Origin: an uncultured Bacteroidales bacterium
Lineage (GTDB): Bacteria; Bacteroidota; Bacteroidia; Bacteroidales; Paludibacteraceae
Direction: 5' to 3'
NCBI GenBank assembly: GCA_902785605.1
Contig: CACZZL010000021.1
Span: 1 to 52,994, forward strand
DNA length: 52,994 nt
Shown: positions 1 to 52,994 of the stretch, piece after piece
How the letters are laid out: each line of letters begins with the position of its first letter
How positions within the stretch are numbered: position 1 is the stretch's first letter
Made by a program: the position numbers and the translations under genes
Notes under the pieces: generated by a model
What the model was told of the DNA's origin: nothing
The model's database searches: none
The model's input: the letters and a program-made list of their open reading frames with translations, nothing else

Positions 1-21
1 TAATTTAATCCTCCAAATTTA

Positions 22-38
22 GTTAAACATTGTTTAAC
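22..38. repeat. perfect 8-bp inverted repeat (possible operator)
   Basis: GTTAAACA and TGTTTAAC are exact reverse complements separated by one base. The site lies immediately before a run of 9-base repeats in the non-coding leader region. It looks like a dyad for a dimeric DNA-binding protein, but no regulator is implied by the sequence itself. Confidence 0.5.
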
Positions 39-83
39 GTAGCTTGCGTAGTTTACGTTGTTGGCGTAGTATGCGTAATTGCG
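39..83. repeat. five tandem degenerate 9-base repeats
   Basis: Five consecutive units begin GTAG or GT and mostly end GC (gtagcttgc, gtagtttac, gttgttggc, gtagtatgc, gtaattgcg), in exact 9-base register. No convincing gene overlaps them. The period resembles the other short-period repeats of this window. Confidence 0.6.
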
Positions 84-128
84 TTTTCACCCTAATAGTT
101 GCAAATTATGTGCCAACCCTAAAATCCC

Positions 129-182
129 TGCCAATATGTCCATCTTTCGTGCCAAATTGTCCACCTTCTGCCAATTTGTCCA
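129..182. promoter_or_regulatory. three direct repeats TGCCAAnnTGTCCA
   Basis: A 14-base motif recurs at 129-142, 150-163 and 169-182 (TGCCAATATGTCCA, TGCCAAATTGTCCA, TGCCAATTTGTCCA). Start-to-start spacing is 21 and 19 bases, about two helical turns, and a half-site TGCCAA lies at 111-116. The array ends just before the promoter whose TTG is at 190. Helically phased sites in front of a promoter suggest a regulator-binding array. Confidence 0.5.
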
Positions 183-189
183 TTAAAAT

Positions 190-220
190 TTGCATATCTC
201 AAAAAAATGTTGTACCTTCG
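190..220 (+). promoter_or_regulatory. promoter P1 of the leader element (TTG-N20-TACCTTCG)
   Basis: TTG at 190-192 and TA at 213-214 are separated by exactly 20 bases, as in the other promoters here. The -7 box reads TACCTTCG instead of TAnnTTTG. It would start an RNA through the conserved leader element 212-369. Confidence 0.5.
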
Positions 221-369
221 ACCTCCTCCCCCAGAGGGGCCCCTTCGAAAGTACGTTAGCACTGTTGTGCAAACGGCAATCTTTTAACCGAAGTAACTTC
301 CATGTGCAAGCACAGATGAATTATTTCGTTTAAAATCTTGCACATTTCAAAAATTTGTTGTACCTTTGC
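212..369 (+). repeat. 158-bp structured dispersed repeat, copy A
   Basis: This segment matches the reverse complement of 51687-51844 over its whole length, about three quarters identical by hand alignment with roughly one compensated single-base indel. It starts in one promoter -7 box and ends in another (361-369). Conserved features are an inverted repeat GTACCTTCGA/TCGAAAGTAC enclosing GGGGCCCC, a GCAC-TGTT-GTGC hairpin and a TGTGC-AA-GCACA hairpin. It precedes the aldo/keto reductase; copy B precedes rdgB. It may be a small-RNA or leader-RNA family, or a miniature mobile element that carries promoters. Confidence 0.75.
338..369 (+). promoter_or_regulatory. promoter of aldo/keto reductase operon
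   Basis: TTG at 338-340, 20 bases, then TACCTTTGC at 361-369. This is the Bacteroidetes primary-sigma promoter form, 27 bases before the ATG of the aldo/keto reductase. Confidence 0.8.
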
Positions 370-395
370 CCCGAATTTATTTTAACTTTACCCTT

Positions 396-1244
396 ATGCA
401 AACGATTCGACTAAACAATGGCATCACAATGCCGCTTCTGGGCTACGGACTGTTCAAGGTGCCGCCTCAGGAGGCAGAGCGTTGTACGCGCGAAGCGCTC
501 GAAGTGGGGTACCGCCTCATTGATACCGCGCAAGCGTACGATAATGAACAAGGTGTAGGAGACGCGATTCGTCGTTCGGGCATCCCGCGCGAGGACATCT
601 TCATTGTCACGAAGATCTGGATTACCAATGCCGGCGAAGAGAAAGCCGCACGAAGCATTGAACAGAGCCTGCGCAAACTGCAAACGGACTACGTGGACCT
701 GTTGCTTATTCATCAGGCCTACGGGGATGTGTTCGGCTCCTGGCGCGCGATGGAGAAAGCGTACGCACAGGGGATGACACGCGCAATCGGTGTGAGTAAT
801 TTCCAGGCCTGCCGATTCTACGACTTCGCGTCTGTAGTGGATGTCAAGCCGGCCATCAACCAACTCCAGTGCTGCGTACTCTCGCAACAACGGACGATCC
901 TTCCGGAGATGGCGCGCTATGACACACAGATGATGGCATGGGGACCGTTAGGGCAAGGATCGGATGATCTGCTCAAGAGCCCTGTGCTGGCCTCTATCGG
1001 TGCGCAATACGGCAAGACGCCTGCACAAGTAGCCCTCAGATGGCTCATCGAACGCGGCATCGTAGCCATCCCCAAATCGATGCACAAAGAACGAATGGCG
1101 GCGAATTTCGACATCTTCGATTTCTCGCTCTCCGAGGCGGATATGCAGGCTATCGAACCGCTCAACCAACAAGACACCGGTTTCCGCGATTTCGCCGACC
1201 CCAATTACCTTCGCCGCATCATCGGTATGTTTGACCCCAAGTAA
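396..1244 (+). CDS. aldo/keto reductase
   Basis: A 282-residue cytosolic NAD(P)H-dependent oxidoreductase with a TIM-barrel fold. The family tetrad is visible: Asp in LIDTAQAYDNE, Tyr in the same segment, Lys in VTKIWI and His in LLIHQAYG. The C-terminal part has the cofactor-binding region around AIPKSMHKERM. Length and pattern match the small DkgA/YvgN-like reductases of 2-oxo acids and aldehydes; the real substrate cannot be read. The frame can be extended to a TTG at 366, but that codon lies inside the -7 box, so the ATG at 396 is the start. A DUF2130 gene follows after 25 bases and is probably cotranscribed. Confidence 0.9.
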   Translation: MQTIRLNNGITMPLLGYGLFKVPPQEAERCTREALEVGYRLIDTAQAYDNEQGVGDAIRRSGIPREDIFIVTKIWITNAGEEKAARSIEQSLRKLQTDYVDLLLIHQAYGDVFGSWRAMEKAYAQGMTRAIGVSNFQACRFYDFASVVDVKPAINQLQCCVLSQQRTILPEMARYDTQMMAWGPLGQGSDDLLKSPVLASIGAQYGKTPAQVALRWLIERGIVAIPKSMHKERMAANFDIFDFSLSEADMQAIEPLNQQDTGFRDFADPNYLRRIIGMFDPK

Positions 1245-1269
1245 GAAAATACGCAAAATTGATATAATT

Positions 1270-2424
1270 ATGAAAGAATTGAAATGCCCGCATTGCGGCA
1301 ATGTGTTTACCGTTGATGAGAGTGACTACGTAGCGCTGTTAGGTCAGGTGCGGAATGCGGAGTTCGAGCATGAACTGGCGCGTCGAATCCATGAGTTGGA
1401 GCAGAACCAGAAGGCTCGTGAGCAAGCGGAAGAGGCACGTCGTAAGGCCGAGGATCAAGCGAAACAGACCCAATTGCAACTGCAATTGCAGCAACTCCAG
1501 TCGCAGCTCCAGCAGGCTGAACAAGCCAAGCAGTTAGCCGTGGCACAGGTGCGTCAGCAGGCCACCGAAGCGTACATGAAAAAAGAGCAGGAACTGGCAC
1601 AAGTGAAGACCCAGATGGATACGCAGCTCAAAGCCGCACAAGAGCAGGTGGCGTATTACAAGGATCTGAAACTGCGCCAATCGACCAAGATGGTCGGCGA
1701 GACGCTGGAGATCCATTGCTCAGCGCTCTTCAACCAACTGATACGACCGCTCATGCCGAATGCGTACTTCGAGAAAGACAACGAGGTGGTAGAAGGCACG
1801 AAGGGCGATTTCGTGTTCCGCGACAAGAGCGAGGACGGAGTAGAGTATATCTCCATCATGTTCGAAATGAAGAACGAGAACGACGAGACGGCGACCAAGC
1901 ATAAGAACGAGGATTTCCTGGCTAAGTTGGATGCCGACCGCAAAAAGAAAGGCTGCGAATACGCCGTACTGGTGTCCATGCTCGAGCCGGACAGCGAACT
2001 GTATAACGGCGGCATTGTGGACATGAGCCATCGTTTCGAGAAGATGTACGTCATCCGTCCGCAGTTCTTCATTCCGCTCATCACGCTCCTCTGCCAAGCC
2101 AACAAAAAGAGCCTAGACGCCAAACGTGAGTTGGCGCTGGTTAAGGCGCAGCAGGTCGATGTAACGAACTTCGAAGAGAAACTGATGACGTTCAAAGACA
2201 GCTTCACGCGTAATGTGCGCCTGGCCAATGAGCGCTTCTCCGATGCAATTGACGAGATCGACAAGACCATCGCGCACCTCACCAAAGTGCGTGAGAACCT
2301 CGTTAAGTCGGGTGACAACCTCAACGCGGCAGACAAGAAACTGCAGGAGGTGACGGTCAAGCGCCTGACTTACGGCAACCCGACCATGAAAGCCAAGTTC
2401 GACGAGGCGAGAAAGAAAGAGTGA
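1270..2424 (+). CDS. DUF2130 domain protein
   Basis: A 384-residue cytosolic protein. The N-terminus has a CPHCG knuckle (residues 4-8), then a long Gln/Glu/Lys-rich coiled coil to about residue 150. A conserved domain follows with segments GDFVFRDKSEDGVEYISIMFEMKNEN and FLAKLDADRKKKGCEYAVLVSMLE. These resemble the nuclease-like core of DUF2130, whose function is not established. The ATG at 1270 is preferred; the ATG at 1231 overlaps the preceding gene and adds only a basic tail. The stop TGA directly abuts the stop of the converging yqeY with no bases between them. Confidence 0.85.
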   Translation: MKELKCPHCGNVFTVDESDYVALLGQVRNAEFEHELARRIHELEQNQKAREQAEEARRKAEDQAKQTQLQLQLQQLQSQLQQAEQAKQLAVAQVRQQATEAYMKKEQELAQVKTQMDTQLKAAQEQVAYYKDLKLRQSTKMVGETLEIHCSALFNQLIRPLMPNAYFEKDNEVVEGTKGDFVFRDKSEDGVEYISIMFEMKNENDETATKHKNEDFLAKLDADRKKKGCEYAVLVSMLEPDSELYNGGIVDMSHRFEKMYVIRPQFFIPLITLLCQANKKSLDAKRELALVKAQQVDVTNFEEKLMTFKDSFTRNVRLANERFSDAIDEIDKTIAHLTKVRENLVKSGDNLNAADKKLQEVTVKRLTYGNPTMKAKFDEARKKE

Positions 2425-2871
2425 TTATACCAATTGGCTCTGGACGACTTGGGCGACCATTTTGCCGTCGGCATTGGGCAGGGCCGCTTTGATGGCTTTG
2501 ACGAACAGGCCCATGTTCTTCTTCTCCGCTTCCCAGCCGTTGGCCTCTTTGGCGGCATTGAAAGCGCGGACGATGTCCTCTTCGGATGCTGCCTTGGGCA
2601 GGAAGGTTTCGAGGACGGTGATCTGTGCGTTCTCGGCGTCCGCAAGTTCCTGACGTCCTGCAGCGAGGTACTGCTCGACGGATTCCTGACGCTGTTTGAC
2701 CATCTTCTTGATGATCTGGATCTCATCCGCTTCGGTCAGTTCCTTACCGGCGTTCTCCTTGCTGGTCGACCAGTTGAGGAACGCACTCTTGATGGCGCGC
2801 AGACTCTCTGTGCGCACACTGTCATGGTTTTTCATTGCCTCCATGATCAAGGCATTGAGCTCGTTTTTCAT
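2425..2871 (-). CDS. GatB/YqeY domain protein
   Basis: A 148-residue protein beginning MKNELNALIMEAMKNHD, helical throughout. Typical YqeY features are RAIKSAFLNW, the EADEIQIIKKMVKQRQES helix, ETFLPKAASEEDI and the C-terminal GKMVAQVVQSQL. The domain is shared with the tail of the amidotransferase GatB, where it contacts tRNA; the stand-alone protein has no firmly assigned role. Residue 10 of the longer frame was taken as start because the upstream residues are not family-like. It has its own promoter at 2895-2926. Confidence 0.88.
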   Translation of the reverse strand: MKNELNALIMEAMKNHDSVRTESLRAIKSAFLNWSTSKENAGKELTEADEIQIIKKMVKQRQESVEQYLAAGRQELADAENAQITVLETFLPKAASEEDIVRAFNAAKEANGWEAEKKNMGLFVKAIKAALPNADGKMVAQVVQSQLV

Positions 2872-2894
2872 ATCTGATGTTGTTGTTTGCGAGT

Positions 2895-2926
2895 GCAAAG
2901 GTACTGCTTTTTTCGCATATATGCAA
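2895..2926 (-). promoter_or_regulatory. promoter of yqeY-like gene
   Basis: Minus-strand TTG (2926-2924), 20 bases, TACCTTTGC (2903-2895). The 20-base spacer ends in an A-tract plus GCAG, the variant also seen at the tRNA promoters. Confidence 0.75.
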
Positions 2927-2955
2927 GAAAAAATCGATTTTTTACCGTCAAATAC

Positions 2956-2987
2956 TTGTCTGTTCCAAAAAAATATTGTACCTTTGC
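2956..2987 (+). promoter_or_regulatory. promoter of SGNH esterase gene
   Basis: TTG at 2956, 20 bases, TACCTTTGC at 2979-2987, 25 bases before the ATG at 3013. Confidence 0.75.
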
Positions 2988-3012
2988 GCCATAAACGAAA
3001 ACAAGTATAGCT

Positions 3013-4353
3013 ATGCGTAAGATTCTGGTATTGTTATGTGCGGTGCTGCTGGTGTTGCCGGTAGAGGCAGCGAAGCGGCGTGTGCACACGATTGGCGACA
3101 GTACGATGTCGGAGTATAAACCCGCTGCGACCCCCAAACGCGGGTGGGGTATGTACCTGCAGGCGTTCTTCAACCCGGACAGTGTGGAAGTGAACAACCG
3201 CGGTAAGAGCGGTGCGAGCACCCGTACGTTCTACGAGACGGAGAACCTGTGGCCGAGTGTCAAGCAGCAGATGAAAGCGGGCGATTACCTCATCATTCAG
3301 TTCGCGCACAACGACGAGAAGTGCAAGGGCGAGGATGTGTATGTCAAGAACGCCCAACTCCGGGCGGAAGGCAAGGACACGCTGACCGACATGCGCGGCA
3401 CCGAGCCCAACACGACCTACAAAATGTACCTGCGTCGCTACATCAACGAAGCCCGTGAGATGGGTGTGAAACCGATTCTGGTGTCTCCTGTCTGCCGTGC
3501 GTATTTCCAACCGGACGGAACCATCAGTAACGAGGGATGCCATAAGTTGGCGGAGGATAAGGACTACGTCCGCTCTATGCGCGAAGTGGCGGAAGAGATG
3601 GGTGTGCCGTTCCTCGACATGACAGCGCGCTCCAAGGATTTCTTCGAGTATGCCGGTCAGGAGAAATGTATGTCGCAGTTCTTCAACTGCGGGGACAAGA
3701 CCCACACGAGCATGGTCGGTGGTATGATGGTGGCCATGCAGGCGTATATCCTGATCATGTGGTCGGAGATTGAGGAGATGAAACCGTGGATGGTCTTTCC
3801 GAGCATTGAGGAGTATCACGCTTATGCGTTCGCCATTGAGGAGAGCGGTAAACGTGCTGCAGTGGAGGCCGAAGGGACGCTGTTCTTCGATAAACGGCTT
3901 GTACCGGATAAGGTGCAGCATATGGATGTGGTGGAAGGACAGTACTACATCGCCCAAGGCGGTGCATGGCCGGCCGGTGAGATCGACGAGGTGGCGAACC
4001 GCTACCTGGAGTACCGCCTCGAGCCGGTCGGTAAGAAAGGAATGGTGGTGGAGAAGATCGTGCTGCCCGTACGCGCTAAAGGCGGGGAGGGAATGAACCT
4101 CCACATCAACTACGGGTTCGGGGATAACTTCCGCGATGTGACGACTATCTACGAGAACACGGCGCTGCCGAAGAACAAAGAGGTGGTGATTGTGCTGGAC
4201 CAGCCGATTCTGATCCCGGGCGGTGAGACGCTGGTGATCCGCGTGCTGCCCTGGTACGACTCGAACGGCAGTCCGCAGAGCGGTAAGCTCCTGTGGCTCG
4301 GACAGCTGGAGTTGACCTACAAAGTGATTTCCAAACTGAAACAGGCCCAATAA
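3013..4353 (+). CDS. secreted rhamnogalacturonan acetylesterase-like SGNH hydrolase
   Basis: A 446-residue protein with a signal peptide (residues 1 to about 19, ending PVEAA). The SGNH hydrolase blocks follow: block I TIGDSTMSEY with the nucleophile Ser, block II NNRGKSGASTRTF with the Gly, block III IIQFAHND with the Asn, and block V DKTHTSMVGGMM with the Asp/His pair. This order resembles family CE12 esterases, which remove acetyl groups from pectic rhamnogalacturonan. About 190 further residues form a C-terminal region I do not recognise, perhaps a beta-rich accessory domain. It is transcribed alone, with its own promoter and a terminator directly after the stop. Substrate is inferred from the family only. 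Confidence 0.82.
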   Translation: MRKILVLLCAVLLVLPVEAAKRRVHTIGDSTMSEYKPAATPKRGWGMYLQAFFNPDSVEVNNRGKSGASTRTFYETENLWPSVKQQMKAGDYLIIQFAHNDEKCKGEDVYVKNAQLRAEGKDTLTDMRGTEPNTTYKMYLRRYINEAREMGVKPILVSPVCRAYFQPDGTISNEGCHKLAEDKDYVRSMREVAEEMGVPFLDMTARSKDFFEYAGQEKCMSQFFNCGDKTHTSMVGGMMVAMQAYILIMWSEIEEMKPWMVFPSIEEYHAYAFAIEESGKRAAVEAEGTLFFDKRLVPDKVQHMDVVEGQYYIAQGGAWPAGEIDEVANRYLEYRLEPVGKKGMVVEKIVLPVRAKGGEGMNLHINYGFGDNFRDVTTIYENTALPKNKEVVIVLDQPILIPGGETLVIRVLPWYDSNGSPQSGKLLWLGQLELTYKVISKLKQAQ

Positions 4354-4388
4354 AAAAAGAAAGCCGCTCGAGTGAGCGGCTTCTCTTT
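4353..4388. terminator. bidirectional intrinsic terminator
   Basis: A perfect 9-bp stem (AAGCCGCTC at 4361-4369 with GAGCGGCTT at 4374-4382) has a 4-base loop, an A-tract before it and a T-rich tract after it. It can terminate the esterase gene rightward and the exb operon leftward. Confidence 0.9.
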
Positions 4389-4859
4389 TTAGTAACTGGT
4401 TCGCTGTGTAGCAGCGTAACTGATCTTGAGCGCGTAGGCGCGTCTCAGTTCCTGTTTGATGTCGGCGATGACACCCATCTTGGTATCTTTGTCGGCTTTG
4501 ATCGAAACAGTCATAAGACCTTGATCGGACTCTTTCATGGACGAACGCTCGTTGATGATGTACTCACCAATCTCGTTCACCTCTGCGAACTGGTCGTTGA
4601 GCTGGATACGCGTTTCAGCACCGTACTGTTTGCGGAATTCTGCGGTCGGTGTACCGACGTAGATATAACGCACAAGCGATTTGTTCTCCAACTTGGTAAG
4701 CTCAGTAGCTTGCGGGTTCTTGAACTGCACCTTGTAGCTGACCTCTTTCATGGACGTTACTGACATGAAGAAGAAGAGCAGCATGAAGATGATATCAGGG
4801 AGAGACGACGTGTTGAGCGCCGGCATCTCACGTTTCTCATTTCTACGAATCTTTGCCAT
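4389..4859 (-). CDS. exbD: ExbD/TolR-type biopolymer transport protein (second ExbD)
   Basis: A 156-residue inner-membrane protein. A short basic N-terminus is followed by one membrane helix (about residues 18-38) carrying the conserved intramembrane Asp in SSLPDIIFMLLFFF, then a periplasmic domain. With ExbB it forms the proton-driven motor that powers TonB-dependent outer-membrane transport. It is the last gene of the exbB, membrane protein, exbD, exbD operon, 1 base after the preceding exbD, and ends at the shared terminator. Confidence 0.88.
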   Translation of the reverse strand: MAKIRRNEKREMPALNTSSLPDIIFMLLFFFMSVTSMKEVSYKVQFKNPQATELTKLENKSLVRYIYVGTPTAEFRKQYGAETRIQLNDQFAEVNEIGEYIINERSSMKESDQGLMTVSIKADKDTKMGVIADIKQELRRAYALKISYAATQRTSY

Positions 4860-4860
4860 A

Positions 4861-5445
4861 TCAGTTTCCGTAATTTTTAGGTTCAGCCTCCGAAATCTTC
4901 TGAGGATATACTTTCTGGATCAGTTTCTGGTCCTCCTCATCGAGTTCGTTGTACGACTTGTGATAATATTTCTTTGCGCACGCTTCACGCAATTCATTGT
5001 ACGCCGCAACGAGTTCATTCTGTACTTCCAGATATGCCTGATACTGCGTATCTACGTCGTTCTGGACGGAGATGACGTGATCCTTGGTGTACTTGATACG
5101 CTCTGTTTTGCCATTCAAAACAAAGTCCTCTTCGAACACCTTCGGATAGTAGTCGGCATTGTTCTCGTTCAATATGAACTCTTTGGCTCTCTCTCTCAGT
5201 TTCTTGACATCAGTCAGCTCACCTTGTACCATGAGTTGGTTAGCGGAGTTAATCTTCACTACCAACAGGTTCCGCTTGTTAATATCCTTATCTTCCGCTT
5301 TCTGATCGGGAGGAATAGGTGCAGGCAGACGGCGAGCGAGTCCCTGATTCACATCCATAGAGGTTGTTACCAGGAAGAAAATCAGCAACAAGAACGAGAT
5401 GTCGGCCATGGAGCTGGCGTTAATCTGTGGGACTTTCTTTGCCAT
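4861..5445 (-). CDS. exbD: ExbD/TolR-type biopolymer transport protein (first ExbD)
   Basis: A 194-residue ExbD with the membrane helix SSMADISFLLLIFFLVTT near the N-terminus; the Asp in MADIS corresponds to the proton-path Asp of the family. The periplasmic part is longer than in the second copy and ends in a Lys/Glu/Tyr-rich helical extension (about residues 130-190). Two dissimilar ExbD proteins beside one ExbB is usual in Bacteroidales. It starts 10 bases after the 176-residue membrane protein. Confidence 0.9.
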   Translation of the reverse strand: MAKKVPQINASSMADISFLLLIFFLVTTSMDVNQGLARRLPAPIPPDQKAEDKDINKRNLLVVKINSANQLMVQGELTDVKKLRERAKEFILNENNADYYPKVFEEDFVLNGKTERIKYTKDHVISVQNDVDTQYQAYLEVQNELVAAYNELREACAKKYYHKSYNELDEEDQKLIQKVYPQKISEAEPKNYGN

Positions 5446-5455
5446 AGTAGTTCAA

Positions 5456-5986
5456 TTATTTACGTATACGTCTAATCACTGCACCGCAAATCATCGTAAC
5501 GATGGTAGCGAAGAAGAGGATATATACAAAGTAGATAACGGCGTCAGCCAGTTTGCCCCAGAAGGCCCACCAGTCAGCGATCTCCTGTTCGGTTCCGTGG
5601 AGTTCAAATCCGACGATGTTCATCGGCTCAGAGCTACCGAGTGCCCAGCAGATAACTGCCAGAACGATGAAACCGATCACGAAGCCCAGTGTCTTGAATG
5701 CTTTGGCGCGGTCGTTTTGGAGGTTCTTGCAGAACTCGATGATAACGACTACGAGGGTAGCCAATGCAGCGAGTCCGAGGAGCACGTAGTTCCAAACGAG
5801 GAACAGACCGGTGAAACGCGGTACAAGAGTCTGCTCACCTGCTACGTCCATATAGTACTTCTCCATATCACCGCCCGTAGGAGGTTGTTGTATGAGGAAG
5901 AACAACCCCGCCACAACGATTCCCAGACCCAGAAGGGTCCAAAGGGTAATCTTAGGTATTAATTTGTAATTTTTCATATTGCTCAA
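5456..5986 (-). CDS. four-helix membrane protein of the exb operon
   Basis: A 176-residue integral membrane protein of unassigned function. Four hydrophobic segments are visible (about residues 12-32, 62-84, 101-118 and 146-168), with a short soluble loop between the first two and a basic tail RRIRK. A protein of this kind regularly sits between exbB and exbD in Bacteroidales, so a role in assembling or tuning the TonB motor is plausible but inferred from position only. The start is either the first ATG at 5986 or the one at 5977. Confidence 0.75.
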   Translation of the reverse strand: MSNMKNYKLIPKITLWTLLGLGIVVAGLFFLIQQPPTGGDMEKYYMDVAGEQTLVPRFTGLFLVWNYVLLGLAALATLVVVIIEFCKNLQNDRAKAFKTLGFVIGFIVLAVICWALGSSEPMNIVGFELHGTEQEIADWWAFWGKLADAVIYFVYILFFATIVTMICGAVIRRIRK

Positions 5987-6008
5987 AAATTGTTTTGTTA
6001 AACAATAG

Positions 6009-6038
6009 TTTTCAGCTTTCAGCGTTCGCTTTCAGCTT
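6009..6038. repeat. short-period repeat (TTTCAGC units) in exb operon spacer
   Basis: Three TTTCAGC units separated by CGTTCG occupy most of the spacer between exbB and the next gene and overlap the exbB stop codon. It belongs to the dispersed short-period repeats of this window. Confidence 0.5.
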
Positions 6039-6873
6039 ATTTCTTTTGAGCAGCGTCGTATTCAACCACCAAGTCAAGCAGGCTAATCGAGCTGTCCTCC
6101 ATTTCATTCACGAGACCCTCAATGAGGCTGAGAATGTAGTTGTAGAACAACTGCAGTACAACAGCGATGATCAAACCGAGGAGGGTAGTCAACAGAGCGA
6201 CCTTGATACCACCGGCAACAACGGTAGCGGAGATATCACCTACCTGCTGAATCTTATCGAATGCCTCGATCATACCGATGATGGTACCCAAGAATCCGAG
6301 AGACGGAGCGATAGCGATGAACAGGGTGATCCAAGACAGGTTCTTCTCGAGCAAACCGAGTTGAACACCACCGTAAGAAGCAACGGTCTTCTCTACTACG
6401 TCTACACCTTCATGATAACGGCTCAGACCCTGATAGAAGATAGCGGCAACCGGTCCGCGGGTATTGCGGCAAACGTCGAGAGCTGCGTCAATGCCACCTT
6501 TCTTAAGAGCGTCCTCAATCTTAGCCAACAGAACTTTGGTGTTCGTTTTGCTAAGCGACAGATAAACGATACGCTCGATGCAAAGAGCGAGACCGAAGAT
6601 AAGGGTGATCAGCGTCAAAGCCATGAAGCCTGCGCCACCTTCGATGAACTTCGTCTTCAGCGTCTTGTGAAGAGCAACAACTGCGTTGTCCTTCTGCTCA
6701 GCTGCGGGAGCCTCAACGGCTTCTGCCTCTGCTGCTTCAGGAGCTGCGGTTTCGTCAACTTGTTCTACAGCTGCCTCTGCTGCAGGAGCGGCTGCTTCGT
6801 CTTGTGCCATTACTGCTGCACTACCAAAAGTCAGCATAGCGAGCACCGTAAGGGTTGCAAATACTTTTTTCAT
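6037..6873 (-). CDS. exbB: ExbB/TolQ/MotA-type proton channel protein
   Basis: A 278-residue protein. A signal peptide (residues 1-23, ending VMAQ) is followed by an Ala/Glu/Pro-rich low-complexity segment (about 24-60), then three membrane helices (about 78-98, 180-200 and 220-245) typical of the MotA/TolQ/ExbB proton channel. Segments SLGFLGTIIGMIEAFDKI and VAGGIKVALLTTLLGLIIAV are diagnostic. It forms the ring through which protons flow to energise TonB. A cleavable signal before an acidic linker is common for Bacteroidetes ExbB. I see no promoter of the usual form in the 178 bases back to tRNA-Ser(GGA), so it may be read from the tRNA promoter. Confidence 0.92.
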   Translation of the reverse strand: MKKVFATLTVLAMLTFGSAAVMAQDEAAAPAAEAAVEQVDETAAPEAAEAEAVEAPAAEQKDNAVVALHKTLKTKFIEGGAGFMALTLITLIFGLALCIERIVYLSLSKTNTKVLLAKIEDALKKGGIDAALDVCRNTRGPVAAIFYQGLSRYHEGVDVVEKTVASYGGVQLGLLEKNLSWITLFIAIAPSLGFLGTIIGMIEAFDKIQQVGDISATVVAGGIKVALLTTLLGLIIAVVLQLFYNYILSLIEGLVNEMEDSSISLLDLVVEYDAAQKK

Positions 6874-7051
6874 GAGAATAAAAAATTAATTTAAGTTATT
6901 TGTGTTTTTATTGTATCTCTGTTTCTTGGGGATTGCTTCGTCGCTTCACTCCTTGCAAGCCCAGCCTACCGGTGGTATCCTGGGCAAGTCTTTTGCTTCA
7001 GCCGTGTCCGTAAGCGAGCTTCCTTCCCCGGCTCGTAGCAAAATCCTTTGC

Positions 7052-7138
7052 GGAGAGACGGGGATTCGAACCCCGGAAACCCTTTTGGAGTTTACACGCT
7101 TTCCAGGCGTGCCTCTTCAACCACTCGAGCATCTCTCC
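7052..7138 (-). tRNA. tRNA-Ser(GGA)
   Basis: The acceptor stem pairs GGAGAGA with TCTCTCC, the discriminator is G, the anticodon loop CTGGAAA gives anticodon GGA, and a long variable arm and T-loop TTCGAAT are present. CCA is not encoded. A promoter lies at 7176-7207. It stands first in line before the exb operon on the same strand. Confidence 0.95.
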
Positions 7139-7175
7139 CAAGCCCCTCCAAGGGGGGCATTATTCATAATCGGCT

Positions 7176-7207
7176 ACAAAGGTACTGCTTTTTTGTGACA
7201 TACGCAA
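7176..7207 (-). promoter_or_regulatory. promoter of tRNA-Ser(GGA)
   Basis: Minus-strand TTG (7207-7205), 20 bases ending in an A-tract and GCAG, then TACCTTTGT (7184-7176). Confidence 0.75.
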
Positions 7208-7236
7208 GAGTTTGGGCATTTTTTTGTGAATTTTAA

Positions 7237-8055
7237 TCATTTTATGCCAAAAAGTTGCCTTGCATTGGCGTTTGTTGCCTCAATAATCTGCTCTTTCGTA
7301 CCATTTAACGCCTGCGCCAATCGCTCTGCCACATGGTCCATGAAACGACTCTCATTCCGTTCCCCCCGATGCGGAACAGGTGCCATGTAAGGGGCGTCCG
7401 TCTCGAGCACGAGACGATTGATGATTTCAAATTTAGGATTTATGATTTCAAGTTTATTCAGTTCGGCGATCGTGTCAGCGAGTTTGCTGTTCTTGAAGGT
7501 CAGCACTCCGCCGATACCGAGGTAGAAACCCAGGTTGAGAATGAGCTGCGCGGTCTCTTTGCTGCCACTGAAACAATGGAACACCCCAACTAATTTACCA
7601 TTTGACGATTTACGATTTACGATTTCTTTTACTATGGAAAGAATATCTTCGGTCGCTTCGCGGTTATGCAGGATAACCGGCAGATCCAGTTCCCGGGCGA
7701 GCATCAATTGGCGACGCAACACCTCTTGCTGTGCCTCTTTGTAGGTTTTGTCCCAATAGTAATCGAGTCCGATCTCCCCGATCGCCACCAGTTCGTGTCG
7801 ATGCGCACGGATCGCGTTCTCGACGATGCCTAATTGCTCTTGCCAATCGGCTTTCACATCCTCCGGATGGAGTCCCAAAGCGGGGTAGCAGTATCCGGGA
7901 TGGGCATGACACACGTCCAGCACCGTCTCGATCGATGCCACGTTCACGCCCGGCACAATCATCGCCTGCACACCGGCTTCACGCTGCCGCGCAATGACCT
8001 CTTCCCGGTCCGGCGCAAAGGCTTCTTCGTCAATATGGCAATGGGTGTCGATCAT
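7237..8055 (-). CDS. tatD: TatD family metal-dependent hydrolase
   Basis: A 272-residue TIM-barrel metallo-hydrolase (DNase-like). Metal ligands are seen in MIDTHCHID at the start, a Glu in IGEIGLDYY, His in VILHNRE, His in VGVFHCFSG and Asp in LVLETDAPYMAP. The ATG at 8055 begins MIDTHCH; the frame upstream is antisense to queA and is not part of it. Two stretches differ from the family: VNRKSSNGK before VGVFHC and NKLEIINPKFEIINR before LVLETD. Both are encoded by short-period GATTT-type repeats (7591-7630 and 7421-7461), kept in frame at surface-loop positions. It follows queA after a third such repeat. Confidence 0.92.
   Translation of the reverse strand: MIDTHCHIDEEAFAPDREEVIARQREAGVQAMIVPGVNVASIETVLDVCHAHPGYCYPALGLHPEDVKADWQEQLGIVENAIRAHRHELVAIGEIGLDYYWDKTYKEAQQEVLRRQLMLARELDLPVILHNREATEDILSIVKEIVNRKSSNGKLVGVFHCFSGSKETAQLILNLGFYLGIGGVLTFKNSKLADTIAELNKLEIINPKFEIINRLVLETDAPYMAPVPHRGERNESRFMDHVAERLAQALNGTKEQIIEATNANARQLFGIK
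7421..7461. repeat. in-frame short-period repeat inside tatD (GATTTcaa type)
   Basis: Units of the type TGATTTCAAATT / GGATTTA / TGATTTCAAGTT follow each other and are translated in TatD as LEIINPKFEIIN. The protein otherwise matches the family on both sides. Confidence 0.65.
7591..7630. repeat. in-frame short-period repeat inside tatD (ACGATTT type)
   Basis: GACGATTTACGATTTACGAT, an ACGATTT heptamer iterated three times after TTTACCATTT, encodes part of KEIVNRKSSNGKL in TatD. Confidence 0.65.
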
Positions 8056-8099
8056 GTTTATGATTTCAAATTTCAAATTTATGATTTTCGATTTAGGAT
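8056..8099. repeat. short-period repeat at queA/tatD junction
   Basis: Repeated TTTATGATTTCAAATTTCA-like units fill the whole queA/tatD spacer and encode the last residues of QueA (ILNRKS). Same type as the two runs inside tatD. Confidence 0.6.
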
Positions 8100-9266
8100 A
8101 GAACTGTCGCCGTAACTGAGGAAACGGAAATCGTGCGAGAGGGCATAGTCGTAGATGGTGTGCCAATCGCCTCCGACGAACGCGCTGACGAGCAGCAGCA
8201 GGGTCGATTGCGGCTGGTGGAAGTTGGTGATCAGCTGGTCCACGATATGGAAGGTGTAGCCGGGTTTGATCATGATCTGCGTCTCGGCATGGAGTGTGTC
8301 CTGTCCGGTCGCGTCCATCCAGTCGAGCAGGGACTGCAGCGCCTCGCGTGCACTCATCGTGTAGTCGCGTTCGTAGGGTTCGAACTGCGACACGGAAGGC
8401 GACTGACTGCATCCCATGAAATACAGGCTCTCCAGCGTACGCATGGATGTTGTTCCAACGGCTACGATATGGCCTAATTGCTTCATTATATGCGCAATGG
8501 TAGCACGAGGCACGGCAATGATCTCCGTGTGCATCGTGTGCTCGTTGGCATCCGCCGTCTTGACGGGCAGGAAGGTCCCTGCTCCGACATGGAGCGTCAC
8601 CTCATCGGTCTCGATACCGCGGTTGCGCAGGTCATCGAGCACGTTCTGTGTGAAATGGAGTCCCGCTGTCGGGGCAGCAACCGAACCCTTGATGCGCGAA
8701 TAGACGGTCTGATAGGTCGTCTTGTCGCTCTCTTCGGTCTTGCGGTTGAGATACGGCGGAATAGGCAGTTCGCCCAAGGCATCCAAGATCTCGGCAAACG
8801 ACACATGGTCCCCGTCCCACTCGAACCGAACGGCGAAGGTGTTACCGAGCGTCTGCTCCTTGTAGGCGCGGAGCGTGAACGCTCCCGCTTGAAGCTCAAT
8901 CGCCCCATCGTGCCATTTCTTAGCGTTTCCCACCATACATTTCCACGTACACCCGGTCGTCGAACCGAGCGACAGTTGATAGTCATGCGGTGTGATGGGT
9001 TCCAGACAGAACACCTCCACGCGCGCACCGGTCGGCTTATGAAACTCCAGCCGGGCTTGTATCACACGCGTATTATTATATATAAGGAGTGAACCGGGTG
9101 CGATGTAATCGCCGATGTGGTAGAACCGGTCCTCGCTCACCTGTCCGTCGCGGTAGACCAGCAGTTTGCTGTGGTCCCGTTCGGCCAAGGGGTACTTGGC
9201 GATGCGCTCATCGGGCAGGGGGTAGTTGTAATCAGCTATGTAGATAGGTGATTGGTTATTGGTCAT
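8079..9266 (-). CDS. queA: S-adenosylmethionine:tRNA ribosyltransferase-isomerase
   Basis: A 395-residue enzyme of queuosine synthesis that transfers and isomerises the ribosyl group of SAM onto 7-aminomethyl-7-deazaguanine in tRNA. Family blocks: DYNYPLPDERIAKYPL, RDHSKLLVY, GSLLIYNNTRVIQARL, SVAAPTAGLHFT, LHVGAGTFLPV and NFHQPQSTLLLLVSAF. The start ATG overlaps the stop of the RlmL-like gene as ATGA. Both that start and the C-terminal NRKS tail come from short-period repeats, so the first residues (MTNNQSP) are not family sequence. It lies with an RNA methyltransferase behind tRNA-Ser(UGA), an RNA-modification cluster. Confidence 0.95.
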   Translation of the reverse strand: MTNNQSPIYIADYNYPLPDERIAKYPLAERDHSKLLVYRDGQVSEDRFYHIGDYIAPGSLLIYNNTRVIQARLEFHKPTGARVEVFCLEPITPHDYQLSLGSTTGCTWKCMVGNAKKWHDGAIELQAGAFTLRAYKEQTLGNTFAVRFEWDGDHVSFAEILDALGELPIPPYLNRKTEESDKTTYQTVYSRIKGSVAAPTAGLHFTQNVLDDLRNRGIETDEVTLHVGAGTFLPVKTADANEHTMHTEIIAVPRATIAHIMKQLGHIVAVGTTSMRTLESLYFMGCSQSPSVSQFEPYERDYTMSAREALQSLLDWMDATGQDTLHAETQIMIKPGYTFHIVDQLITNFHQPQSTLLLLVSAFVGGDWHTIYDYALSHDFRFLSYGDSSILNRKS

Positions 9267-9276
9267 TGGTTATTGT
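9249..9276. repeat. short-period repeat supplying stop and start codons (ATTGGTT/ATTGGTC)
   Basis: ATTGGTTATTGGTCATTGGT continues with another ATTGTC unit. On the minus strand it encodes the tail KDNNQ and stop of the RlmL-like protein and the ATGACCAAT start of queA. Confidence 0.65.
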
Positions 9277-10444
9277 CTTTTCGTTTTCCTTGAAACAGCT
9301 CGTATTGGTTGAACTGGCAATCGAGTTCGCCGTTGAGCAGGTGCATTTTCTTACTTGGTTTGAGTCCGATGTATTTCATCGCTGCGGCATTGGACGAGAT
9401 GATCCATGCCGTGGCGCCGGTGAACTGATGCTTGAGCGCCGTACCGATCTTACCGTACAGTTCCTCCATGTCCTTGTTCGATGCGAGACGCTCGCCGTAA
9501 GGCGGGTTGATCATGACTAAAGGCGAATGGTCGAATGGACGAATGGACGAAAGCTTCAACTCCTCCATGCGCACCTGCTTGAGTTCGATGTCTTTGGCTA
9601 CGCCGGCCGATTTGACGTTCTTGGTCGCCTGTTGAATGGCATAGAATGATGCGTCCGAGCCATAGATTTTATGATTGAACTCGCGTTCGCGGCTGTCGTC
9701 GTTGTAGATATCGCTCCACAGTTCGGCATCGAAATCCGGCCATTTCTCAAAGGCGTAGGACTGGCGGAAGACACCCGGGGCAATGTTACGGGCTATCAGT
9801 GCCGCCTCAATCGGCAGGGTGCCCGAACCGCACATGGGGTCGTAGAAATCCGATTGACCTTTCCATCCTGCCATGAGCAGCATACCGGCGGCCAGCACTT
9901 CGCTCATCGGCGCTTCGGTTGTGGCGACGCGGTAACCGCGTTTATGCAGACTCTCGCCGCTGCTGTCCAGCGAGACCGTCAACTGGTCATTGCCGATATG
10001 GACGTTGAGGCGCAGGTCGGGGTTCTCGGTATTCACGTTCGGACGCTTGCCCGTTTTCTCCGACCAGTAATCGACAATCGCATCTTTGATGCGGTAGGTG
10101 ACAAAAAGACTGTTGTGAAACAGGTCGCTGTAGAGGGTCGTGTCAATGGCGAAGGTCGAATCGACCGTCATGTAACGGCTCCAATCGATGGAGCGAACGA
10201 TGTCGTAGATCTGGTCCTCGGGTTTGCGGCCCTTCGCTTTAATCTTCTCGCTTTTAATCGGCACCAGAATACGCAGAGCGGTGCGCAAGCAGAAGTTGGC
10301 GCGGTACAGCAACGCCTTATCGCCCTTAAAAGAAACGGCTCGTCTTTCGATGAGCACGTCATTGGCGCCTAACTCAATCAGTTCCTGCGCTAAAACCTCT
10401 TCCAAGCCCTTGAACGTCTTGGCCAGCATAGAAAAGTTTTTCAT
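9263..10444 (-). CDS. THUMP-domain RNA methyltransferase (RlmL-like)
   Basis: A 393-residue class I SAM-dependent methyltransferase. An N-terminal ferredoxin-like/THUMP region (about 1-150, [17 protein letters not shown]) is followed by the Rossmann methylase with [17 protein letters not shown] (SAM binding) and the catalytic [10 protein letters not shown]. It matches the m2G methyltransferase half of RlmL, which acts on 23S rRNA; the RlmK half is absent. The start ATG at 10444 lies only one base from the discriminator of tRNA-Ser(UGA). [17 protein letters not shown] contains a stretch encoded by a GCGAATGG-type repeat at 9516-9553. Confidence 0.88.
9516..9553. repeat. in-frame short-period repeat inside RlmL-like gene (CGAATGG type)
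   Basis: GCGAATGGTCGAATGGACGA continues with another ATGGACGA unit. It is read as residues just before the NPPY catalytic motif. Confidence 0.6.
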
Positions 10445-10445
10445 G

Positions 10446-10530
10446 CGGAAAGAGAGGGATTCGAACCCCCGGTACGTTTCCGTACTTCGGTTTTCAAGAC
10501 CGACGCAATAGACCACTCTGCCATCTTTCC
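10446..10530 (-). tRNA. tRNA-Ser(UGA)
   Basis: Acceptor GGAAAGA/TCTTTCC, discriminator G, anticodon loop CTTGAAA with anticodon TGA, long variable arm AGTACGGAAACGTAC, T-loop TTCGAAT; no encoded CCA. Its 3' end is one base from the ATG of the RlmL-like gene. Own promoter at 10558-10589. Confidence 0.95.
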
Positions 10531-10557
10531 TTCGTCACTTCGGACGAAAAAGCGGGT

Positions 10558-10589
10558 GCAAAGGTACTGCTTTTTTTTGGATTACGCAA
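10558..10589 (-). promoter_or_regulatory. promoter of tRNA-Ser(UGA)
   Basis: Minus-strand TTG (10589-10587), 20 bases ending in an A8-tract and GCAG, then TACCTTTGC (10566-10558). Probably also serves the rlmL-like, queA, tatD genes. Confidence 0.78.
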
Positions 10590-10615
10590 GATTTTGTGGA
10601 TTTTTTTGTGTTTTT

Positions 10616-11221
10616 TTAGCGTTTTTCTGCGCCTATGGTGGTTGAATCGCCGTGCCCGGGATAGACGACAACATCGGACGGGAGTTCAAAGAGCCGCTCC
10701 AGCGAATCAATCAACTGCCCCATGTTACCACCCGGCAGATCGGTTCGACCGTAGCCCATTCGGAACAAGGTGTCGCCGGAGAACAGCACTTTCTCTTGTG
10801 GCCAATAGAGACACACCGAACCCGGGGTGTGACCCGGGGTGGGGATAAGGGCGAATGGCGAAAGGCTATCGGCTAATGGTTCGATGTCAAATGACTCCGC
10901 GGTGGCGCGGATGCCGAACAGGTTGTACTGGGCTTGCATGGCTTTGGCCATGGGGATATCCGCCTCGTGCATTAATACCGGCGTGTGCCAGGTCTCGGTT
11001 GCCCATTTGGCTCCCCAGAGATGGTCCAAATGTCCATGTGTTGCCACGATGGACAATTTGTGATTTGTGATTTGTGATTTGTGATTGATATAGTTCTCCA
11101 ACTGCTGCTGCTCGTAGGCATTGGAGCAGGCAGGGTCGATGAGCAGCACATGGTGATCATCCGAAACGACGTAACAGTTCGTCTCAAACGGTCCGAAGGT
11201 AAAACACTTTATTTGTAGCAT
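10616..11221 (-). CDS. metallo-beta-lactamase-fold hydrolase (glyoxalase II-like)
   Basis: A 201-residue two-metal hydrolase. Metal-binding motif [11 protein letters not shown] (HxHxDH), a later His in [13 protein letters not shown], Asp in LFSGDTLF and His in [10 protein letters not shown] are all present. This is the single-domain family related to hydroxyacylglutathione hydrolase; the thioester or other substrate is unknown. The ATG at 11221 starts [18 protein letters not shown] and overlaps the end of the radical SAM gene by 13 bases. Segments [12 protein letters not shown] and [13 protein letters not shown] are encoded by short-period repeats at 11055-11090 and 10846-10886. Confidence 0.88.
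10846..10886. repeat. in-frame short-period repeat inside hydrolase gene (GCTAATGG type)
   Basis: Units such as GCGAATGG, CGAAAGG and GGCTAATGG in succession, translated between the metal-binding core and PTPGHTPGS. Confidence 0.55.
11055..11090. repeat. in-frame short-period repeat inside hydrolase gene (TTTGTGA type)
   Basis: The 7-base unit TTTGTGA is iterated four times almost perfectly. It is translated as [13 protein letters not shown] just before the HxHxDH motif. Confidence 0.75.
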
Positions 11222-12186
11222 TCTTGGCAGATTTGAGGGGTTTGTTGAAACGCGGCATTTCGGAAGGCAAGGGCCTTGTCGTTGAAGAACAGTTCCTGCA
11301 GCGGTTTCTCCATAATATTTCCGTACGCGTGTGCGTGCGCTTTGTCGTAGCAGCAGGGCAGCACGTCCCCGTTGGTGGTAATGACCACTCCGCTCCATAC
11401 ACGGAAACAGCCTTTGCTTAATGGACGGCGGTGGTAGTGACCGTCTGAACCTTGGATATAACGGCTGTACTTGGGCTCGGAGGGCATGAGCGGATGTCCG
11501 TTCGCGTAGTCGTAGAGTTGGGCGGTCTTGAACACCAATCGGTCCGCACCCAGCGCTTTGTATGCGCGCTTAAACTGCGCCCACTCGTGCTCATTCGTTT
11601 TTAACCGCAAGCACTGCAGTTCAATAACCATTCGCCTTTTGCCTTTCGCCTCGTGAAGATAGCGCAGCGCTTCTTTGGTTTTGCTGAGGCTGCCGCCGAT
11701 GCGGTAGGCGTTGTAGGACGCATCGGTCAGACCGTCCATGGAGACGATGATGCGGTCGAGGCCTGCGTCCACAAGGGCTTGAGCTAAGTCGGGTGTCATG
11801 GCCTGGGCATTGGTGGAGACGATGGTGTAGAGTCCTGCGTCATGGGCCTCACGGATCATAACCGGCAGGTCTTTGTTCAGCAAGGGTTCCCCTTGGAAGT
11901 AGAACTGGATGGTGTGTGCTGTTTTAGCCACCTGCTCCAGTACGCGCTCCCACACCTCGCGCGGCATCGTCCTTTCGCCTATCACCTTTCGCCCTTCGCC
12001 TCTTCCCACCGGGCAAGCAGGGCAGCGGAGTTGGCAGACCGCAGCGGGTTCAACGGAGACAAATAAAGGCGAATGGCGAATGGTTAGCGGCAAATGGAAA
12101 TGCACTGAACCGAAGCGGCTCAGTGCATAACTCACATAACACTTGATGGCGTTATTGAAGCGGAATCTTGTTAATACGACGCTCAT
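11209..12186 (-). CDS. radical SAM/SPASM domain protein
   Basis: A 325-residue radical SAM enzyme. The 4Fe-4S motif is CQLRCPAC (CxxxCxxC), followed by FYFQGEPLLN and STNAQAMTPDLAQAL typical of the barrel. A C-terminal SPASM region has Cys in KGCFRVWSGVVITTNGDVLPCCYD and QICQECY for further clusters. Such proteins modify peptides or act in sugar or cofactor pathways; no target can be named. An alternative ATG at 12201 would add five residues; both overlap the end of rpiB. Three runs encoded by short-period repeats are seen (HFHLPLTIRHSPLF, EGRKVIGER, KGKRRMVIE). Confidence 0.82.
   Translation of the reverse strand: MSVVLTRFRFNNAIKCYVSYALSRFGSVHFHLPLTIRHSPLFVSVEPAAVCQLRCPACPVGRGEGRKVIGERTMPREVWERVLEQVAKTAHTIQFYFQGEPLLNKDLPVMIREAHDAGLYTIVSTNAQAMTPDLAQALVDAGLDRIIVSMDGLTDASYNAYRIGGSLSKTKEALRYLHEAKGKRRMVIELQCLRLKTNEHEWAQFKRAYKALGADRLVFKTAQLYDYANGHPLMPSEPKYSRYIQGSDGHYHRRPLSKGCFRVWSGVVITTNGDVLPCCYDKAHAHAYGNIMEKPLQELFFNDKALAFRNAAFQQTPQICQECYK
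11624..11653. repeat. in-frame short-period repeat inside radical SAM gene
   Basis: CATTCGCC, TTTTGCC, TTTCGCC units follow each other; translated as AKGKRRMVIE. Confidence 0.5.
11969..12006. repeat. in-frame short-period repeat inside radical SAM gene
   Basis: Units CCTTTCGCC, TATCACC, TTTCGCC, CTTCGCC lie directly after the CxxxCxxC motif in the protein, where homologues have a variable loop. Confidence 0.55.
12063..12100. repeat. in-frame short-period repeat inside radical SAM gene
   Basis: GGCGAATGGCGAATGGTTAG continues with GGCAAATGG and encodes HFHLPLTIRHSP upstream of the FVSVEPAAVC strand. Confidence 0.6.
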
Positions 12187-12601
12187 GACGTCCGCCTTCA
12201 AAATCAGTCTGGAAGAAGACGCGTACGATATCCAGCGCTTGGTCTACGCGTACGTAGCTGGCCGGCAAGCAGAGGATGTTGGCATTGTTGTGCAGACGTG
12301 CCATCTCTGCCAACTTGGACTCCCAGCACAGTGCTGCACGGATTCCCTGGTGCTTGTTGCAGGTCATAGCAATACCGTTTCCGGTCGAGCAGATAGCGAT
12401 TCCGAATTCGTATTCACCTTTCTCAACGGCTGCTGCCATCGGGTGTGCGAAATCCGGATAATCACAACTGTCGGCGCTGTCGCAACCGAAATCTTTCACT
12501 TTGGCACCGTTGTCCTCCAAGAACAGTTGAACAGCGTGCTTGAGTCCAAAACCTGCATGGTCACTTGCCATTGCAATAGTCATTTCACTAAATGGTTTCA
12601 T
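12152..12601 (-). CDS. rpiB: ribose-5-phosphate isomerase B
   Basis: A 149-residue enzyme interconverting ribose 5-phosphate and ribulose 5-phosphate (or a related aldose/ketose pair) in the cytosol. The RpiB/LacAB pattern is clear: MASDHAGFGLK, CDYPDFAHPMA, ICSTGNGIAMTCNK with the catalytic Cys, and ANILCLPASYV. The start may be the first ATG (12601) or the one six codons in (MTIAMASDHAG). It lies 31 bases after marC on the same strand. Confidence 0.92.
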   Translation of the reverse strand: MKPFSEMTIAMASDHAGFGLKHAVQLFLEDNGAKVKDFGCDSADSCDYPDFAHPMAAAVEKGEYEFGIAICSTGNGIAMTCNKHQGIRAALCWESKLAEMARLHNNANILCLPASYVRVDQALDIVRVFFQTDFEGGRHERRINKIPLQ

Positions 12602-12632
12602 ATGTGTAGGTTAATTTAAAGTTAAATATGCA

Positions 12633-13244
12633 TTAAAAGATAATCGCCAAGTTACCGAACATCAGCTTGCAGGCAATGGCCAACACGATGATTCCGAAGA
12701 ACTTACGAATGATATACAGGGACGTGTTACCCAGGAACTTGGTCAACCAGTGGGTTCCGATCAGCACCAGATACAGCACGATGATACACAGGATGAGGGC
12801 GACACAGAGGTTGGCTGTGGTGTACTCCGCGGTGATAGCCAGCAGGGCAGTGAACGCGCCCGGACCGGCGTACATCGGGAAAGCCAGAGGCACAATCGAA
12901 CTGCCGCTACCGATCTCTCCCTCCAACTTATCGTTCTGAAAAATCACGATATCCAGCACCATCTCCAGCGCCATGAGGAAGATGACGAATCCGCCCGCAA
13001 TGGCAAAATACTCAATCTTCACACCGAAGATTTTCAATATCCATTCGCCGGCAAAGAGGAAGGCCATCAGAATGACCAGACTGGCCAGGCAGACCTTCCA
13101 TGCACTGATCTTGATACCCCGTTTCTCCATGTTGATGGTGATGGGGATATTTCCGAACGGATCAATGATGGCGATCATGAACACGAACGCCGACAAAATC
13201 TGCCAAATATCCAAGGAAGCAAAGAATTCTTGTAATGTATTCAT
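12633..13244 (-). CDS. MarC family membrane protein
   Basis: A 203-residue integral membrane protein with six hydrophobic segments. MarC features are IIDPFGNIPITINM near the N-terminus and FPMYAGPGAFTALLAI in the middle. The family's transport role is unproven, and the old link to multidrug resistance is not supported. The ATG at 13244 (MNTLQEFF) was chosen because the longer frame runs through the promoter. It heads a probable operon with rpiB, the radical SAM gene and the hydrolase. Confidence 0.88.
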   Translation of the reverse strand: MNTLQEFFASLDIWQILSAFVFMIAIIDPFGNIPITINMEKRGIKISAWKVCLASLVILMAFLFAGEWILKIFGVKIEYFAIAGGFVIFLMALEMVLDIVIFQNDKLEGEIGSGSSIVPLAFPMYAGPGAFTALLAITAEYTTANLCVALILCIIVLYLVLIGTHWLTKFLGNTSLYIIRKFFGIIVLAIACKLMFGNLAIIF

Positions 13245-13266
13245 AGCATTTTTTCCAAATTTGGGC

Positions 13267-13298
13267 ACAAAATTACAAAAATTCTTGCATATATGCAA
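13267..13298 (-). promoter_or_regulatory. promoter of marC operon
   Basis: Minus-strand TTG (13298-13296), 20 bases, TAATTTTGT (13275-13267). It shares the palindrome TTGCATATATGCAA (13285-13298) with the divergent efp promoter, so the two -33 elements overlap. Confidence 0.72.
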
Positions 13299-13316
13299 AT
13301 TTTTTCGTAACTTTGC
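13285..13316 (+). promoter_or_regulatory. promoter of efp
   Basis: TTG at 13285, 20 bases, TAACTTTGC at 13308-13316. Back to back with the marC promoter around the 14-bp palindrome TTGCATATATGCAA. Confidence 0.8.
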
Positions 13317-13351
13317 GCCGTTTTTCAAGAAATTTAACAAATTATACGAGT

Positions 13352-13915
13352 ATGATTAATAGTCAAGACATTAAGAATGGTGTATGTATCCGCATGGATG
13401 GTCGCCTGTATTTTGTAATCGAGTTCCTGCACGTTAAGCCGGGAAAAGGTAACACGATCATGCGTGTTAAATTCAAAGATGTAGTGGACGGTCGCGTATT
13501 GGAGCGCCGTTTCAATATCGGTGAAAAGTTGGAGGATGTCCGCGTAGAGCGTCGTCCGTATCAGTTCCTGTACAAAGAGGGAGATGATTATATCTTCATG
13601 AACAACGAGACCTTTGACCAGGCACCGATCGCACACGACCTGATCACCGGTGTAGACTTCCTCAAGGAGGGTATGACGGTTGAGGTTGTTTCGGACGCAT
13701 CGACGGACACCGTGCTGTTTGCTGAGTTACCGACCAAGGTTGAACTGGCAGTAACCTACACGGAACCGGGTCTGAAGGGTGACACCGCTACCAACACGCT
13801 CAAACCGGCTACGGTTGAGACAGGCGCTGAGGTACGTGTTCCGCTGTTCATCAACGAAGGTGAGATCATTCGTATCGACACCCGTGATGGTAGCTACTGC
13901 GAGCGCGTACGCTGA
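13352..13915 (+). CDS. efp: translation elongation factor P
   Basis: A 187-residue protein, the usual EF-P length, with three beta-barrel domains. The N-terminal domain has the [17 protein letters not shown] loop whose tip Lys (GKG) is the expected modification site. The C-terminal OB-like part ends [25 protein letters not shown], a diagnostic signature. EF-P rescues ribosomes stalled at polyproline. The ATG at 13352 ([10 protein letters not shown]) is the family start; the frame upstream runs into the promoter. A terminator follows at 13937. Confidence 0.96.
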
Positions 13916-14675
13916 TTCGTCTTCAAAAACAGAGAGCAACCGGCCGCATGGTCGGTTGTTTTGGCTGCTGAATACGCTCTGTCCCAAGACCTGTGCGCAA
14001 TGCGGGAAGTACATTCCGACGGATGATCCGATGCAGGAGTTATGCCGTCGATGTATCACCCGACTGCCCAGGACCGAGCAGGGGCAGCTGCGGCAGAACG
14101 AGACGGAGATGACCTTGGCGGGGCGCACCTCCGACATCGTAGCAGCGATGAAAACGATGCACCTGAACCGCGCTGCGGCGTACTTGTTCTTTGAGAAAGA
14201 CCATCCGATACAAGGCGTGGTGTATAAGTTGAAGTACCAGGATCGGCCCGAAGTGGGTTATTGCCTGGGCCGACAGGCCGCGATGGAGCTGCAGTACACC
14301 GGTTTCTGGGACGGGATCGATGTGATTGTACCCCTTCCGTTGCACCCGCGACGAATGCGTGAGAGGGGGTATAACCAGTCGGAGTACATCGCCCGGGGCA
14401 TCAGTGCGGTGACGGGTATTGAGGTGGATACGACCCATGTGGTGCGAAGCCGTTATACGGCTCAGCAGGCGAAGATGCACGCCAAAGATGCGCAGCGTCA
14501 ACACAATGTGGCAGGAGCGTTCGCAGTGAACCATCCCGAGCAGTTCTACCACAAGCATATATTGGTTGTGGATGACCTGGTGACGACGGGTGAGACGATG
14601 CGCAGTTGCCTCAAGGCAATGAAAAAGTTTAGAGGAGCAACATTCAGTGTGTTTGCATTGTGCAAAGCACATTAG
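13887..14675 (+). CDS. ComF family phosphoribosyltransferase-like protein
   Basis: About 262 residues. An N-terminal zinc-finger-like Cys set ([12 protein letters not shown] and [10 protein letters not shown]) precedes the phosphoribosyltransferase fold with [27 protein letters not shown] and the PRPP-binding [14 protein letters not shown]. ComF proteins are linked to DNA uptake in some bacteria; here that is only family knowledge. The start is uncertain: the ATG at 13887 overlaps efp by 29 bases and lies before the efp terminator, while a TTG near 13954 lies in its 3' arm. Confidence 0.85.
13937..13962 (+). terminator. intrinsic terminator or attenuator after efp
   Basis: CAACCGGCC (13937-13945) pairs with GGTCGGTTG (13950-13958) around a GCAT loop, with one G-U pair, followed by TTTT. 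It lies inside the 5' part of comF, so it may act as an attenuator setting comF-nadB below efp. Confidence 0.65.
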
Positions 14676-14681
14676 TTTAAT

Positions 14682-16283
14682 ATGACTAAGAAATACGATT
14701 TTTTGATTATCGGCGGCGGAGTAGCCGGTATGAGTTTTGCGCTGAAAGTGGCGCGCATGGAGAAGTACCGCATCGCGTTGTGCTGTAAGACGACGCTCGA
14801 GGAAGCGAACACAGCCAAGGCACAAGGCGGCATCGCGTCCGTAACCAATCTGTTAGTGGACGATTTTGAGAAACATATCCACGATACGATGGTAGCGGGT
14901 GACTGGTTGAGTGACCCTGCCGCAGTGGAACAGGTGGTTAAGAACGCCCCGAAGGGAATCGAAGAACTGGTGCAGTGGGGTGTTAACTTCGACAAGAAAG
15001 AGGATGGCACGTATGACCTGCACCGCGAAGGCGGACACTCGCAGTTCCGAATTCTGCACCATGCGGACGACACGGGATTTGAGATCCAACGCGGTCTGAT
15101 GGCTGCGGTGCGCAACAACCCCTATATCGAAGTGCTGGAGAATCACTTCGCCGTAGAGATCATCACGCAGCATCATCTGGGTGTCCGGGTAACCCGTCGC
15201 ACCCCCGATATTGAGTGCTACGGTGCGTATATCCTCAACCCCGAGACGCAGAAGATAGACACCTACCTGAGCCGTATCACGCTCATGGCAACCGGTGGAA
15301 CAGGCGCTGTCTATGCGACAACGACCAACCCCGAGATTGCGACCGGTGACGGCATTGCGATGGTCTATCGTGCCAAGGGTGCGGTGAAGGATATGGAGTT
15401 CGTCCAGTTCCACCCGACGAGTCTGTTCAACCCTGCCGAGACCCATCCCGCTTACCTCATCACCGAGGCGATGCGCGGTTACGGCGGTATTCTGAGACTG
15501 CCGAACGGCGAGGAGTTCATGCAGAAGTACGACCCGCGTCTGAGCCTCGCTCCGCGGGACATCGTGGCACGTGCCATCGATAACGAGATGAAGATTCACG
15601 CCATCGATCATGTGTGCCTCGATGTGACGCACAAGGATCCCGAAGAGACCAAACATCATTTCCCCAATATCTACGCCAAGTGCCTGAGTATCGGCATTGA
15701 TATCACGAAGGAGTACATCCCCGTGGCACCGTGTGCGCACTATATGTGCGGCGGTATCAAGGTGGACCTGGACGGTCAGTCGTCTATCAAACGTCTGTAC
15801 GCGGTCGGTGAGTGCTCGTGCACAGGTCTGCACGGCGGTAACCGGTTGGCCTCGAACTCGCTCATCGAAGCCGTTGTCTATGCGGATGCGGCTGCCAAGC
15901 ACAGCTTGAGTGTGATCGAACAATACGATTTCAACGACCGCATCCCCGCTTGGAACGACGAGGGAACGCTCAGCAACGAGGAGCGTGTGCTGATTGCGCA
16001 AGACGTCAAAGAGGTGGGACAGATCATGTCCACGTATGTGGGAATCGTTCGTTCGGACCTGCGTCTGAGACGCGCCTGGGAACGCCTCGACCTGCTCTAC
16101 GAAGAGACCGAGGACTTGTTCAAACGCGTCAAGGCGGACAAGGAGATCTGTGAGTTGCGTAACATGATCAACGTCGGTTACCTGATCACCCGCCAAGCGA
16201 TGGAGCGTAAGGAGAGTCGCGGTCTGCACTACACAATTGACTACCCGCGCACGGATAACAACCACCCGCAGGAGGTGTGGTAA
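14682..16283 (+). CDS. nadB: L-aspartate oxidase
   Basis: A 533-residue flavoenzyme that oxidises L-aspartate to iminoaspartate in NAD synthesis. The FAD-binding GGGVAGMSFALKVA motif is at residues 11-24. The family blocks HREGGHSQFRILHHADDTG, FVQFHPTSLFN, APCAHYMCGGIKVD and GLHGGNRLASNSLIEAVV are present, followed by the helical C-terminal domain. It resembles fumarate reductase flavoproteins, but the family-typical HSQFRIL stretch and length favour NadB. It starts 6 bases after comF. No nadA or nadC is in the window. Confidence 0.92.
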   Translation: MTKKYDFLIIGGGVAGMSFALKVARMEKYRIALCCKTTLEEANTAKAQGGIASVTNLLVDDFEKHIHDTMVAGDWLSDPAAVEQVVKNAPKGIEELVQWGVNFDKKEDGTYDLHREGGHSQFRILHHADDTGFEIQRGLMAAVRNNPYIEVLENHFAVEIITQHHLGVRVTRRTPDIECYGAYILNPETQKIDTYLSRITLMATGGTGAVYATTTNPEIATGDGIAMVYRAKGAVKDMEFVQFHPTSLFNPAETHPAYLITEAMRGYGGILRLPNGEEFMQKYDPRLSLAPRDIVARAIDNEMKIHAIDHVCLDVTHKDPEETKHHFPNIYAKCLSIGIDITKEYIPVAPCAHYMCGGIKVDLDGQSSIKRLYAVGECSCTGLHGGNRLASNSLIEAVVYADAAAKHSLSVIEQYDFNDRIPAWNDEGTLSNEERVLIAQDVKEVGQIMSTYVGIVRSDLRLRRAWERLDLLYEETEDLFKRVKADKEICELRNMINVGYLITRQAMERKESRGLHYTIDYPRTDNNHPQEVW

Positions 16284-16316
16284 TGGCTAATGGTTAAAGG
16301 CTAATGGCTAAAGGGA
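16283..16316. repeat. short-period repeat at nadB/nlpC junction supplying a start codon
   Basis: AATGGCTAATGGTTAAAGGC continues with TAATGGCTAAAGG, a roughly 7-base pattern. The ATG of the NlpC/P60 gene is one of its units. Confidence 0.6.
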
Positions 16317-17110
16317 TTTCATTACATAGTGTCGTTCCTATGCGCGCAGAGGCACGTGAAGGGGCGGAGCAGAACACGCAGATGCTGTTCGGCGAACTGT
16401 GCGAGGTGTTGGAAGAAATGCCTCGTTGGAAACGTATCCGCTTGGAATCCGACGGACAGGAAGGCTGGGCAGATGCGAAGATGATCAGCCCGATGACGGA
16501 TGAAGAGTACGAGGCGTATAAGAAGAGCTATGACAAGGCTGCGATGGTAGCCATGCCGATGGCCTATGCGCTGAGTGCGAACAACGGTCAGACCATCCCC
16601 TTGACGGCAGGCACCCGTCTGCCGAACTACGCGGACGGACAGTTCGAAGTGCTCGGGGTACGTTTTCGTATCGACCCCGGTATGGTCATCACCCAACCGC
16701 TGGAACTGAACGAGCAGAACCTGCTGCAAGCCGTTCGATTCTTCCTGAACGTACCTTACCTGTGGGGCGGTAAGAACGCCATGGGTATGGACTGCTCGGG
16801 GTTTGTGCAAGTGGTCATGAGCCTGTTCGGCCAACAACTGTTGCGTAATGCGTCCGAGCAAGCTACGCAAGGTACCGCTGTAGCAAGTCTGCAAGAGGCC
16901 AAAGCGGGTGACCTGGCATTCTTCGATCATTATAAGCAAGGGGAACAGCACCCCGCTAAAATAACACACGTAGGTATCGTCATTGACCCTACGCGTATTG
17001 TGCATTGTTCCGGTCGCGTCAAAGTGGAGAAACTGGACGAGACGGGAATCTATAACATAGAGCAAGGCGGCTATTCACACCGCCTTGCATCCATTCGATC
17101 ATTTCTTTAG
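16304..17110 (+). CDS. NlpC/P60 cysteine peptidase with SH3-like N-terminus
   Basis: A 268-residue protein. The N-terminal half has SH3-like segments (HSVVPMRAEAREGAEQNTQ, LRLESDGQEGWAD-like). The C-terminal NlpC/P60 domain carries the catalytic Cys in GMDCSGFVQVV, His in KITHVGIVID and a third polar residue in IVHCSGR. Such enzymes cut the D-Glu-diamino acid bond of cell-wall peptides. No signal peptide is visible, so it may act on cytosolic recycled muropeptides. The start codon lies in a short-period repeat. The 3' end overlaps the converging ompA-like gene by 12 bases. Confidence 0.88.
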   Translation: MAKGISLHSVVPMRAEAREGAEQNTQMLFGELCEVLEEMPRWKRIRLESDGQEGWADAKMISPMTDEEYEAYKKSYDKAAMVAMPMAYALSANNGQTIPLTAGTRLPNYADGQFEVLGVRFRIDPGMVITQPLELNEQNLLQAVRFFLNVPYLWGGKNAMGMDCSGFVQVVMSLFGQQLLRNASEQATQGTAVASLQEAKAGDLAFFDHYKQGEQHPAKITHVGIVIDPTRIVHCSGRVKVEKLDETGIYNIEQGGYSHRLASIRSFL

Positions 17111-19069
17111 AAGTTGTTGTTTGAGCTTCTTCGCTTCTTCCAACTTCTGCGCCTTATCCATTCCCGGACATCTCTCATCGAGGTTCGGAATGATGATCTC
17201 CAGGCCGACCGGTAAGTTACTCGGGTCGGCTATTTTGTCCATGTTCGCCTCGTAGATGAAGATCCAGAACTCAACCTCGTTGTAGTGACGACGGGCGATC
17301 TGAGCCAGACGTGAACCCGGACGTACTACCTCTTTGATGGTGTTGGTAACCGTTGTGGAAACGACACGAGCAGGCTCCTTAGCGGGCTGTTCCGATACCG
17401 CTTTCACTTCCTTCTCTGCCACCGGTGCGTTGTAAACCGGTACGATCTCCACGCGACGGTCTTTGCTCAACTGGTGAGGACCTTTGTTGTAGCGATACGG
17501 CACATCGGCACCGAGGCTGCGGATGATCATCTGGTCATCGCGTACACCCAGTTTGCGCAGTTTGTCTGCTACGGCCTGTGCACGGCGGAGAGCCAGGCGT
17601 TTGTTGTAATCGGGTTTACCCAACTTACAAGCATGACCGTTGACATAGATCTGCTGATGCGGATGTTTGCGCATCATAGCGGCGATGCGGTCGAGGATAT
17701 CGGCCGGCTCCAGAATAGGAATAGCCTTGTCGAGGTCGAAATAGATGATCGCGCTCTCCAGCTCATCCTCCAGTTGCTGAGCTACGGTGTCCACCTGAAC
17801 GATGGTCTTCTGTACCTCGCGGTAGATGATGACGGTGTCGTGGATGTTACAGAACTCTTTGCACAGATCGATATCGTTCTCTTGTGCAAGACGTTTGATC
17901 TCCTCGATCGCTTTCTCACGCGGGTTCTCTTCTTCTACCGGAACCTCTACGAGTGTATCGGGCTCTTGCTCTGCCTGTTTCTCCAGTTCGCGCAGCTGTC
18001 TCTCCAACTCTTCCTGCTCACGTTGTGCCTTGCGGATCGAGTCGCGCTCCGCCTTGCGGATACGTCTCATCTCCTTGTCGTATTCGCGTTTTGCTTTCTC
18101 CTTGCTGGCATTGACATGCACGGTGAACTTGATTCCGGCAGCCCAGGGATGGAGCGACTCCACCTCGTTGGAGCGGAGCACACCGTCGTACGAAGCGGTG
18201 TACGGCATCGGGTACTCGCCGGCCATGGAGCCGTCGTAGAATCCGAGTTGCTGGGTGCCATGGGTGCCCATCACGTCGTTGAAGTAATACGTACCGAATG
18301 CCGAGATGGCGAGGTCGACCCGTTTGTGCACCTGAATGAGCATACCGAGTTCAAGGTGCGCTGCGTAGTTGAGCATTCGCAGGGACGGACCCGAAGCTTT
18401 GGAACCGATACCCAGTGTACCGGCTCTACCCGGAACATTCACGTCCTCAATCACCGTCGGTACATCTTCCATGAGCAGGTCGAAGTACTCGTAGTACACC
18501 TTGTTCTCAAAGTATCCGCCTGTCGGCATGTTGTAACGTGCTGCAACAGGGATACCCAACTTAACACCTGCTGTTCCGATGAAACCGAGGCGACCCGGGC
18601 GTGCACGGAACTTAAGGGCCAGCGGGATCTCTACCATGTAGATGTTCTGACTCTCGCTCATGTTATACGGCGTCGAGGTCATGGTGTACAAGCACCAAGG
18701 CTGGGTTCCGTACTTATCATAGGTCGTCTGTGTCCACGGTTTGTCGAATACGGTCTTGCTGGCATAGGATGCGAACTCTGCACCGGTTCCGATACCCATC
18801 CACGGAAGGAAGTAGTAGTTGATACCGATGCCTGCGTTCCATGCCGGGAAGCTGACGCGGTTAGACGATACGGCGGGTTGGAAGGACGAACCGAGTTGCT
18901 TGAACATGAATTCGCTCACACCCAGACTACCGCCGAACTCGAAGTTCCAGCCGGTAGCGATGTTGGGCTCTTGGTTACTCTTCTCAATCACCGAATCCGG
19001 ATACTGTGTCGCTGCTGATAGCGAGGTAGCTACTGCAAGAATTGCTGCTAAAAACATAGTCTTTCTCAT
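17099..19069 (-). CDS. OmpA-family outer-membrane protein with C-terminal LysM-like domain
   Basis: A 656-residue exported protein with a signal peptide (residues 1-20, MRKTMFLAAILAVATSLSAA). About 300 residues of beta-barrel-like sequence are followed by a charged coiled-coil linker (KREYDKEMRRIRKAERDS). An OmpA peptidoglycan-binding domain follows (IIYFDLDKAIPILEPADILDRIA, NKRLALRRAQAVADKLRKLGV, DRRVEIVP), then a LysM-like tail (VVRPGSRLAQIARRHYNEVEFWIFIYEAN). It would tie the outer membrane to the cell wall. It is cotranscribed with the T9SS cargo gene 14 bases upstream; the ATG at 19069 fits the signal peptide. Confidence 0.87.
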   Translation of the reverse strand: MRKTMFLAAILAVATSLSAATQYPDSVIEKSNQEPNIATGWNFEFGGSLGVSEFMFKQLGSSFQPAVSSNRVSFPAWNAGIGINYYFLPWMGIGTGAEFASYASKTVFDKPWTQTTYDKYGTQPWCLYTMTSTPYNMSESQNIYMVEIPLALKFRARPGRLGFIGTAGVKLGIPVAARYNMPTGGYFENKVYYEYFDLLMEDVPTVIEDVNVPGRAGTLGIGSKASGPSLRMLNYAAHLELGMLIQVHKRVDLAISAFGTYYFNDVMGTHGTQQLGFYDGSMAGEYPMPYTASYDGVLRSNEVESLHPWAAGIKFTVHVNASKEKAKREYDKEMRRIRKAERDSIRKAQREQEELERQLRELEKQAEQEPDTLVEVPVEEENPREKAIEEIKRLAQENDIDLCKEFCNIHDTVIIYREVQKTIVQVDTVAQQLEDELESAIIYFDLDKAIPILEPADILDRIAAMMRKHPHQQIYVNGHACKLGKPDYNKRLALRRAQAVADKLRKLGVRDDQMIIRSLGADVPYRYNKGPHQLSKDRRVEIVPVYNAPVAEKEVKAVSEQPAKEPARVVSTTVTNTIKEVVRPGSRLAQIARRHYNEVEFWIFIYEANMDKIADPSNLPVGLEIIIPNLDERCPGMDKAQKLEEAKKLKQQLLKK

Positions 19070-19083
19070 ATCCTGCCCTCCTA

Positions 19084-22000
19084 TCATTTAACGATTAATT
19101 TATAGATATCCAAACCACCCTCGGCATCGCGAATCTCGACGTAGTACATACCCGGGATGCGCGGTGCGCTGACGGTTGTTTTCTCTTCCACGTTCTCCAC
19201 GCGCGTTACGCACTCGCCTGCGAACGATATAATACGCGCGTTACCCGTGCACTCAATGGTGATGTTCTCCCCTGCGTTAGCCGGAACCGGATAAACAGCG
19301 CAGCGTTGCGGAGCAGCGGCAGCACCATCGGCCGGCAGCGTGATATCACACGTACGGTAAGTCTTATCCTTGGTGTCCTTGAGCATGCAGTAGAACACAC
19401 CGTTGAGGATCGCACCGTTCTCGTGGTAGTACTGTCCGGTCATACCCTCTTGCGGGATACCGTTCTTGTACCACTGGTAGGAGACGAACTCCAACTTCTC
19501 GGTTGTCTCAGGCAGGGCACCGTTCTCGGGGTTGTTGTCCACGAATACGACGCGGTCGTACTTGCTGTACAGGTATCCGCCCAGACTCGGGTAGAGACGC
19601 AACTGACGACTCGAACTGAAACAGGTGCTCTCGCCGCTGTTCGCGGAGTAACCGATCTGAACCATGAGGTACAGGTCGCCTGTTCCGAGGCTCGGCATGT
19701 TGTCGAACTGGATCATACCCGGAGTGGTGATGACGCCTGTCGTATCGGCTTTGCCCATGTACGCCTTCAGGTCATCCGAATAACGGATGTAGAAGAAATT
19801 GGACGGGATAGCCGGATCATCGTTGTAGTAAACAGCCATTGTACCGGTCGTTTGGCACCAGCTCACATAATCCTCGTTGAACGTGAAGTTCGGACGCTGA
19901 GCGACTACGACAGTGAAGGTCGTGTCCTTCGCACAGCGGTTGGTCCAGGTGTCGCTGACTGTTCTGGAGTCACCGTCGTTGTAGAACTTGAGCTCTGTGC
20001 CGTCAATCCACTTGAACGAATACGGCAGTTCGGATTCGCAAACGGTGAAAGTAACCTGCTCGCGGGTGTCTTGGCCGAAGTACTGGGTAGCAGTTCCGGT
20101 CGAACGCTGCCAATCGCAACCCGGGTTACGTACCTCGCGGTAGAACGTCATGATCTTACCGTTCACATCGCCGAGGCGAACCTGATAGGTAAGCGATGCG
20201 CTGTTACCTACCACTTTGTCACTGCTGCCGTTGCTGCAGATCCAGCGGTACTGGATGCCATTGTCACCGGTCGCGGCCGTTACTTCTGCCACATTGATGG
20301 TGATGATCGTCGAGTTGGTTGCATCGTACGGAGCACAATAGTCATCCATTGCACCGTCGGTGATAGCACCCGGATTGAGGGTTGCCATGATATGAATCGT
20401 GCGTTGGTTCCTGCTAACGGTCCATTTGGTGAAGCGGGTGTTGTCCCATGCCTTACGAACGAAGGTGTAGTCCTTACCTGCCTGGAGGTTCAGGTTACCC
20501 AGCGACAGGTTCTGACCCGTGGCACCGGGGATAGCGGTGCTGTCTGAGCCGTTGACCAAATACCATTGGTAACTGTAGCCCTTGTTGGTGATACCACCTG
20601 TGGCTTTGGTCGCGGTGATGGCAAACGCCTTGGCATCCTCTACGGTACAGAACGTCGTGTCGGTGGCGGGGGTGATCTCTCCTGCATCTAACGGTGCGAA
20701 CGCACGTACAGTGTAAGTGCCCAGTTCCGAAAGCATAAAGTTCGGCGTGTAGCAGACTTCATCCATTGTTCCGCGGGTGAACACGTAGGTACCCGGAACA
20801 AAGATGGGGTAGTTGACCAGATTAATGGCGGTCGGGGAAGCCGATATAGCGGTGTCGTTGTTCACCATCCACCAATAAACGATCTGTCCATGACCACCGG
20901 TTGAGAGCGTCTTGCTGGAACCGTTCGCATAGTAAGGCGGGTTGTCCAGAATGACGGTATCGATAGCTGTGACGATGGTACCGGGAACGAACTGCTCATA
21001 TACTACGTACTCTATGCCGCTCTCGTTCTCTACCCAAGCGCTGACACATCCGTTGTCCTTGACGAAGCTGCGGATGATATAGTGTCCCGGGTGGGAGAGG
21101 TCGATCATCGCATTGGCGTACCAGGAACGGTAAGTAGCGGAGTTGGCATCGACAAGCAGCGTATCCAGAATGGTCGTATCGGAAGTGTTGTCATTGATCA
21201 CATAGCGTTCTACCAGATACGTGTAGTCGCCGTTTTCTCCCAGCCATCCGCGGGACGCTTCGGTCATCTCGGAGTAGGTGCTCAGGCGGGCATTGTGCTC
21301 ACCGTCGTAGCAGAATCCGAGCAACACTTCTCTTTGGTCCGTTTCCGGGTCGTACGAGATGAGCGTACCTGCAAGCAGGTCGTCCATACGACGCGGACGC
21401 ATATAAACAACGTGGAGCTCATTGCCCAGTGTCTTGTCTACCAGCACATCGGTCTCCGAGCACGGACGGGTTACATCCACCTGGCTGCCGCTGATGGCAA
21501 TCCAACGGGTGGCACTCTGGTCCTCGCAGGTCCAGGTGATCGCACCGTTCATCGTGCTGACGGTGAAGTCGAGCGTGAGGTCGTTGGCGTGGTTAACCGG
21601 GTTGATCTCATCTGCCTCAATCAGCATCGGAGCTGCCGAGAGGAGCGCTGCATCGGTGTTGGCGAAAGCGCTCAGAACCGGATAGCGGTCGTTCGCACGA
21701 GACCAAACAGCCACGCCGCTGTACAGGCTATACATCATCTGCGTGTCATCGATCGGCGTCTGCGGGTCGTTCTTGATTCCCGACTGCTGGTAGTAGAGCT
21801 TACGGTCGAAGTAACAGTTGTTGTACGTACCACTGTTGTCCTTGCCGACGAGCGCATTACCGTTCTTGGCATAACCGGTGTTGAACACGCGGGTGAGTGT
21901 GCCGTTGTTATTACGGCCTACAATGCCACCGATGGTGTCGTTGGCGTTGATGATCAGACCTGCGTTGTACGCATCGGTGATCGAACCGGTTGCTGTTAGT

Positions 22001-22530
22001 TCTCCGACCAGACCACCGACAACATTACCTGCTGCAGCAATCTCAGCCATGGACCAGCACTGGTTGATCTGACCTGCGCACACACCTGCGATAGCACCGA
22101 TGCGACGTTTGTTCTTCGCAACGAGGTTACCGCCGCTGATACCGAGGCTGTCAATCTTGGCACTCTGAGCCACATGACCGAACAGACCGACACCGTCCGT
22201 GGCGTTGAACAGACGCAGACCCTTGATCATATGGCCTTTGCCCTTGAACGTACCCTTGAACGGCTTGGTAGCGGTTCCGATAGGTTTCCATACATGACCG
22301 TTAAGGTCGATATTGGCTTGCAGAATGATGGTGACTCCGTTGAAGTCCGTATCCTGGTCTGCAAGCCAGGCCAGCTCGTCGGCTGAGGTGACTGTATACA
22401 CAGTCGGACCGCTCATAGCCGTCTTGGTCGTACCATCCCACACCTCATATGCTTCGTTCGTAGCATATGACGCGAGTGAGTACGTGCACGCGAGCATTAG
22501 AAATAAAAAAGGAAGAAAATGTTTCTTCAT
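19084..22530 (-). CDS. large secreted protein with T9SS-type C-terminal sorting domain
   Basis: An 1148-residue protein. It has a signal peptide (1-23), then GLUG-like beta-helical repeats (about 110-240: GLFGHVAQSAKIDSLGI, IGAIAGVCAGQINQCWS, VGGLVGELTATGSI, IGGIVGRNNNG). Several Ig/PKD-like modules rich in YQWY-type strands follow. The last about 75 residues (YPVPANAGENITI to DIYKLIVK) match the type A T9SS sorting domain. It should cross the outer membrane through T9SS and be surface-attached or released; adhesion is plausible but unproven. It begins 40 bases after tRNA-Leu with no promoter of the usual form between. Confidence 0.85.
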   Translation of the reverse strand: MKKHFLPFLFLMLACTYSLASYATNEAYEVWDGTTKTAMSGPTVYTVTSADELAWLADQDTDFNGVTIILQANIDLNGHVWKPIGTATKPFKGTFKGKGHMIKGLRLFNATDGVGLFGHVAQSAKIDSLGISGGNLVAKNKRRIGAIAGVCAGQINQCWSMAEIAAAGNVVGGLVGELTATGSITDAYNAGLIINANDTIGGIVGRNNNGTLTRVFNTGYAKNGNALVGKDNSGTYNNCYFDRKLYYQQSGIKNDPQTPIDDTQMMYSLYSGVAVWSRANDRYPVLSAFANTDAALLSAAPMLIEADEINPVNHANDLTLDFTVSTMNGAITWTCEDQSATRWIAISGSQVDVTRPCSETDVLVDKTLGNELHVVYMRPRRMDDLLAGTLISYDPETDQREVLLGFCYDGEHNARLSTYSEMTEASRGWLGENGDYTYLVERYVINDNTSDTTILDTLLVDANSATYRSWYANAMIDLSHPGHYIIRSFVKDNGCVSAWVENESGIEYVVYEQFVPGTIVTAIDTVILDNPPYYANGSSKTLSTGGHGQIVYWWMVNNDTAISASPTAINLVNYPIFVPGTYVFTRGTMDEVCYTPNFMLSELGTYTVRAFAPLDAGEITPATDTTFCTVEDAKAFAITATKATGGITNKGYSYQWYLVNGSDSTAIPGATGQNLSLGNLNLQAGKDYTFVRKAWDNTRFTKWTVSRNQRTIHIMATLNPGAITDGAMDDYCAPYDATNSTIITINVAEVTAATGDNGIQYRWICSNGSSDKVVGNSASLTYQVRLGDVNGKIMTFYREVRNPGCDWQRSTGTATQYFGQDTREQVTFTVCESELPYSFKWIDGTELKFYNDGDSRTVSDTWTNRCAKDTTFTVVVAQRPNFTFNEDYVSWCQTTGTMAVYYNDDPAIPSNFFYIRYSDDLKAYMGKADTTGVITTPGMIQFDNMPSLGTGDLYLMVQIGYSANSGESTCFSSSRQLRLYPSLGGYLYSKYDRVVFVDNNPENGALPETTEKLEFVSYQWYKNGIPQEGMTGQYYHENGAILNGVFYCMLKDTKDKTYRTCDITLPADGAAAAPQRCAVYPVPANAGENITIECTGNARIISFAGECVTRVENVEEKTTVSAPRIPGMYYVEIRDAEGGLDIYKLIVK

Positions 22531-22570
22531 AAAAAAGTGGGTTAAGATATCATTGTGTTTGTTATAGTTG

Positions 22571-22656
22571 TACCGCGAGTGGGACTTGAACCCACACGCC
22601 CATCACTGGGCAAAAGATTTTAAGTCTTTCTTGTCTACCGATTCCAACATCGCGGC
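22571..22656 (-). tRNA. tRNA-Leu(UAA)
   Basis: Acceptor GCCGCGA pairs with TCGCGGT (a G-U at the end), discriminator A. Anticodon loop CTTAAAA gives TAA, with a long variable arm and T-loop TTCAAGT. Promoter at 22676-22707. The T9SS cargo gene follows on the same strand. Confidence 0.93.
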
Positions 22657-22675
22657 GGTAAAACTCAAATCGGGC

Positions 22676-22707
22676 ACAAAAGTACTGCTTTTTTTTGATA
22701 TATGCAA
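22676..22707 (-). promoter_or_regulatory. promoter of tRNA-Leu
   Basis: Minus-strand TTG (22707-22705), 20 bases ending in an A8-tract and GCAG, then TACTTTTGT (22684-22676). Confidence 0.75.
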
Positions 22708-22714
22708 GAAAAAT

Positions 22715-22746
22715 TTGCACATATCGATATTTTTTTATACTTTTGC
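22715..22746 (+). promoter_or_regulatory. promoter of lipoprotein gene 22765
   Basis: TTG at 22715, 20 bases, TACTTTTGC at 22738-22746; 18 bases before the ATG. Confidence 0.75.
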
Positions 22747-22764
22747 ACCAAATTTTAAGAAATT

Positions 22765-23247
22765 ATGACACCAAATCGAGTAAAAATTGTCCTGATTGGC
22801 ATTGTCAGCGTGCTGTTGCTAGTCTCTTGTGGAAAGCGGGAGAGCAAGTTGGAGCAGTATCAAGCCCAAAAACATGAGCGTGATTCGATCGGCTTGGCCA
22901 ATCAGGAGCAGAGTCTGCGGTTCTACCAATCGCAGTTGGACTCGTTGCTGCCGATAGCGGATTCGCTCATTGCGCAGTTTAAGTACGAGAAGAATGAGAA
23001 ATACCAGGATCACGGGTACTATGTGCAGACCGGTAGAGACGGCTTGCGGGTGCTGGTTCGGGATGACGGGCAGGAACCGATTCTCATGTACCGCAACGGC
23101 CAGCGGGTGGAAGAGCAGAGCGGGGAGACTGTGGAGCGTGCAGAGCACTTGGCGGTCGTAATGCGGGACATCAAAGAACTGGAAAAACGCATCGTGCGCA
23201 CCTCGTTCGAGATACAAAAATACCAAAAAAGACTGCAAAAAGAGTAA
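22765..23247 (+). CDS. small coiled-coil lipoprotein
   Basis: A 160-residue predicted lipoprotein of unknown function. The lipobox LVSC places the lipidated Cys at residue 22. The mature part is mostly charged helix (ESKLEQYQAQKHERDSIGLANQEQS and the C-terminal MRDIKELEKRIVRTSFEIQKYQKRL). Between them is a short beta-like segment (YYVQTGRDGLRVLVRDDGQEPILMYRNG). It has its own promoter and is followed after about 5 bases by the promoter of the next gene, so it is probably monocistronic. Confidence 0.75.
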   Translation: MTPNRVKIVLIGIVSVLLLVSCGKRESKLEQYQAQKHERDSIGLANQEQSLRFYQSQLDSLLPIADSLIAQFKYEKNEKYQDHGYYVQTGRDGLRVLVRDDGQEPILMYRNGQRVEEQSGETVERAEHLAVVMRDIKELEKRIVRTSFEIQKYQKRLQKE

Positions 23248-23252
23248 AACAC

Positions 23253-23284
23253 TTGTATATTTCAAATATTTGTAGTAACTTTGC
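23253..23284 (+). promoter_or_regulatory. promoter of SRPBCC-psd-deoC operon
   Basis: TTG at 23253, 20 bases, TAACTTTGC at 23276-23284; 22 bases before the ATG at 23307. Confidence 0.78.
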
Positions 23285-23306
23285 AGCGAAATTTAATTCG
23301 GGTACT

Positions 23307-23738
23307 ATGAGCTTAACGAAATACGAAAGCAAAATCACCTCTGCGACCTGCTCGGCGCAGCAGATTTACCGTGTGTTGAGTAACATGCAGAACCTGGATC
23401 GCGTGAAAGATCTGATACCGAAAGACAAGATTCAGGAGATGGAGATTGAACCGGATCGCGTACGGATGAAAGTGGACGGTCTGGCGCAGAAGATCACCAT
23501 CGCGATTGTGGACCGAATCGAGAACGATACGATTAAGTTCGGTGCGGAGGGCATTCCGATGGAGGCGAACTTCTGGATTCAACTCAAGGAACTCAGTCCT
23601 GTGGATACACGTATCAAACTGACCGTCAAGGCCGATATCCCGTTCATGTTCAAAGTGATGATTGAGAAGAAACTGCAGACCGGCTTGGATCAGGCTGCCG
23701 ATATGCTGGCACGTTTTCCCTACGCTCAATGGGCGTAA
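23307..23738 (+). CDS. SRPBCC-fold protein
   Basis: A 143-residue protein with the START/polyketide-cyclase-like helix-grip pattern. An N-terminal strand ESKITSATCSAQQIYRVLSNMQNLDRV is followed by alternating strands (RVRMKVDGLAQKITIAIVDRIEND, NFWIQLKELSPVDTRIKLTVKADI) and a long C-terminal helix (IEKKLQTGLDQAADMLARF). These proteins bind hydrophobic ligands. The ATG at 23307 is used because the upstream frame runs through the promoter. Its stop is directly followed by the psd start codon. Confidence 0.8.
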   Translation: MSLTKYESKITSATCSAQQIYRVLSNMQNLDRVKDLIPKDKIQEMEIEPDRVRMKVDGLAQKITIAIVDRIENDTIKFGAEGIPMEANFWIQLKELSPVDTRIKLTVKADIPFMFKVMIEKKLQTGLDQAADMLARFPYAQWA

Positions 23739-24458
23739 ATGAAACAAAATAAACAGATTATGAAAAGACCAAGAATACACAGAGAAGGCCGCGTGATGAT
23801 TTTTAGTCTCGTGCTGCTGTTGTTTATCATCAATGTTCCCATTTATATCTTCGTTCAGCCGCATTGGGTGTTCGCAGGAACATTGTTCCTCACCGCTACC
23901 TTGCTGGTGTTTGTGACCTATTTCTTCCGCAACCCTGTGCGCATACTGGAGATTGATGATCCTAACTTCATCATCGCCCCTGCTGACGGTCGCGTAGTGG
24001 TAGTTGAACCTACGGAGGAGAACGAGTATTTCCACGAGCAGAAGTTGCAGGTGTCGATCTTCATGTCGCCGTTCAACGTGCATGCCAACTGGTATCCGAT
24101 TGAGGGAACGGTGCTGGTCAGCGAGCATCAGAAAGGTCATCACAAAGGTGCATGGTTACCCAAGTCGAGCACGGAGAACGAGCGTTCGCTCGTGGTGATT
24201 GAGACGCCGTCGAAGATGCAGATTGCGGTTCGTCAGGTGGCGGGTGCTATGGCACGTCGTATTGTGACGTACGCTAAACCCGGACATGTGGCACACCGTA
24301 ACACCCACCTCGGGTTCATCAAACTGGGCTCGCGCGTCGATATGTACTTGCCGCTCAATACGGAGATGTTCGTTCAAGTGGGCGAGCACGTACGCGGAAA
24401 CGAGACCGTCATCGGACGCCTCCAGGAAGATCCGACTATCAATACCAACGAGGAATAA
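23739..24458 (+). CDS. psd: phosphatidylserine decarboxylase proenzyme
   Basis: A 239-residue membrane enzyme making phosphatidylethanolamine. Two N-terminal hydrophobic segments (about 20-65) anchor it. The family core includes YFFRNPVR, APADGRVV, IFMSPFNVHANWYP and KPGHVAHRNTHLGFIKLGSRVDMYLP. The Gly-Ser in KLGSRVD is the self-cleavage site that yields the pyruvoyl group, as in the short Psd type. The start may be at 23739 or at the second ATG (23760, MKRPRIHREGR). Between the SRPBCC gene and deoC. Confidence 0.93.
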   Translation: MKQNKQIMKRPRIHREGRVMIFSLVLLLFIINVPIYIFVQPHWVFAGTLFLTATLLVFVTYFFRNPVRILEIDDPNFIIAPADGRVVVVEPTEENEYFHEQKLQVSIFMSPFNVHANWYPIEGTVLVSEHQKGHHKGAWLPKSSTENERSLVVIETPSKMQIAVRQVAGAMARRIVTYAKPGHVAHRNTHLGFIKLGSRVDMYLPLNTEMFVQVGEHVRGNETVIGRLQEDPTINTNEE

Positions 24459-24477
24459 ATCAAAAAACCTATATATC

Positions 24478-25359
24478 ATGGACAAGTTTGAACAGTTATT
24501 TGCGCAGTATCCCTGCCCCTTTACAGACGAGCAAGTAAAAGCTCAAGTGGAAGATATCCTCGCGAAGCATTTTGACGAGAACAACAACGTCGAGGTGTGG
24601 AAAGAGTGTCTGCATCAGATTGACTACACCACCCTCAGTGCTGATGATACCATCGCCAGAGTGGAGAAGATGGCCAATGCAGTGAATAATTTTGAGAAGG
24701 ATTTTCCGGGTATTCCGAACGTAGCTGCTATCTGCGTTTACCCTGCTATGGCAGAGTACGTACGCAAGGCGCTCAAGGATCCGAAGTTCAATATCGCTTG
24801 TTGCTGCGCAGGTTTCCCTGCTGCACAGACGTTCCCGGAGATCAAAGTGGCCGAGACCGCAATGGCACTCAAAGTCGGTGCTACCGAAGTGGATATCGTA
24901 CTGTCTGTAGGTAAGTTCCTCGAGGGACGTTATCAGGAGTGCTTCGACGAGATCGCAGAGATCAAGGCTGTATGCGGTGAGCATCACCTCAAAGTGATCC
25001 TCGAGACCGGTCTGCTCAAATCGGCAGAGAACATCTGGAAAGCATCCATCCTGAGCATGGCTGCAGGTTGCGATTTCATCAAGACCTCGACCGGTAAGAT
25101 CGCAGTGAACGCTACGCCGGAAGCTACGTTCATCATGTGTAATGCTATCAAGGCTTGGCGTGAGAAGACAGGTGTTAAGATGGGTTACAAACCCGCAGGT
25201 GGTGTAAGCACAACCGCTGAGGCTGTACAACACTTCACGCTCGTCAAAGAGGTGCTGGGTGAAGAATGGCTCAACAACGAGTCCTTCCGTTTCGGCGCTT
25301 CGCGTCTGGCCAACAACCTGCTCAGCTCGATCGTTGGCACAGAGACGAAATACTTCTAA
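24478..25359 (+). CDS. deoC: deoxyribose-phosphate aldolase
   Basis: A 293-residue TIM-barrel aldolase cleaving 2-deoxyribose 5-phosphate to glyceraldehyde 3-phosphate and acetaldehyde in nucleoside breakdown. The Schiff-base Lys lies in GCDFIKTSTGKIAVNA; VDIVLSVGKFLEG, LKVILETGLL and YKPAGGVST are further family blocks. It is longer than E. coli DeoC at the N-terminus, as usual in Bacteroidales. It ends in a 4-base overlap (CTAA) with the stop of the converging lipoprotein gene, with no terminator hairpin between. Confidence 0.94.
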   Translation: MDKFEQLFAQYPCPFTDEQVKAQVEDILAKHFDENNNVEVWKECLHQIDYTTLSADDTIARVEKMANAVNNFEKDFPGIPNVAAICVYPAMAEYVRKALKDPKFNIACCCAGFPAAQTFPEIKVAETAMALKVGATEVDIVLSVGKFLEGRYQECFDEIAEIKAVCGEHHLKVILETGLLKSAENIWKASILSMAAGCDFIKTSTGKIAVNATPEATFIMCNAIKAWREKTGVKMGYKPAGGVSTTAEAVQHFTLVKEVLGEEWLNNESFRFGASRLANNLLSSIVGTETKYF

Positions 25360-27464
25360 TTGATTGCATCCACTTTCGTAATGCGGAAGGTCGAATCGTT
25401 CTTCTGCGCGAAGTGGAGCACATAACTGGTGTGAACCGACTTGATGGTCAACCGGTTATTCGATTGCAGTGGTGCATCTTCGAACTCGAGGTGCGCCACT
25501 GTTCCTTGTAGATAGTCCTTATCGGGCGCAGTGTTCTCATTGAGCACGTAGATCGGGTCGAGCATGACCACAATACGCGGCAGACGGACATGCAACAGCG
25601 AGTGTTTCTTGAACAGGTTGCTGTTGTCTTCTATTCGGATGTCCGAGTTGCGTAACAGACTCTCTTTGATGGACGAAGCGGTCTCGTTCATTGAGGCAAA
25701 ATAGTGCTGGCGTTGTTTCATGGACGCACTACCCGTCAGTTCGGCTACCGAGGCATGATAAGTCGGGTTGTAGTTGGTGTGCGTGTCGGCGTTATAGACG
25801 TTGTCAATCCAGCATATCGTGTTGTCCGTCAGTGCGATAGCACGCACACGGGTGATGTCGTTGAACGACTTACCGCGGTAATTGAGTTCGATCTCACCCA
25901 TCTCCGCACGCTCATTGCCGTTGATGCGGTTGAGGGTCGGGACACGCACCACATGGTACTCGGTCTTGTACATGTCCGTGAAGTGGAAGCAGAGGAACAC
26001 GCGCACGTTCTCAAACGTCTTGTCACTGCGGTTAATGAGCGACACTTTGAGTTTGTAGTCATCATTTCCCATGCCCATGATCTTGGACGAACGTTTGAAC
26101 GAAACGTCCAGGTACGAGTTCTCCGGCAGCAGCTGTTTGAAACTGCAGGACAGGTGCTCCTCGCAGTACTCCATGTCGGACAGCAGGCAGTCATATGCGG
26201 CTTGGTTGGAACGGCGGAAGAAGTGGTTGTAGATCTCCTCACGGGCAGACAGCATATCGCCCGACTGCTCGTACAGCATCGCTTTGGTGAAGTTGGGGGA
26301 GAACATACCGAATCCTTCCATGGTCGATTGGTACAGGCTCAACAGGTATCCGCCTTCAGCGGTGTTATTCAAATAGGTACGTGCGCGATAGGACGAGAGC
26401 ATATCCGTCAGACGCTCCGCCTGACGCGGGTACTCCATCGCGGCCTGGTCACAATAGACAAAAGCTTGCGTCCGGTTACCCTCTTTGGCACGAATCAGAC
26501 CCTTGAGCAGCAGTGCCGGTGCAGACTGTTCCGGCCAACGCTCGATATACTCGTCCAGCATCTTATCCGCTTGTTTGAGGCGGGCATCATGGACCCGGTC
26601 ATTGGTCGTCGTCAACTCCCCGTTGGACGGCAGTACCGCTACGTCCGTAGGCGTGGCATGTGAATTGGCCGACTGGATGATGGCCATGCATTGAATCAAC
26701 TGCATCTCGCGGTTGTTGGGATCGCGCTGCAGCGCTTCCTGACACGCTTTGAACGTGGCTTCGTACTCGCCGCTGTACAGGTTCAGGTACGCGCGGTCCT
26801 TGACCAGACACAACTGGTTCCACTCCTGCATGTATTTGTTGTAGATCGGCATATAGTCCTCCAGGTACTCCACATACTGCGTCCGCACTTTGTGCAGCCG
26901 TTTCTGCAGGTCGCCTTTGAGTTTCTGCTCTTTCTCGTACGCATCAAACACCCGTTCACCTGTCTTGGCAGCCGCGGTGAAACCTATTGCTCCCGGCAGG
27001 AAAGCGTCCGGGGTCAGGATGTACCGAATCAGACCGTGCAGGTTGCCCGAATTGGCGGTCTGCGTATACTCCTGCGTAGCCAATTGGCTGATGTCCGAAC
27101 TCAAGTCACGACCCAGCGTAGACCACAGATGCAGGTCCTCGTACTCCTTGTCAATGAGGTACATCTCCTGCAGTATCGGCAGTAACTGCACACGCATATC
27201 GACCACATCTTGTGCTACATGACTGTAGTCCTGACGAGCCATGTACTCCAAGTATGTCTGGAAATCCTCCGAACGGGCCTGCGCCAATTCAATGCCGTTG
27301 AGCAAACGCACGGTCTCCTCAATGTCATAGTCATCCCCTTGTGCTCCCTGTAGCGCTTTGTACGAAGGTTCGAATGCCTCAATCGGCACATAATCGGTCG
27401 GTTTGTCCTTACATCCGAAAAATAGCAGAACGGTAGTCAATAAAACGAAATAACGTGTTTTCAT
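25356..27464 (-). CDS. large lipoprotein with TPR-like helical region
   Basis: A 702-residue predicted lipoprotein; the lipobox FFGC puts the lipid on Cys18. The middle (about 150-420) looks like helical tetratrico-type repeats: AYLNLYSGEYEATFKACQEALQRDPNNREMQLIQCMAII, PALLLKGLIRAKEGNRTQAFVYCDQAAMEYP, AMLYEQSGDMLSAREEIYNHFF. The last about 250 residues are beta-rich (KLKVSLINRSDKTFENVRVFLCFHF). I do not recognise a named family. It could be a scaffold or sensor facing the periplasm. Confidence 0.7.
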   Translation of the reverse strand: MKTRYFVLLTTVLLFFGCKDKPTDYVPIEAFEPSYKALQGAQGDDYDIEETVRLLNGIELAQARSEDFQTYLEYMARQDYSHVAQDVVDMRVQLLPILQEMYLIDKEYEDLHLWSTLGRDLSSDISQLATQEYTQTANSGNLHGLIRYILTPDAFLPGAIGFTAAAKTGERVFDAYEKEQKLKGDLQKRLHKVRTQYVEYLEDYMPIYNKYMQEWNQLCLVKDRAYLNLYSGEYEATFKACQEALQRDPNNREMQLIQCMAIIQSANSHATPTDVAVLPSNGELTTTNDRVHDARLKQADKMLDEYIERWPEQSAPALLLKGLIRAKEGNRTQAFVYCDQAAMEYPRQAERLTDMLSSYRARTYLNNTAEGGYLLSLYQSTMEGFGMFSPNFTKAMLYEQSGDMLSAREEIYNHFFRRSNQAAYDCLLSDMEYCEEHLSCSFKQLLPENSYLDVSFKRSSKIMGMGNDDYKLKVSLINRSDKTFENVRVFLCFHFTDMYKTEYHVVRVPTLNRINGNERAEMGEIELNYRGKSFNDITRVRAIALTDNTICWIDNVYNADTHTNYNPTYHASVAELTGSASMKQRQHYFASMNETASSIKESLLRNSDIRIEDNSNLFKKHSLLHVRLPRIVVMLDPIYVLNENTAPDKDYLQGTVAHLEFEDAPLQSNNRLTIKSVHTSYVLHFAQKNDSTFRITKVDAIN

Positions 27465-27488
27465 ATGCGTACAAGTATCAATTTGGGT

Positions 27489-27520
27489 GCAAAATTACTA
27501 CAAATTTTGCATATATGCAA
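27489..27520 (-). promoter_or_regulatory. promoter of TPR lipoprotein gene
   Basis: Minus-strand TTG (27520-27518) within a TTGCATATATGCAA palindrome, 20 bases, TAATTTTGC (27497-27489). Confidence 0.75.
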
Positions 27521-27546
27521 ATTTTGGGGCATTTTTTTCTTTTTTC

Positions 27547-27578
27547 TTGCATATGTCAAAAAAAAACACTACCTTTGC
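27547..27578 (+). promoter_or_regulatory. promoter of nfnAB-like gene
   Basis: TTG at 27547, 20 bases, TACCTTTGC at 27570-27578; 34 bases before the ATG. Confidence 0.78.
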
Positions 27579-27612
27579 AGCCGCAAAGGTTTGGAATTAA
27601 AACAACGAAGAT

Positions 27613-29961
27613 ATGAATACGATTATCAGTAAACGTTTTTACTCTGAAAATGTGGCAGAAATAGTGGTGGAAGCACCGCTGATTGCGCGCAGTCGTCGTG
27701 CGGGGCATTTTGTGATCATCCGCGTGGATGCGCAGTCGGAGCGTGTGCCGTTAACCATCGCCGGGGCGGATATAGAGAAAGGAACGATCACTTTAGTAGT
27801 ACAGCGCATCGGTGCATCCACGCATAAGCTGCTGGACATGGAACCGGGTGAGCGTCTGCATGACATCGTCGGTCCGCTGGGTCGCGCTACGCGCATTGAG
27901 AAATACGGTACGGTCGTATGTGCCTGCGGTGGCGTAGGTGCTGCGCCGATGCTGCCGATCGCAGAGGCCCTCAAGAAAGCCGGCAACCGCGTCATCACCG
28001 TGCTCGCAGCACGTAACAAAGACCTCATCATCCTGAAGGATGAACTGGCACAATGGTCCGACGAGGTTATCCTCATGACAGACGACGGCTCGGTCGGACA
28101 GAAAGGAGTGGTGACGGTCGGCGTGGAGCAGGTCATCAATCGCGAGAAAGTGGATAAGTGTATCACCATTGGTCCGGCGATTATGATGAAGTTCGTGGCG
28201 CTCACCACCGCCAAATACAACATCCCGACCGAAGCTTCGCTTAACACCATCATGGTGGATGGAACGGGTATGTGCGGCGCATGCCGTGTGACCGTGGACG
28301 GCAAGACCAGGTTCGTCTGCGTCGATGGTCCTGAGTTCGATGCACACGGTGTCAATTGGGACGAGATGCTGAGCCGAATGAAAGCGTTCAAGAACGAGGA
28401 GATGGAGGCGCTGGAGAAATATAATGAGCGCTCACAGAGCGAGCTCAATGATGAAATGAGCGCGGCTAAGCCGCTCAATGATGCATCATTAAGCACCAAA
28501 GGTGCGTCACCATTTAGCGAAGCGGCTCAATCCATCATTCCTTTTGAAGGCAAGCCCAAGGACCGCGTAGCTATCCCCCGTGTTCAGATGCCGGAACTGC
28601 GTCCCGAAGTGCGCGTCAAGAGCTTACACGAAGAGGTGAACCAGGGCTTGACTTTCGAGCAGGCCATCACCGAGTCTCACCGTTGTCTCAACTGTAAGAA
28701 CCCGACTTGTGTACAAGGCTGTCCGGTGAACATCAACATCCCGGGCTTCATCAAGACCCTCGAGACAGGAGACGTGCTCGGCGCCGCTGCGGTCATCAAA
28801 GAGAGTTCGTCGCTGCCTGCAGTCTGCGGACGTGTCTGCCCGCAAGAGAAACAATGCGAGTCGCAGTGTATCCATCTCAAGATGGGGCATCCCGCAGTGG
28901 CGATCGGTTACCTCGAGCGTTTCTGCGCAGACTATGCGAATAGTCAAATCGTACATCGTACATCGTTAAATCGTACATTACCAACTACCGCCACGAAGAT
29001 TGCAGTAGTGGGTAGTGGTCCTGCGGGTCTGACCTTCGCCGGAGATGCCGCTAAGTACGGCTACGAGGTGCATGTGTTCGAAGCGCTGCATGAGATAGGC
29101 GGTGTGCTCAAGTACGGTATCCCCGAGTTCCGTCTGCCGAACCGCATCGTGGACATCGAGATCGACGGTCTGCGTGCCCTCGGCGTGCAGTTCCATACCG
29201 ATACCATCATCGGTAAGACCCTCTCTGTCAAAGAGTTGGAAGAGCAAGGTTTTGCAGGCATCTTCGTCGGTTCGGGAGCTGGTCTGCCGCGTTTCATGAA
29301 CATCCCGGGTGAGAACCTGAACGGTGTGATGTCGTGCAACGAGTACCTGACCCGTGTCAACCTGATGGATGCCTCCAATCCGAACACCGATACACCGATT
29401 CTGTACGGTAAGAACGTAGCTGTCATCGGAGGTGGTAACACCGCCATGGATGCGGTGCGCACCGCTAAACGTCTTGGTGCCGAGCACGCGATGATCATCT
29501 ACCGCCGTTCGGAGAATGAGATGCCGGCGCGTATCGAAGAGGTGCATCATGCCAAGCAAGAGGGCATCGAGTTCATGACGCTCCACAACCCCATCGAATA
29601 CCATGCCGACGAGAACGGACGAGTATGCGAAGCGGTGCTGCAAGTCATGGAACTGGGCGAACCCGATGAGTCGGGTCGTCGTAGTCCTGTGCCCGTTGAA
29701 GGCAAGACCGTCACCATTCCGGTAGACCTCGTGATCGTAGCTGTCGGCGTATCCCCGAACCCGCTCATTCCGTCGTCCGTGGAAGGACTGGAGATCAGCC
29801 GTAAGGGTACGATCGTCGTCAACGAAGGTATGCAGTCCGCTATCCCGACCATCTTCGCCGGAGGCGACATCGTACGCGGCGGTGCAACGGTCATCCTCGC
29901 CATGAGTGACGGACGCAAGGCAGCTGCGGCTATGCATGAGTATTTAAAGGCTAAAGGTTAA
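27613..29961 (+). CDS. fused NfnAB-type ferredoxin-NADP reductase / GltD-like protein
   Basis: A 782-residue two-part flavoprotein. Residues 1 to about 280 are the NfnA/DHOD-B-like part: FAD and NAD binding (CGGVGAAPMLPIAEAL) and the 2Fe-2S motif GTGMCGACRV...FVCVDGPEFD. Residues about 320-782 are the GltD/NfnB-like part: 4Fe-4S Cys in CLNCKNPTCVQGCPVNI and CGRVCPQEKQCESQC, FAD motif VVGSGPAGLTFAGDAAKYG, NAD(P) motif VIGGGNTAMDAVRTAKR. Separate NfnA/NfnB couple NADH, NADPH and ferredoxin by electron bifurcation; fused versions are frequent in Bacteroidales. Two stretches come from short-period repeats: the domain linker (28430-28550) and SQIVHRTSLNRTLP (28944-28982). Confidence 0.88.
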   Translation: MNTIISKRFYSENVAEIVVEAPLIARSRRAGHFVIIRVDAQSERVPLTIAGADIEKGTITLVVQRIGASTHKLLDMEPGERLHDIVGPLGRATRIEKYGTVVCACGGVGAAPMLPIAEALKKAGNRVITVLAARNKDLIILKDELAQWSDEVILMTDDGSVGQKGVVTVGVEQVINREKVDKCITIGPAIMMKFVALTTAKYNIPTEASLNTIMVDGTGMCGACRVTVDGKTRFVCVDGPEFDAHGVNWDEMLSRMKAFKNEEMEALEKYNERSQSELNDEMSAAKPLNDASLSTKGASPFSEAAQSIIPFEGKPKDRVAIPRVQMPELRPEVRVKSLHEEVNQGLTFEQAITESHRCLNCKNPTCVQGCPVNINIPGFIKTLETGDVLGAAAVIKESSSLPAVCGRVCPQEKQCESQCIHLKMGHPAVAIGYLERFCADYANSQIVHRTSLNRTLPTTATKIAVVGSGPAGLTFAGDAAKYGYEVHVFEALHEIGGVLKYGIPEFRLPNRIVDIEIDGLRALGVQFHTDTIIGKTLSVKELEEQGFAGIFVGSGAGLPRFMNIPGENLNGVMSCNEYLTRVNLMDASNPNTDTPILYGKNVAVIGGGNTAMDAVRTAKRLGAEHAMIIYRRSENEMPARIEEVHHAKQEGIEFMTLHNPIEYHADENGRVCEAVLQVMELGEPDESGRRSPVPVEGKTVTIPVDLVIVAVGVSPNPLIPSSVEGLEISRKGTIVVNEGMQSAIPTIFAGGDIVRGGATVILAMSDGRKAAAAMHEYLKAKG
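28430..28550. repeat. repeat-derived interdomain linker in nfnAB gene
   Basis: GCTCAATGATGAAATGAGCG, GCTCAATGATGCATCATTAA, GCGTCACCATTTAGCGAAGC and CAATCCATCATTCC recur as related pieces. They encode a low-complexity linker rich in Ser, Ala and Asn between the two enzymes. A related arrangement is found in rdgB at 51420-51482 on the opposite coding strand. Confidence 0.6.
28944..28982. repeat. in-frame short-period repeat inside nfnAB gene (AAATCGTACATCGT type)
   Basis: Runs of ATCGTACATCGTACATCGTT followed by AAATCGTACATT are read as QIVHRTSLNRTL, just before the FAD-binding glycine motif. The same unit type occurs in the spacer before kdsA. Confidence 0.65.
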
Positions 29962-29977
29962 AGGTTATAGGTTAAAG
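29945..29977. repeat. short-period repeat before dacB (AAAGGTTA type)
   Basis: AAAGGCTAAAGGTTAAAGGT continues with TATAGGTTAAAG. It spans the end of the nfnAB gene and the whole spacer, and directly borders the TTG start of dacB. Confidence 0.6.
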
Positions 29978-31360
29978 TTGAAAATTCTTTTAGCGATATT
30001 ATTGAATGTCAGTTTTCTGACCGGCCATCCGATTACGGGTCAGGCGAACATGTCCGTGCTGGTGCAGAACATGACTACGGGGGAGGTGATTGACAGTTAC
30101 CGCCCCGATCATGTGGTGCCGCCTGCCAGCGTGCAGAAACTGCTGACAACTGCTGCGGCCTTGGAGATCTTAGGTCCCGATTTTCGTTTCCCGACTGTGC
30201 TGGAGTACACCGGGACGATTGAGAAAGGCGTGTTGCACGGCAATCTGTACATCCGCGGCAACTGCGACCCGTCGCTGGGTTGGAAAGGGAACACGGCGTT
30301 CCTTAACCGCTGGGTCAAGGCCGTGCGTGAGGCCGGTATCCAACGCATTGACGGAGCTGTGATAGCCGACATGACGATGCTGGATGGCGAAGCGCAGAAT
30401 CCCGGTTGGCTCTGCGAAGATGCGGGTAACTACTACGCCCCGGGTATCTTTGCCCTCAATTACTACGGCAACACGATGAACATCACCCTCAAGAGCGGTG
30501 ACCCCGGTTCCGTAGCAACGGTCTTGGGCACCGAACCGCGTGTAGAGGATATGGTGTTCATCAACCATGTGCGCTGCGGTAAGATCACGCACGATGGGGC
30601 TTTTGTCAGCGGTCTGCCGTATAGTCGTGAGCGTTATCTGACGGGCGCGGTGCCCTCTAACTTAGGCACGTTCGGGGTCAAAGGAGACCTGCCGAATCCG
30701 GGACTGCTGCTCGCACGACATTTTACCAACCGTCTGCGCGAAGCGGGCGTTCAAGTGAAACGCGATGCAACGTATATAGCGGATTACAACCCGCTCACAC
30801 CGCCGCGGCAGGAACTCTATACCCATTACTCCGAACCGCTCTCGCAGATCATCCAAGAGACCAATGTTAACAGTAACAACCTCTATGCGGAAGCGATCTT
30901 CCGTTACTTGGGCACGCGTTATACCTTACCGGGTACGATCAATAACAGTCAGGACCTGCTGCGTGACTACTGGCGTCGCCGCGGCGTATCCGTCCAGAGC
31001 GCGATCATCAAAGACGGTTGCGGTCTCGCGCCCCAAGATGCCGTCAGCGCCAAAGCGTTCGTGCAACTGCTCATGATCATGTCCCGTAGCCAGAATGCCG
31101 ATGCGTGGATGGCTTCGCTGCCTGTCAGCGGACAGACCGGAACCCTCAAGTCGCTCTGTCCCAAGACGCCGCTGGAAGGACGTATTCATGCCAAGAGCGG
31201 TACAATCGCCGGCACAAAGAACTTCGCGGGTTACATCGACATGCCGAATGGAGACCGATGGGTGTTCGCGATCCTCATCAACTCCGCGCCCGGCAAGGCA
31301 CGAAACATACAAACGGTCATACAACAATACCTGCTGGATGTATATAAAGAGCACCAATAG
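29978..31360 (+). CDS. dacB: D-alanyl-D-alanine carboxypeptidase/endopeptidase (PBP4 type)
   Basis: A 460-residue periplasmic penicillin-binding protein that trims cell-wall cross-links. Active-site motifs are SVQK (PASVQKLLT, nucleophile Ser), SNN (NVNSNNLYAEAI) and KSG (HAKSGTIAGT), with the large insertion typical of PBP4. The start appears to be TTG at 29978, giving a signal peptide KILLAILLNVSFLTGHPITGQA; no ATG gives a signal sequence. It starts 16 bases after nfnAB, from which it is separated only by a short-period repeat, and overlaps birA by 23 bases. Confidence 0.88.
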   Translation: MKILLAILLNVSFLTGHPITGQANMSVLVQNMTTGEVIDSYRPDHVVPPASVQKLLTTAAALEILGPDFRFPTVLEYTGTIEKGVLHGNLYIRGNCDPSLGWKGNTAFLNRWVKAVREAGIQRIDGAVIADMTMLDGEAQNPGWLCEDAGNYYAPGIFALNYYGNTMNITLKSGDPGSVATVLGTEPRVEDMVFINHVRCGKITHDGAFVSGLPYSRERYLTGAVPSNLGTFGVKGDLPNPGLLLARHFTNRLREAGVQVKRDATYIADYNPLTPPRQELYTHYSEPLSQIIQETNVNSNNLYAEAIFRYLGTRYTLPGTINNSQDLLRDYWRRRGVSVQSAIIKDGCGLAPQDAVSAKAFVQLLMIMSRSQNADAWMASLPVSGQTGTLKSLCPKTPLEGRIHAKSGTIAGTKNFAGYIDMPNGDRWVFAILINSAPGKARNIQTVIQQYLLDVYKEHQ

Positions 31361-32030
31361 TACCAACACGCTGCTTAAAGAGTTGCTGGCCAAAGGCGAG
31401 TGGCCGGAAAACGAACGTTTTCTCTATGCCGGCTACCAGACCGCAGGACGAGGACAAACCGGAAACGGGTGGGAGAGTGAAGAAGGCAAGAACCTGCTGT
31501 GCTCCATCCTGCTGCCGCCTACCAAAAACCTGTATTTCCTCAATATCGCCGTTAGTGTGGCGGTTTGTAGAGCGATGAGCGAGCTAAGGATGAGCGAATT
31601 AGGGATCAAGTGGCCGAACGATATCTATTGGAACGATAAGAAACTGGCCGGTATCCTGTTGGAGAACGCCATCGTAGGCTCGGAGGTTAAGTACTCGATC
31701 GCAGGCATTGGTTTGAACGTCAACCAGACGGTTTTTGTCTCCGATGCACCGAATCCTGTTTCTTTGAAACAGATTACCGGCCAAGAGCACGACATCGACA
31801 AACTGATGGATCGCTTGATGGCAGAGATAGACCAAGTGCTGAACGAGGACGTGTGGCCCTATTACAAAGCACACCTCTATCGTCGGGAAGGATATTGGCC
31901 TTACGAAGATGCCAACGGGCGTTTCGAGGCGCGCATCGAAGATGTGCTGTCTACCGGTGAGATCGTGCTACGGGATAAACAAGGAAACCAACGAAAATAC
32001 CATTTTAAACAGGTACGCTATATACTATAA
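31338..32030 (+). CDS. birA: biotin--[acetyl-CoA-carboxylase] ligase
   Basis: A 230-residue cytosolic enzyme that activates biotin with ATP and attaches it to the carboxylase carrier. Motifs AGYQTAGRGQTGNGW (nucleotide loop), IKWPNDIYWNDKKLAGILLE and AGIGLNVNQ are present; there is no N-terminal DNA-binding domain, so it is not the repressor form. The ATG at 31338 lies within the end of dacB. The segment CRAMSELRMSELGIKWPND includes a duplicated MSELR/MSELG unit from a short repeat at 31571-31604. Confidence 0.9.
   Translation: MYIKSTNSTNTLLKELLAKGEWPENERFLYAGYQTAGRGQTGNGWESEEGKNLLCSILLPPTKNLYFLNIAVSVAVCRAMSELRMSELGIKWPNDIYWNDKKLAGILLENAIVGSEVKYSIAGIGLNVNQTVFVSDAPNPVSLKQITGQEHDIDKLMDRLMAEIDQVLNEDVWPYYKAHLYRREGYWPYEDANGRFEARIEDVLSTGEIVLRDKQGNQRKYHFKQVRYIL
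31571..31604. repeat. in-frame short-period repeat inside birA
   Basis: GATGAGCGAGCTAAG and GATGAGCGAATTAG are adjacent related 15-base units, translated as MSELRMSEL just before KWPND. Confidence 0.5.
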
Positions 32031-32063
32031 TTTTTAATTTGTAATTTTTAATTTTTAATTATA
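32028..32063. repeat. short-period repeat before rmlB (AATTTTT type)
   Basis: AATTTTTAATTTGTAATTTT continues with TAATTTTTAATTAT. The 7-base pattern fills the whole birA/rmlB spacer. Confidence 0.55.
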
Positions 32064-33197
32064 ATGAATAGTATCATCATTACCGGCGGAGCCGGTTTTA
32101 TCGGAAGTCACGTCGTGCGTCTGTTCGTGAACAAGTACCCTGACTACCGTATCATTAACGTGGACAAACTGACTTACGCAGGTAACCTGGCGAACCTCAA
32201 GGACATCGAGGACAAGCCGAACTACCGCTTCGTGCGGGCCGATATCTGCGACTTTGACACCATCTATGCCCTCATGCAAGAGGAGCATGTGACGGGTGTC
32301 ATTCACTTGGCGGCCGAGAGTCATGTGGACCGTTCCATCAAGGACCCCTTCACCTTCGCTCGCACCAACGTCATGGGTACGCTGTCCATGCTGCAGGCTG
32401 CCAAACTGTACTGGGAGTCGCTGCCGGAGAGGTACGAGGGCAAGCGGTTCTATCACATCTCGACCGATGAGGTGTACGGGGCGCTCCAACTGACCCATCC
32501 GGAAGGAATCGAGCCGCCGTTCACAACCAAGGCATCGTCGGGCGAACACCACCTTGCGTACGGTGAAGACTTCTTCTATGAGACGACCAAGTACAACCCC
32601 CATTCGCCGTACTCGGCATCCAAGGCTTCGTCGGACCATTTCGTACGTGCGTTCCATGACACCTACGGCATGCCTACCATCGTCACCAACTGCTCGAATA
32701 ACTACGGCCCCTATCAGTTCCCCGAGAAACTGATTCCGCTGTTTATCAATAACATCCGTCATCGTAAACCGCTGCCGGTATATGGTAAGGGTGAGAACGT
32801 GCGCGATTGGTTGTATGTGGTTGATCATGCCCGCGCGATCGACCTTATCTTCCACAAAGGAACGGTGGCTGAGACCTATAACATCGGCGGATTCAACGAG
32901 TGGAAGAACATCGACATCATCAAGACTATCATCGCCACCGTAGACCGTCTGCTCGGTCGTCCGGAAGGCGCAGACCTCGACCTGATCACCTTCGTCACCG
33001 ACCGCGCGGGACACGATATGCGCTACGCGATTGACTCTACCAAACTGCAACGCGAACTGGGTTGGGAACCTTCCCTGCAGTTCGAAGAGGGCATCGAGAA
33101 AACCGTTCAGTGGTACCTCGATAACCAGGAGTGGTTGGACAACATCACTTCCGGTGACTACGAGAAATACTACGAAGAGATGTATAAAGGACGCTAA
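32064..33197 (+). CDS. rmlB: dTDP-glucose 4,6-dehydratase
   Basis: A 377-residue NAD-dependent short-chain dehydratase making dTDP-4-keto-6-deoxyglucose, a precursor of dTDP-rhamnose for surface glycans. NAD motif GGAGFIGSHVV at the N-terminus; active-site YSASKAS (Tyr/Lys) and the STDEVYGAL loop with the catalytic Asp/Glu. The other rml genes are not in the window. A terminator with an exact 13-bp stem follows at 33199. Confidence 0.95.
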   Translation: MNSIIITGGAGFIGSHVVRLFVNKYPDYRIINVDKLTYAGNLANLKDIEDKPNYRFVRADICDFDTIYALMQEEHVTGVIHLAAESHVDRSIKDPFTFARTNVMGTLSMLQAAKLYWESLPERYEGKRFYHISTDEVYGALQLTHPEGIEPPFTTKASSGEHHLAYGEDFFYETTKYNPHSPYSASKASSDHFVRAFHDTYGMPTIVTNCSNNYGPYQFPEKLIPLFINNIRHRKPLPVYGKGENVRDWLYVVDHARAIDLIFHKGTVAETYNIGGFNEWKNIDIIKTIIATVDRLLGRPEGADLDLITFVTDRAGHDMRYAIDSTKLQRELGWEPSLQFEEGIEKTVQWYLDNQEWLDNITSGDYEKYYEEMYKGR

Positions 33198-33198
33198 A

Positions 33199-33231
33199 AC
33201 AAAGGACGCTCAATCGAGCGTCCTTTGTTAT
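33199..33231 (+). terminator. intrinsic terminator after rmlB
   Basis: ACAAAGGACGCTC (33199-33211) pairs exactly with GAGCGTCCTTTGT (33216-33228) around loop AATC. The following T-tract is weak because a short-period repeat begins at once. Confidence 0.8.
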
Positions 33232-33290
33232 TGGTTATTGGTCATTGGTCATTCATCATTCATCTTTCATCTTTCATCTGAAACGCGTCA
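33226..33290. repeat. long short-period repeat (ATTGGTC/ATTCATC/TTTCATC)
   Basis: ATTGGTTATTGGTCATTGGT is followed by ATTCATCATTCATC and TTTCATCTTTCATC, all in 7-base units. It fills the space between rmlB and the araC-type gene. Confidence 0.7.
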
Positions 33291-34133
33291 AGCGTTTCTA
33301 TACGCTTTTGGAGTTACTCCTACGTGCGATTTGAAGAAGCGGTTGAAGAAGGCCACATTGTCGAATCCGAGGCTGATCGCAATCTCCTTGATCTGCAGGT
33401 TCGTGATCTTCAACTGACTCTTGGCATCGGTGATGATAGCCTCGATAATGATGTCGCCTGCCGTGCGGTCACCGACGGATTTGATGGTCGAGCACAAGTG
33501 CGGCAGTGTCAGACGCATCGCGTCCGCGTATTGGCTCACATGATGCCACTCGTGGTAATGCTTGAGCACCAGTTGGCAATAGTCCTGATAAATCTCCGTC
33601 TTACGATCCAGCGGTTTGATCAGGTACTCGTCCTGCTCGTGCGCGTACTTGGCATAACTGGTCTGCAGCAGGTTGAAGATATGCACCATCTTCTCGCTGT
33701 CCAGCATCGTCGGCTGGGCATTAAGCGCTTTCACTACGGTATCGTACATGGAGCACAGCACTTCGGCATGGTTCTGGCTGATGCTCAGCTTGGGCGAATG
33801 CAACTGCAGCGCCGACAAGGACATCTTGTTATTCACCGTGTGCTTCTCCAGGAACTGGCTGCCGAACACGATCCAGTACACCAGCGCGTCCTCCGAGAAC
33901 TCACGGATGAGCAGAAAACTGCCCGGTTCGAGCAACAGCACATCGTTCGCCTGGAAGTCATATTCGGTCACATTAATCGTCGCATGTGCAGTGCCGCGCA
34001 CTAACAAAGCATATACACCGCACTTGATCTTACACGGATAGCGACCGTACTCGTTCATCAGTTTACCACTCGCGTCACCGATCATATAATCGCCGTACGG
34101 ACAGTCAACAATAGGGATATTATTTTCGTTCAT
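33288..34133 (-). CDS. AraC-family transcriptional regulator
   Basis: A 281-residue regulator. The N-terminal half is a cupin-like sensor (VRGTAHATINVTEYDFQANDVLLLEPGSF). The C-terminal half is the double helix-turn-helix (HHVSQYADAMRLTLPHLCSTIKSV; LQIKEIAISLGFDNVAFFNRFFKSHVGVTPKAYR), the AraC signature. The ATG at 34133 (MNENNIPIVD) is used; the frame upstream reads through the promoter. The target is unknown; no sugar operon is adjacent. Confidence 0.9.
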   Translation of the reverse strand: MNENNIPIVDCPYGDYMIGDASGKLMNEYGRYPCKIKCGVYALLVRGTAHATINVTEYDFQANDVLLLEPGSFLLIREFSEDALVYWIVFGSQFLEKHTVNNKMSLSALQLHSPKLSISQNHAEVLCSMYDTVVKALNAQPTMLDSEKMVHIFNLLQTSYAKYAHEQDEYLIKPLDRKTEIYQDYCQLVLKHYHEWHHVSQYADAMRLTLPHLCSTIKSVGDRTAGDIIIEAIITDAKSQLKITNLQIKEIAISLGFDNVAFFNRFFKSHVGVTPKAYRNA

Positions 34134-34158
34134 CTTAATAATTGTATCAAAAAACGGT

Positions 34159-34190
34159 GCAAATGTACTGCTTTTTTTTGATATATGCAA
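34159..34190 (-). promoter_or_regulatory. promoter of araC-family gene
   Basis: Minus-strand TTG (34190-34188), 20 bases ending in an A-tract and GCAG, TACATTTGC (34167-34159). Confidence 0.75.
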
Positions 34191-34208
34191 ATTTTTGTAC
34201 ATAAAAAC

Positions 34209-34242
34209 ATAAAAAAAAGAAGAACCTCTTGCGAGATTCTTC
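34209..34242 (-). terminator. intrinsic terminator after rpsT
   Basis: On the minus strand GAAGAATCTC (34242-34233) pairs with GAGGTTCTTC (34228-34219) with one mismatch, followed by a run of eight T. Confidence 0.8.
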
Positions 34243-34262
34243 CGTTGACCTAATACGTATTG

Positions 34263-34517
34263 TTACGCCATCTTATTCACAAAGCGAGCCAATTTCGATT
34301 TGAGGTTAGCTGCCTTGTTGTTGTGAATGATGTGACGCTTAGCCAGTTTGTCGAGCATAGAACTTACTTTCGGCAGAGCTGCTGCAGCTGCTGCTTTGTC
34401 AGTAGTCTTGCGCAAGTCGCGCACTGCATTACGTGCGGTTTTTGCATAATAATGATTGTGTGCTTTGCGCGCTGCCGTTTGGCGAATACGCTTCAAAGAG
34501 CTTTTGTGATTTGCCAT
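34263..34517 (-). CDS. rpsT: 30S ribosomal protein S20
   Basis: An 84-residue basic three-helix ribosomal protein. [29 protein letters not shown] and [23 protein letters not shown] match S20 at both ends. It has no promoter of the usual form in its own leader and lies 179 bases behind tRNA-Glu on the same strand, so the two may be cotranscribed. A perfect palindromic repeat (34600-34629) sits in that leader. Confidence 0.95.
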
Positions 34518-34599
34518 CCGTTGGCATTGAGAGGATTTGCCGCTGGACTTGACTTTAGGGAAGGTCTTTATTTTGTTTCTCTTTTTTTTTATTTAGGGC

Positions 34600-34629
34600 C
34601 CCCGAAAATTTTAATTTTTGGGGAGAGCG
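34600..34629. repeat. 30-bp palindromic repeat, non-coding copy
   Basis: The 30 bases starting CCCCGAAAATTTTAATTTTT and ending GGGGAGAGCG are identical to 51252-51281 inside rdgB. The core CCCC...GGGG forms a hairpin. It lies in the tRNA-Glu/rpsT spacer. Confidence 0.8.
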
Positions 34630-34696
34630 AGAGCACGGCGAAAATTTACATGAGCGACGTAGTCGCGATTCATATTAAGCCGTAGCTCGCGCGATG

Positions 34697-34768
34697 TAGT
34701 GCCAAGGGGAATCGAACCCCTATTGCAAGAATGAAAATCTTGAGTACTAACCGTTATACGATGGCACC
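34697..34768 (-). tRNA. tRNA-Glu(UUC)
   Basis: Acceptor GGTGCCA pairs with TGGCACT (end G-U), discriminator A; anticodon loop TTTTCAT gives TTC; T-loop TTCGATT between AGGGG and CCCCT. Promoter at 34797-34828; rpsT follows on the same strand. Confidence 0.93.
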
Positions 34769-34796
34769 GCGTCGTGCTTTATCGGCGAAAAAGCGT

Positions 34797-34828
34797 GCAA
34801 AAGTACTGCTTTTTTTTTGAATACGCAA
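34797..34828 (-). promoter_or_regulatory. promoter of tRNA-Glu
   Basis: Minus-strand TTG (34828-34826), 20 bases ending in an A9-tract and GCAG, TACTTTTGC (34805-34797). Confidence 0.78.
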
Positions 34829-34866
34829 ATTTTTTTGCATTTTTTTGCATTTTTTTGTAATAAATC

Positions 34867-34898
34867 TTGTTTAAAGCGAATATTTTTTGTACCTTTGC
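34867..34898 (+). promoter_or_regulatory. promoter of lipoprotein gene 34921
   Basis: TTG at 34867, 20 bases, TACCTTTGC at 34890-34898; 22 bases before the ATG. Confidence 0.78.
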
Positions 34899-34920
34899 AG
34901 CAAAATTAATCGCTATCCCT

Positions 34921-35943
34921 ATGAAACGTCTCGTCCCTATCTTCCTCGCCTGTCTCTGCCTGACGGCATGCCAAAGAGCCACAACTACAGACAATACACC
35001 TGGGACTGGATATGCAATCGTATCTGATAGTGCTATCGTGAAATGCATTGCGGATTATTGGCGTCAAAGATACAATACCGACGAATGGTACGAAGAGGGT
35101 ATATGCCCGGCACAACAACCGGATACTTCCGGGCGTTTGTACGAAGCGTGGTATGATGTTACGGGCTATTTGGTATTAGTCAACTTGCAAGATACCACTG
35201 TTGCCGATTTCTTGGAGAAACATCCGATAATAACGCTTCCTGAATACTTAGATTTAATGGACTCCACACAAATGATTTATGAATATGATAGTAAGTATCT
35301 GACTCGTGGCGATACCATTGTCATTCAGGAATACAACAACTATGTTTTGTACAAATATGACAATTATAGCAAAGTGCATAACTCTTCCTACGACACGCTT
35401 TTGATCGAACTGTCCGAAACCAGATACCTCATGGCTGATACGTTTGTCCCCCTGTCCCACACAGATACTACCCTCCGCCATTACGACCATGTAGCGAAGT
35501 CATATTTTAACGAAAGAGACTATAACGAAAAACTATACTGGCTGCACAAGCAGATAATGGACGGGGACAGTATTCCCGATGAGCAGTTACTGGATGCTAT
35601 GCCGAAAAATTCAGACCAGTTTCTTGTGTATTACATGGAGTATTACCCGTACAATGACCGTTCTTTTGTGATTGATAGTTTGGCTGTTTCCCGCGCCAAG
35701 AACAATCCCCTTTTCCGTGACGCATACATCACCATGCTTGGGTGGGCGGATGGTTTTCCGGCAGAAATAATTGCGGAAGGTTACTGTCCGATGTTCTTCT
35801 ATTACGATTCCGTGTATTTCAGAGAAGCTGTTGCCCGCTTATCGCCTGAATGGATCGGATATTTTGAGAGCGATGACGACATATACGGCTGGCTCACATG
35901 GGTACGCGAACACAAAGACGAAATACTCAGTAGTCAGCCTTAA
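34921..35943 (+). CDS. lipoprotein of unknown function (island copy 1)
   Basis: A 340-residue predicted lipoprotein; MKRLVPIFLACLCLTAC ends in the lipidated Cys (residue 17). The mature part is acidic and Tyr/Asp-rich with no motif I recognise. The signal peptide, in DNA and protein, is nearly the same as that of the frameshifted lipoprotein at 37434 (LACLCLTAC identical), although the rest differs. The codon usage is richer in A/T than in the flanking housekeeping genes, suggesting an acquired segment. Confidence 0.7.
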   Translation: MKRLVPIFLACLCLTACQRATTTDNTPGTGYAIVSDSAIVKCIADYWRQRYNTDEWYEEGICPAQQPDTSGRLYEAWYDVTGYLVLVNLQDTTVADFLEKHPIITLPEYLDLMDSTQMIYEYDSKYLTRGDTIVIQEYNNYVLYKYDNYSKVHNSSYDTLLIELSETRYLMADTFVPLSHTDTTLRHYDHVAKSYFNERDYNEKLYWLHKQIMDGDSIPDEQLLDAMPKNSDQFLVYYMEYYPYNDRSFVIDSLAVSRAKNNPLFRDAYITMLGWADGFPAEIIAEGYCPMFFYYDSVYFREAVARLSPEWIGYFESDDDIYGWLTWVREHKDEILSSQP

Positions 35944-35986
35944 TCGGCGGAAAATGAAGAAATTTTGCATTATTTTGCTCAAAAAC

Positions 35987-36018
35987 TTGCATATATTCCA
36001 GAAATGTTGTAATTTTGC
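35987..36018 (+). promoter_or_regulatory. promoter of abiE operon
   Basis: TTG at 35987, 20 bases, TAATTTTGC at 36010-36018; 25 bases before the ATG of the antitoxin. Confidence 0.78.
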
Positions 36019-36043
36019 AGCGTTTTTGGAACGAATCGTATAG

Positions 36044-36661
36044 ATGACGTACACGCAGTTTTATAATCAATGGCATTCGTTGGGCTGTTTTTCTATCCAC
36101 CAAGTGCATGCAATTGTGCCTACTTTCAATAGGTCGAACTTGCATCAGTGGCAGCGTTCCGGCTACATAGTGCCGCTTCGTCAAGGCTGGTATGCGTTCG
36201 CGGATTACATCCAACAACCTGACTTCGCGCGGTTTATCGCCGGTAAGATATGCGCACCTTCGTATATCAGCCTGCACACGGCACTTTCGTTCTACGGCAT
36301 TATTCCCGAAGCGGTGGTAGATATAACGAGTGTAACAACACAAAAGACCTGCCGTTATGAGAACGCGTTCGGTCAGTTCAGTTACCAAACCATTCGTCCT
36401 CGACTCTTTTGGGGCTTTGAACCGAAGACCATGCGGGACGGCAAGCAATACATGATGGCAACACCCGAAAAAGCCATCATCGACCTGCTCTACCTTTATC
36501 CGCAGTATTCGACCCTCGACGAAATGCGTGAACTGCGTTTTGACGAAGATTGGATGCATGATGAACTCAACAAAAAACGCCTCTTGGAGTACACGGAACG
36601 CATCAATAGCACGATACTCACCAAACGGATACATTTATTACTAAAGGCCTACGACTTATGA
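36044..36661 (+). CDS. AbiEi-type antitoxin / transcriptional regulator
   Basis: A 205-residue protein with an N-terminal winged-helix-like DNA-binding region (about 1-75: FSIHQVHAIVPTFNRSNLHQWQRSGYIVPLRQGWYAF). The AbiEi C-terminal domain follows (CAPSYISLHTALSFYGIIPEAV, MATPEKAIIDLLYLYP). In the type IV AbiE system the antitoxin represses its own promoter and opposes the nucleotidyltransferase toxin without binding it. Its stop overlaps the toxin start (ATGA), the classical order antitoxin then toxin. Confidence 0.85.
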   Translation: MTYTQFYNQWHSLGCFSIHQVHAIVPTFNRSNLHQWQRSGYIVPLRQGWYAFADYIQQPDFARFIAGKICAPSYISLHTALSFYGIIPEAVVDITSVTTQKTCRYENAFGQFSYQTIRPRLFWGFEPKTMRDGKQYMMATPEKAIIDLLYLYPQYSTLDEMRELRFDEDWMHDELNKKRLLEYTERINSTILTKRIHLLLKAYDL

Positions 36662-37437
36662 TAGACATGGAATACATACGCGGCTTTTATCCGCCGTACA
36701 TCGCGCAGAACGCCAATTTCCAAAAGCACATGCTCAAGGAATACGTGGAGTTACTGGCGTTGGAATGGATCGCCCGGTCGCCTTATGCCGCGAAGTTAAT
36801 CTTTATCGGAGGTACAAACTTGCGCCTTATTCAAGGCATTGACCGTTTCTCCGAAGACTTGGATTTTGACTGCAAAGGGCTCAGCGAAACTGAGTTCAGG
36901 CAGATGTCGGACGAGTTAGTAAAGTACCTGCAACTGCAAGGTCTCAATGCAGAATTGCGCAATAAAGAGAACGCCCGTTTGACAGCCTTCCGCAGCAACG
37001 TCTATTTCCCGGAACTGCTCTTTGACTTGCAACTGACCGGACATCGTGAGGAGCGATTTTTGATGAAGATAGAGGCGCAAGATCAGGGCATCGATTATCC
37101 GCGTGAAATGGCAATCGTCCAACGAAACGGCTTCTCCTTCCCGGTACCTGTTCCTCCGCTGAGCGTGCTCCTTTCGATGAAACTTTGCGCCCTTCTCACC
37201 CGCCAAAAAGGCCGTGATTTCTACGACGCGCTGTTTCTGATGCAACGCACCGAGCCAGACTACGCCTTCCTTCAAAAACAGAAAGGCATCGCTAACAAGG
37301 AACAACTGTCTGCCGCGTTGCGTGAGATGGTCGCAAAAACAGACCTCAAAACCAAACAGCGCGACTTTGAGCACCTCCTCTTCGACACCCGCAAAAGTGA
37401 AACAATATTGAGATTTATAGAAACAATAGCCCTATGA
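36658..37437 (+). CDS. AbiEii-type nucleotidyltransferase toxin
   Basis: A 259-residue nucleotidyltransferase of the AbiEii/DUF1814 family. The core motif IFIGGTNLRLIQGIDRFSEDLDFD contains the GG...DxD-type catalytic residues, and a later Lys/Asp region (LLSMKLCALLTRQKGRDFYDALFLM) is family-typical. Such toxins modify tRNA or another target to halt growth, and some AbiE pairs give phage abortive infection. Overlaps both neighbours as ATGA (antitoxin before, lipoprotein after), so all three genes appear translationally coupled. Confidence 0.88.
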   Translation: MIDMEYIRGFYPPYIAQNANFQKHMLKEYVELLALEWIARSPYAAKLIFIGGTNLRLIQGIDRFSEDLDFDCKGLSETEFRQMSDELVKYLQLQGLNAELRNKENARLTAFRSNVYFPELLFDLQLTGHREERFLMKIEAQDQGIDYPREMAIVQRNGFSFPVPVPPLSVLLSMKLCALLTRQKGRDFYDALFLMQRTEPDYAFLQKQKGIANKEQLSAALREMVAKTDLKTKQRDFEHLLFDTRKSETILRFIETIAL

Positions 37438-38758
37438 AACACTTTATCCCCATCCTCCTCGCTTGTCTCTGTTTGACAGCTTGCAAAACGCAAGTAACGG
37501 AGTCTGCCGCTGAAAATGATTCGTGGCAAATGACCTGTGACACGGTGTCTCTCATCGGACAGATAGAGTTTATTCCCTTTCGGAATCAGAGGGTAATTTG
37601 TATTTCTCTTTGAAAACCGGCACGAGTCTTTCTCATTACGGCTACCAATTGGGTGACGATCAGCATTTTTGCATCACGCCCGATGGGCAGTTAAGCAAGA
37701 CGTCCAAGAAGCCCAAAACACCAAGAGAAGGACTTATCCCCTTGGCGCAAACCAAAGAGTGGGATGTCAATTATGTAGATGTAGGCGAATGGGGTAACTA
37801 TCTGAGTTTTACTGGCAAAAACAGTGAATATGTCTTTGACCAACCGGGATATCTCCGTGCGCTATTCATCCAGGATTCGGCCTTCCTTACTGTCAGCCAA
37901 TCCGCGATCGCACGCATCACGAACCCGACTTCCGGTCGTCTGATGAAAATGCCCAAAACAGGTGATATATGGGAAGACGAATACCTCTATTATGAGAATG
38001 GTGCGGAAGGACAAGAGGTCCTTTGGGTAACGAATGCATTAAAGATAGAATGGGGTGAAGCAGATACGATCATTCACGGCGCCTTTATGGTGGATGACCA
38101 ATTGATGCTGGCGATGTATATCGACGGAAACACGGGAATATATGCCTTCGACGGAAAGGATTTTCAGTTGGAATATGACCTGGGTGCGCTTTCATTGGAG
38201 GACTATTATTCTACCTTGATAAACCAATTAGATCATCCGAATTCCCTTCTAATGACCTTTACGGATTCGAATAATCGCCAAGGTATCCTGCATATCAAAG
38301 GGCATTCTATCCGTCTCATTTATTTCCGTTTCCCCGATCGCTCTTTGTCTGTAACACAAGAAGATCCTACGCTCCCGATGATCCGTTCCATGCTGGATCT
38401 GGCAACACCAACGATCACGCAAATCGATAGTATCGAACAGGTATATGGAGGTGTTTCGATGGACGAAGAGCAATACTATACCCTATTATCGGATAGTTCT
38501 TATCTGTGGCGCTCCTATAGTTACAATGATGCTACCGGCATCGTGGAATATGTGCAAATCGAACGCCGAAATCTAAACGGACATCTTCATAGGGAGGATT
38601 GGCACGAATGGCAAGATGCCTTTGTCGACGCCTTCTGGGACGAACTGTCTCCCATCGAATCCGATAATAGCAATTTCATCGCCTACCGTTCACCCCGTTT
38701 CCATCTGCGCCTTAGCAAGTTTTACTACAATCGAATGATTGTTTACTTCAGTAAATAG
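37434..38758 (+). pseudogene. frameshifted lipoprotein gene (island copy 2)
   Basis: Starts with ATG overlapping the AbiEii stop and encodes MKHFIPILLACLCLTAC, a lipoprotein signal like that at 34921. This frame stops at 37611-37613 (59 residues). The other frame is open from 37541 to 38758 and continues YSLSESEGNLYFSLKTG and 380 further residues of beta-rich, Asp/Tyr-rich sequence without its own start. The switch must lie between 37541 and 37613 and corresponds to a missing base (or two extra). It is a broken gene, a phase-variable state, or a sequencing error. No function assigned. Confidence 0.7.
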
Positions 38759-38877
38759 ACGCATAAGGGGCTTATCGGAATCGCATCGGACCAATATCGT
38801 ATCCCACCCACACCTATAATATATATTTATATATATTATCCCGTGATTTTGATTTTTTACTCGTAAAATCCCGTCTA
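38759..38877. other. AT-rich spacer
   Basis: Holds an alternating TATATAAT/ATATATTT tract around 38816-38840 and no recognisable gene or standard promoter. Separates the broken lipoprotein gene from the 116-residue reading frame. Confidence 0.5.
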
Positions 38878-39228
38878 ATGAACTGCAAAATACACCCTGT
38901 TTTATATCATTTTTACCTCCGCCTCAAAGATACACTCGGCGCGGAGATCGTGCATCGCCGCAAACGCACCTCGTCAATGTCCATAGAGGTTATTTTCTAT
39001 AGCGACGAGATGCTGGTCATGACAGGCCGTTTAAACACCCTGCCCGAGGCAGAAAAATGCGGCTACTGGATCATCTGTCGTCCGCAAACGAAACCCGATC
39101 GGATGTTCTATAAAGGTCATCGTGTGTACCAATTATTCCTCTCCCCCGTCCATCCCAAGAAACGCCGCGAAATGACCAAAATCATCACTCCGCTTCACCA
39201 GCCTGAATCAATCGCTATCGGTGCATAA
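38878..39228 (+). CDS. hypothetical protein, 116 residues
   Basis: A small basic cytosolic protein with no motif I know. Predicted strands (SSMSIEVIFYSDEMLVMTGRL) and many Lys/Arg/His residues (HRRKRTS, HPKKRREMTK) give it a nucleic-acid-binding look, which is inference only. It has no standard promoter and follows the AT-rich spacer in the accessory island. Its coding status is less certain than its neighbours'. Confidence 0.5.
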   Translation: MNCKIHPVLYHFYLRLKDTLGAEIVHRRKRTSSMSIEVIFYSDEMLVMTGRLNTLPEAEKCGYWIICRPQTKPDRMFYKGHRVYQLFLSPVHPKKRREMTKIITPLHQPESIAIGA

Positions 39229-39294
39229 AATATACCTTATTGGGGCAAAATTGCGTCAAAATGGCTAAAAACGCGAAAAAAATGGCATTCACTC

Positions 39295-39326
39295 TTGCGT
39301 ATGTCATTTTTTTTTCGTATCTTTGC
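39295..39326 (+). promoter_or_regulatory. promoter of gyrB operon
   Basis: TTG at 39295, 20 bases, TATCTTTGC at 39318-39326. The 78-base leader that follows contains a GC-rich hairpin, GCGTGC pairing with GCACGC (about 39341-39360). Confidence 0.78.
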
Positions 39327-39395
39327 AGCCGATTTTGTGCGCGCGTGCGCTTGGGCACGCTATGCGGGTACTATAATAGGAATATAATAACATAA

Positions 39396-41392
<1,997 letters not shown>

Positions 41393-41393
<1 letters not shown>

Positions 41394-41935
41394 TGAAAAT
41401 AGCAGTTTATTGTAGTGCAAAGAACAGTATCCCGGAGGAGTATCTGCAACTCGGTGATGCGGTAGGACGCTGGATAGGCGAGCACGGTCATACGCTGGTG
41501 TATGGCGGTGCTACGGGAGGTCTGATGTCACGTACGAGCAATGCGGCGAAAGCGGCGGGCGCATACGTGATCGGAGTTATCCCGCCGCGTATCAAAGCAG
41601 CCGGCCGTCTGGCTGCGCACTGCGATGAACTGATCGAGGTGGCGAACATGTCGGAGCGCAAGCAGACCATGCGGGACCAAGCCGAGGTTATCGTGTGTCT
41701 GCCGGGCAGTTACGGCACGCTGGACGAGATGATGGATGCAACCTCTTCCGCGATCGTAGGCGAGCACCACAAACCGACGCTGGTGCTCAACTACCAAGGC
41801 TTCTACGAGCCGCTCAAACAGCAGATAGCACTGATGGAACGTCTGTGCTTCATCCCGCAGCAGCAGAGCTACAAACCCGTTTTCGTAGATACACTCGAAG
41901 CGTTATACGAACAAATAGAAAATTATAAATCATAA
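41393..41935 (+). CDS. LOG family (TIGR00730) Rossmann-fold protein
   Basis: A 180-residue protein of the lysine-decarboxylase-like/LOG family, many of which hydrolyse nucleoside monophosphates such as cytokinin riboside phosphate. Motifs VYGGATGGLMSRTSNAAK and CLPGSYGTLDEMMDA are present. The usual PGGxGTxxE is PGSYGTLDE here, a Gly to Ser change in the signature. One-base overlap with gyrB suggests coupling. Confidence 0.88.
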
Positions 41936-41947
41936 ACAAACAATAGT

Positions 41948-43267
41948 ATGAATCTATTCACAGCCAGATTAACCGGTAAAATGCTCTCGACGGATGCGTT
42001 CGAGAAAGAAATTGCGGACATGCAAGCGCGTGTCAAACGTTGGCGTGCCATTGAGAAATCGCCCGAGTTGGCGGAGTACAATGAGCTGAAGAAACTCATT
42101 GAGAGTTCCGACTTCCGGGAGCGCAAGAACGAGCTCGAGAAGCGTAAGTACAAAGACACGCAAGAAGGAAAGAAGATGATGGAATACGAGGCATTAGCCA
42201 ACTCTTCCAGCATCCGCAGTTACCGTCGTGCGCTCAAAGACAAGGAGTTTCAGGACTTCCTCGTTTTCCGCGAGTCAGAGGACTTCCAGAAGATCAAGAG
42301 CCTCAAAGCGGTTCTTACCGATCCGCTGATTCGCAAGTACCGCATGTTGTACTACTCGTCGAAATACAAGAACTATCTGAAGATGCTCAATTCGCCGGAC
42401 TTGAAGCGCTTGGCTGATTTGGAGGAGGAAGTACACACGGAGGATTTCCAGAAACGTCATGCCGTATGGGCAGACAGCAAGCGCTGGTCTCACTCGGACT
42501 TGTTCCAAAAAGAGCAACGCTACGAGCAGTTGGCTAAATCGGACGACATCAAGTTCTTCTTTGAGTCCCGCAAAGAGAAGATCGACTGGGCTGAGTTGTT
42601 CCGTCCGGCTTTTGACGACGACATGTCGAGCAACAAGAACTGGAAGCCGGGTTACGGCTATGCCAGTCCGGCGATGAAAGACGGTCACTCGCGTACGTCG
42701 GAGTTACAGGCCTACAACAACGGTAAGAACACTTTCTTTGCTGAAGGACGTATGGACCTGGAGACCCGCAATGAGAGCAAAAAAGCGATCGCATGGGACG
42801 AGAAGAAAGGTTTCACGGAGCATGTGTTTGATTATACCTCGGATGTGATGAACACCAAGGACGCGTTCATGCAAGAGGAGGGTCTGTTCATGGCGAAAGT
42901 GCGCAGTCAGGGAGCAGGACACCATTTCTTCGGACTCTCTACCGGTAAACCCGGTAACCCGATGGTGGCTCTGTATCACTGCAACGGTAGCAAGCCTCAG
43001 ATGGGTCTGATTCAGGGCAACCGCACGCAAATGGTGGACCTGACCGGATTACTGCCTGCCAACTATTTCTACTTCATCTATTCCTTGCGTTGGACGAAGC
43101 ACGAGTTGATTTGGTACGTCAATAACTTGGAATTGCTCCGCTTGCCGAACCGCCTGCCGAAAGAGGCGATGTTCTTCCTCGCTCAGTCGTTCCTGCCGAG
43201 TAACGAGAAAGGCGGCGAAGGTAAGCTGAAAGTGCGTTGGGCACGCGTCTATCGCTCCGTGGAATAA
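41948..43267 (+). CDS. cytosolic protein with helical repeats and a catalytically degenerate GH16-like domain
   Basis: A 439-residue protein without a signal peptide. Residues 1 to about 215 are charged helices with loose repeats (SPELAEYNELKKLIESSDFRE, DKEFQDFLVFRESEDFQKIKS, SPDLKRLADLEEEVHTEDFQ). Residues about 220-439 resemble the GH16/laminarinase jelly roll (HSRTSELQAYNNGKNTFFAEGRMDLETR, FDYTSDVMNTKDAF, FIYSLRWTKHELIWYVNNLELLRLP, KVRWARVYRSVE). The GH16 catalytic ExDxxE is not found at the expected place (HHFFGLSTGKPGNPM). Probably a binding or structural protein; the role is unknown. Confidence 0.72.
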   Translation: MNLFTARLTGKMLSTDAFEKEIADMQARVKRWRAIEKSPELAEYNELKKLIESSDFRERKNELEKRKYKDTQEGKKMMEYEALANSSSIRSYRRALKDKEFQDFLVFRESEDFQKIKSLKAVLTDPLIRKYRMLYYSSKYKNYLKMLNSPDLKRLADLEEEVHTEDFQKRHAVWADSKRWSHSDLFQKEQRYEQLAKSDDIKFFFESRKEKIDWAELFRPAFDDDMSSNKNWKPGYGYASPAMKDGHSRTSELQAYNNGKNTFFAEGRMDLETRNESKKAIAWDEKKGFTEHVFDYTSDVMNTKDAFMQEEGLFMAKVRSQGAGHHFFGLSTGKPGNPMVALYHCNGSKPQMGLIQGNRTQMVDLTGLLPANYFYFIYSLRWTKHELIWYVNNLELLRLPNRLPKEAMFFLAQSFLPSNEKGGEGKLKVRWARVYRSVE

Positions 43268-43304
43268 ATCGTTAAATCGTAAATCGTCAAATCGTAAATC
43301 ATTT
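43264..43304. repeat. short-period repeat before kdsA (AAATCGT type)
   Basis: AAATCGTTAAATCGTAAATC continues with GTCAAATCGTAAATC. It occupies the whole spacer and is like the run inside the nfnAB gene. Confidence 0.7.
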
Positions 43305-43305
43305 T

Positions 43306-44085
43306 ATGTTCCTGATAGCCGGACCGTGTGCGATAGAGAGTAGAGATGTGGTGATGACCACTGCGGACACACTGAACAAGCTGTGTTACGAGTTGGGTGT
43401 CACACTCTATTTCAAGTCCTCGTTTGACAAGGCGAACCGAACTTCGGCTTCGCCCCGCGGGCTCGGCATGGACGAAGGGCTGCGAATCTTACAGGAAGTG
43501 AAAGAGCAGTTCGGTCTGCCTATCTTGACCGATGTGCACGAGAGTTATCAGTGTGCACCGGTCGCCGAAGTGGCGGATGTGCTGCAGATACCGGCTTTCC
43601 TCAGTCGTCAGACCGACTTGCTGCAGGCAGCTGCCGCAACAGGGCGTATCGTGAACGTGAAGAAAGGTCAGTTCATGGCTCCTTGGGACATGGGTGGGGC
43701 GATTGATAAGATAGAACAAGTGGCTCCTAATGCAGCCCGGGAAGGGCGTGTCTGGTTGACGGAACGCGGCAGTTCGTTCGGCTACGGACGACTGGTGGTC
43801 GATATGACCTCGCTGGTCGAGATGCGTCGTTTCGGATGCCCGGTCATCTTCGATGCTACTCATTCGGTGCAACAGCCTTCTTCACAGACAGGCGTAACGG
43901 GGGGAAATAGAGAGATGGTGCCTTATCTGATGCGTGCCGCGCTGGCTGTCGGCATAGACGGATTATTCATCGAGACCCATCCCAACCCGGACAACGCTAT
44001 CTCTGATGCCGCGAATCAAGTACGTCTGGCGGATATGAGAACGCTGCTGCAACAAGCATTGGAAATCAATAATATAGTTAATTAG
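43306..44085 (+). CDS. kdsA: 3-deoxy-8-phosphooctulonate synthase
   Basis: A 259-residue TIM-barrel enzyme condensing phosphoenolpyruvate with arabinose 5-phosphate to Kdo 8-phosphate for lipopolysaccharide. Family blocks: IAGPCAIES, FKSSFDKANRTS, VDVLQIPAFLSRQTDLL-like, VNVKKGQFMAPWDM, ERGSSFGYGRLVVDM, IFDATHSVQQP and FIETHPNPDNA. The start MFLIAGPCAIES is normal. Its only upstream spacer is a short-period repeat. Confidence 0.95.
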   Translation: MFLIAGPCAIESRDVVMTTADTLNKLCYELGVTLYFKSSFDKANRTSASPRGLGMDEGLRILQEVKEQFGLPILTDVHESYQCAPVAEVADVLQIPAFLSRQTDLLQAAAATGRIVNVKKGQFMAPWDMGGAIDKIEQVAPNAAREGRVWLTERGSSFGYGRLVVDMTSLVEMRRFGCPVIFDATHSVQQPSSQTGVTGGNREMVPYLMRAALAVGIDGLFIETHPNPDNAISDAANQVRLADMRTLLQQALEINNIVN

Positions 44086-44099
44086 CATCTAACACGATT

Positions 44100-45794
44100 A
44101 TGGAAGCAACCATCACCGTTTATTGCAAAAACACGCATACGTATCATGAGGTGCCGCGCGGAATTTCACTCATTGAGTTGAAAGATATACTGGGTATCGA
44201 GTTGAAGTATCCCATTATAGCTGCGCATGTCAATTACAAGGTAGAGAACCTTGATTTCCGGCTTTATAAGCCGAAAGATGTCGAGTTCCTCGATGCCAGT
44301 TCGCCTTCGGGCATGCGTGCTTACGTGCGTACGCTCGGCATGGTGATGGGCGCTGCGGTGAATGAGTTGTATCCGCGTTATGACCTGCGTCTGGAGCACC
44401 CCATCAGCAAAGGCTATTACTGCACGCTGCAGTGGCATCAGGACAAAAACACCGATATGGAGGACGAACAGGCGGCACCGGTTCTGACTCCGGAGATGAT
44501 AGCCGCTATCAAACAGCGTATGCTCAAGATCATCGGCGAGGACCGTCCTATTTACGAAGAGGAGAAGCAGACCAAAGAGGTGATCAACCTGTTCGCATCG
44601 CGTTATAACAACGAGAGTTCGATCTTCGAGACTTTGGGAAACCCCTACTGCCGTTACTTCCGCATGGGCGACTACATCGACTATTACACCAACGTGCTGC
44701 TGCCCAGTTCGGGCTATATCACGCTGTTTGATGTCGAGCCGTTCCAGGATGGTCTGTTGCTGCGCATCCCGAACCGCAATAACCCGACGGTGCTCGAGGA
44801 TGCGGTGTCGCAAGACAAGATGTTCTCCATCTTCCGTGAGTACAATCGCTGGAACAAACTGCTGCACATCAACAACGTCAGCGATTTCAACGTGGCGTGC
44901 AAGCAGAACAAGTCGTTCGAGCTCATCAAGTTGGCAGAGGCCTTGCACGAGAAGAAGATCGCGCAGATAGCCGATGCAATCGCGGAGCAGCGGCCTAAGT
45001 TGGTGTTCATCAGCGGTCCTTCCTCTTCCGGTAAGACCACTTTCTCCAAACGTCTGCAGATCCAGTTGTTGGTGGACGGTATCAAGCCTGAAGTGCTGTC
45101 GATGGATGACTATTTCGTCAACCGCGTCGATACACCGCGTGATGAGAACGGTGAGTGGGATTTTGAGAACGTGAACGCAGTCGATCTGCCGTTCTTCCGT
45201 CAGCAGCTGCACGAGTTGTTGGACGGTAAGGAAGTGGACCTGCCGACCTTTGATTTCTCGAAAGGCGAGCGCGTGTTTGAAGGACGCAAACTGAAACTGC
45301 AGAAAGACTCCGTGCTGGTCATCGAAGGACTGCATGCCCTCAATCCATGTATCCTTCCGGACGTGGACAAGAGTCTGACCTTTAAGATTTATGTGTCGGC
45401 ATTAACGACCATTAATATTGATAACCACAACTGGATTCCGACAACCGATATCCGTTTACTGCGCCGTGTGGTACGCGACTATAAATACCGCGGATTCTCC
45501 GCCAAGGAGACGATCGCACGTTGTCCTTCGGTCATTCGCGGTGAGCAGAAATGGGTTTATCCGTACCAAGAGGAAGCGGATGTGATGTTCAACTCGGCCC
45601 TCATCTTCGAATTCGCCGTGCTCAAACGGCATGCCGAACCGATCCTGGCAGAGGTGCCTAAGTTCTGTGAGGAATACACCGAGGCACACCGTCTGCTCAA
45701 GTTCCTGCAGTACTTTGTACCGGTTCCGGAGAAAGAGATTCCGCCTACATCGCTCTTGCGTGAGTTCGTCGGCGGCAGTTCGTTCCACTATTAA
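44100..45794 (+). CDS. nucleoside kinase (uridine kinase-like) with TGS-like N-terminus
   Basis: A 564-residue protein. The N-terminal about 65 residues resemble a TGS/ubiquitin-like domain, followed by a threonyl-tRNA-synthetase-editing-like region (ISKGYYCTL). The C-terminal kinase has the P-loop ISGPSSSGKTTFSKRL, LSMDDYFVNR, and DSVLVIEGLHALNP as in uridine kinases and phosphoribulokinases. This fusion is widespread in Bacteroidetes; the phosphorylated nucleoside is not certain. Follows kdsA after 14 bases. Confidence 0.86.
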   Translation: MEATITVYCKNTHTYHEVPRGISLIELKDILGIELKYPIIAAHVNYKVENLDFRLYKPKDVEFLDASSPSGMRAYVRTLGMVMGAAVNELYPRYDLRLEHPISKGYYCTLQWHQDKNTDMEDEQAAPVLTPEMIAAIKQRMLKIIGEDRPIYEEEKQTKEVINLFASRYNNESSIFETLGNPYCRYFRMGDYIDYYTNVLLPSSGYITLFDVEPFQDGLLLRIPNRNNPTVLEDAVSQDKMFSIFREYNRWNKLLHINNVSDFNVACKQNKSFELIKLAEALHEKKIAQIADAIAEQRPKLVFISGPSSSGKTTFSKRLQIQLLVDGIKPEVLSMDDYFVNRVDTPRDENGEWDFENVNAVDLPFFRQQLHELLDGKEVDLPTFDFSKGERVFEGRKLKLQKDSVLVIEGLHALNPCILPDVDKSLTFKIYVSALTTINIDNHNWIPTTDIRLLRRVVRDYKYRGFSAKETIARCPSVIRGEQKWVYPYQEEADVMFNSALIFEFAVLKRHAEPILAEVPKFCEEYTEAHRLLKFLQYFVPVPEKEIPPTSLLREFVGGSSFHY

Positions 45795-45838
45795 TGGCAC
45801 AGTTATTGTTGAACGTTTAGTGTTTAGAATAGAGAGAG

Positions 45839-46288
45839 ATGAAACGTTTTTGGATCATATCGTTGATCGTGCTGGCATCCGCACAACTGTGGGCGGAGGA
45901 CTCGATCGTGAGCCCGATGCGTCCGCGTATCGTAGATGCTATGCCCGGTGTGGAGTTGGTGCAAGACTCAACGGTAAACGTGTTGCTGGAGGCAGCAATG
46001 CGCGGTAAAATGGAATTGGTAGAGATAGACGGCTATCGTGTGCAGGTCTATTCCTCTAACCAACAGCAGACGGCGAAGACGGAAGCCTTGGAACTGGAAG
46101 AGAAACTGAAAGCGAAGATCGAACAGACCATCTACGTGCAGTACCTGCCGCCGTTCTGGAAAGTGCGTTTGGGCGATTTCAGAACTTACAACGAGGCCAA
46201 ACAGTACAAGAAAGAGTTCGTGGAGATGTTCCCACAGATGATGGGAGACACCTATATTGTGCGGGATAAAATACAAGTGTTGCAATGA
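45839..46288 (+). CDS. SPOR-domain exported protein
   Basis: A 149-residue protein with a signal peptide (about residues 1-18, LASAQLWAE). A C-terminal SPOR domain follows ([59 protein letters not shown]). SPOR domains bind denuded peptidoglycan, often at division sites. The stop overlaps the folE start (ATGA), so the two are coupled. Confidence 0.85.
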
Positions 46289-46869
46289 ATTTACAAGATT
46301 TTCACTCGAATCCGGAAGTCTCTGCCGCAATCGCCAAGGCGGTAGAGCAGACGCTGACGCAGATAGGAGAAGATCCGCATCGTGAGGGATTGGTCAAGAC
46401 CCCGCATCGGGTAGGTGAGGCGTTGCAGTACTTGTGCAAAGGCTATAACGAGGATGCCGAGGCGATTCTGCGATCCGCTCTTTTTGAAGAGGACTATCGT
46501 CAGATGGTAGTGGTAAAGGACATCGATTTCTACTCCCTGTGCGAGCATCATATGTTGCCGTTCTTCGGTAAGGTACATGTGGCGTATATACCGAACGGTC
46601 GCATCACCGGTCTGAGCAAGATCGCCCGCGTGGTGGATGTGTACGCCCGTCGTCTGCAGGTGCAGGAGCGTCTGACGACCCAGATCAAGGACTGCATCCA
46701 GAACACGCTCAACCCCTTAGGCGTGATGGTGGTCATCGAGGCCGAGCACTTGTGTATGCAAATGCGCGGTGTGCAGAAACAGCACGCCATGACCGTAACC
46801 TCGGATTTCACCGGTGCCTTCAACCGACAAGAGACCCGGGACGAGTTCTTGAAACTAATAGGTCACTAA
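46285..46869 (+). CDS. folE: GTP cyclohydrolase I
   Basis: A 194-residue enzyme turning GTP into dihydroneopterin triphosphate, the first step of folate and, via QueD-type enzymes, of queuosine synthesis. Zinc ligands are in [10 protein letters not shown] (Cys, His) and [10 protein letters not shown] (Cys); [27 protein letters not shown] is the family signature. Its 3' end overlaps the converging PorZ-like gene by 15 bases. Confidence 0.95.
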
Positions 46870-49800
46870 AATCTTCACTACTGTGTGTCCGCCTTGTGCA
46901 TTGCACAATGCCGTATAGACTCCCGGAGTAGCACGTCTACCATCCGGGAGTTTTCCGTCCCAGACGGCAGTGCCGCCGTGGCTGCGTGTCTTACAAACGA
47001 GGTTACCGCCTGCGTCCACGATGTTCACGACGGTGTTATCCATTAGTCCGGTGATGCTGATGACACCGCCGTAGTCAGGGCGTACGGGGTTCGGGTACGC
47101 ATACGCGCCGCTCATCGTCTCAGCCGCTTTGCTCGCATCGCTACGATAGGAGGCAATTCCTTTGTCCGTACCGACAAACACTTCGCCTGTGTGCGGCATG
47201 ATTGCAATCGACTGCACGCTGTTAGAGGGCAGCAGCGAGTTGTTCTCCGTGAAATGGGAGACGGTGATCGTATCGTCCTCAATGAGGTACAGACCGGAAT
47301 TGGCAGTACCGATCCAGATACGGTTACCTCCGTCCACGGCCAGGCAGTTGATCTGCTCGTCGCCTAACAGGTAGTCGCCTAAGTTCGTGCCATCATTGCG
47401 AGGAATGATGATGCGTCGGCAAGCGTTGGAGGTAAAGAAGTCCACCTCTTTAGGAATGAGGATGAGTCCTTTCTCTGTACCGATCCAGATACGGTTCGTA
47501 TGGTCTTGCGCGAAGCAACGGAAATTAGTCGGGGTAAGCACATTCCCGTTCTGGTCCACAAACGAACTGCGCGCCATACACCGGTCATCGCTGCTGACCG
47601 TAGGTGTGCCGCCGTCATCGAGCAGGATGAGTCGGGACTCGTTGCGCTGATCCATCAGCCATTTCCACTGACTATGCCGTTTGTCCACCCATATACCGGC
47701 CGGCGTCTCCAGGTGCAGTTCGACACCTCCGCTACGCAACTGCAGACCATGCCATTGACCCGTTGGGGACTTGACATGTACGGCCTGACCGGTTGTGGTC
47801 GCATTGAGCACCCATACGTTTCCTTGCTCGTCCCACATTGCTCCGTCCGTACGGGTGTAATAGTAGTCCTCCGTGTCGGGAGCTGCTTTGCGTAGTGTGC
47901 TGTTATTACTATCGTAGTGCTGTACGGCCTTGTTGTTTCGGAACTCAAACAAGCCGGTTCCGTACGTGGCGACATAGAAGTGTTCCGGATCGGATGCATC
48001 CACGGCATATTGTACTGCATCGCGTATGTTATGATTGGTGTAGTACCAGGTGTCGGGCCAAGGGATGCCTGTCCACTGTGTTCCATCGTAGATGCTCAAA
48101 TTGCTCTGCCGTGCGTACTCCGAAGCCCAGCGGCCTCCCGGAGCAACGTACAGACGGTTATGGGCTACGTCCATGTGGTAGCCGAAGTTACTCAGCGGCC
48201 CTTCGGGTTGGAAGCGGCTGTCTCCGCCGGAACCCAGACGCACCAGCCCTTTCTCTTTCTCGGCCAGCCAGTACTCGCCGTTCGTATAGACGGCATCCGC
48301 TGCCGTGTATTGGTTGGAGATGCCTCTCCATGTGTTGCCATCCGTCAGTTGGAAGAGCCCTTGGTTCGGCTGATAAGCCAGCAACTGCTGGCCGCAGACA
48401 TGTATCCAACTCAGTTGATTCGGTGTGAGCAATGACCAGTTCGTGCCATCATAGCTATAGAGCGAGTCATGTGCCAGAACCATCAGGCTGTTGTTGTAAG
48501 TCACGGCTTGTTGTACTTGCGCGAACGGCAGCGCTTCGGATGACCAGAACGAGTAGTCCACTAAGTTGTCGTTGAGCGAAGCTTTGTACATGCGGTCATA
48601 AGAGAACGCGTAGAGGGTGTCGTTGGCTTGAGCTACGTGCTGCACTTCGACTGCGGCGGCATTCGAACCGATATAATACGTGTCACTCACTTCGCCTTTG
48701 CTGACCGTCAGGGCAATGATACCGAACGGCATGGCCAGGTACGTCTGACGTGAACCGATGCAGATGTCGTTGATGGTCACAGCTATCGAACCTGCCTTCA
48801 TGGATATATCCGGCATCTGGGTCACATCGCCGTTGTCGTCCAGCAGGTCGATCTGTCCGTTCTCGTAGGCAATGATCAGTTTGCCCGAGCCGGCATCGTA
48901 CGCGATATGGGATACGGAAGTGCCGTTCAAACCGGTTGATTTGTTCCAATAGACGATTCGGTCGTCGGCTCTGTCCACGCTGAAGAGGGAACCATTCGCC
49001 TCGGCGAAGATATGCCGTGGCGTCGCCTCCTCCTGTTGCGGGTCGGAGTAGGACAGGTGTAAGCGCCAACGTAACATACTTCCTTCATCCTCCTCTGTCG
49101 TCTCGTTCTCTGAGCCGTTCAGACCTTCGTCGGGCCCGTTAGGATCGTACTCGACCAAACCTTCTCCCGTACCGATGAAGATGTGCCCCTGCTCATCGCT
49201 TGCGAGTGCCAGGATACCGTTAGTCGGCATGGAGGAGTTGTCTGTGGTGTATTGGGCTACGATCTGTGTCGCCTCACGGTTCAGTACGTACACGCCTAAG
49301 TTCTGTGTGCCGACCCATATCTGTCCTTCCGGTGTCTGGCATAAGGCATAGATACGAAGCGAGGTGAGCGGGTTCTCGCCGTTGTTATCCGTGAGGTCGG
49401 GCTGAATGATGGCATCGGAAGTGAAGAAATCCGTGTTGGCATCAATATACGCCACACCCTGTTCGGTTGCCATCCATATACGGCCGTCCATGTCTTGCAT
49501 CATGGCGTGCATGTTCTCCGGTTTGAAGGTGTGACCGTGCTGATTGGTCCATTCACGGCGCAGGCACGTGCGGTCATCCGATGCATCCAGCGGTGTGCCG
49601 TTGTCGTCCAGCAGGACGATACCCATTTTCTTGTACGCACTACCGAGCCATTTATGGTTGGTGTTACGGTGATCTATGAGGATGTCACACGGTATATCCA
49701 TTACCATCGTCTGTCCTTCCACCACGAGCGGCAGACCGGTGAAGGTGTCGCCCTCTTTAATGATGACGGGGTAGTTCACCTGGCCCGCATCCAAGAACCA

Positions 49801-50913
49801 GAGTCGGCCGGCGTTGTCAAAATGGGCGCCGATGAGACGGGTGTAGGCGGACGGGTTGGATTCTACGGCTGAACCGATCACACCATTTGCTAAGGTGTGC
49901 CCTAAGCAGGTGTTACCGCGGAACTCGTACAGGCCTGTTCCGTAACTGGTGATGAAATAGTGCTCGGCATCTTGGGGGTCAACCGCCACATTCATGAAAT
50001 CCCGTACGGAAGAGTTCGTAATAGCCTGAATCGAATCGGAAAGGAGGTTATACCATGTGTGGTCTTTGTACCGCATGACATGACCCGGCATGTAGTTCTG
50101 GGTCGTCCATCGTCCGCCGGACAACATATATATTGTTCCGCCTGTTGCTTGCAGGTAATAGGGCGTGTTATTGACAGGTCCTTGCGGTTTGTATGCCAGG
50201 CGTGCGGTCGGTGTGAAGCGCACGATACCCTCAGCCTGGGCAGCGTACCAATGGTCGGTTGCGTCCTGGTAGTGTGTGCCTTTCTCAGCCTGCGGCTGCA
50301 CACGACCGGCTTTCTCCCGTTTCCAGACGGTGTAGTCCACTACGTTGTCTTGCCGCGAAGCGCAGAAGAGGCTGTCTGCCGTGAACGCGTAGATGCTGTC
50401 GCTGCTGAGCAGCACGTCTTGCACAGGTGTCTCTTGTCCTCCCGGGCGCAGCCAGTAACTGTCCACCAGTTTGTTCTCACGCAGGTCCAGTGTCTGAATG
50501 CCGTAGTGCGTGGACAGATAGGCGGTGCGGCCTTCTATGGTGACGTTATAGATCGTCTTGCGCTGTGTCATGTCCTTGTTGTACAGTTCACCGATGTATC
50601 GTGTGCCTTGTGCGGACAGCAAGTCGATCTTGCCGTTGGCGTAGCCGATGATGAGCTGTTTGCCGGTCGCGTCATAATGGATACAGTTGATGCCGGTACT
50701 GTGCAGGCCCGACTGACTGTTATAGATGCGTATCTGCTCCGTCTGTTTGTTTACGCTGTACAGGCTTCCGTCCGAGATGGCGTACACCTCATCGGGCGTC
50801 ATGGCAATCTGAGTGACGTTGTTGTAGGCAAAGTGTGTGGTCCATTTGCCTGCATGAACAGGAAGCAGGAGCACGAATGAGAGCGCAAGGAATATGGTGC
50901 GATGTAGTTTCAT
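46855..50913 (-). CDS. tandem-duplicated PorZ-like T9SS surface protein
   Basis: A 1352-residue exported beta-propeller protein. A signal peptide ([21 protein letters not shown]) is followed by two homologous halves joined near 49110 by an acidic linker ([11 protein letters not shown]). Paired segments: [10 protein letters not shown] with [22 protein letters not shown] with [27 protein letters not shown] with [31 protein letters not shown] with [16 protein letters not shown]. Only the second half ends in the T9SS-type C-terminal domain ([14 protein letters not shown] to VVKILVTY). PorZ, a surface component of the T9SS attachment complex, is normally about half this size. The start overlaps the rdgB end. 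Confidence 0.82.
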
Positions 50914-50921
50914 AGGATGCA

Positions 50922-51653
50922 TTATAGTATTTGAACGAGCGCTTGCAGTGCGCGTGCGCGGTGGCTGATGCCGTTCTTTATTTCTGCCGGCAGTTCGCCG
51001 AAGGTCTTGTCGTAGCCTTCCGGAATAAAAACAGGGTCATAGCCGAAGCCGCCTACACCATACTCTTCGGTAGCAATGCGTCCGCGAACTACGCCGCTAA
51101 CCTGAATTTCTGACGGCTGACTGCTGATGGCTGATAGCTTAATCAGTGTGATCACCGTGCGGAACTGTGCGCCTCGGTTCGTCTTGCCGTCCAATTCACG
51201 GAGTGCTTTGGCTCGGTTAGCCGCAAAAATATCTTTTTCTGTTAATGGGGTCCCCGAAAATTTTAATTTTTGGGGAGAGCGGAGCTCCCGAGGACTTCCT
51301 ACCAAAACGGGGTTTTGGTACATGTCCGAGGGGTGCGAACGCGAGTACCAACGCGCGGTGTACACGCCCGGTTGGCCGTTCAACGCATCGATCTCCAAAC
51401 CCGTATCATCAGCAAAGACGCCATCAATGCTTTCACCATTAAGCGCAGCGTCACCATTCATCAATCCATCATTGATAAAAGCGGCGACTGTCGATGCTTT
51501 TATATAGCTGTTGGCTTCCAGCGTAGTACCGTTCTCCTCGATCTCTTGCTCAAAACCGATATCGTGCAGACTGAGAATCTGTACCTCTGCGGGCATGATC
51601 GCACGCACTTCGTCTAACTTATGGGCATTATTGGATGCAAAGACTAATTTCAT
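50922..51653 (-). CDS. rdgB: non-canonical purine NTP pyrophosphatase with repeat-derived insertions
   Basis: A 243-residue RdgB/HAM1-type enzyme that clears ITP/XTP from the nucleotide pool. Core motifs are intact: LVFASNNAHKLDEVRAIM (substrate loop), FADDTGLEIDALNGQPGVYTARW, KTNRGAQFRTVITLI, GVGGFGYDPVFIPEGYDKTFGELP and NGISHRARALQAL. The family is normally about 195 residues. The excess lies in three repeat-encoded, in-frame stretches: AAFINDGLMNGDAALNGES (51420-51482), YSRSHPSDMY to KLKFSGTP (51246-51360) and AISSQPSEIQ (51109-51145). Promoter at 51687. Confidence 0.9.
   Translation of the reverse strand: MKLVFASNNAHKLDEVRAIMPAEVQILSLHDIGFEQEIEENGTTLEANSYIKASTVAAFINDGLMNGDAALNGESIDGVFADDTGLEIDALNGQPGVYTARWYSRSHPSDMYQNPVLVGSPRELRSPQKLKFSGTPLTEKDIFAANRAKALRELDGKTNRGAQFRTVITLIKLSAISSQPSEIQVSGVVRGRIATEEYGVGGFGYDPVFIPEGYDKTFGELPAEIKNGISHRARALQALVQIL
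51109..51145. repeat. in-frame short-period repeat inside rdgB (GGCTGA type)
   Basis: TGACGGCTGACTGCTGATGG continues with CTGATAGCTTAA. Translated on the minus strand as KLSAISSQPSEIQ, between two conserved strands. Confidence 0.6.
51246..51360. repeat. palindromic repeat element inserted in frame in rdgB
   Basis: Contains the 30 bases identical to 34600-34629 (here 51252-51281), then a second hairpin TACCAAAAC...GTTTTGGTA (about 51300-51321). The element replaces the short loop after SARY/TARW found in ordinary RdgB and adds about 30 residues without breaking the frame. This recalls Rickettsia palindromic elements, which insert in frame in genes. Confidence 0.75.
51420..51482. repeat. in-frame repeat inside rdgB, related to the nfnAB linker repeat
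   Basis: Contains CACCATTAAGCGCAGCGTC, ACCATTCATCAATCCATCAT. The nfnAB linker (28430-28550) has the same pieces in the same order on the same strand (CATTAAGC, GCGTCACCATT, CAATCCATCATT), although the two genes are read in opposite directions. Confidence 0.6.
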
Positions 51654-51686
51654 AGCTTTTATTTTTTCGTAAAAATAAATTCGACT

Positions 51687-51718
51687 GCAAAGGTACTACA
51701 AATTTTCCAAATTTGCAA
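51687..51718 (-). promoter_or_regulatory. promoter of rdgB (P2 of element B)
   Basis: Minus-strand TTG (51718-51716), 20 bases, TACCTTTGC (51695-51687); 33 bases before the rdgB ATG. Confidence 0.8.
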
Positions 51719-51844
51719 TATTTTTAGTAAAAAAATATCGTCTGTGCTTGCACAAGCGTAGTTTTATACTAAAAATATTGAAGTTTGCACGACAGTGCGA
51801 ACGGACCTTCGAGGGGCCCCTTTAGGGTAGTAGGTCGAAAGTAC
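51687..51844 (-). repeat. 158-bp structured dispersed repeat, copy B
   Basis: Reverse-complement match of 212-369, same length, running from one -7 box to another. Conserved hairpins GCAC-TGTC-GTGC and TGTGC-AA-GCACA, and the inverted repeat GTACTTTCGA/TCGAAGGTCC; the third base pair region varies against copy A. It forms the leader region of rdgB. Confidence 0.75.
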
Positions 51845-51866
51845 GAAAAATAAATGACATACACAA
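51836..51866 (-). promoter_or_regulatory. promoter P1 of element B (TTG-N20-TACTTTCG)
   Basis: Minus-strand TTG (51866-51864), 20 bases, TACTTTCG (51843-51836). Same TTCG-type -7 box and position relative to the element as P1 of copy A, although the upstream flank is unrelated. Confidence 0.5.
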
Positions 51867-51902
51867 AAAAAAGTGACATAATCTTGCGATTACATCACTT
51901 TT
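51864..51902 (-). terminator. intrinsic terminator of candidate small RNA
   Basis: On the minus strand AAAAGTGATGTAATC (51902-51888) pairs with GATTATGTCACTTTT (51883-51869) with two mismatches, loop GCAA, followed by a T-run. No protein gene lies just upstream on this strand, so it must end an RNA. Confidence 0.75.
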
Positions 51903-52052
51903 GTGCGCAGGATGAGACTCGAACTCACACGAAATCTGGGTCGAAACCTCATTTTTCTCCCTGACTATCAATCAGTTAGTTAGCAATTTCAAATATCATT
52001 TTACGTTAGGATGGTTTGGGCAGATTTTGGGTCATTTCCTTTCCATCCAAAT
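51870..52052 (-). ncRNA. candidate small RNA with tRNA-like 3' end
   Basis: A promoter of the standard form (52058-52089) and an intrinsic terminator (51864-51902) bound a transcript of about 180 bases without a convincing protein gene. The last part before the terminator reads like a tRNA T-arm and acceptor strand (GTGAG-TTCGAGT-CTCAT then CCTGCGCA). No matching 5' tRNA half is present. A 9-codon reading frame (MTQNLPKPS) lies near its 5' end after a GGAAAGGA. Alternatives: attachment-site scar of an element inserted in a tRNA gene, or a leader RNA. I cannot match it to a named RNA family. Confidence 0.45.
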
Positions 52053-52057
52053 CGACT

Positions 52058-52089
52058 GCAAAGGTACAAAAAATATTTAACATGTGCAA
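52058..52089 (-). promoter_or_regulatory. promoter of candidate small RNA
   Basis: Minus-strand TTG (52089-52087), 20 bases, TACCTTTGC (52066-52058). Confidence 0.72.
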
Positions 52090-52260
52090 ATTTTGGGGCA
52101 TAAAAATGCAAACTTAGCACGATTTTGTTAATTTTCGTATACTTTTCATCTTCTCTTTATTATCGAAAGTATCCTAATGGTTTGAATACCATTTTACCAG
52201 GTTCGCAAAATTCACACACGCACGCATATACGCGTCGCGCATATATATAAATAAAAGGAG
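52090..52260. other. AT-rich spacer between XRE gene and candidate RNA
   Basis: No gene seen. Contains a CACACACGCACGCATATACG-like alternating purine/pyrimidine tract near 52211-52245, just after the XRE stop. No clear terminator hairpin. Confidence 0.4.
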
Positions 52261-52857
52261 TTATTGCCCAGCATCCTCAAGATCTTTTTTGATTTGAGGT
52301 TCAAGAATTTTCTTCTGATACTTCTTATGTATCTTGGCGCGTGCCTTTGCCTCACGTTTCTGCTTCTCGGTAAGGTTGGTATATACTTGCGTTTCCCCTA
52401 CACTTTGCATATATGGAACTATCAAGTTGAACTCTGGTAGCGGCTCTAACTCACCAATAGCCTCCGGATGACTCTGAATATATTTCAACCGGCTCTCCAG
52501 TTCTGCCACACGATGCTTTAACTGCTCCAGCATGTACTTGTTGGCGTCATCCAATAATTGCGAAGCATTGATGGTGGTCTCTTGATATTGGATTAGCTTC
52601 TTCAGATAGCCATTCTCCATATCTGTCTCCGTCGCGTAATCAATCGGTTGACGCGTACGCACAAACAGGGAGTCGATAGTTACATTAAAGAAGTCTGCAA
52701 CCTTCTCTATTGTCGAGGCCGTAGGATTCTTATAAAGGTTATGCAAACTACTGTTGGGTTTACCGGTCACAGCCATAGATAAGTCTCGCTGTGACTTCTT
52801 CTGTTTGGCTAATAAAAGCCTGATTGCATCTCCGTCGTACATAGGTTTTTGTTTCAA
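52261..52857 (-). CDS. XRE-type helix-turn-helix protein with coiled coil
   Basis: A 198-residue protein. Residues about 6-65 form a Cro/C1-type helix-turn-helix (DAIRLLLAKQKKSQRDLSMAVTGKPNSSLHNLYKNPTASTIEKVADFFNVTIDSLF). A coiled coil follows (MLEQLKHRVAELESRLKYIQ), then a Lys-rich tail (LTEKQKREAKARAKIHKKYQKK). Such regulators are frequent in mobile elements and toxin-antitoxin loci. The upstream region has nested inverted repeats (52861-52916) suited to self-repression. Start at 52857 or the ATG five codons in (MYDGDAIR). Confidence 0.82.
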   Translation of the reverse strand: MKQKPMYDGDAIRLLLAKQKKSQRDLSMAVTGKPNSSLHNLYKNPTASTIEKVADFFNVTIDSLFVRTRQPIDYATETDMENGYLKKLIQYQETTINASQLLDDANKYMLEQLKHRVAELESRLKYIQSHPEAIGELEPLPEFNLIVPYMQSVGETQVYTNLTEKQKREAKARAKIHKKYQKKILEPQIKKDLEDAGQ

Positions 52858-52860
52858 AAA

Positions 52861-52916
52861 GTAATTATAGTGCGCATCTGCGTATTATAATTACTAAAAT
52901 GCTATAATAATACGCA
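52861..52916. promoter_or_regulatory. nested inverted repeats upstream of XRE gene (possible operator)
   Basis: TGCGTATTAT (52879-52888) is the exact reverse complement of ATAATACGCA (52907-52916), and GTAATTATA (52861-52869) of TATAATTAC (52886-52894). The two dyads overlap at 52886-52888 and lie 3-59 bases before the gene. Confidence 0.6.
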
Positions 52917-52932
52917 TTTAATGCTAAATTCG

Positions 52933-52964
52933 TTGGGTATGTCACCGAAAAGCACTAATTTTGC
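52933..52964 (+). promoter_or_regulatory. rightward promoter at window end
   Basis: TTG at 52933, 20 bases, TAATTTTGC at 52956-52964. Points to a gene beyond the window. Confidence 0.7.
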
Positions 52965-52967
52965 ACC

Positions 52968-52976
52968 ACAAAAGTA
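52968..52976 (-). promoter_or_regulatory. probable -7 box of XRE gene promoter
   Basis: TACTTTTGT on the minus strand; the expected TTG would fall just beyond the window end, so it cannot be checked. It would give a leader of about 105 bases that contains the inverted repeats. Confidence 0.4.
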
Positions 52977-52994
52977 CAACAAAAATTGCAAATA

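Follow-up and report, generated by a model that had tools for sequence, protein, structure and literature searches.

The two 158-bp repeats found in this DNA are probably copies of a mobile element family, about 150 bp in length, that inserts into the -7 boxes of promoters. By the window we mean the whole stretch analysed, the 52,994 nt of contig CACZZL010000021.1 (assembly GCA_902785605.1, an uncultured Bacteroidales bacterium of the Paludibacteraceae). A short non-autonomous element would enter ordinary promoters at the -7 box (GTAnnTTTG) and would nearly always face the same way as the gene that follows. Of the host promoter so split, the upstream half would become P1, which points into the element, while the -33 box of the element and the right-hand -7 box would form P2 and take over transcription of the gene. 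Because P2 would do so, the insertion would be tolerated and P1 would be free to decay. The original prediction had suggested, as one possibility, a miniature element that mobilises promoters. Further copies, a target-site-like repeat and empty sites largely bear this out, but only half a promoter is brought, that of the host is split, and the ends are not inverted. Our confidence covers mobile insertion into -7 boxes, and two rivals concerned with the agent (recombination and a known recombinase class) overlap with it.

Copies in the window and empty sites

With positions 200-375 as the BLAST query, 212-369 and 51687-51844 (minus strand) align over their full length (78% identity, E 2.2e-27), close to the 75% or so counted by hand when the repeat was predicted to be present twice in inverted orientation. 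The alignment ends at both repeat borders and leaves the flanks unaligned, as expected from flanks that had been called unrelated. Each copy can be read as a left GTAnnTT box, a 141-bp body and a right GTAnnTT box. The predicted promoters (TTG, 20 nt, box) are legible at both repeat ends, and the mirror copy shows identical spacings. The features of the two copies are as follows.

190..220, plus strand: P1 of copy a; TTG 190-192, 20 nt, TACCTTCG 213-220; read from the sequence
212..218, plus strand: left GTACCTT of copy a, target-site-like repeat; from left/right agreement of nn across copies
219..359, plus strand: element body of copy a, 141 bp; identity of close copies drops outside the GTAnnTT boxes
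338..369, plus strand: P2 of copy a; element-borne TTG 338-340, 20 nt, TACCTTTG 361-368
360..366, plus strand: right GTACCTT of copy a; from the sequence and the nn statistics
51836..51866, minus strand: P1 of copy b, the host promoter; uninterrupted in G091
51838..51844, minus strand: left GTACTTT of copy b; from the sequence
51697..51837, minus strand: element body of copy b, 141 bp; missing between aligned flanks in G091:C149 (L210) and L209
51687..51718, minus strand: P2 of copy b; TTG 51718-51716, right GTACCTT 51696-51690, then TGC

The rdgB promoter of G091 (L210) is without the element and agrees with the window at 91% over 249 nt across the junction, upstream as far as GTAC and downstream from CTTTG, which places the join inside the -7 box. 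The rdgB site of L209 is also empty (71% agreement). Uninterrupted, the rdgB site is a promoter of the form TTG-20-TACCTTTG; this assignment rests on the alignments and the sequences, the MAFFT view having misplaced the left flank there. From the empty rdgB site and the presence of GTAnnTT on both sides of the element, we read P1 as the split host promoter and P2 as rebuilt from the element-borne -33 box. By analogy, P1 of copy a is read as a host promoter split by insertion; comparison with relatives yielded no informative empty site for copy a or for the recA copy.

There are further empty sites at other loci. The copy in G190 was compared with six loci (L222, L223, L212, L204, L200 and L224) and the copy in G200 with two of them (L222 and L223), and the empty loci show a plain promoter in both comparisons. 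The left flank of G200 still resembles the empty site, and part of that of G190 is gone relative to the empty loci. Since the G190 and G200 elements differ greatly, one old insertion and two separate insertions are both possible. In the near-identical species pair G113 and G073, whose downstream gene is 98.5% identical over 260 nt, G113 carries the element and G073 only a plain promoter. The left flank of G113 has been exchanged as well, and its right nn is unlike that of the empty site. At the same gene G003 also carries the element; in the 130 nt displayed, six relatives including G073 have the promoter without an element, and L280 has neither of the two. Presence in both G113 and G003 may point to separate insertions into the same -7 box. 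In outline, the G190/G200 locus and the G113/G073 pair agree with the empty rdgB site. Thus, the two signs by which a mobile element was to be recognised, a target-site-like duplication and empty sites, have both been found. All of this evidence comes from draft genomes, and movement itself was not seen.

Empty sites could also arise if the copies were old and had been lost by slippage between the GTAnnTT repeats, as such a deletion would likewise leave one promoter precisely. We regard this as very improbable: of 30 rdgB loci only 3 have a copy nearby, two of them at a site other than that in the window, copies at unrelated loci of the same genome are up to 98% alike (G113 and G026; 96% in G002), and the family is confined to one genus of 33.

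Several other features of the window lie close to the copies or were met in the same survey. Positions 110-211, near the contig end, hold several TGCCAA..TGTCC repeats. In G140:C34, 196 nt of the left flank of copy a recur at 92% in front of another element copy whose downstream gene is a different one; this flank may belong to the end of a larger repeat, or may have arisen when sequences were rearranged at the element. On the minus strand, 51900-52010 lies upstream of rdgB copy b and contains an apparent decayed tRNA-Leu gene, the 3' half of which resembles the tRNA-Leu (gag) that ARAGORN reports in L209 and L213; ARAGORN reports no such gene at this site or in L207. A tRNA-Ser (gga) is called by ARAGORN at 7050-7138, below the gathering score of the Rfam tRNA model.

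Junctions and promoter spacing

A total of 156 hits reduced to 129 distinct ones, of which 26 were without a recognisable left box and 8 without a right one (2 without both), leaving 97 copies. The nn of GTAnnTT is the same on the left and right in 48 of the 97, against a shuffle mean of 21.7 and with none of 10000 shuffles as high. When shuffling was done within genomes, with copies assigned to genomes by hand, the agreement was 35 of 74 against 22.0 (again 0 of 10000). In the other 49 of the 97 copies nn is unlike on the two sides, through later change or otherwise.

The two promoters differ in how well their spacing is kept. The TTG of P2 lies exactly 20 nt from the TA in 120 of 121 copies. 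Since the last positions of our covariance model R1 include this TTG, the model partly selects for its presence, though not for its distance from the -7 box. A TTG is found at that spacing in P1 in 35 of 102 copies, no other distance occurring in more than 7. P1 thus has the look of a relic of the target in decay, and P2 that of the working promoter. Tandem copies with one box in common occur in L071, L182 and, with a single base altered, L180; it looks as though one element went into the P2 box of another.

The strongest rival invokes no enzyme: the element would be copied by homologous or template-switch recombination between its promoter-like ends and other promoters. Both ends are indeed ordinary promoter sequence, about 40 additional partial BLAST matches to the P2 part occur in this genome, the left flank is replaced in G113/G073, some copies have a longer left end in common, and the searches for Y1, IS110, RVT_1 and tyrosine recombinase genes described below pointed to no agent. 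We nevertheless consider this account doubtful, though a serious contender, for three reasons: (i) among the 25 most alike pairs of copies with unrelated right flanks (at least 88% identity), identity drops at GTA to near the control level, (ii) the spacing is fixed and GTAnnTT agrees on the two sides, and (iii) several of the empty host promoters have a different spacer type. In these close pairs, left-flank identity is 0.57, 0.50 and 0.49 (control 0.50, 0.36 and 0.35), the first value being that directly left of GTA, and is thus somewhat above the control; on the right beyond the box it is 0.58 against 0.48.

Solo footprints of P2 were considered and set aside, as the 24 promoter matches inspected mostly look like ordinary promoters; L012 and L025 among them belong to weak or further copies. 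Some ordinary promoters of this genome (L005, L020, L026 and L028) have an AT-rich palindrome-like stretch ending in ATTAAAATC immediately before the -33 box.

Hairpins, distribution and downstream genes

As RNA, the first 131 nt fold better than shuffled sequences in both copies (z -5.6 for a and -5.2 for b; 0 of 200 shuffles each), into three hairpins.

212..254, plus strand: hairpin A; GTAnnTTCGR 212-221 with YCGAAnnTAC 245-254 and a variable upper stem; from folds and covariation of an R-Y pair
255..274, plus strand: hairpin B; GTTAGCAC / TGTT / GTGCAAAC; from folds and covariation
277..340, plus strand: hairpin C; apical loop CAAG 307-310, its 3' foot being the P2 TTG; from folds and covariation

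Between its stems hairpin A has an unpaired CCnCCnC/ACCCC part, followed by the variable upper stem, and hairpin B can be written as GTTCGCAC-4 nt-GTGCAAAC. The stems GCAC/GTGC and TGTGC/GCACA had been described as exactly conserved, which is true of the two window copies, but across the family they covary. In a 20-copy alignment, 83.9% of the paired cells are filled by pairs against 75.2 in shuffles (0 of 500 reach this; slid versions of the structure stay at or below 45.4%), double changes occur in 25 of 45 pairs against a shuffle mean of 15.4 (0 of 500), the covariation score is 0.204 against 0.081 (0 of 500), and further pair types number 44 against 36.0 (3 of 500 as high); independent events are fewer than these counts, as the structure was drawn from the same sequences and copies within a genome are alike. 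Among 67 copies in an alignment fitted to the covariance model, the R-Y pair of hairpin A is GC in 34 and AT in 30, and one pair of hairpin C is GC in 22 and CG in 20. The compensatory changes by which the hairpins were to be checked are therefore present. They are what a structured RNA should show, and they are equally expected of a DNA hairpin.

An RNA fold is expected to favour G.T over A.C mismatches. On 33 well-paired columns of the 67 copies the two are about equal (G.T 30, A.C 35), so no strand can be inferred; the 20-copy alignment has more A.C (27) than G.T (10), and a small control of 40 tRNA acceptor stems gave G.T 6 and A.C 3. Two recurring inserts, one with GCCATCCGAGGC and one with CAAGGG.ACGATT, replace hairpin loops across species (L033, L114 and L055; L182, L180 and L055), as if the loops accepted further small modules.

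The covariance model R1 (132 positions) was built from 20 copies, which score high by construction. At E 0.01, 125 of the 178 genomes of the genus have matches to it, including 43 of the 68 good ones; some genomes have a single weak match, and with 19 candidates scored per genome copy numbers are lower bounds. Across 149 genomes of the order the only match is in this genome. A family-wide search with stricter filters and 9 candidates scored each gave matches at E 0.001 in 118 of 358 genomes, with one genus of 33 represented. When 150 candidates were scored in each of six genomes, copies at E <1e-6 numbered 21 in G113, 17 in G190, 9 in G002, 5 in the genome studied here (G000) and 0 in both G007 and G011. 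The further copies that a covariance model was expected to reveal thus exist in this genome and in its relatives. The exact pattern of hairpins A and B occurs in at least 80 stretches of named genomes; those listed are all titled Bacteroidales or Paludibacteraceae, and many of them are of ruminant gut origin. One exact pattern searched in viral contigs was absent, and we set a phage origin aside.

At the gathering cut-off Rfam finds only tRNAs in the window and has no family for the element. The Clostridiales-1 model (cut-off 48) reaches 24 bits on the other strand of both window copies, 22 and 21 bits on the two strands of L047, 16 bits in L037 and nothing in L086, and miRNA models reach 29 bits in L086 and 30 in L037, far below cut-off. 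We rejected Clostridiales-1 as unspecific: in the three other copies its match falls on either strand or is absent, and two of those three score higher with miRNA models. As neither Rfam nor the literature searched holds a description, we file the copies as small non-autonomous mobile elements of an apparently undescribed family, novelty being judged from these two sources.

Of 71 copies with flanks, 65 have their main downstream ORF on the same strand and 5 on the opposite strand, and in 1 it is missing at a contig end; in 52 of the 71 it starts within 130 nt. The copies of the window had been predicted to lead an aldo/keto reductase gene and rdgB; the resemblance to both families holds, but both proteins fall below the curated cut-offs.

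396..1244, plus strand: aldo/keto reductase, DkgA-like; 233.6 bits, cut-off 425
50922..51653, minus strand: rdgB-like non-canonical purine NTP pyrophosphatase; TIGR00042 141.6 bits, cut-off 145.35

Ten downstream proteins were checked. LepA, RecA, PheT, TyrS, DNA polymerase III alpha and Pta pass their family cut-offs. The two window proteins, superoxide dismutase and MurF/alanine racemase, which is truncated at the end of its locus, resemble their families but score below the respective cut-offs. There was no obvious common theme among the ten. The RdgB-like protein has an extra stretch at about residues 105-137, where the match breaks in many relatives.

The leader or small-RNA family that had been suggested fares less well than mobile DNA. 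A structured RNA transcribed from P1 could act as a cis regulator of the downstream gene or as a trans regulator of other genes and would have spread incidentally, and the three-hairpin fold that covaries, the position of copies before genes in their orientation and the complete P1 of both window copies all suit it. However, the P1 -33 box is in place in just 35 of 102 copies. Transcripts usually start 3' of the -7 box, and the 5' arm of hairpin A lies inside that box, ahead of the expected start, so that the arm would be outside the P1 transcript. The near parity of G.T and A.C, the replacement of some loops by unrelated inserts, the variety of the ten genes and the difference in presence between near-identical genomes also speak against an RNA, which we judge improbable.

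Mobilising agent and known systems

If the element is mobile DNA, a trans-acting enzyme may recognise its hairpins in their DNA form, a step for which we see the chances as about evenly balanced. Searches of carriers for Y1, IS110, RVT_1 and tyrosine recombinase genes, made on draft genomes (G000 is 83.5% complete), did not reveal such an enzyme. Y1_Tnp was found at E 1e-10 in 6 of 178 genomes and not in G000, G113 or G190, and a REP/RAYT or IS200/IS605 derivative was rejected as a general explanation because most carriers tested are without this transposase. We likewise rejected an IS110 derivative (transposase in 1 of 12 genomes, G188) and a retroelement (RVT_1 in 2 of 12, G002 and G188). 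Tyrosine recombinases (PF00589, E 1e-8) number two each in G000, G190, G035 and G188 and three or four in G113, G112 and G200 (three in G113, four in G200). Both of those in G000 and in G190 match best as XerC/XerD, below the equivalog cut-offs. An integron cassette or attC was rejected for these two genomes, whose recombinases score 130-143 bits with TIGR02249 (cut-off 265).

The element is short and multicopy and has a target-site duplication (nn the same in 48 of 97 copies, unlike in 49). The left 20 nt and the reverse complement of the right 20 nt are identical at a mean of 3.4 of 20 positions over 97 copies, so that there are no terminal inverted repeats and a classical MITE was rejected. 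The element nonetheless behaves like one, being short, multicopy and, by its empty sites, mobile.

The internal arm of hairpin A offers a hint at how it might move. Among the 93 of the 97 copies with a readable arm, the arm nn match the right box in 40 (shuffle mean 15.7; 0 of 5000), and hardly match the left box (16 against 10.6; 203 of 5000). Within genomes, for the 72 copies from genomes with more than one, the right box is matched in 31 against 20.5 (4 of 10000) and the left in 11 against 9.3 (2639 of 10000). In an excised circle, the right-end GTAnnTT would adjoin CGR and could pair with the internal arm YCGAAnnTAC, which would explain why the arm follows the right box and hardly the left. 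More than any other observation, this match hints that a folded form is excised. Hairpin A would then be the attachment site of such a form, folded and single-stranded, a tentative idea that we would not call likely.

Alternatively, one of the known recombinase classes (IS200/IS605, IS110, an integron or a CTnDOT-like integrase) might carry the element as a non-autonomous passenger. The attachment site of CTnDOT, GTANNTTTGC, has the same sequence as the target of the element, and hairpin A is laid out like the folded recombination site that integron attC forms. However, the families are absent from most carriers tested, or represented by XerC/XerD only (G000 and G190), and GTANNTTTGC was not found in the literature searched; we think this account unlikely.

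Should the excised form exist, the family would represent a novel kind of mobile DNA with a sigma-factor box as its target, perhaps as opened by RNA polymerase, and it would be moved by a housekeeping (Xer) or some other recombinase. Copies precede recA, dnaE and pheT genes. By targeting a promoter box and bringing the missing half at the right spacing, an element could colonise the regulatory regions of essential genes while doing little damage. Within one genus many unrelated genes would have their promoters rewired in the same way, and the element would be a handle on how mobile elements read a sigma-factor site.

Several known systems share some of these properties. CTnDOT and IntDOT attachment sites resemble the element in their target, GTANNTTTGC, but CTnDOT is a large conjugative element with its own integrase. 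Correia elements of Neisseria have 26 bp inverted repeats and a TA target. As far as described in the part of the literature consulted, they resemble the element in being short, present in many copies, located mainly just upstream of genes and promoter-bearing, and differ in that they are MITEs with terminal inverted repeats, whereas the element here has none and targets the promoter -7 box (PMC10969869). The BrickBuilt MITE of Porphyromonas gingivalis is likewise from the Bacteroidales, intergenic, without an internal transposase and with promoter activity, but it has its own terminal inverted repeats and a 23-nt repeat, and the sections consulted describe no promoter target (PMC4596501). BOX, RUP and SPRITE of Streptococcus pneumoniae are modular, highly paired, inferred to be parasitic and inserted into one another; BOX differs in terminal inverted repeats resembling ISSpn2, and the portions consulted describe no promoter target for any of the three (PMC3049150). 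Finally, the FopS small RNAs of Bacteroides are multicopy and paralogous and have a canonical Bacteroides promoter. They consist, in the excerpt consulted, of a single-stranded 5' part and a terminator hairpin, whereas the element has three hairpins at the promoters of other genes, and on this description of their architecture the two are set apart (PMC11697453).
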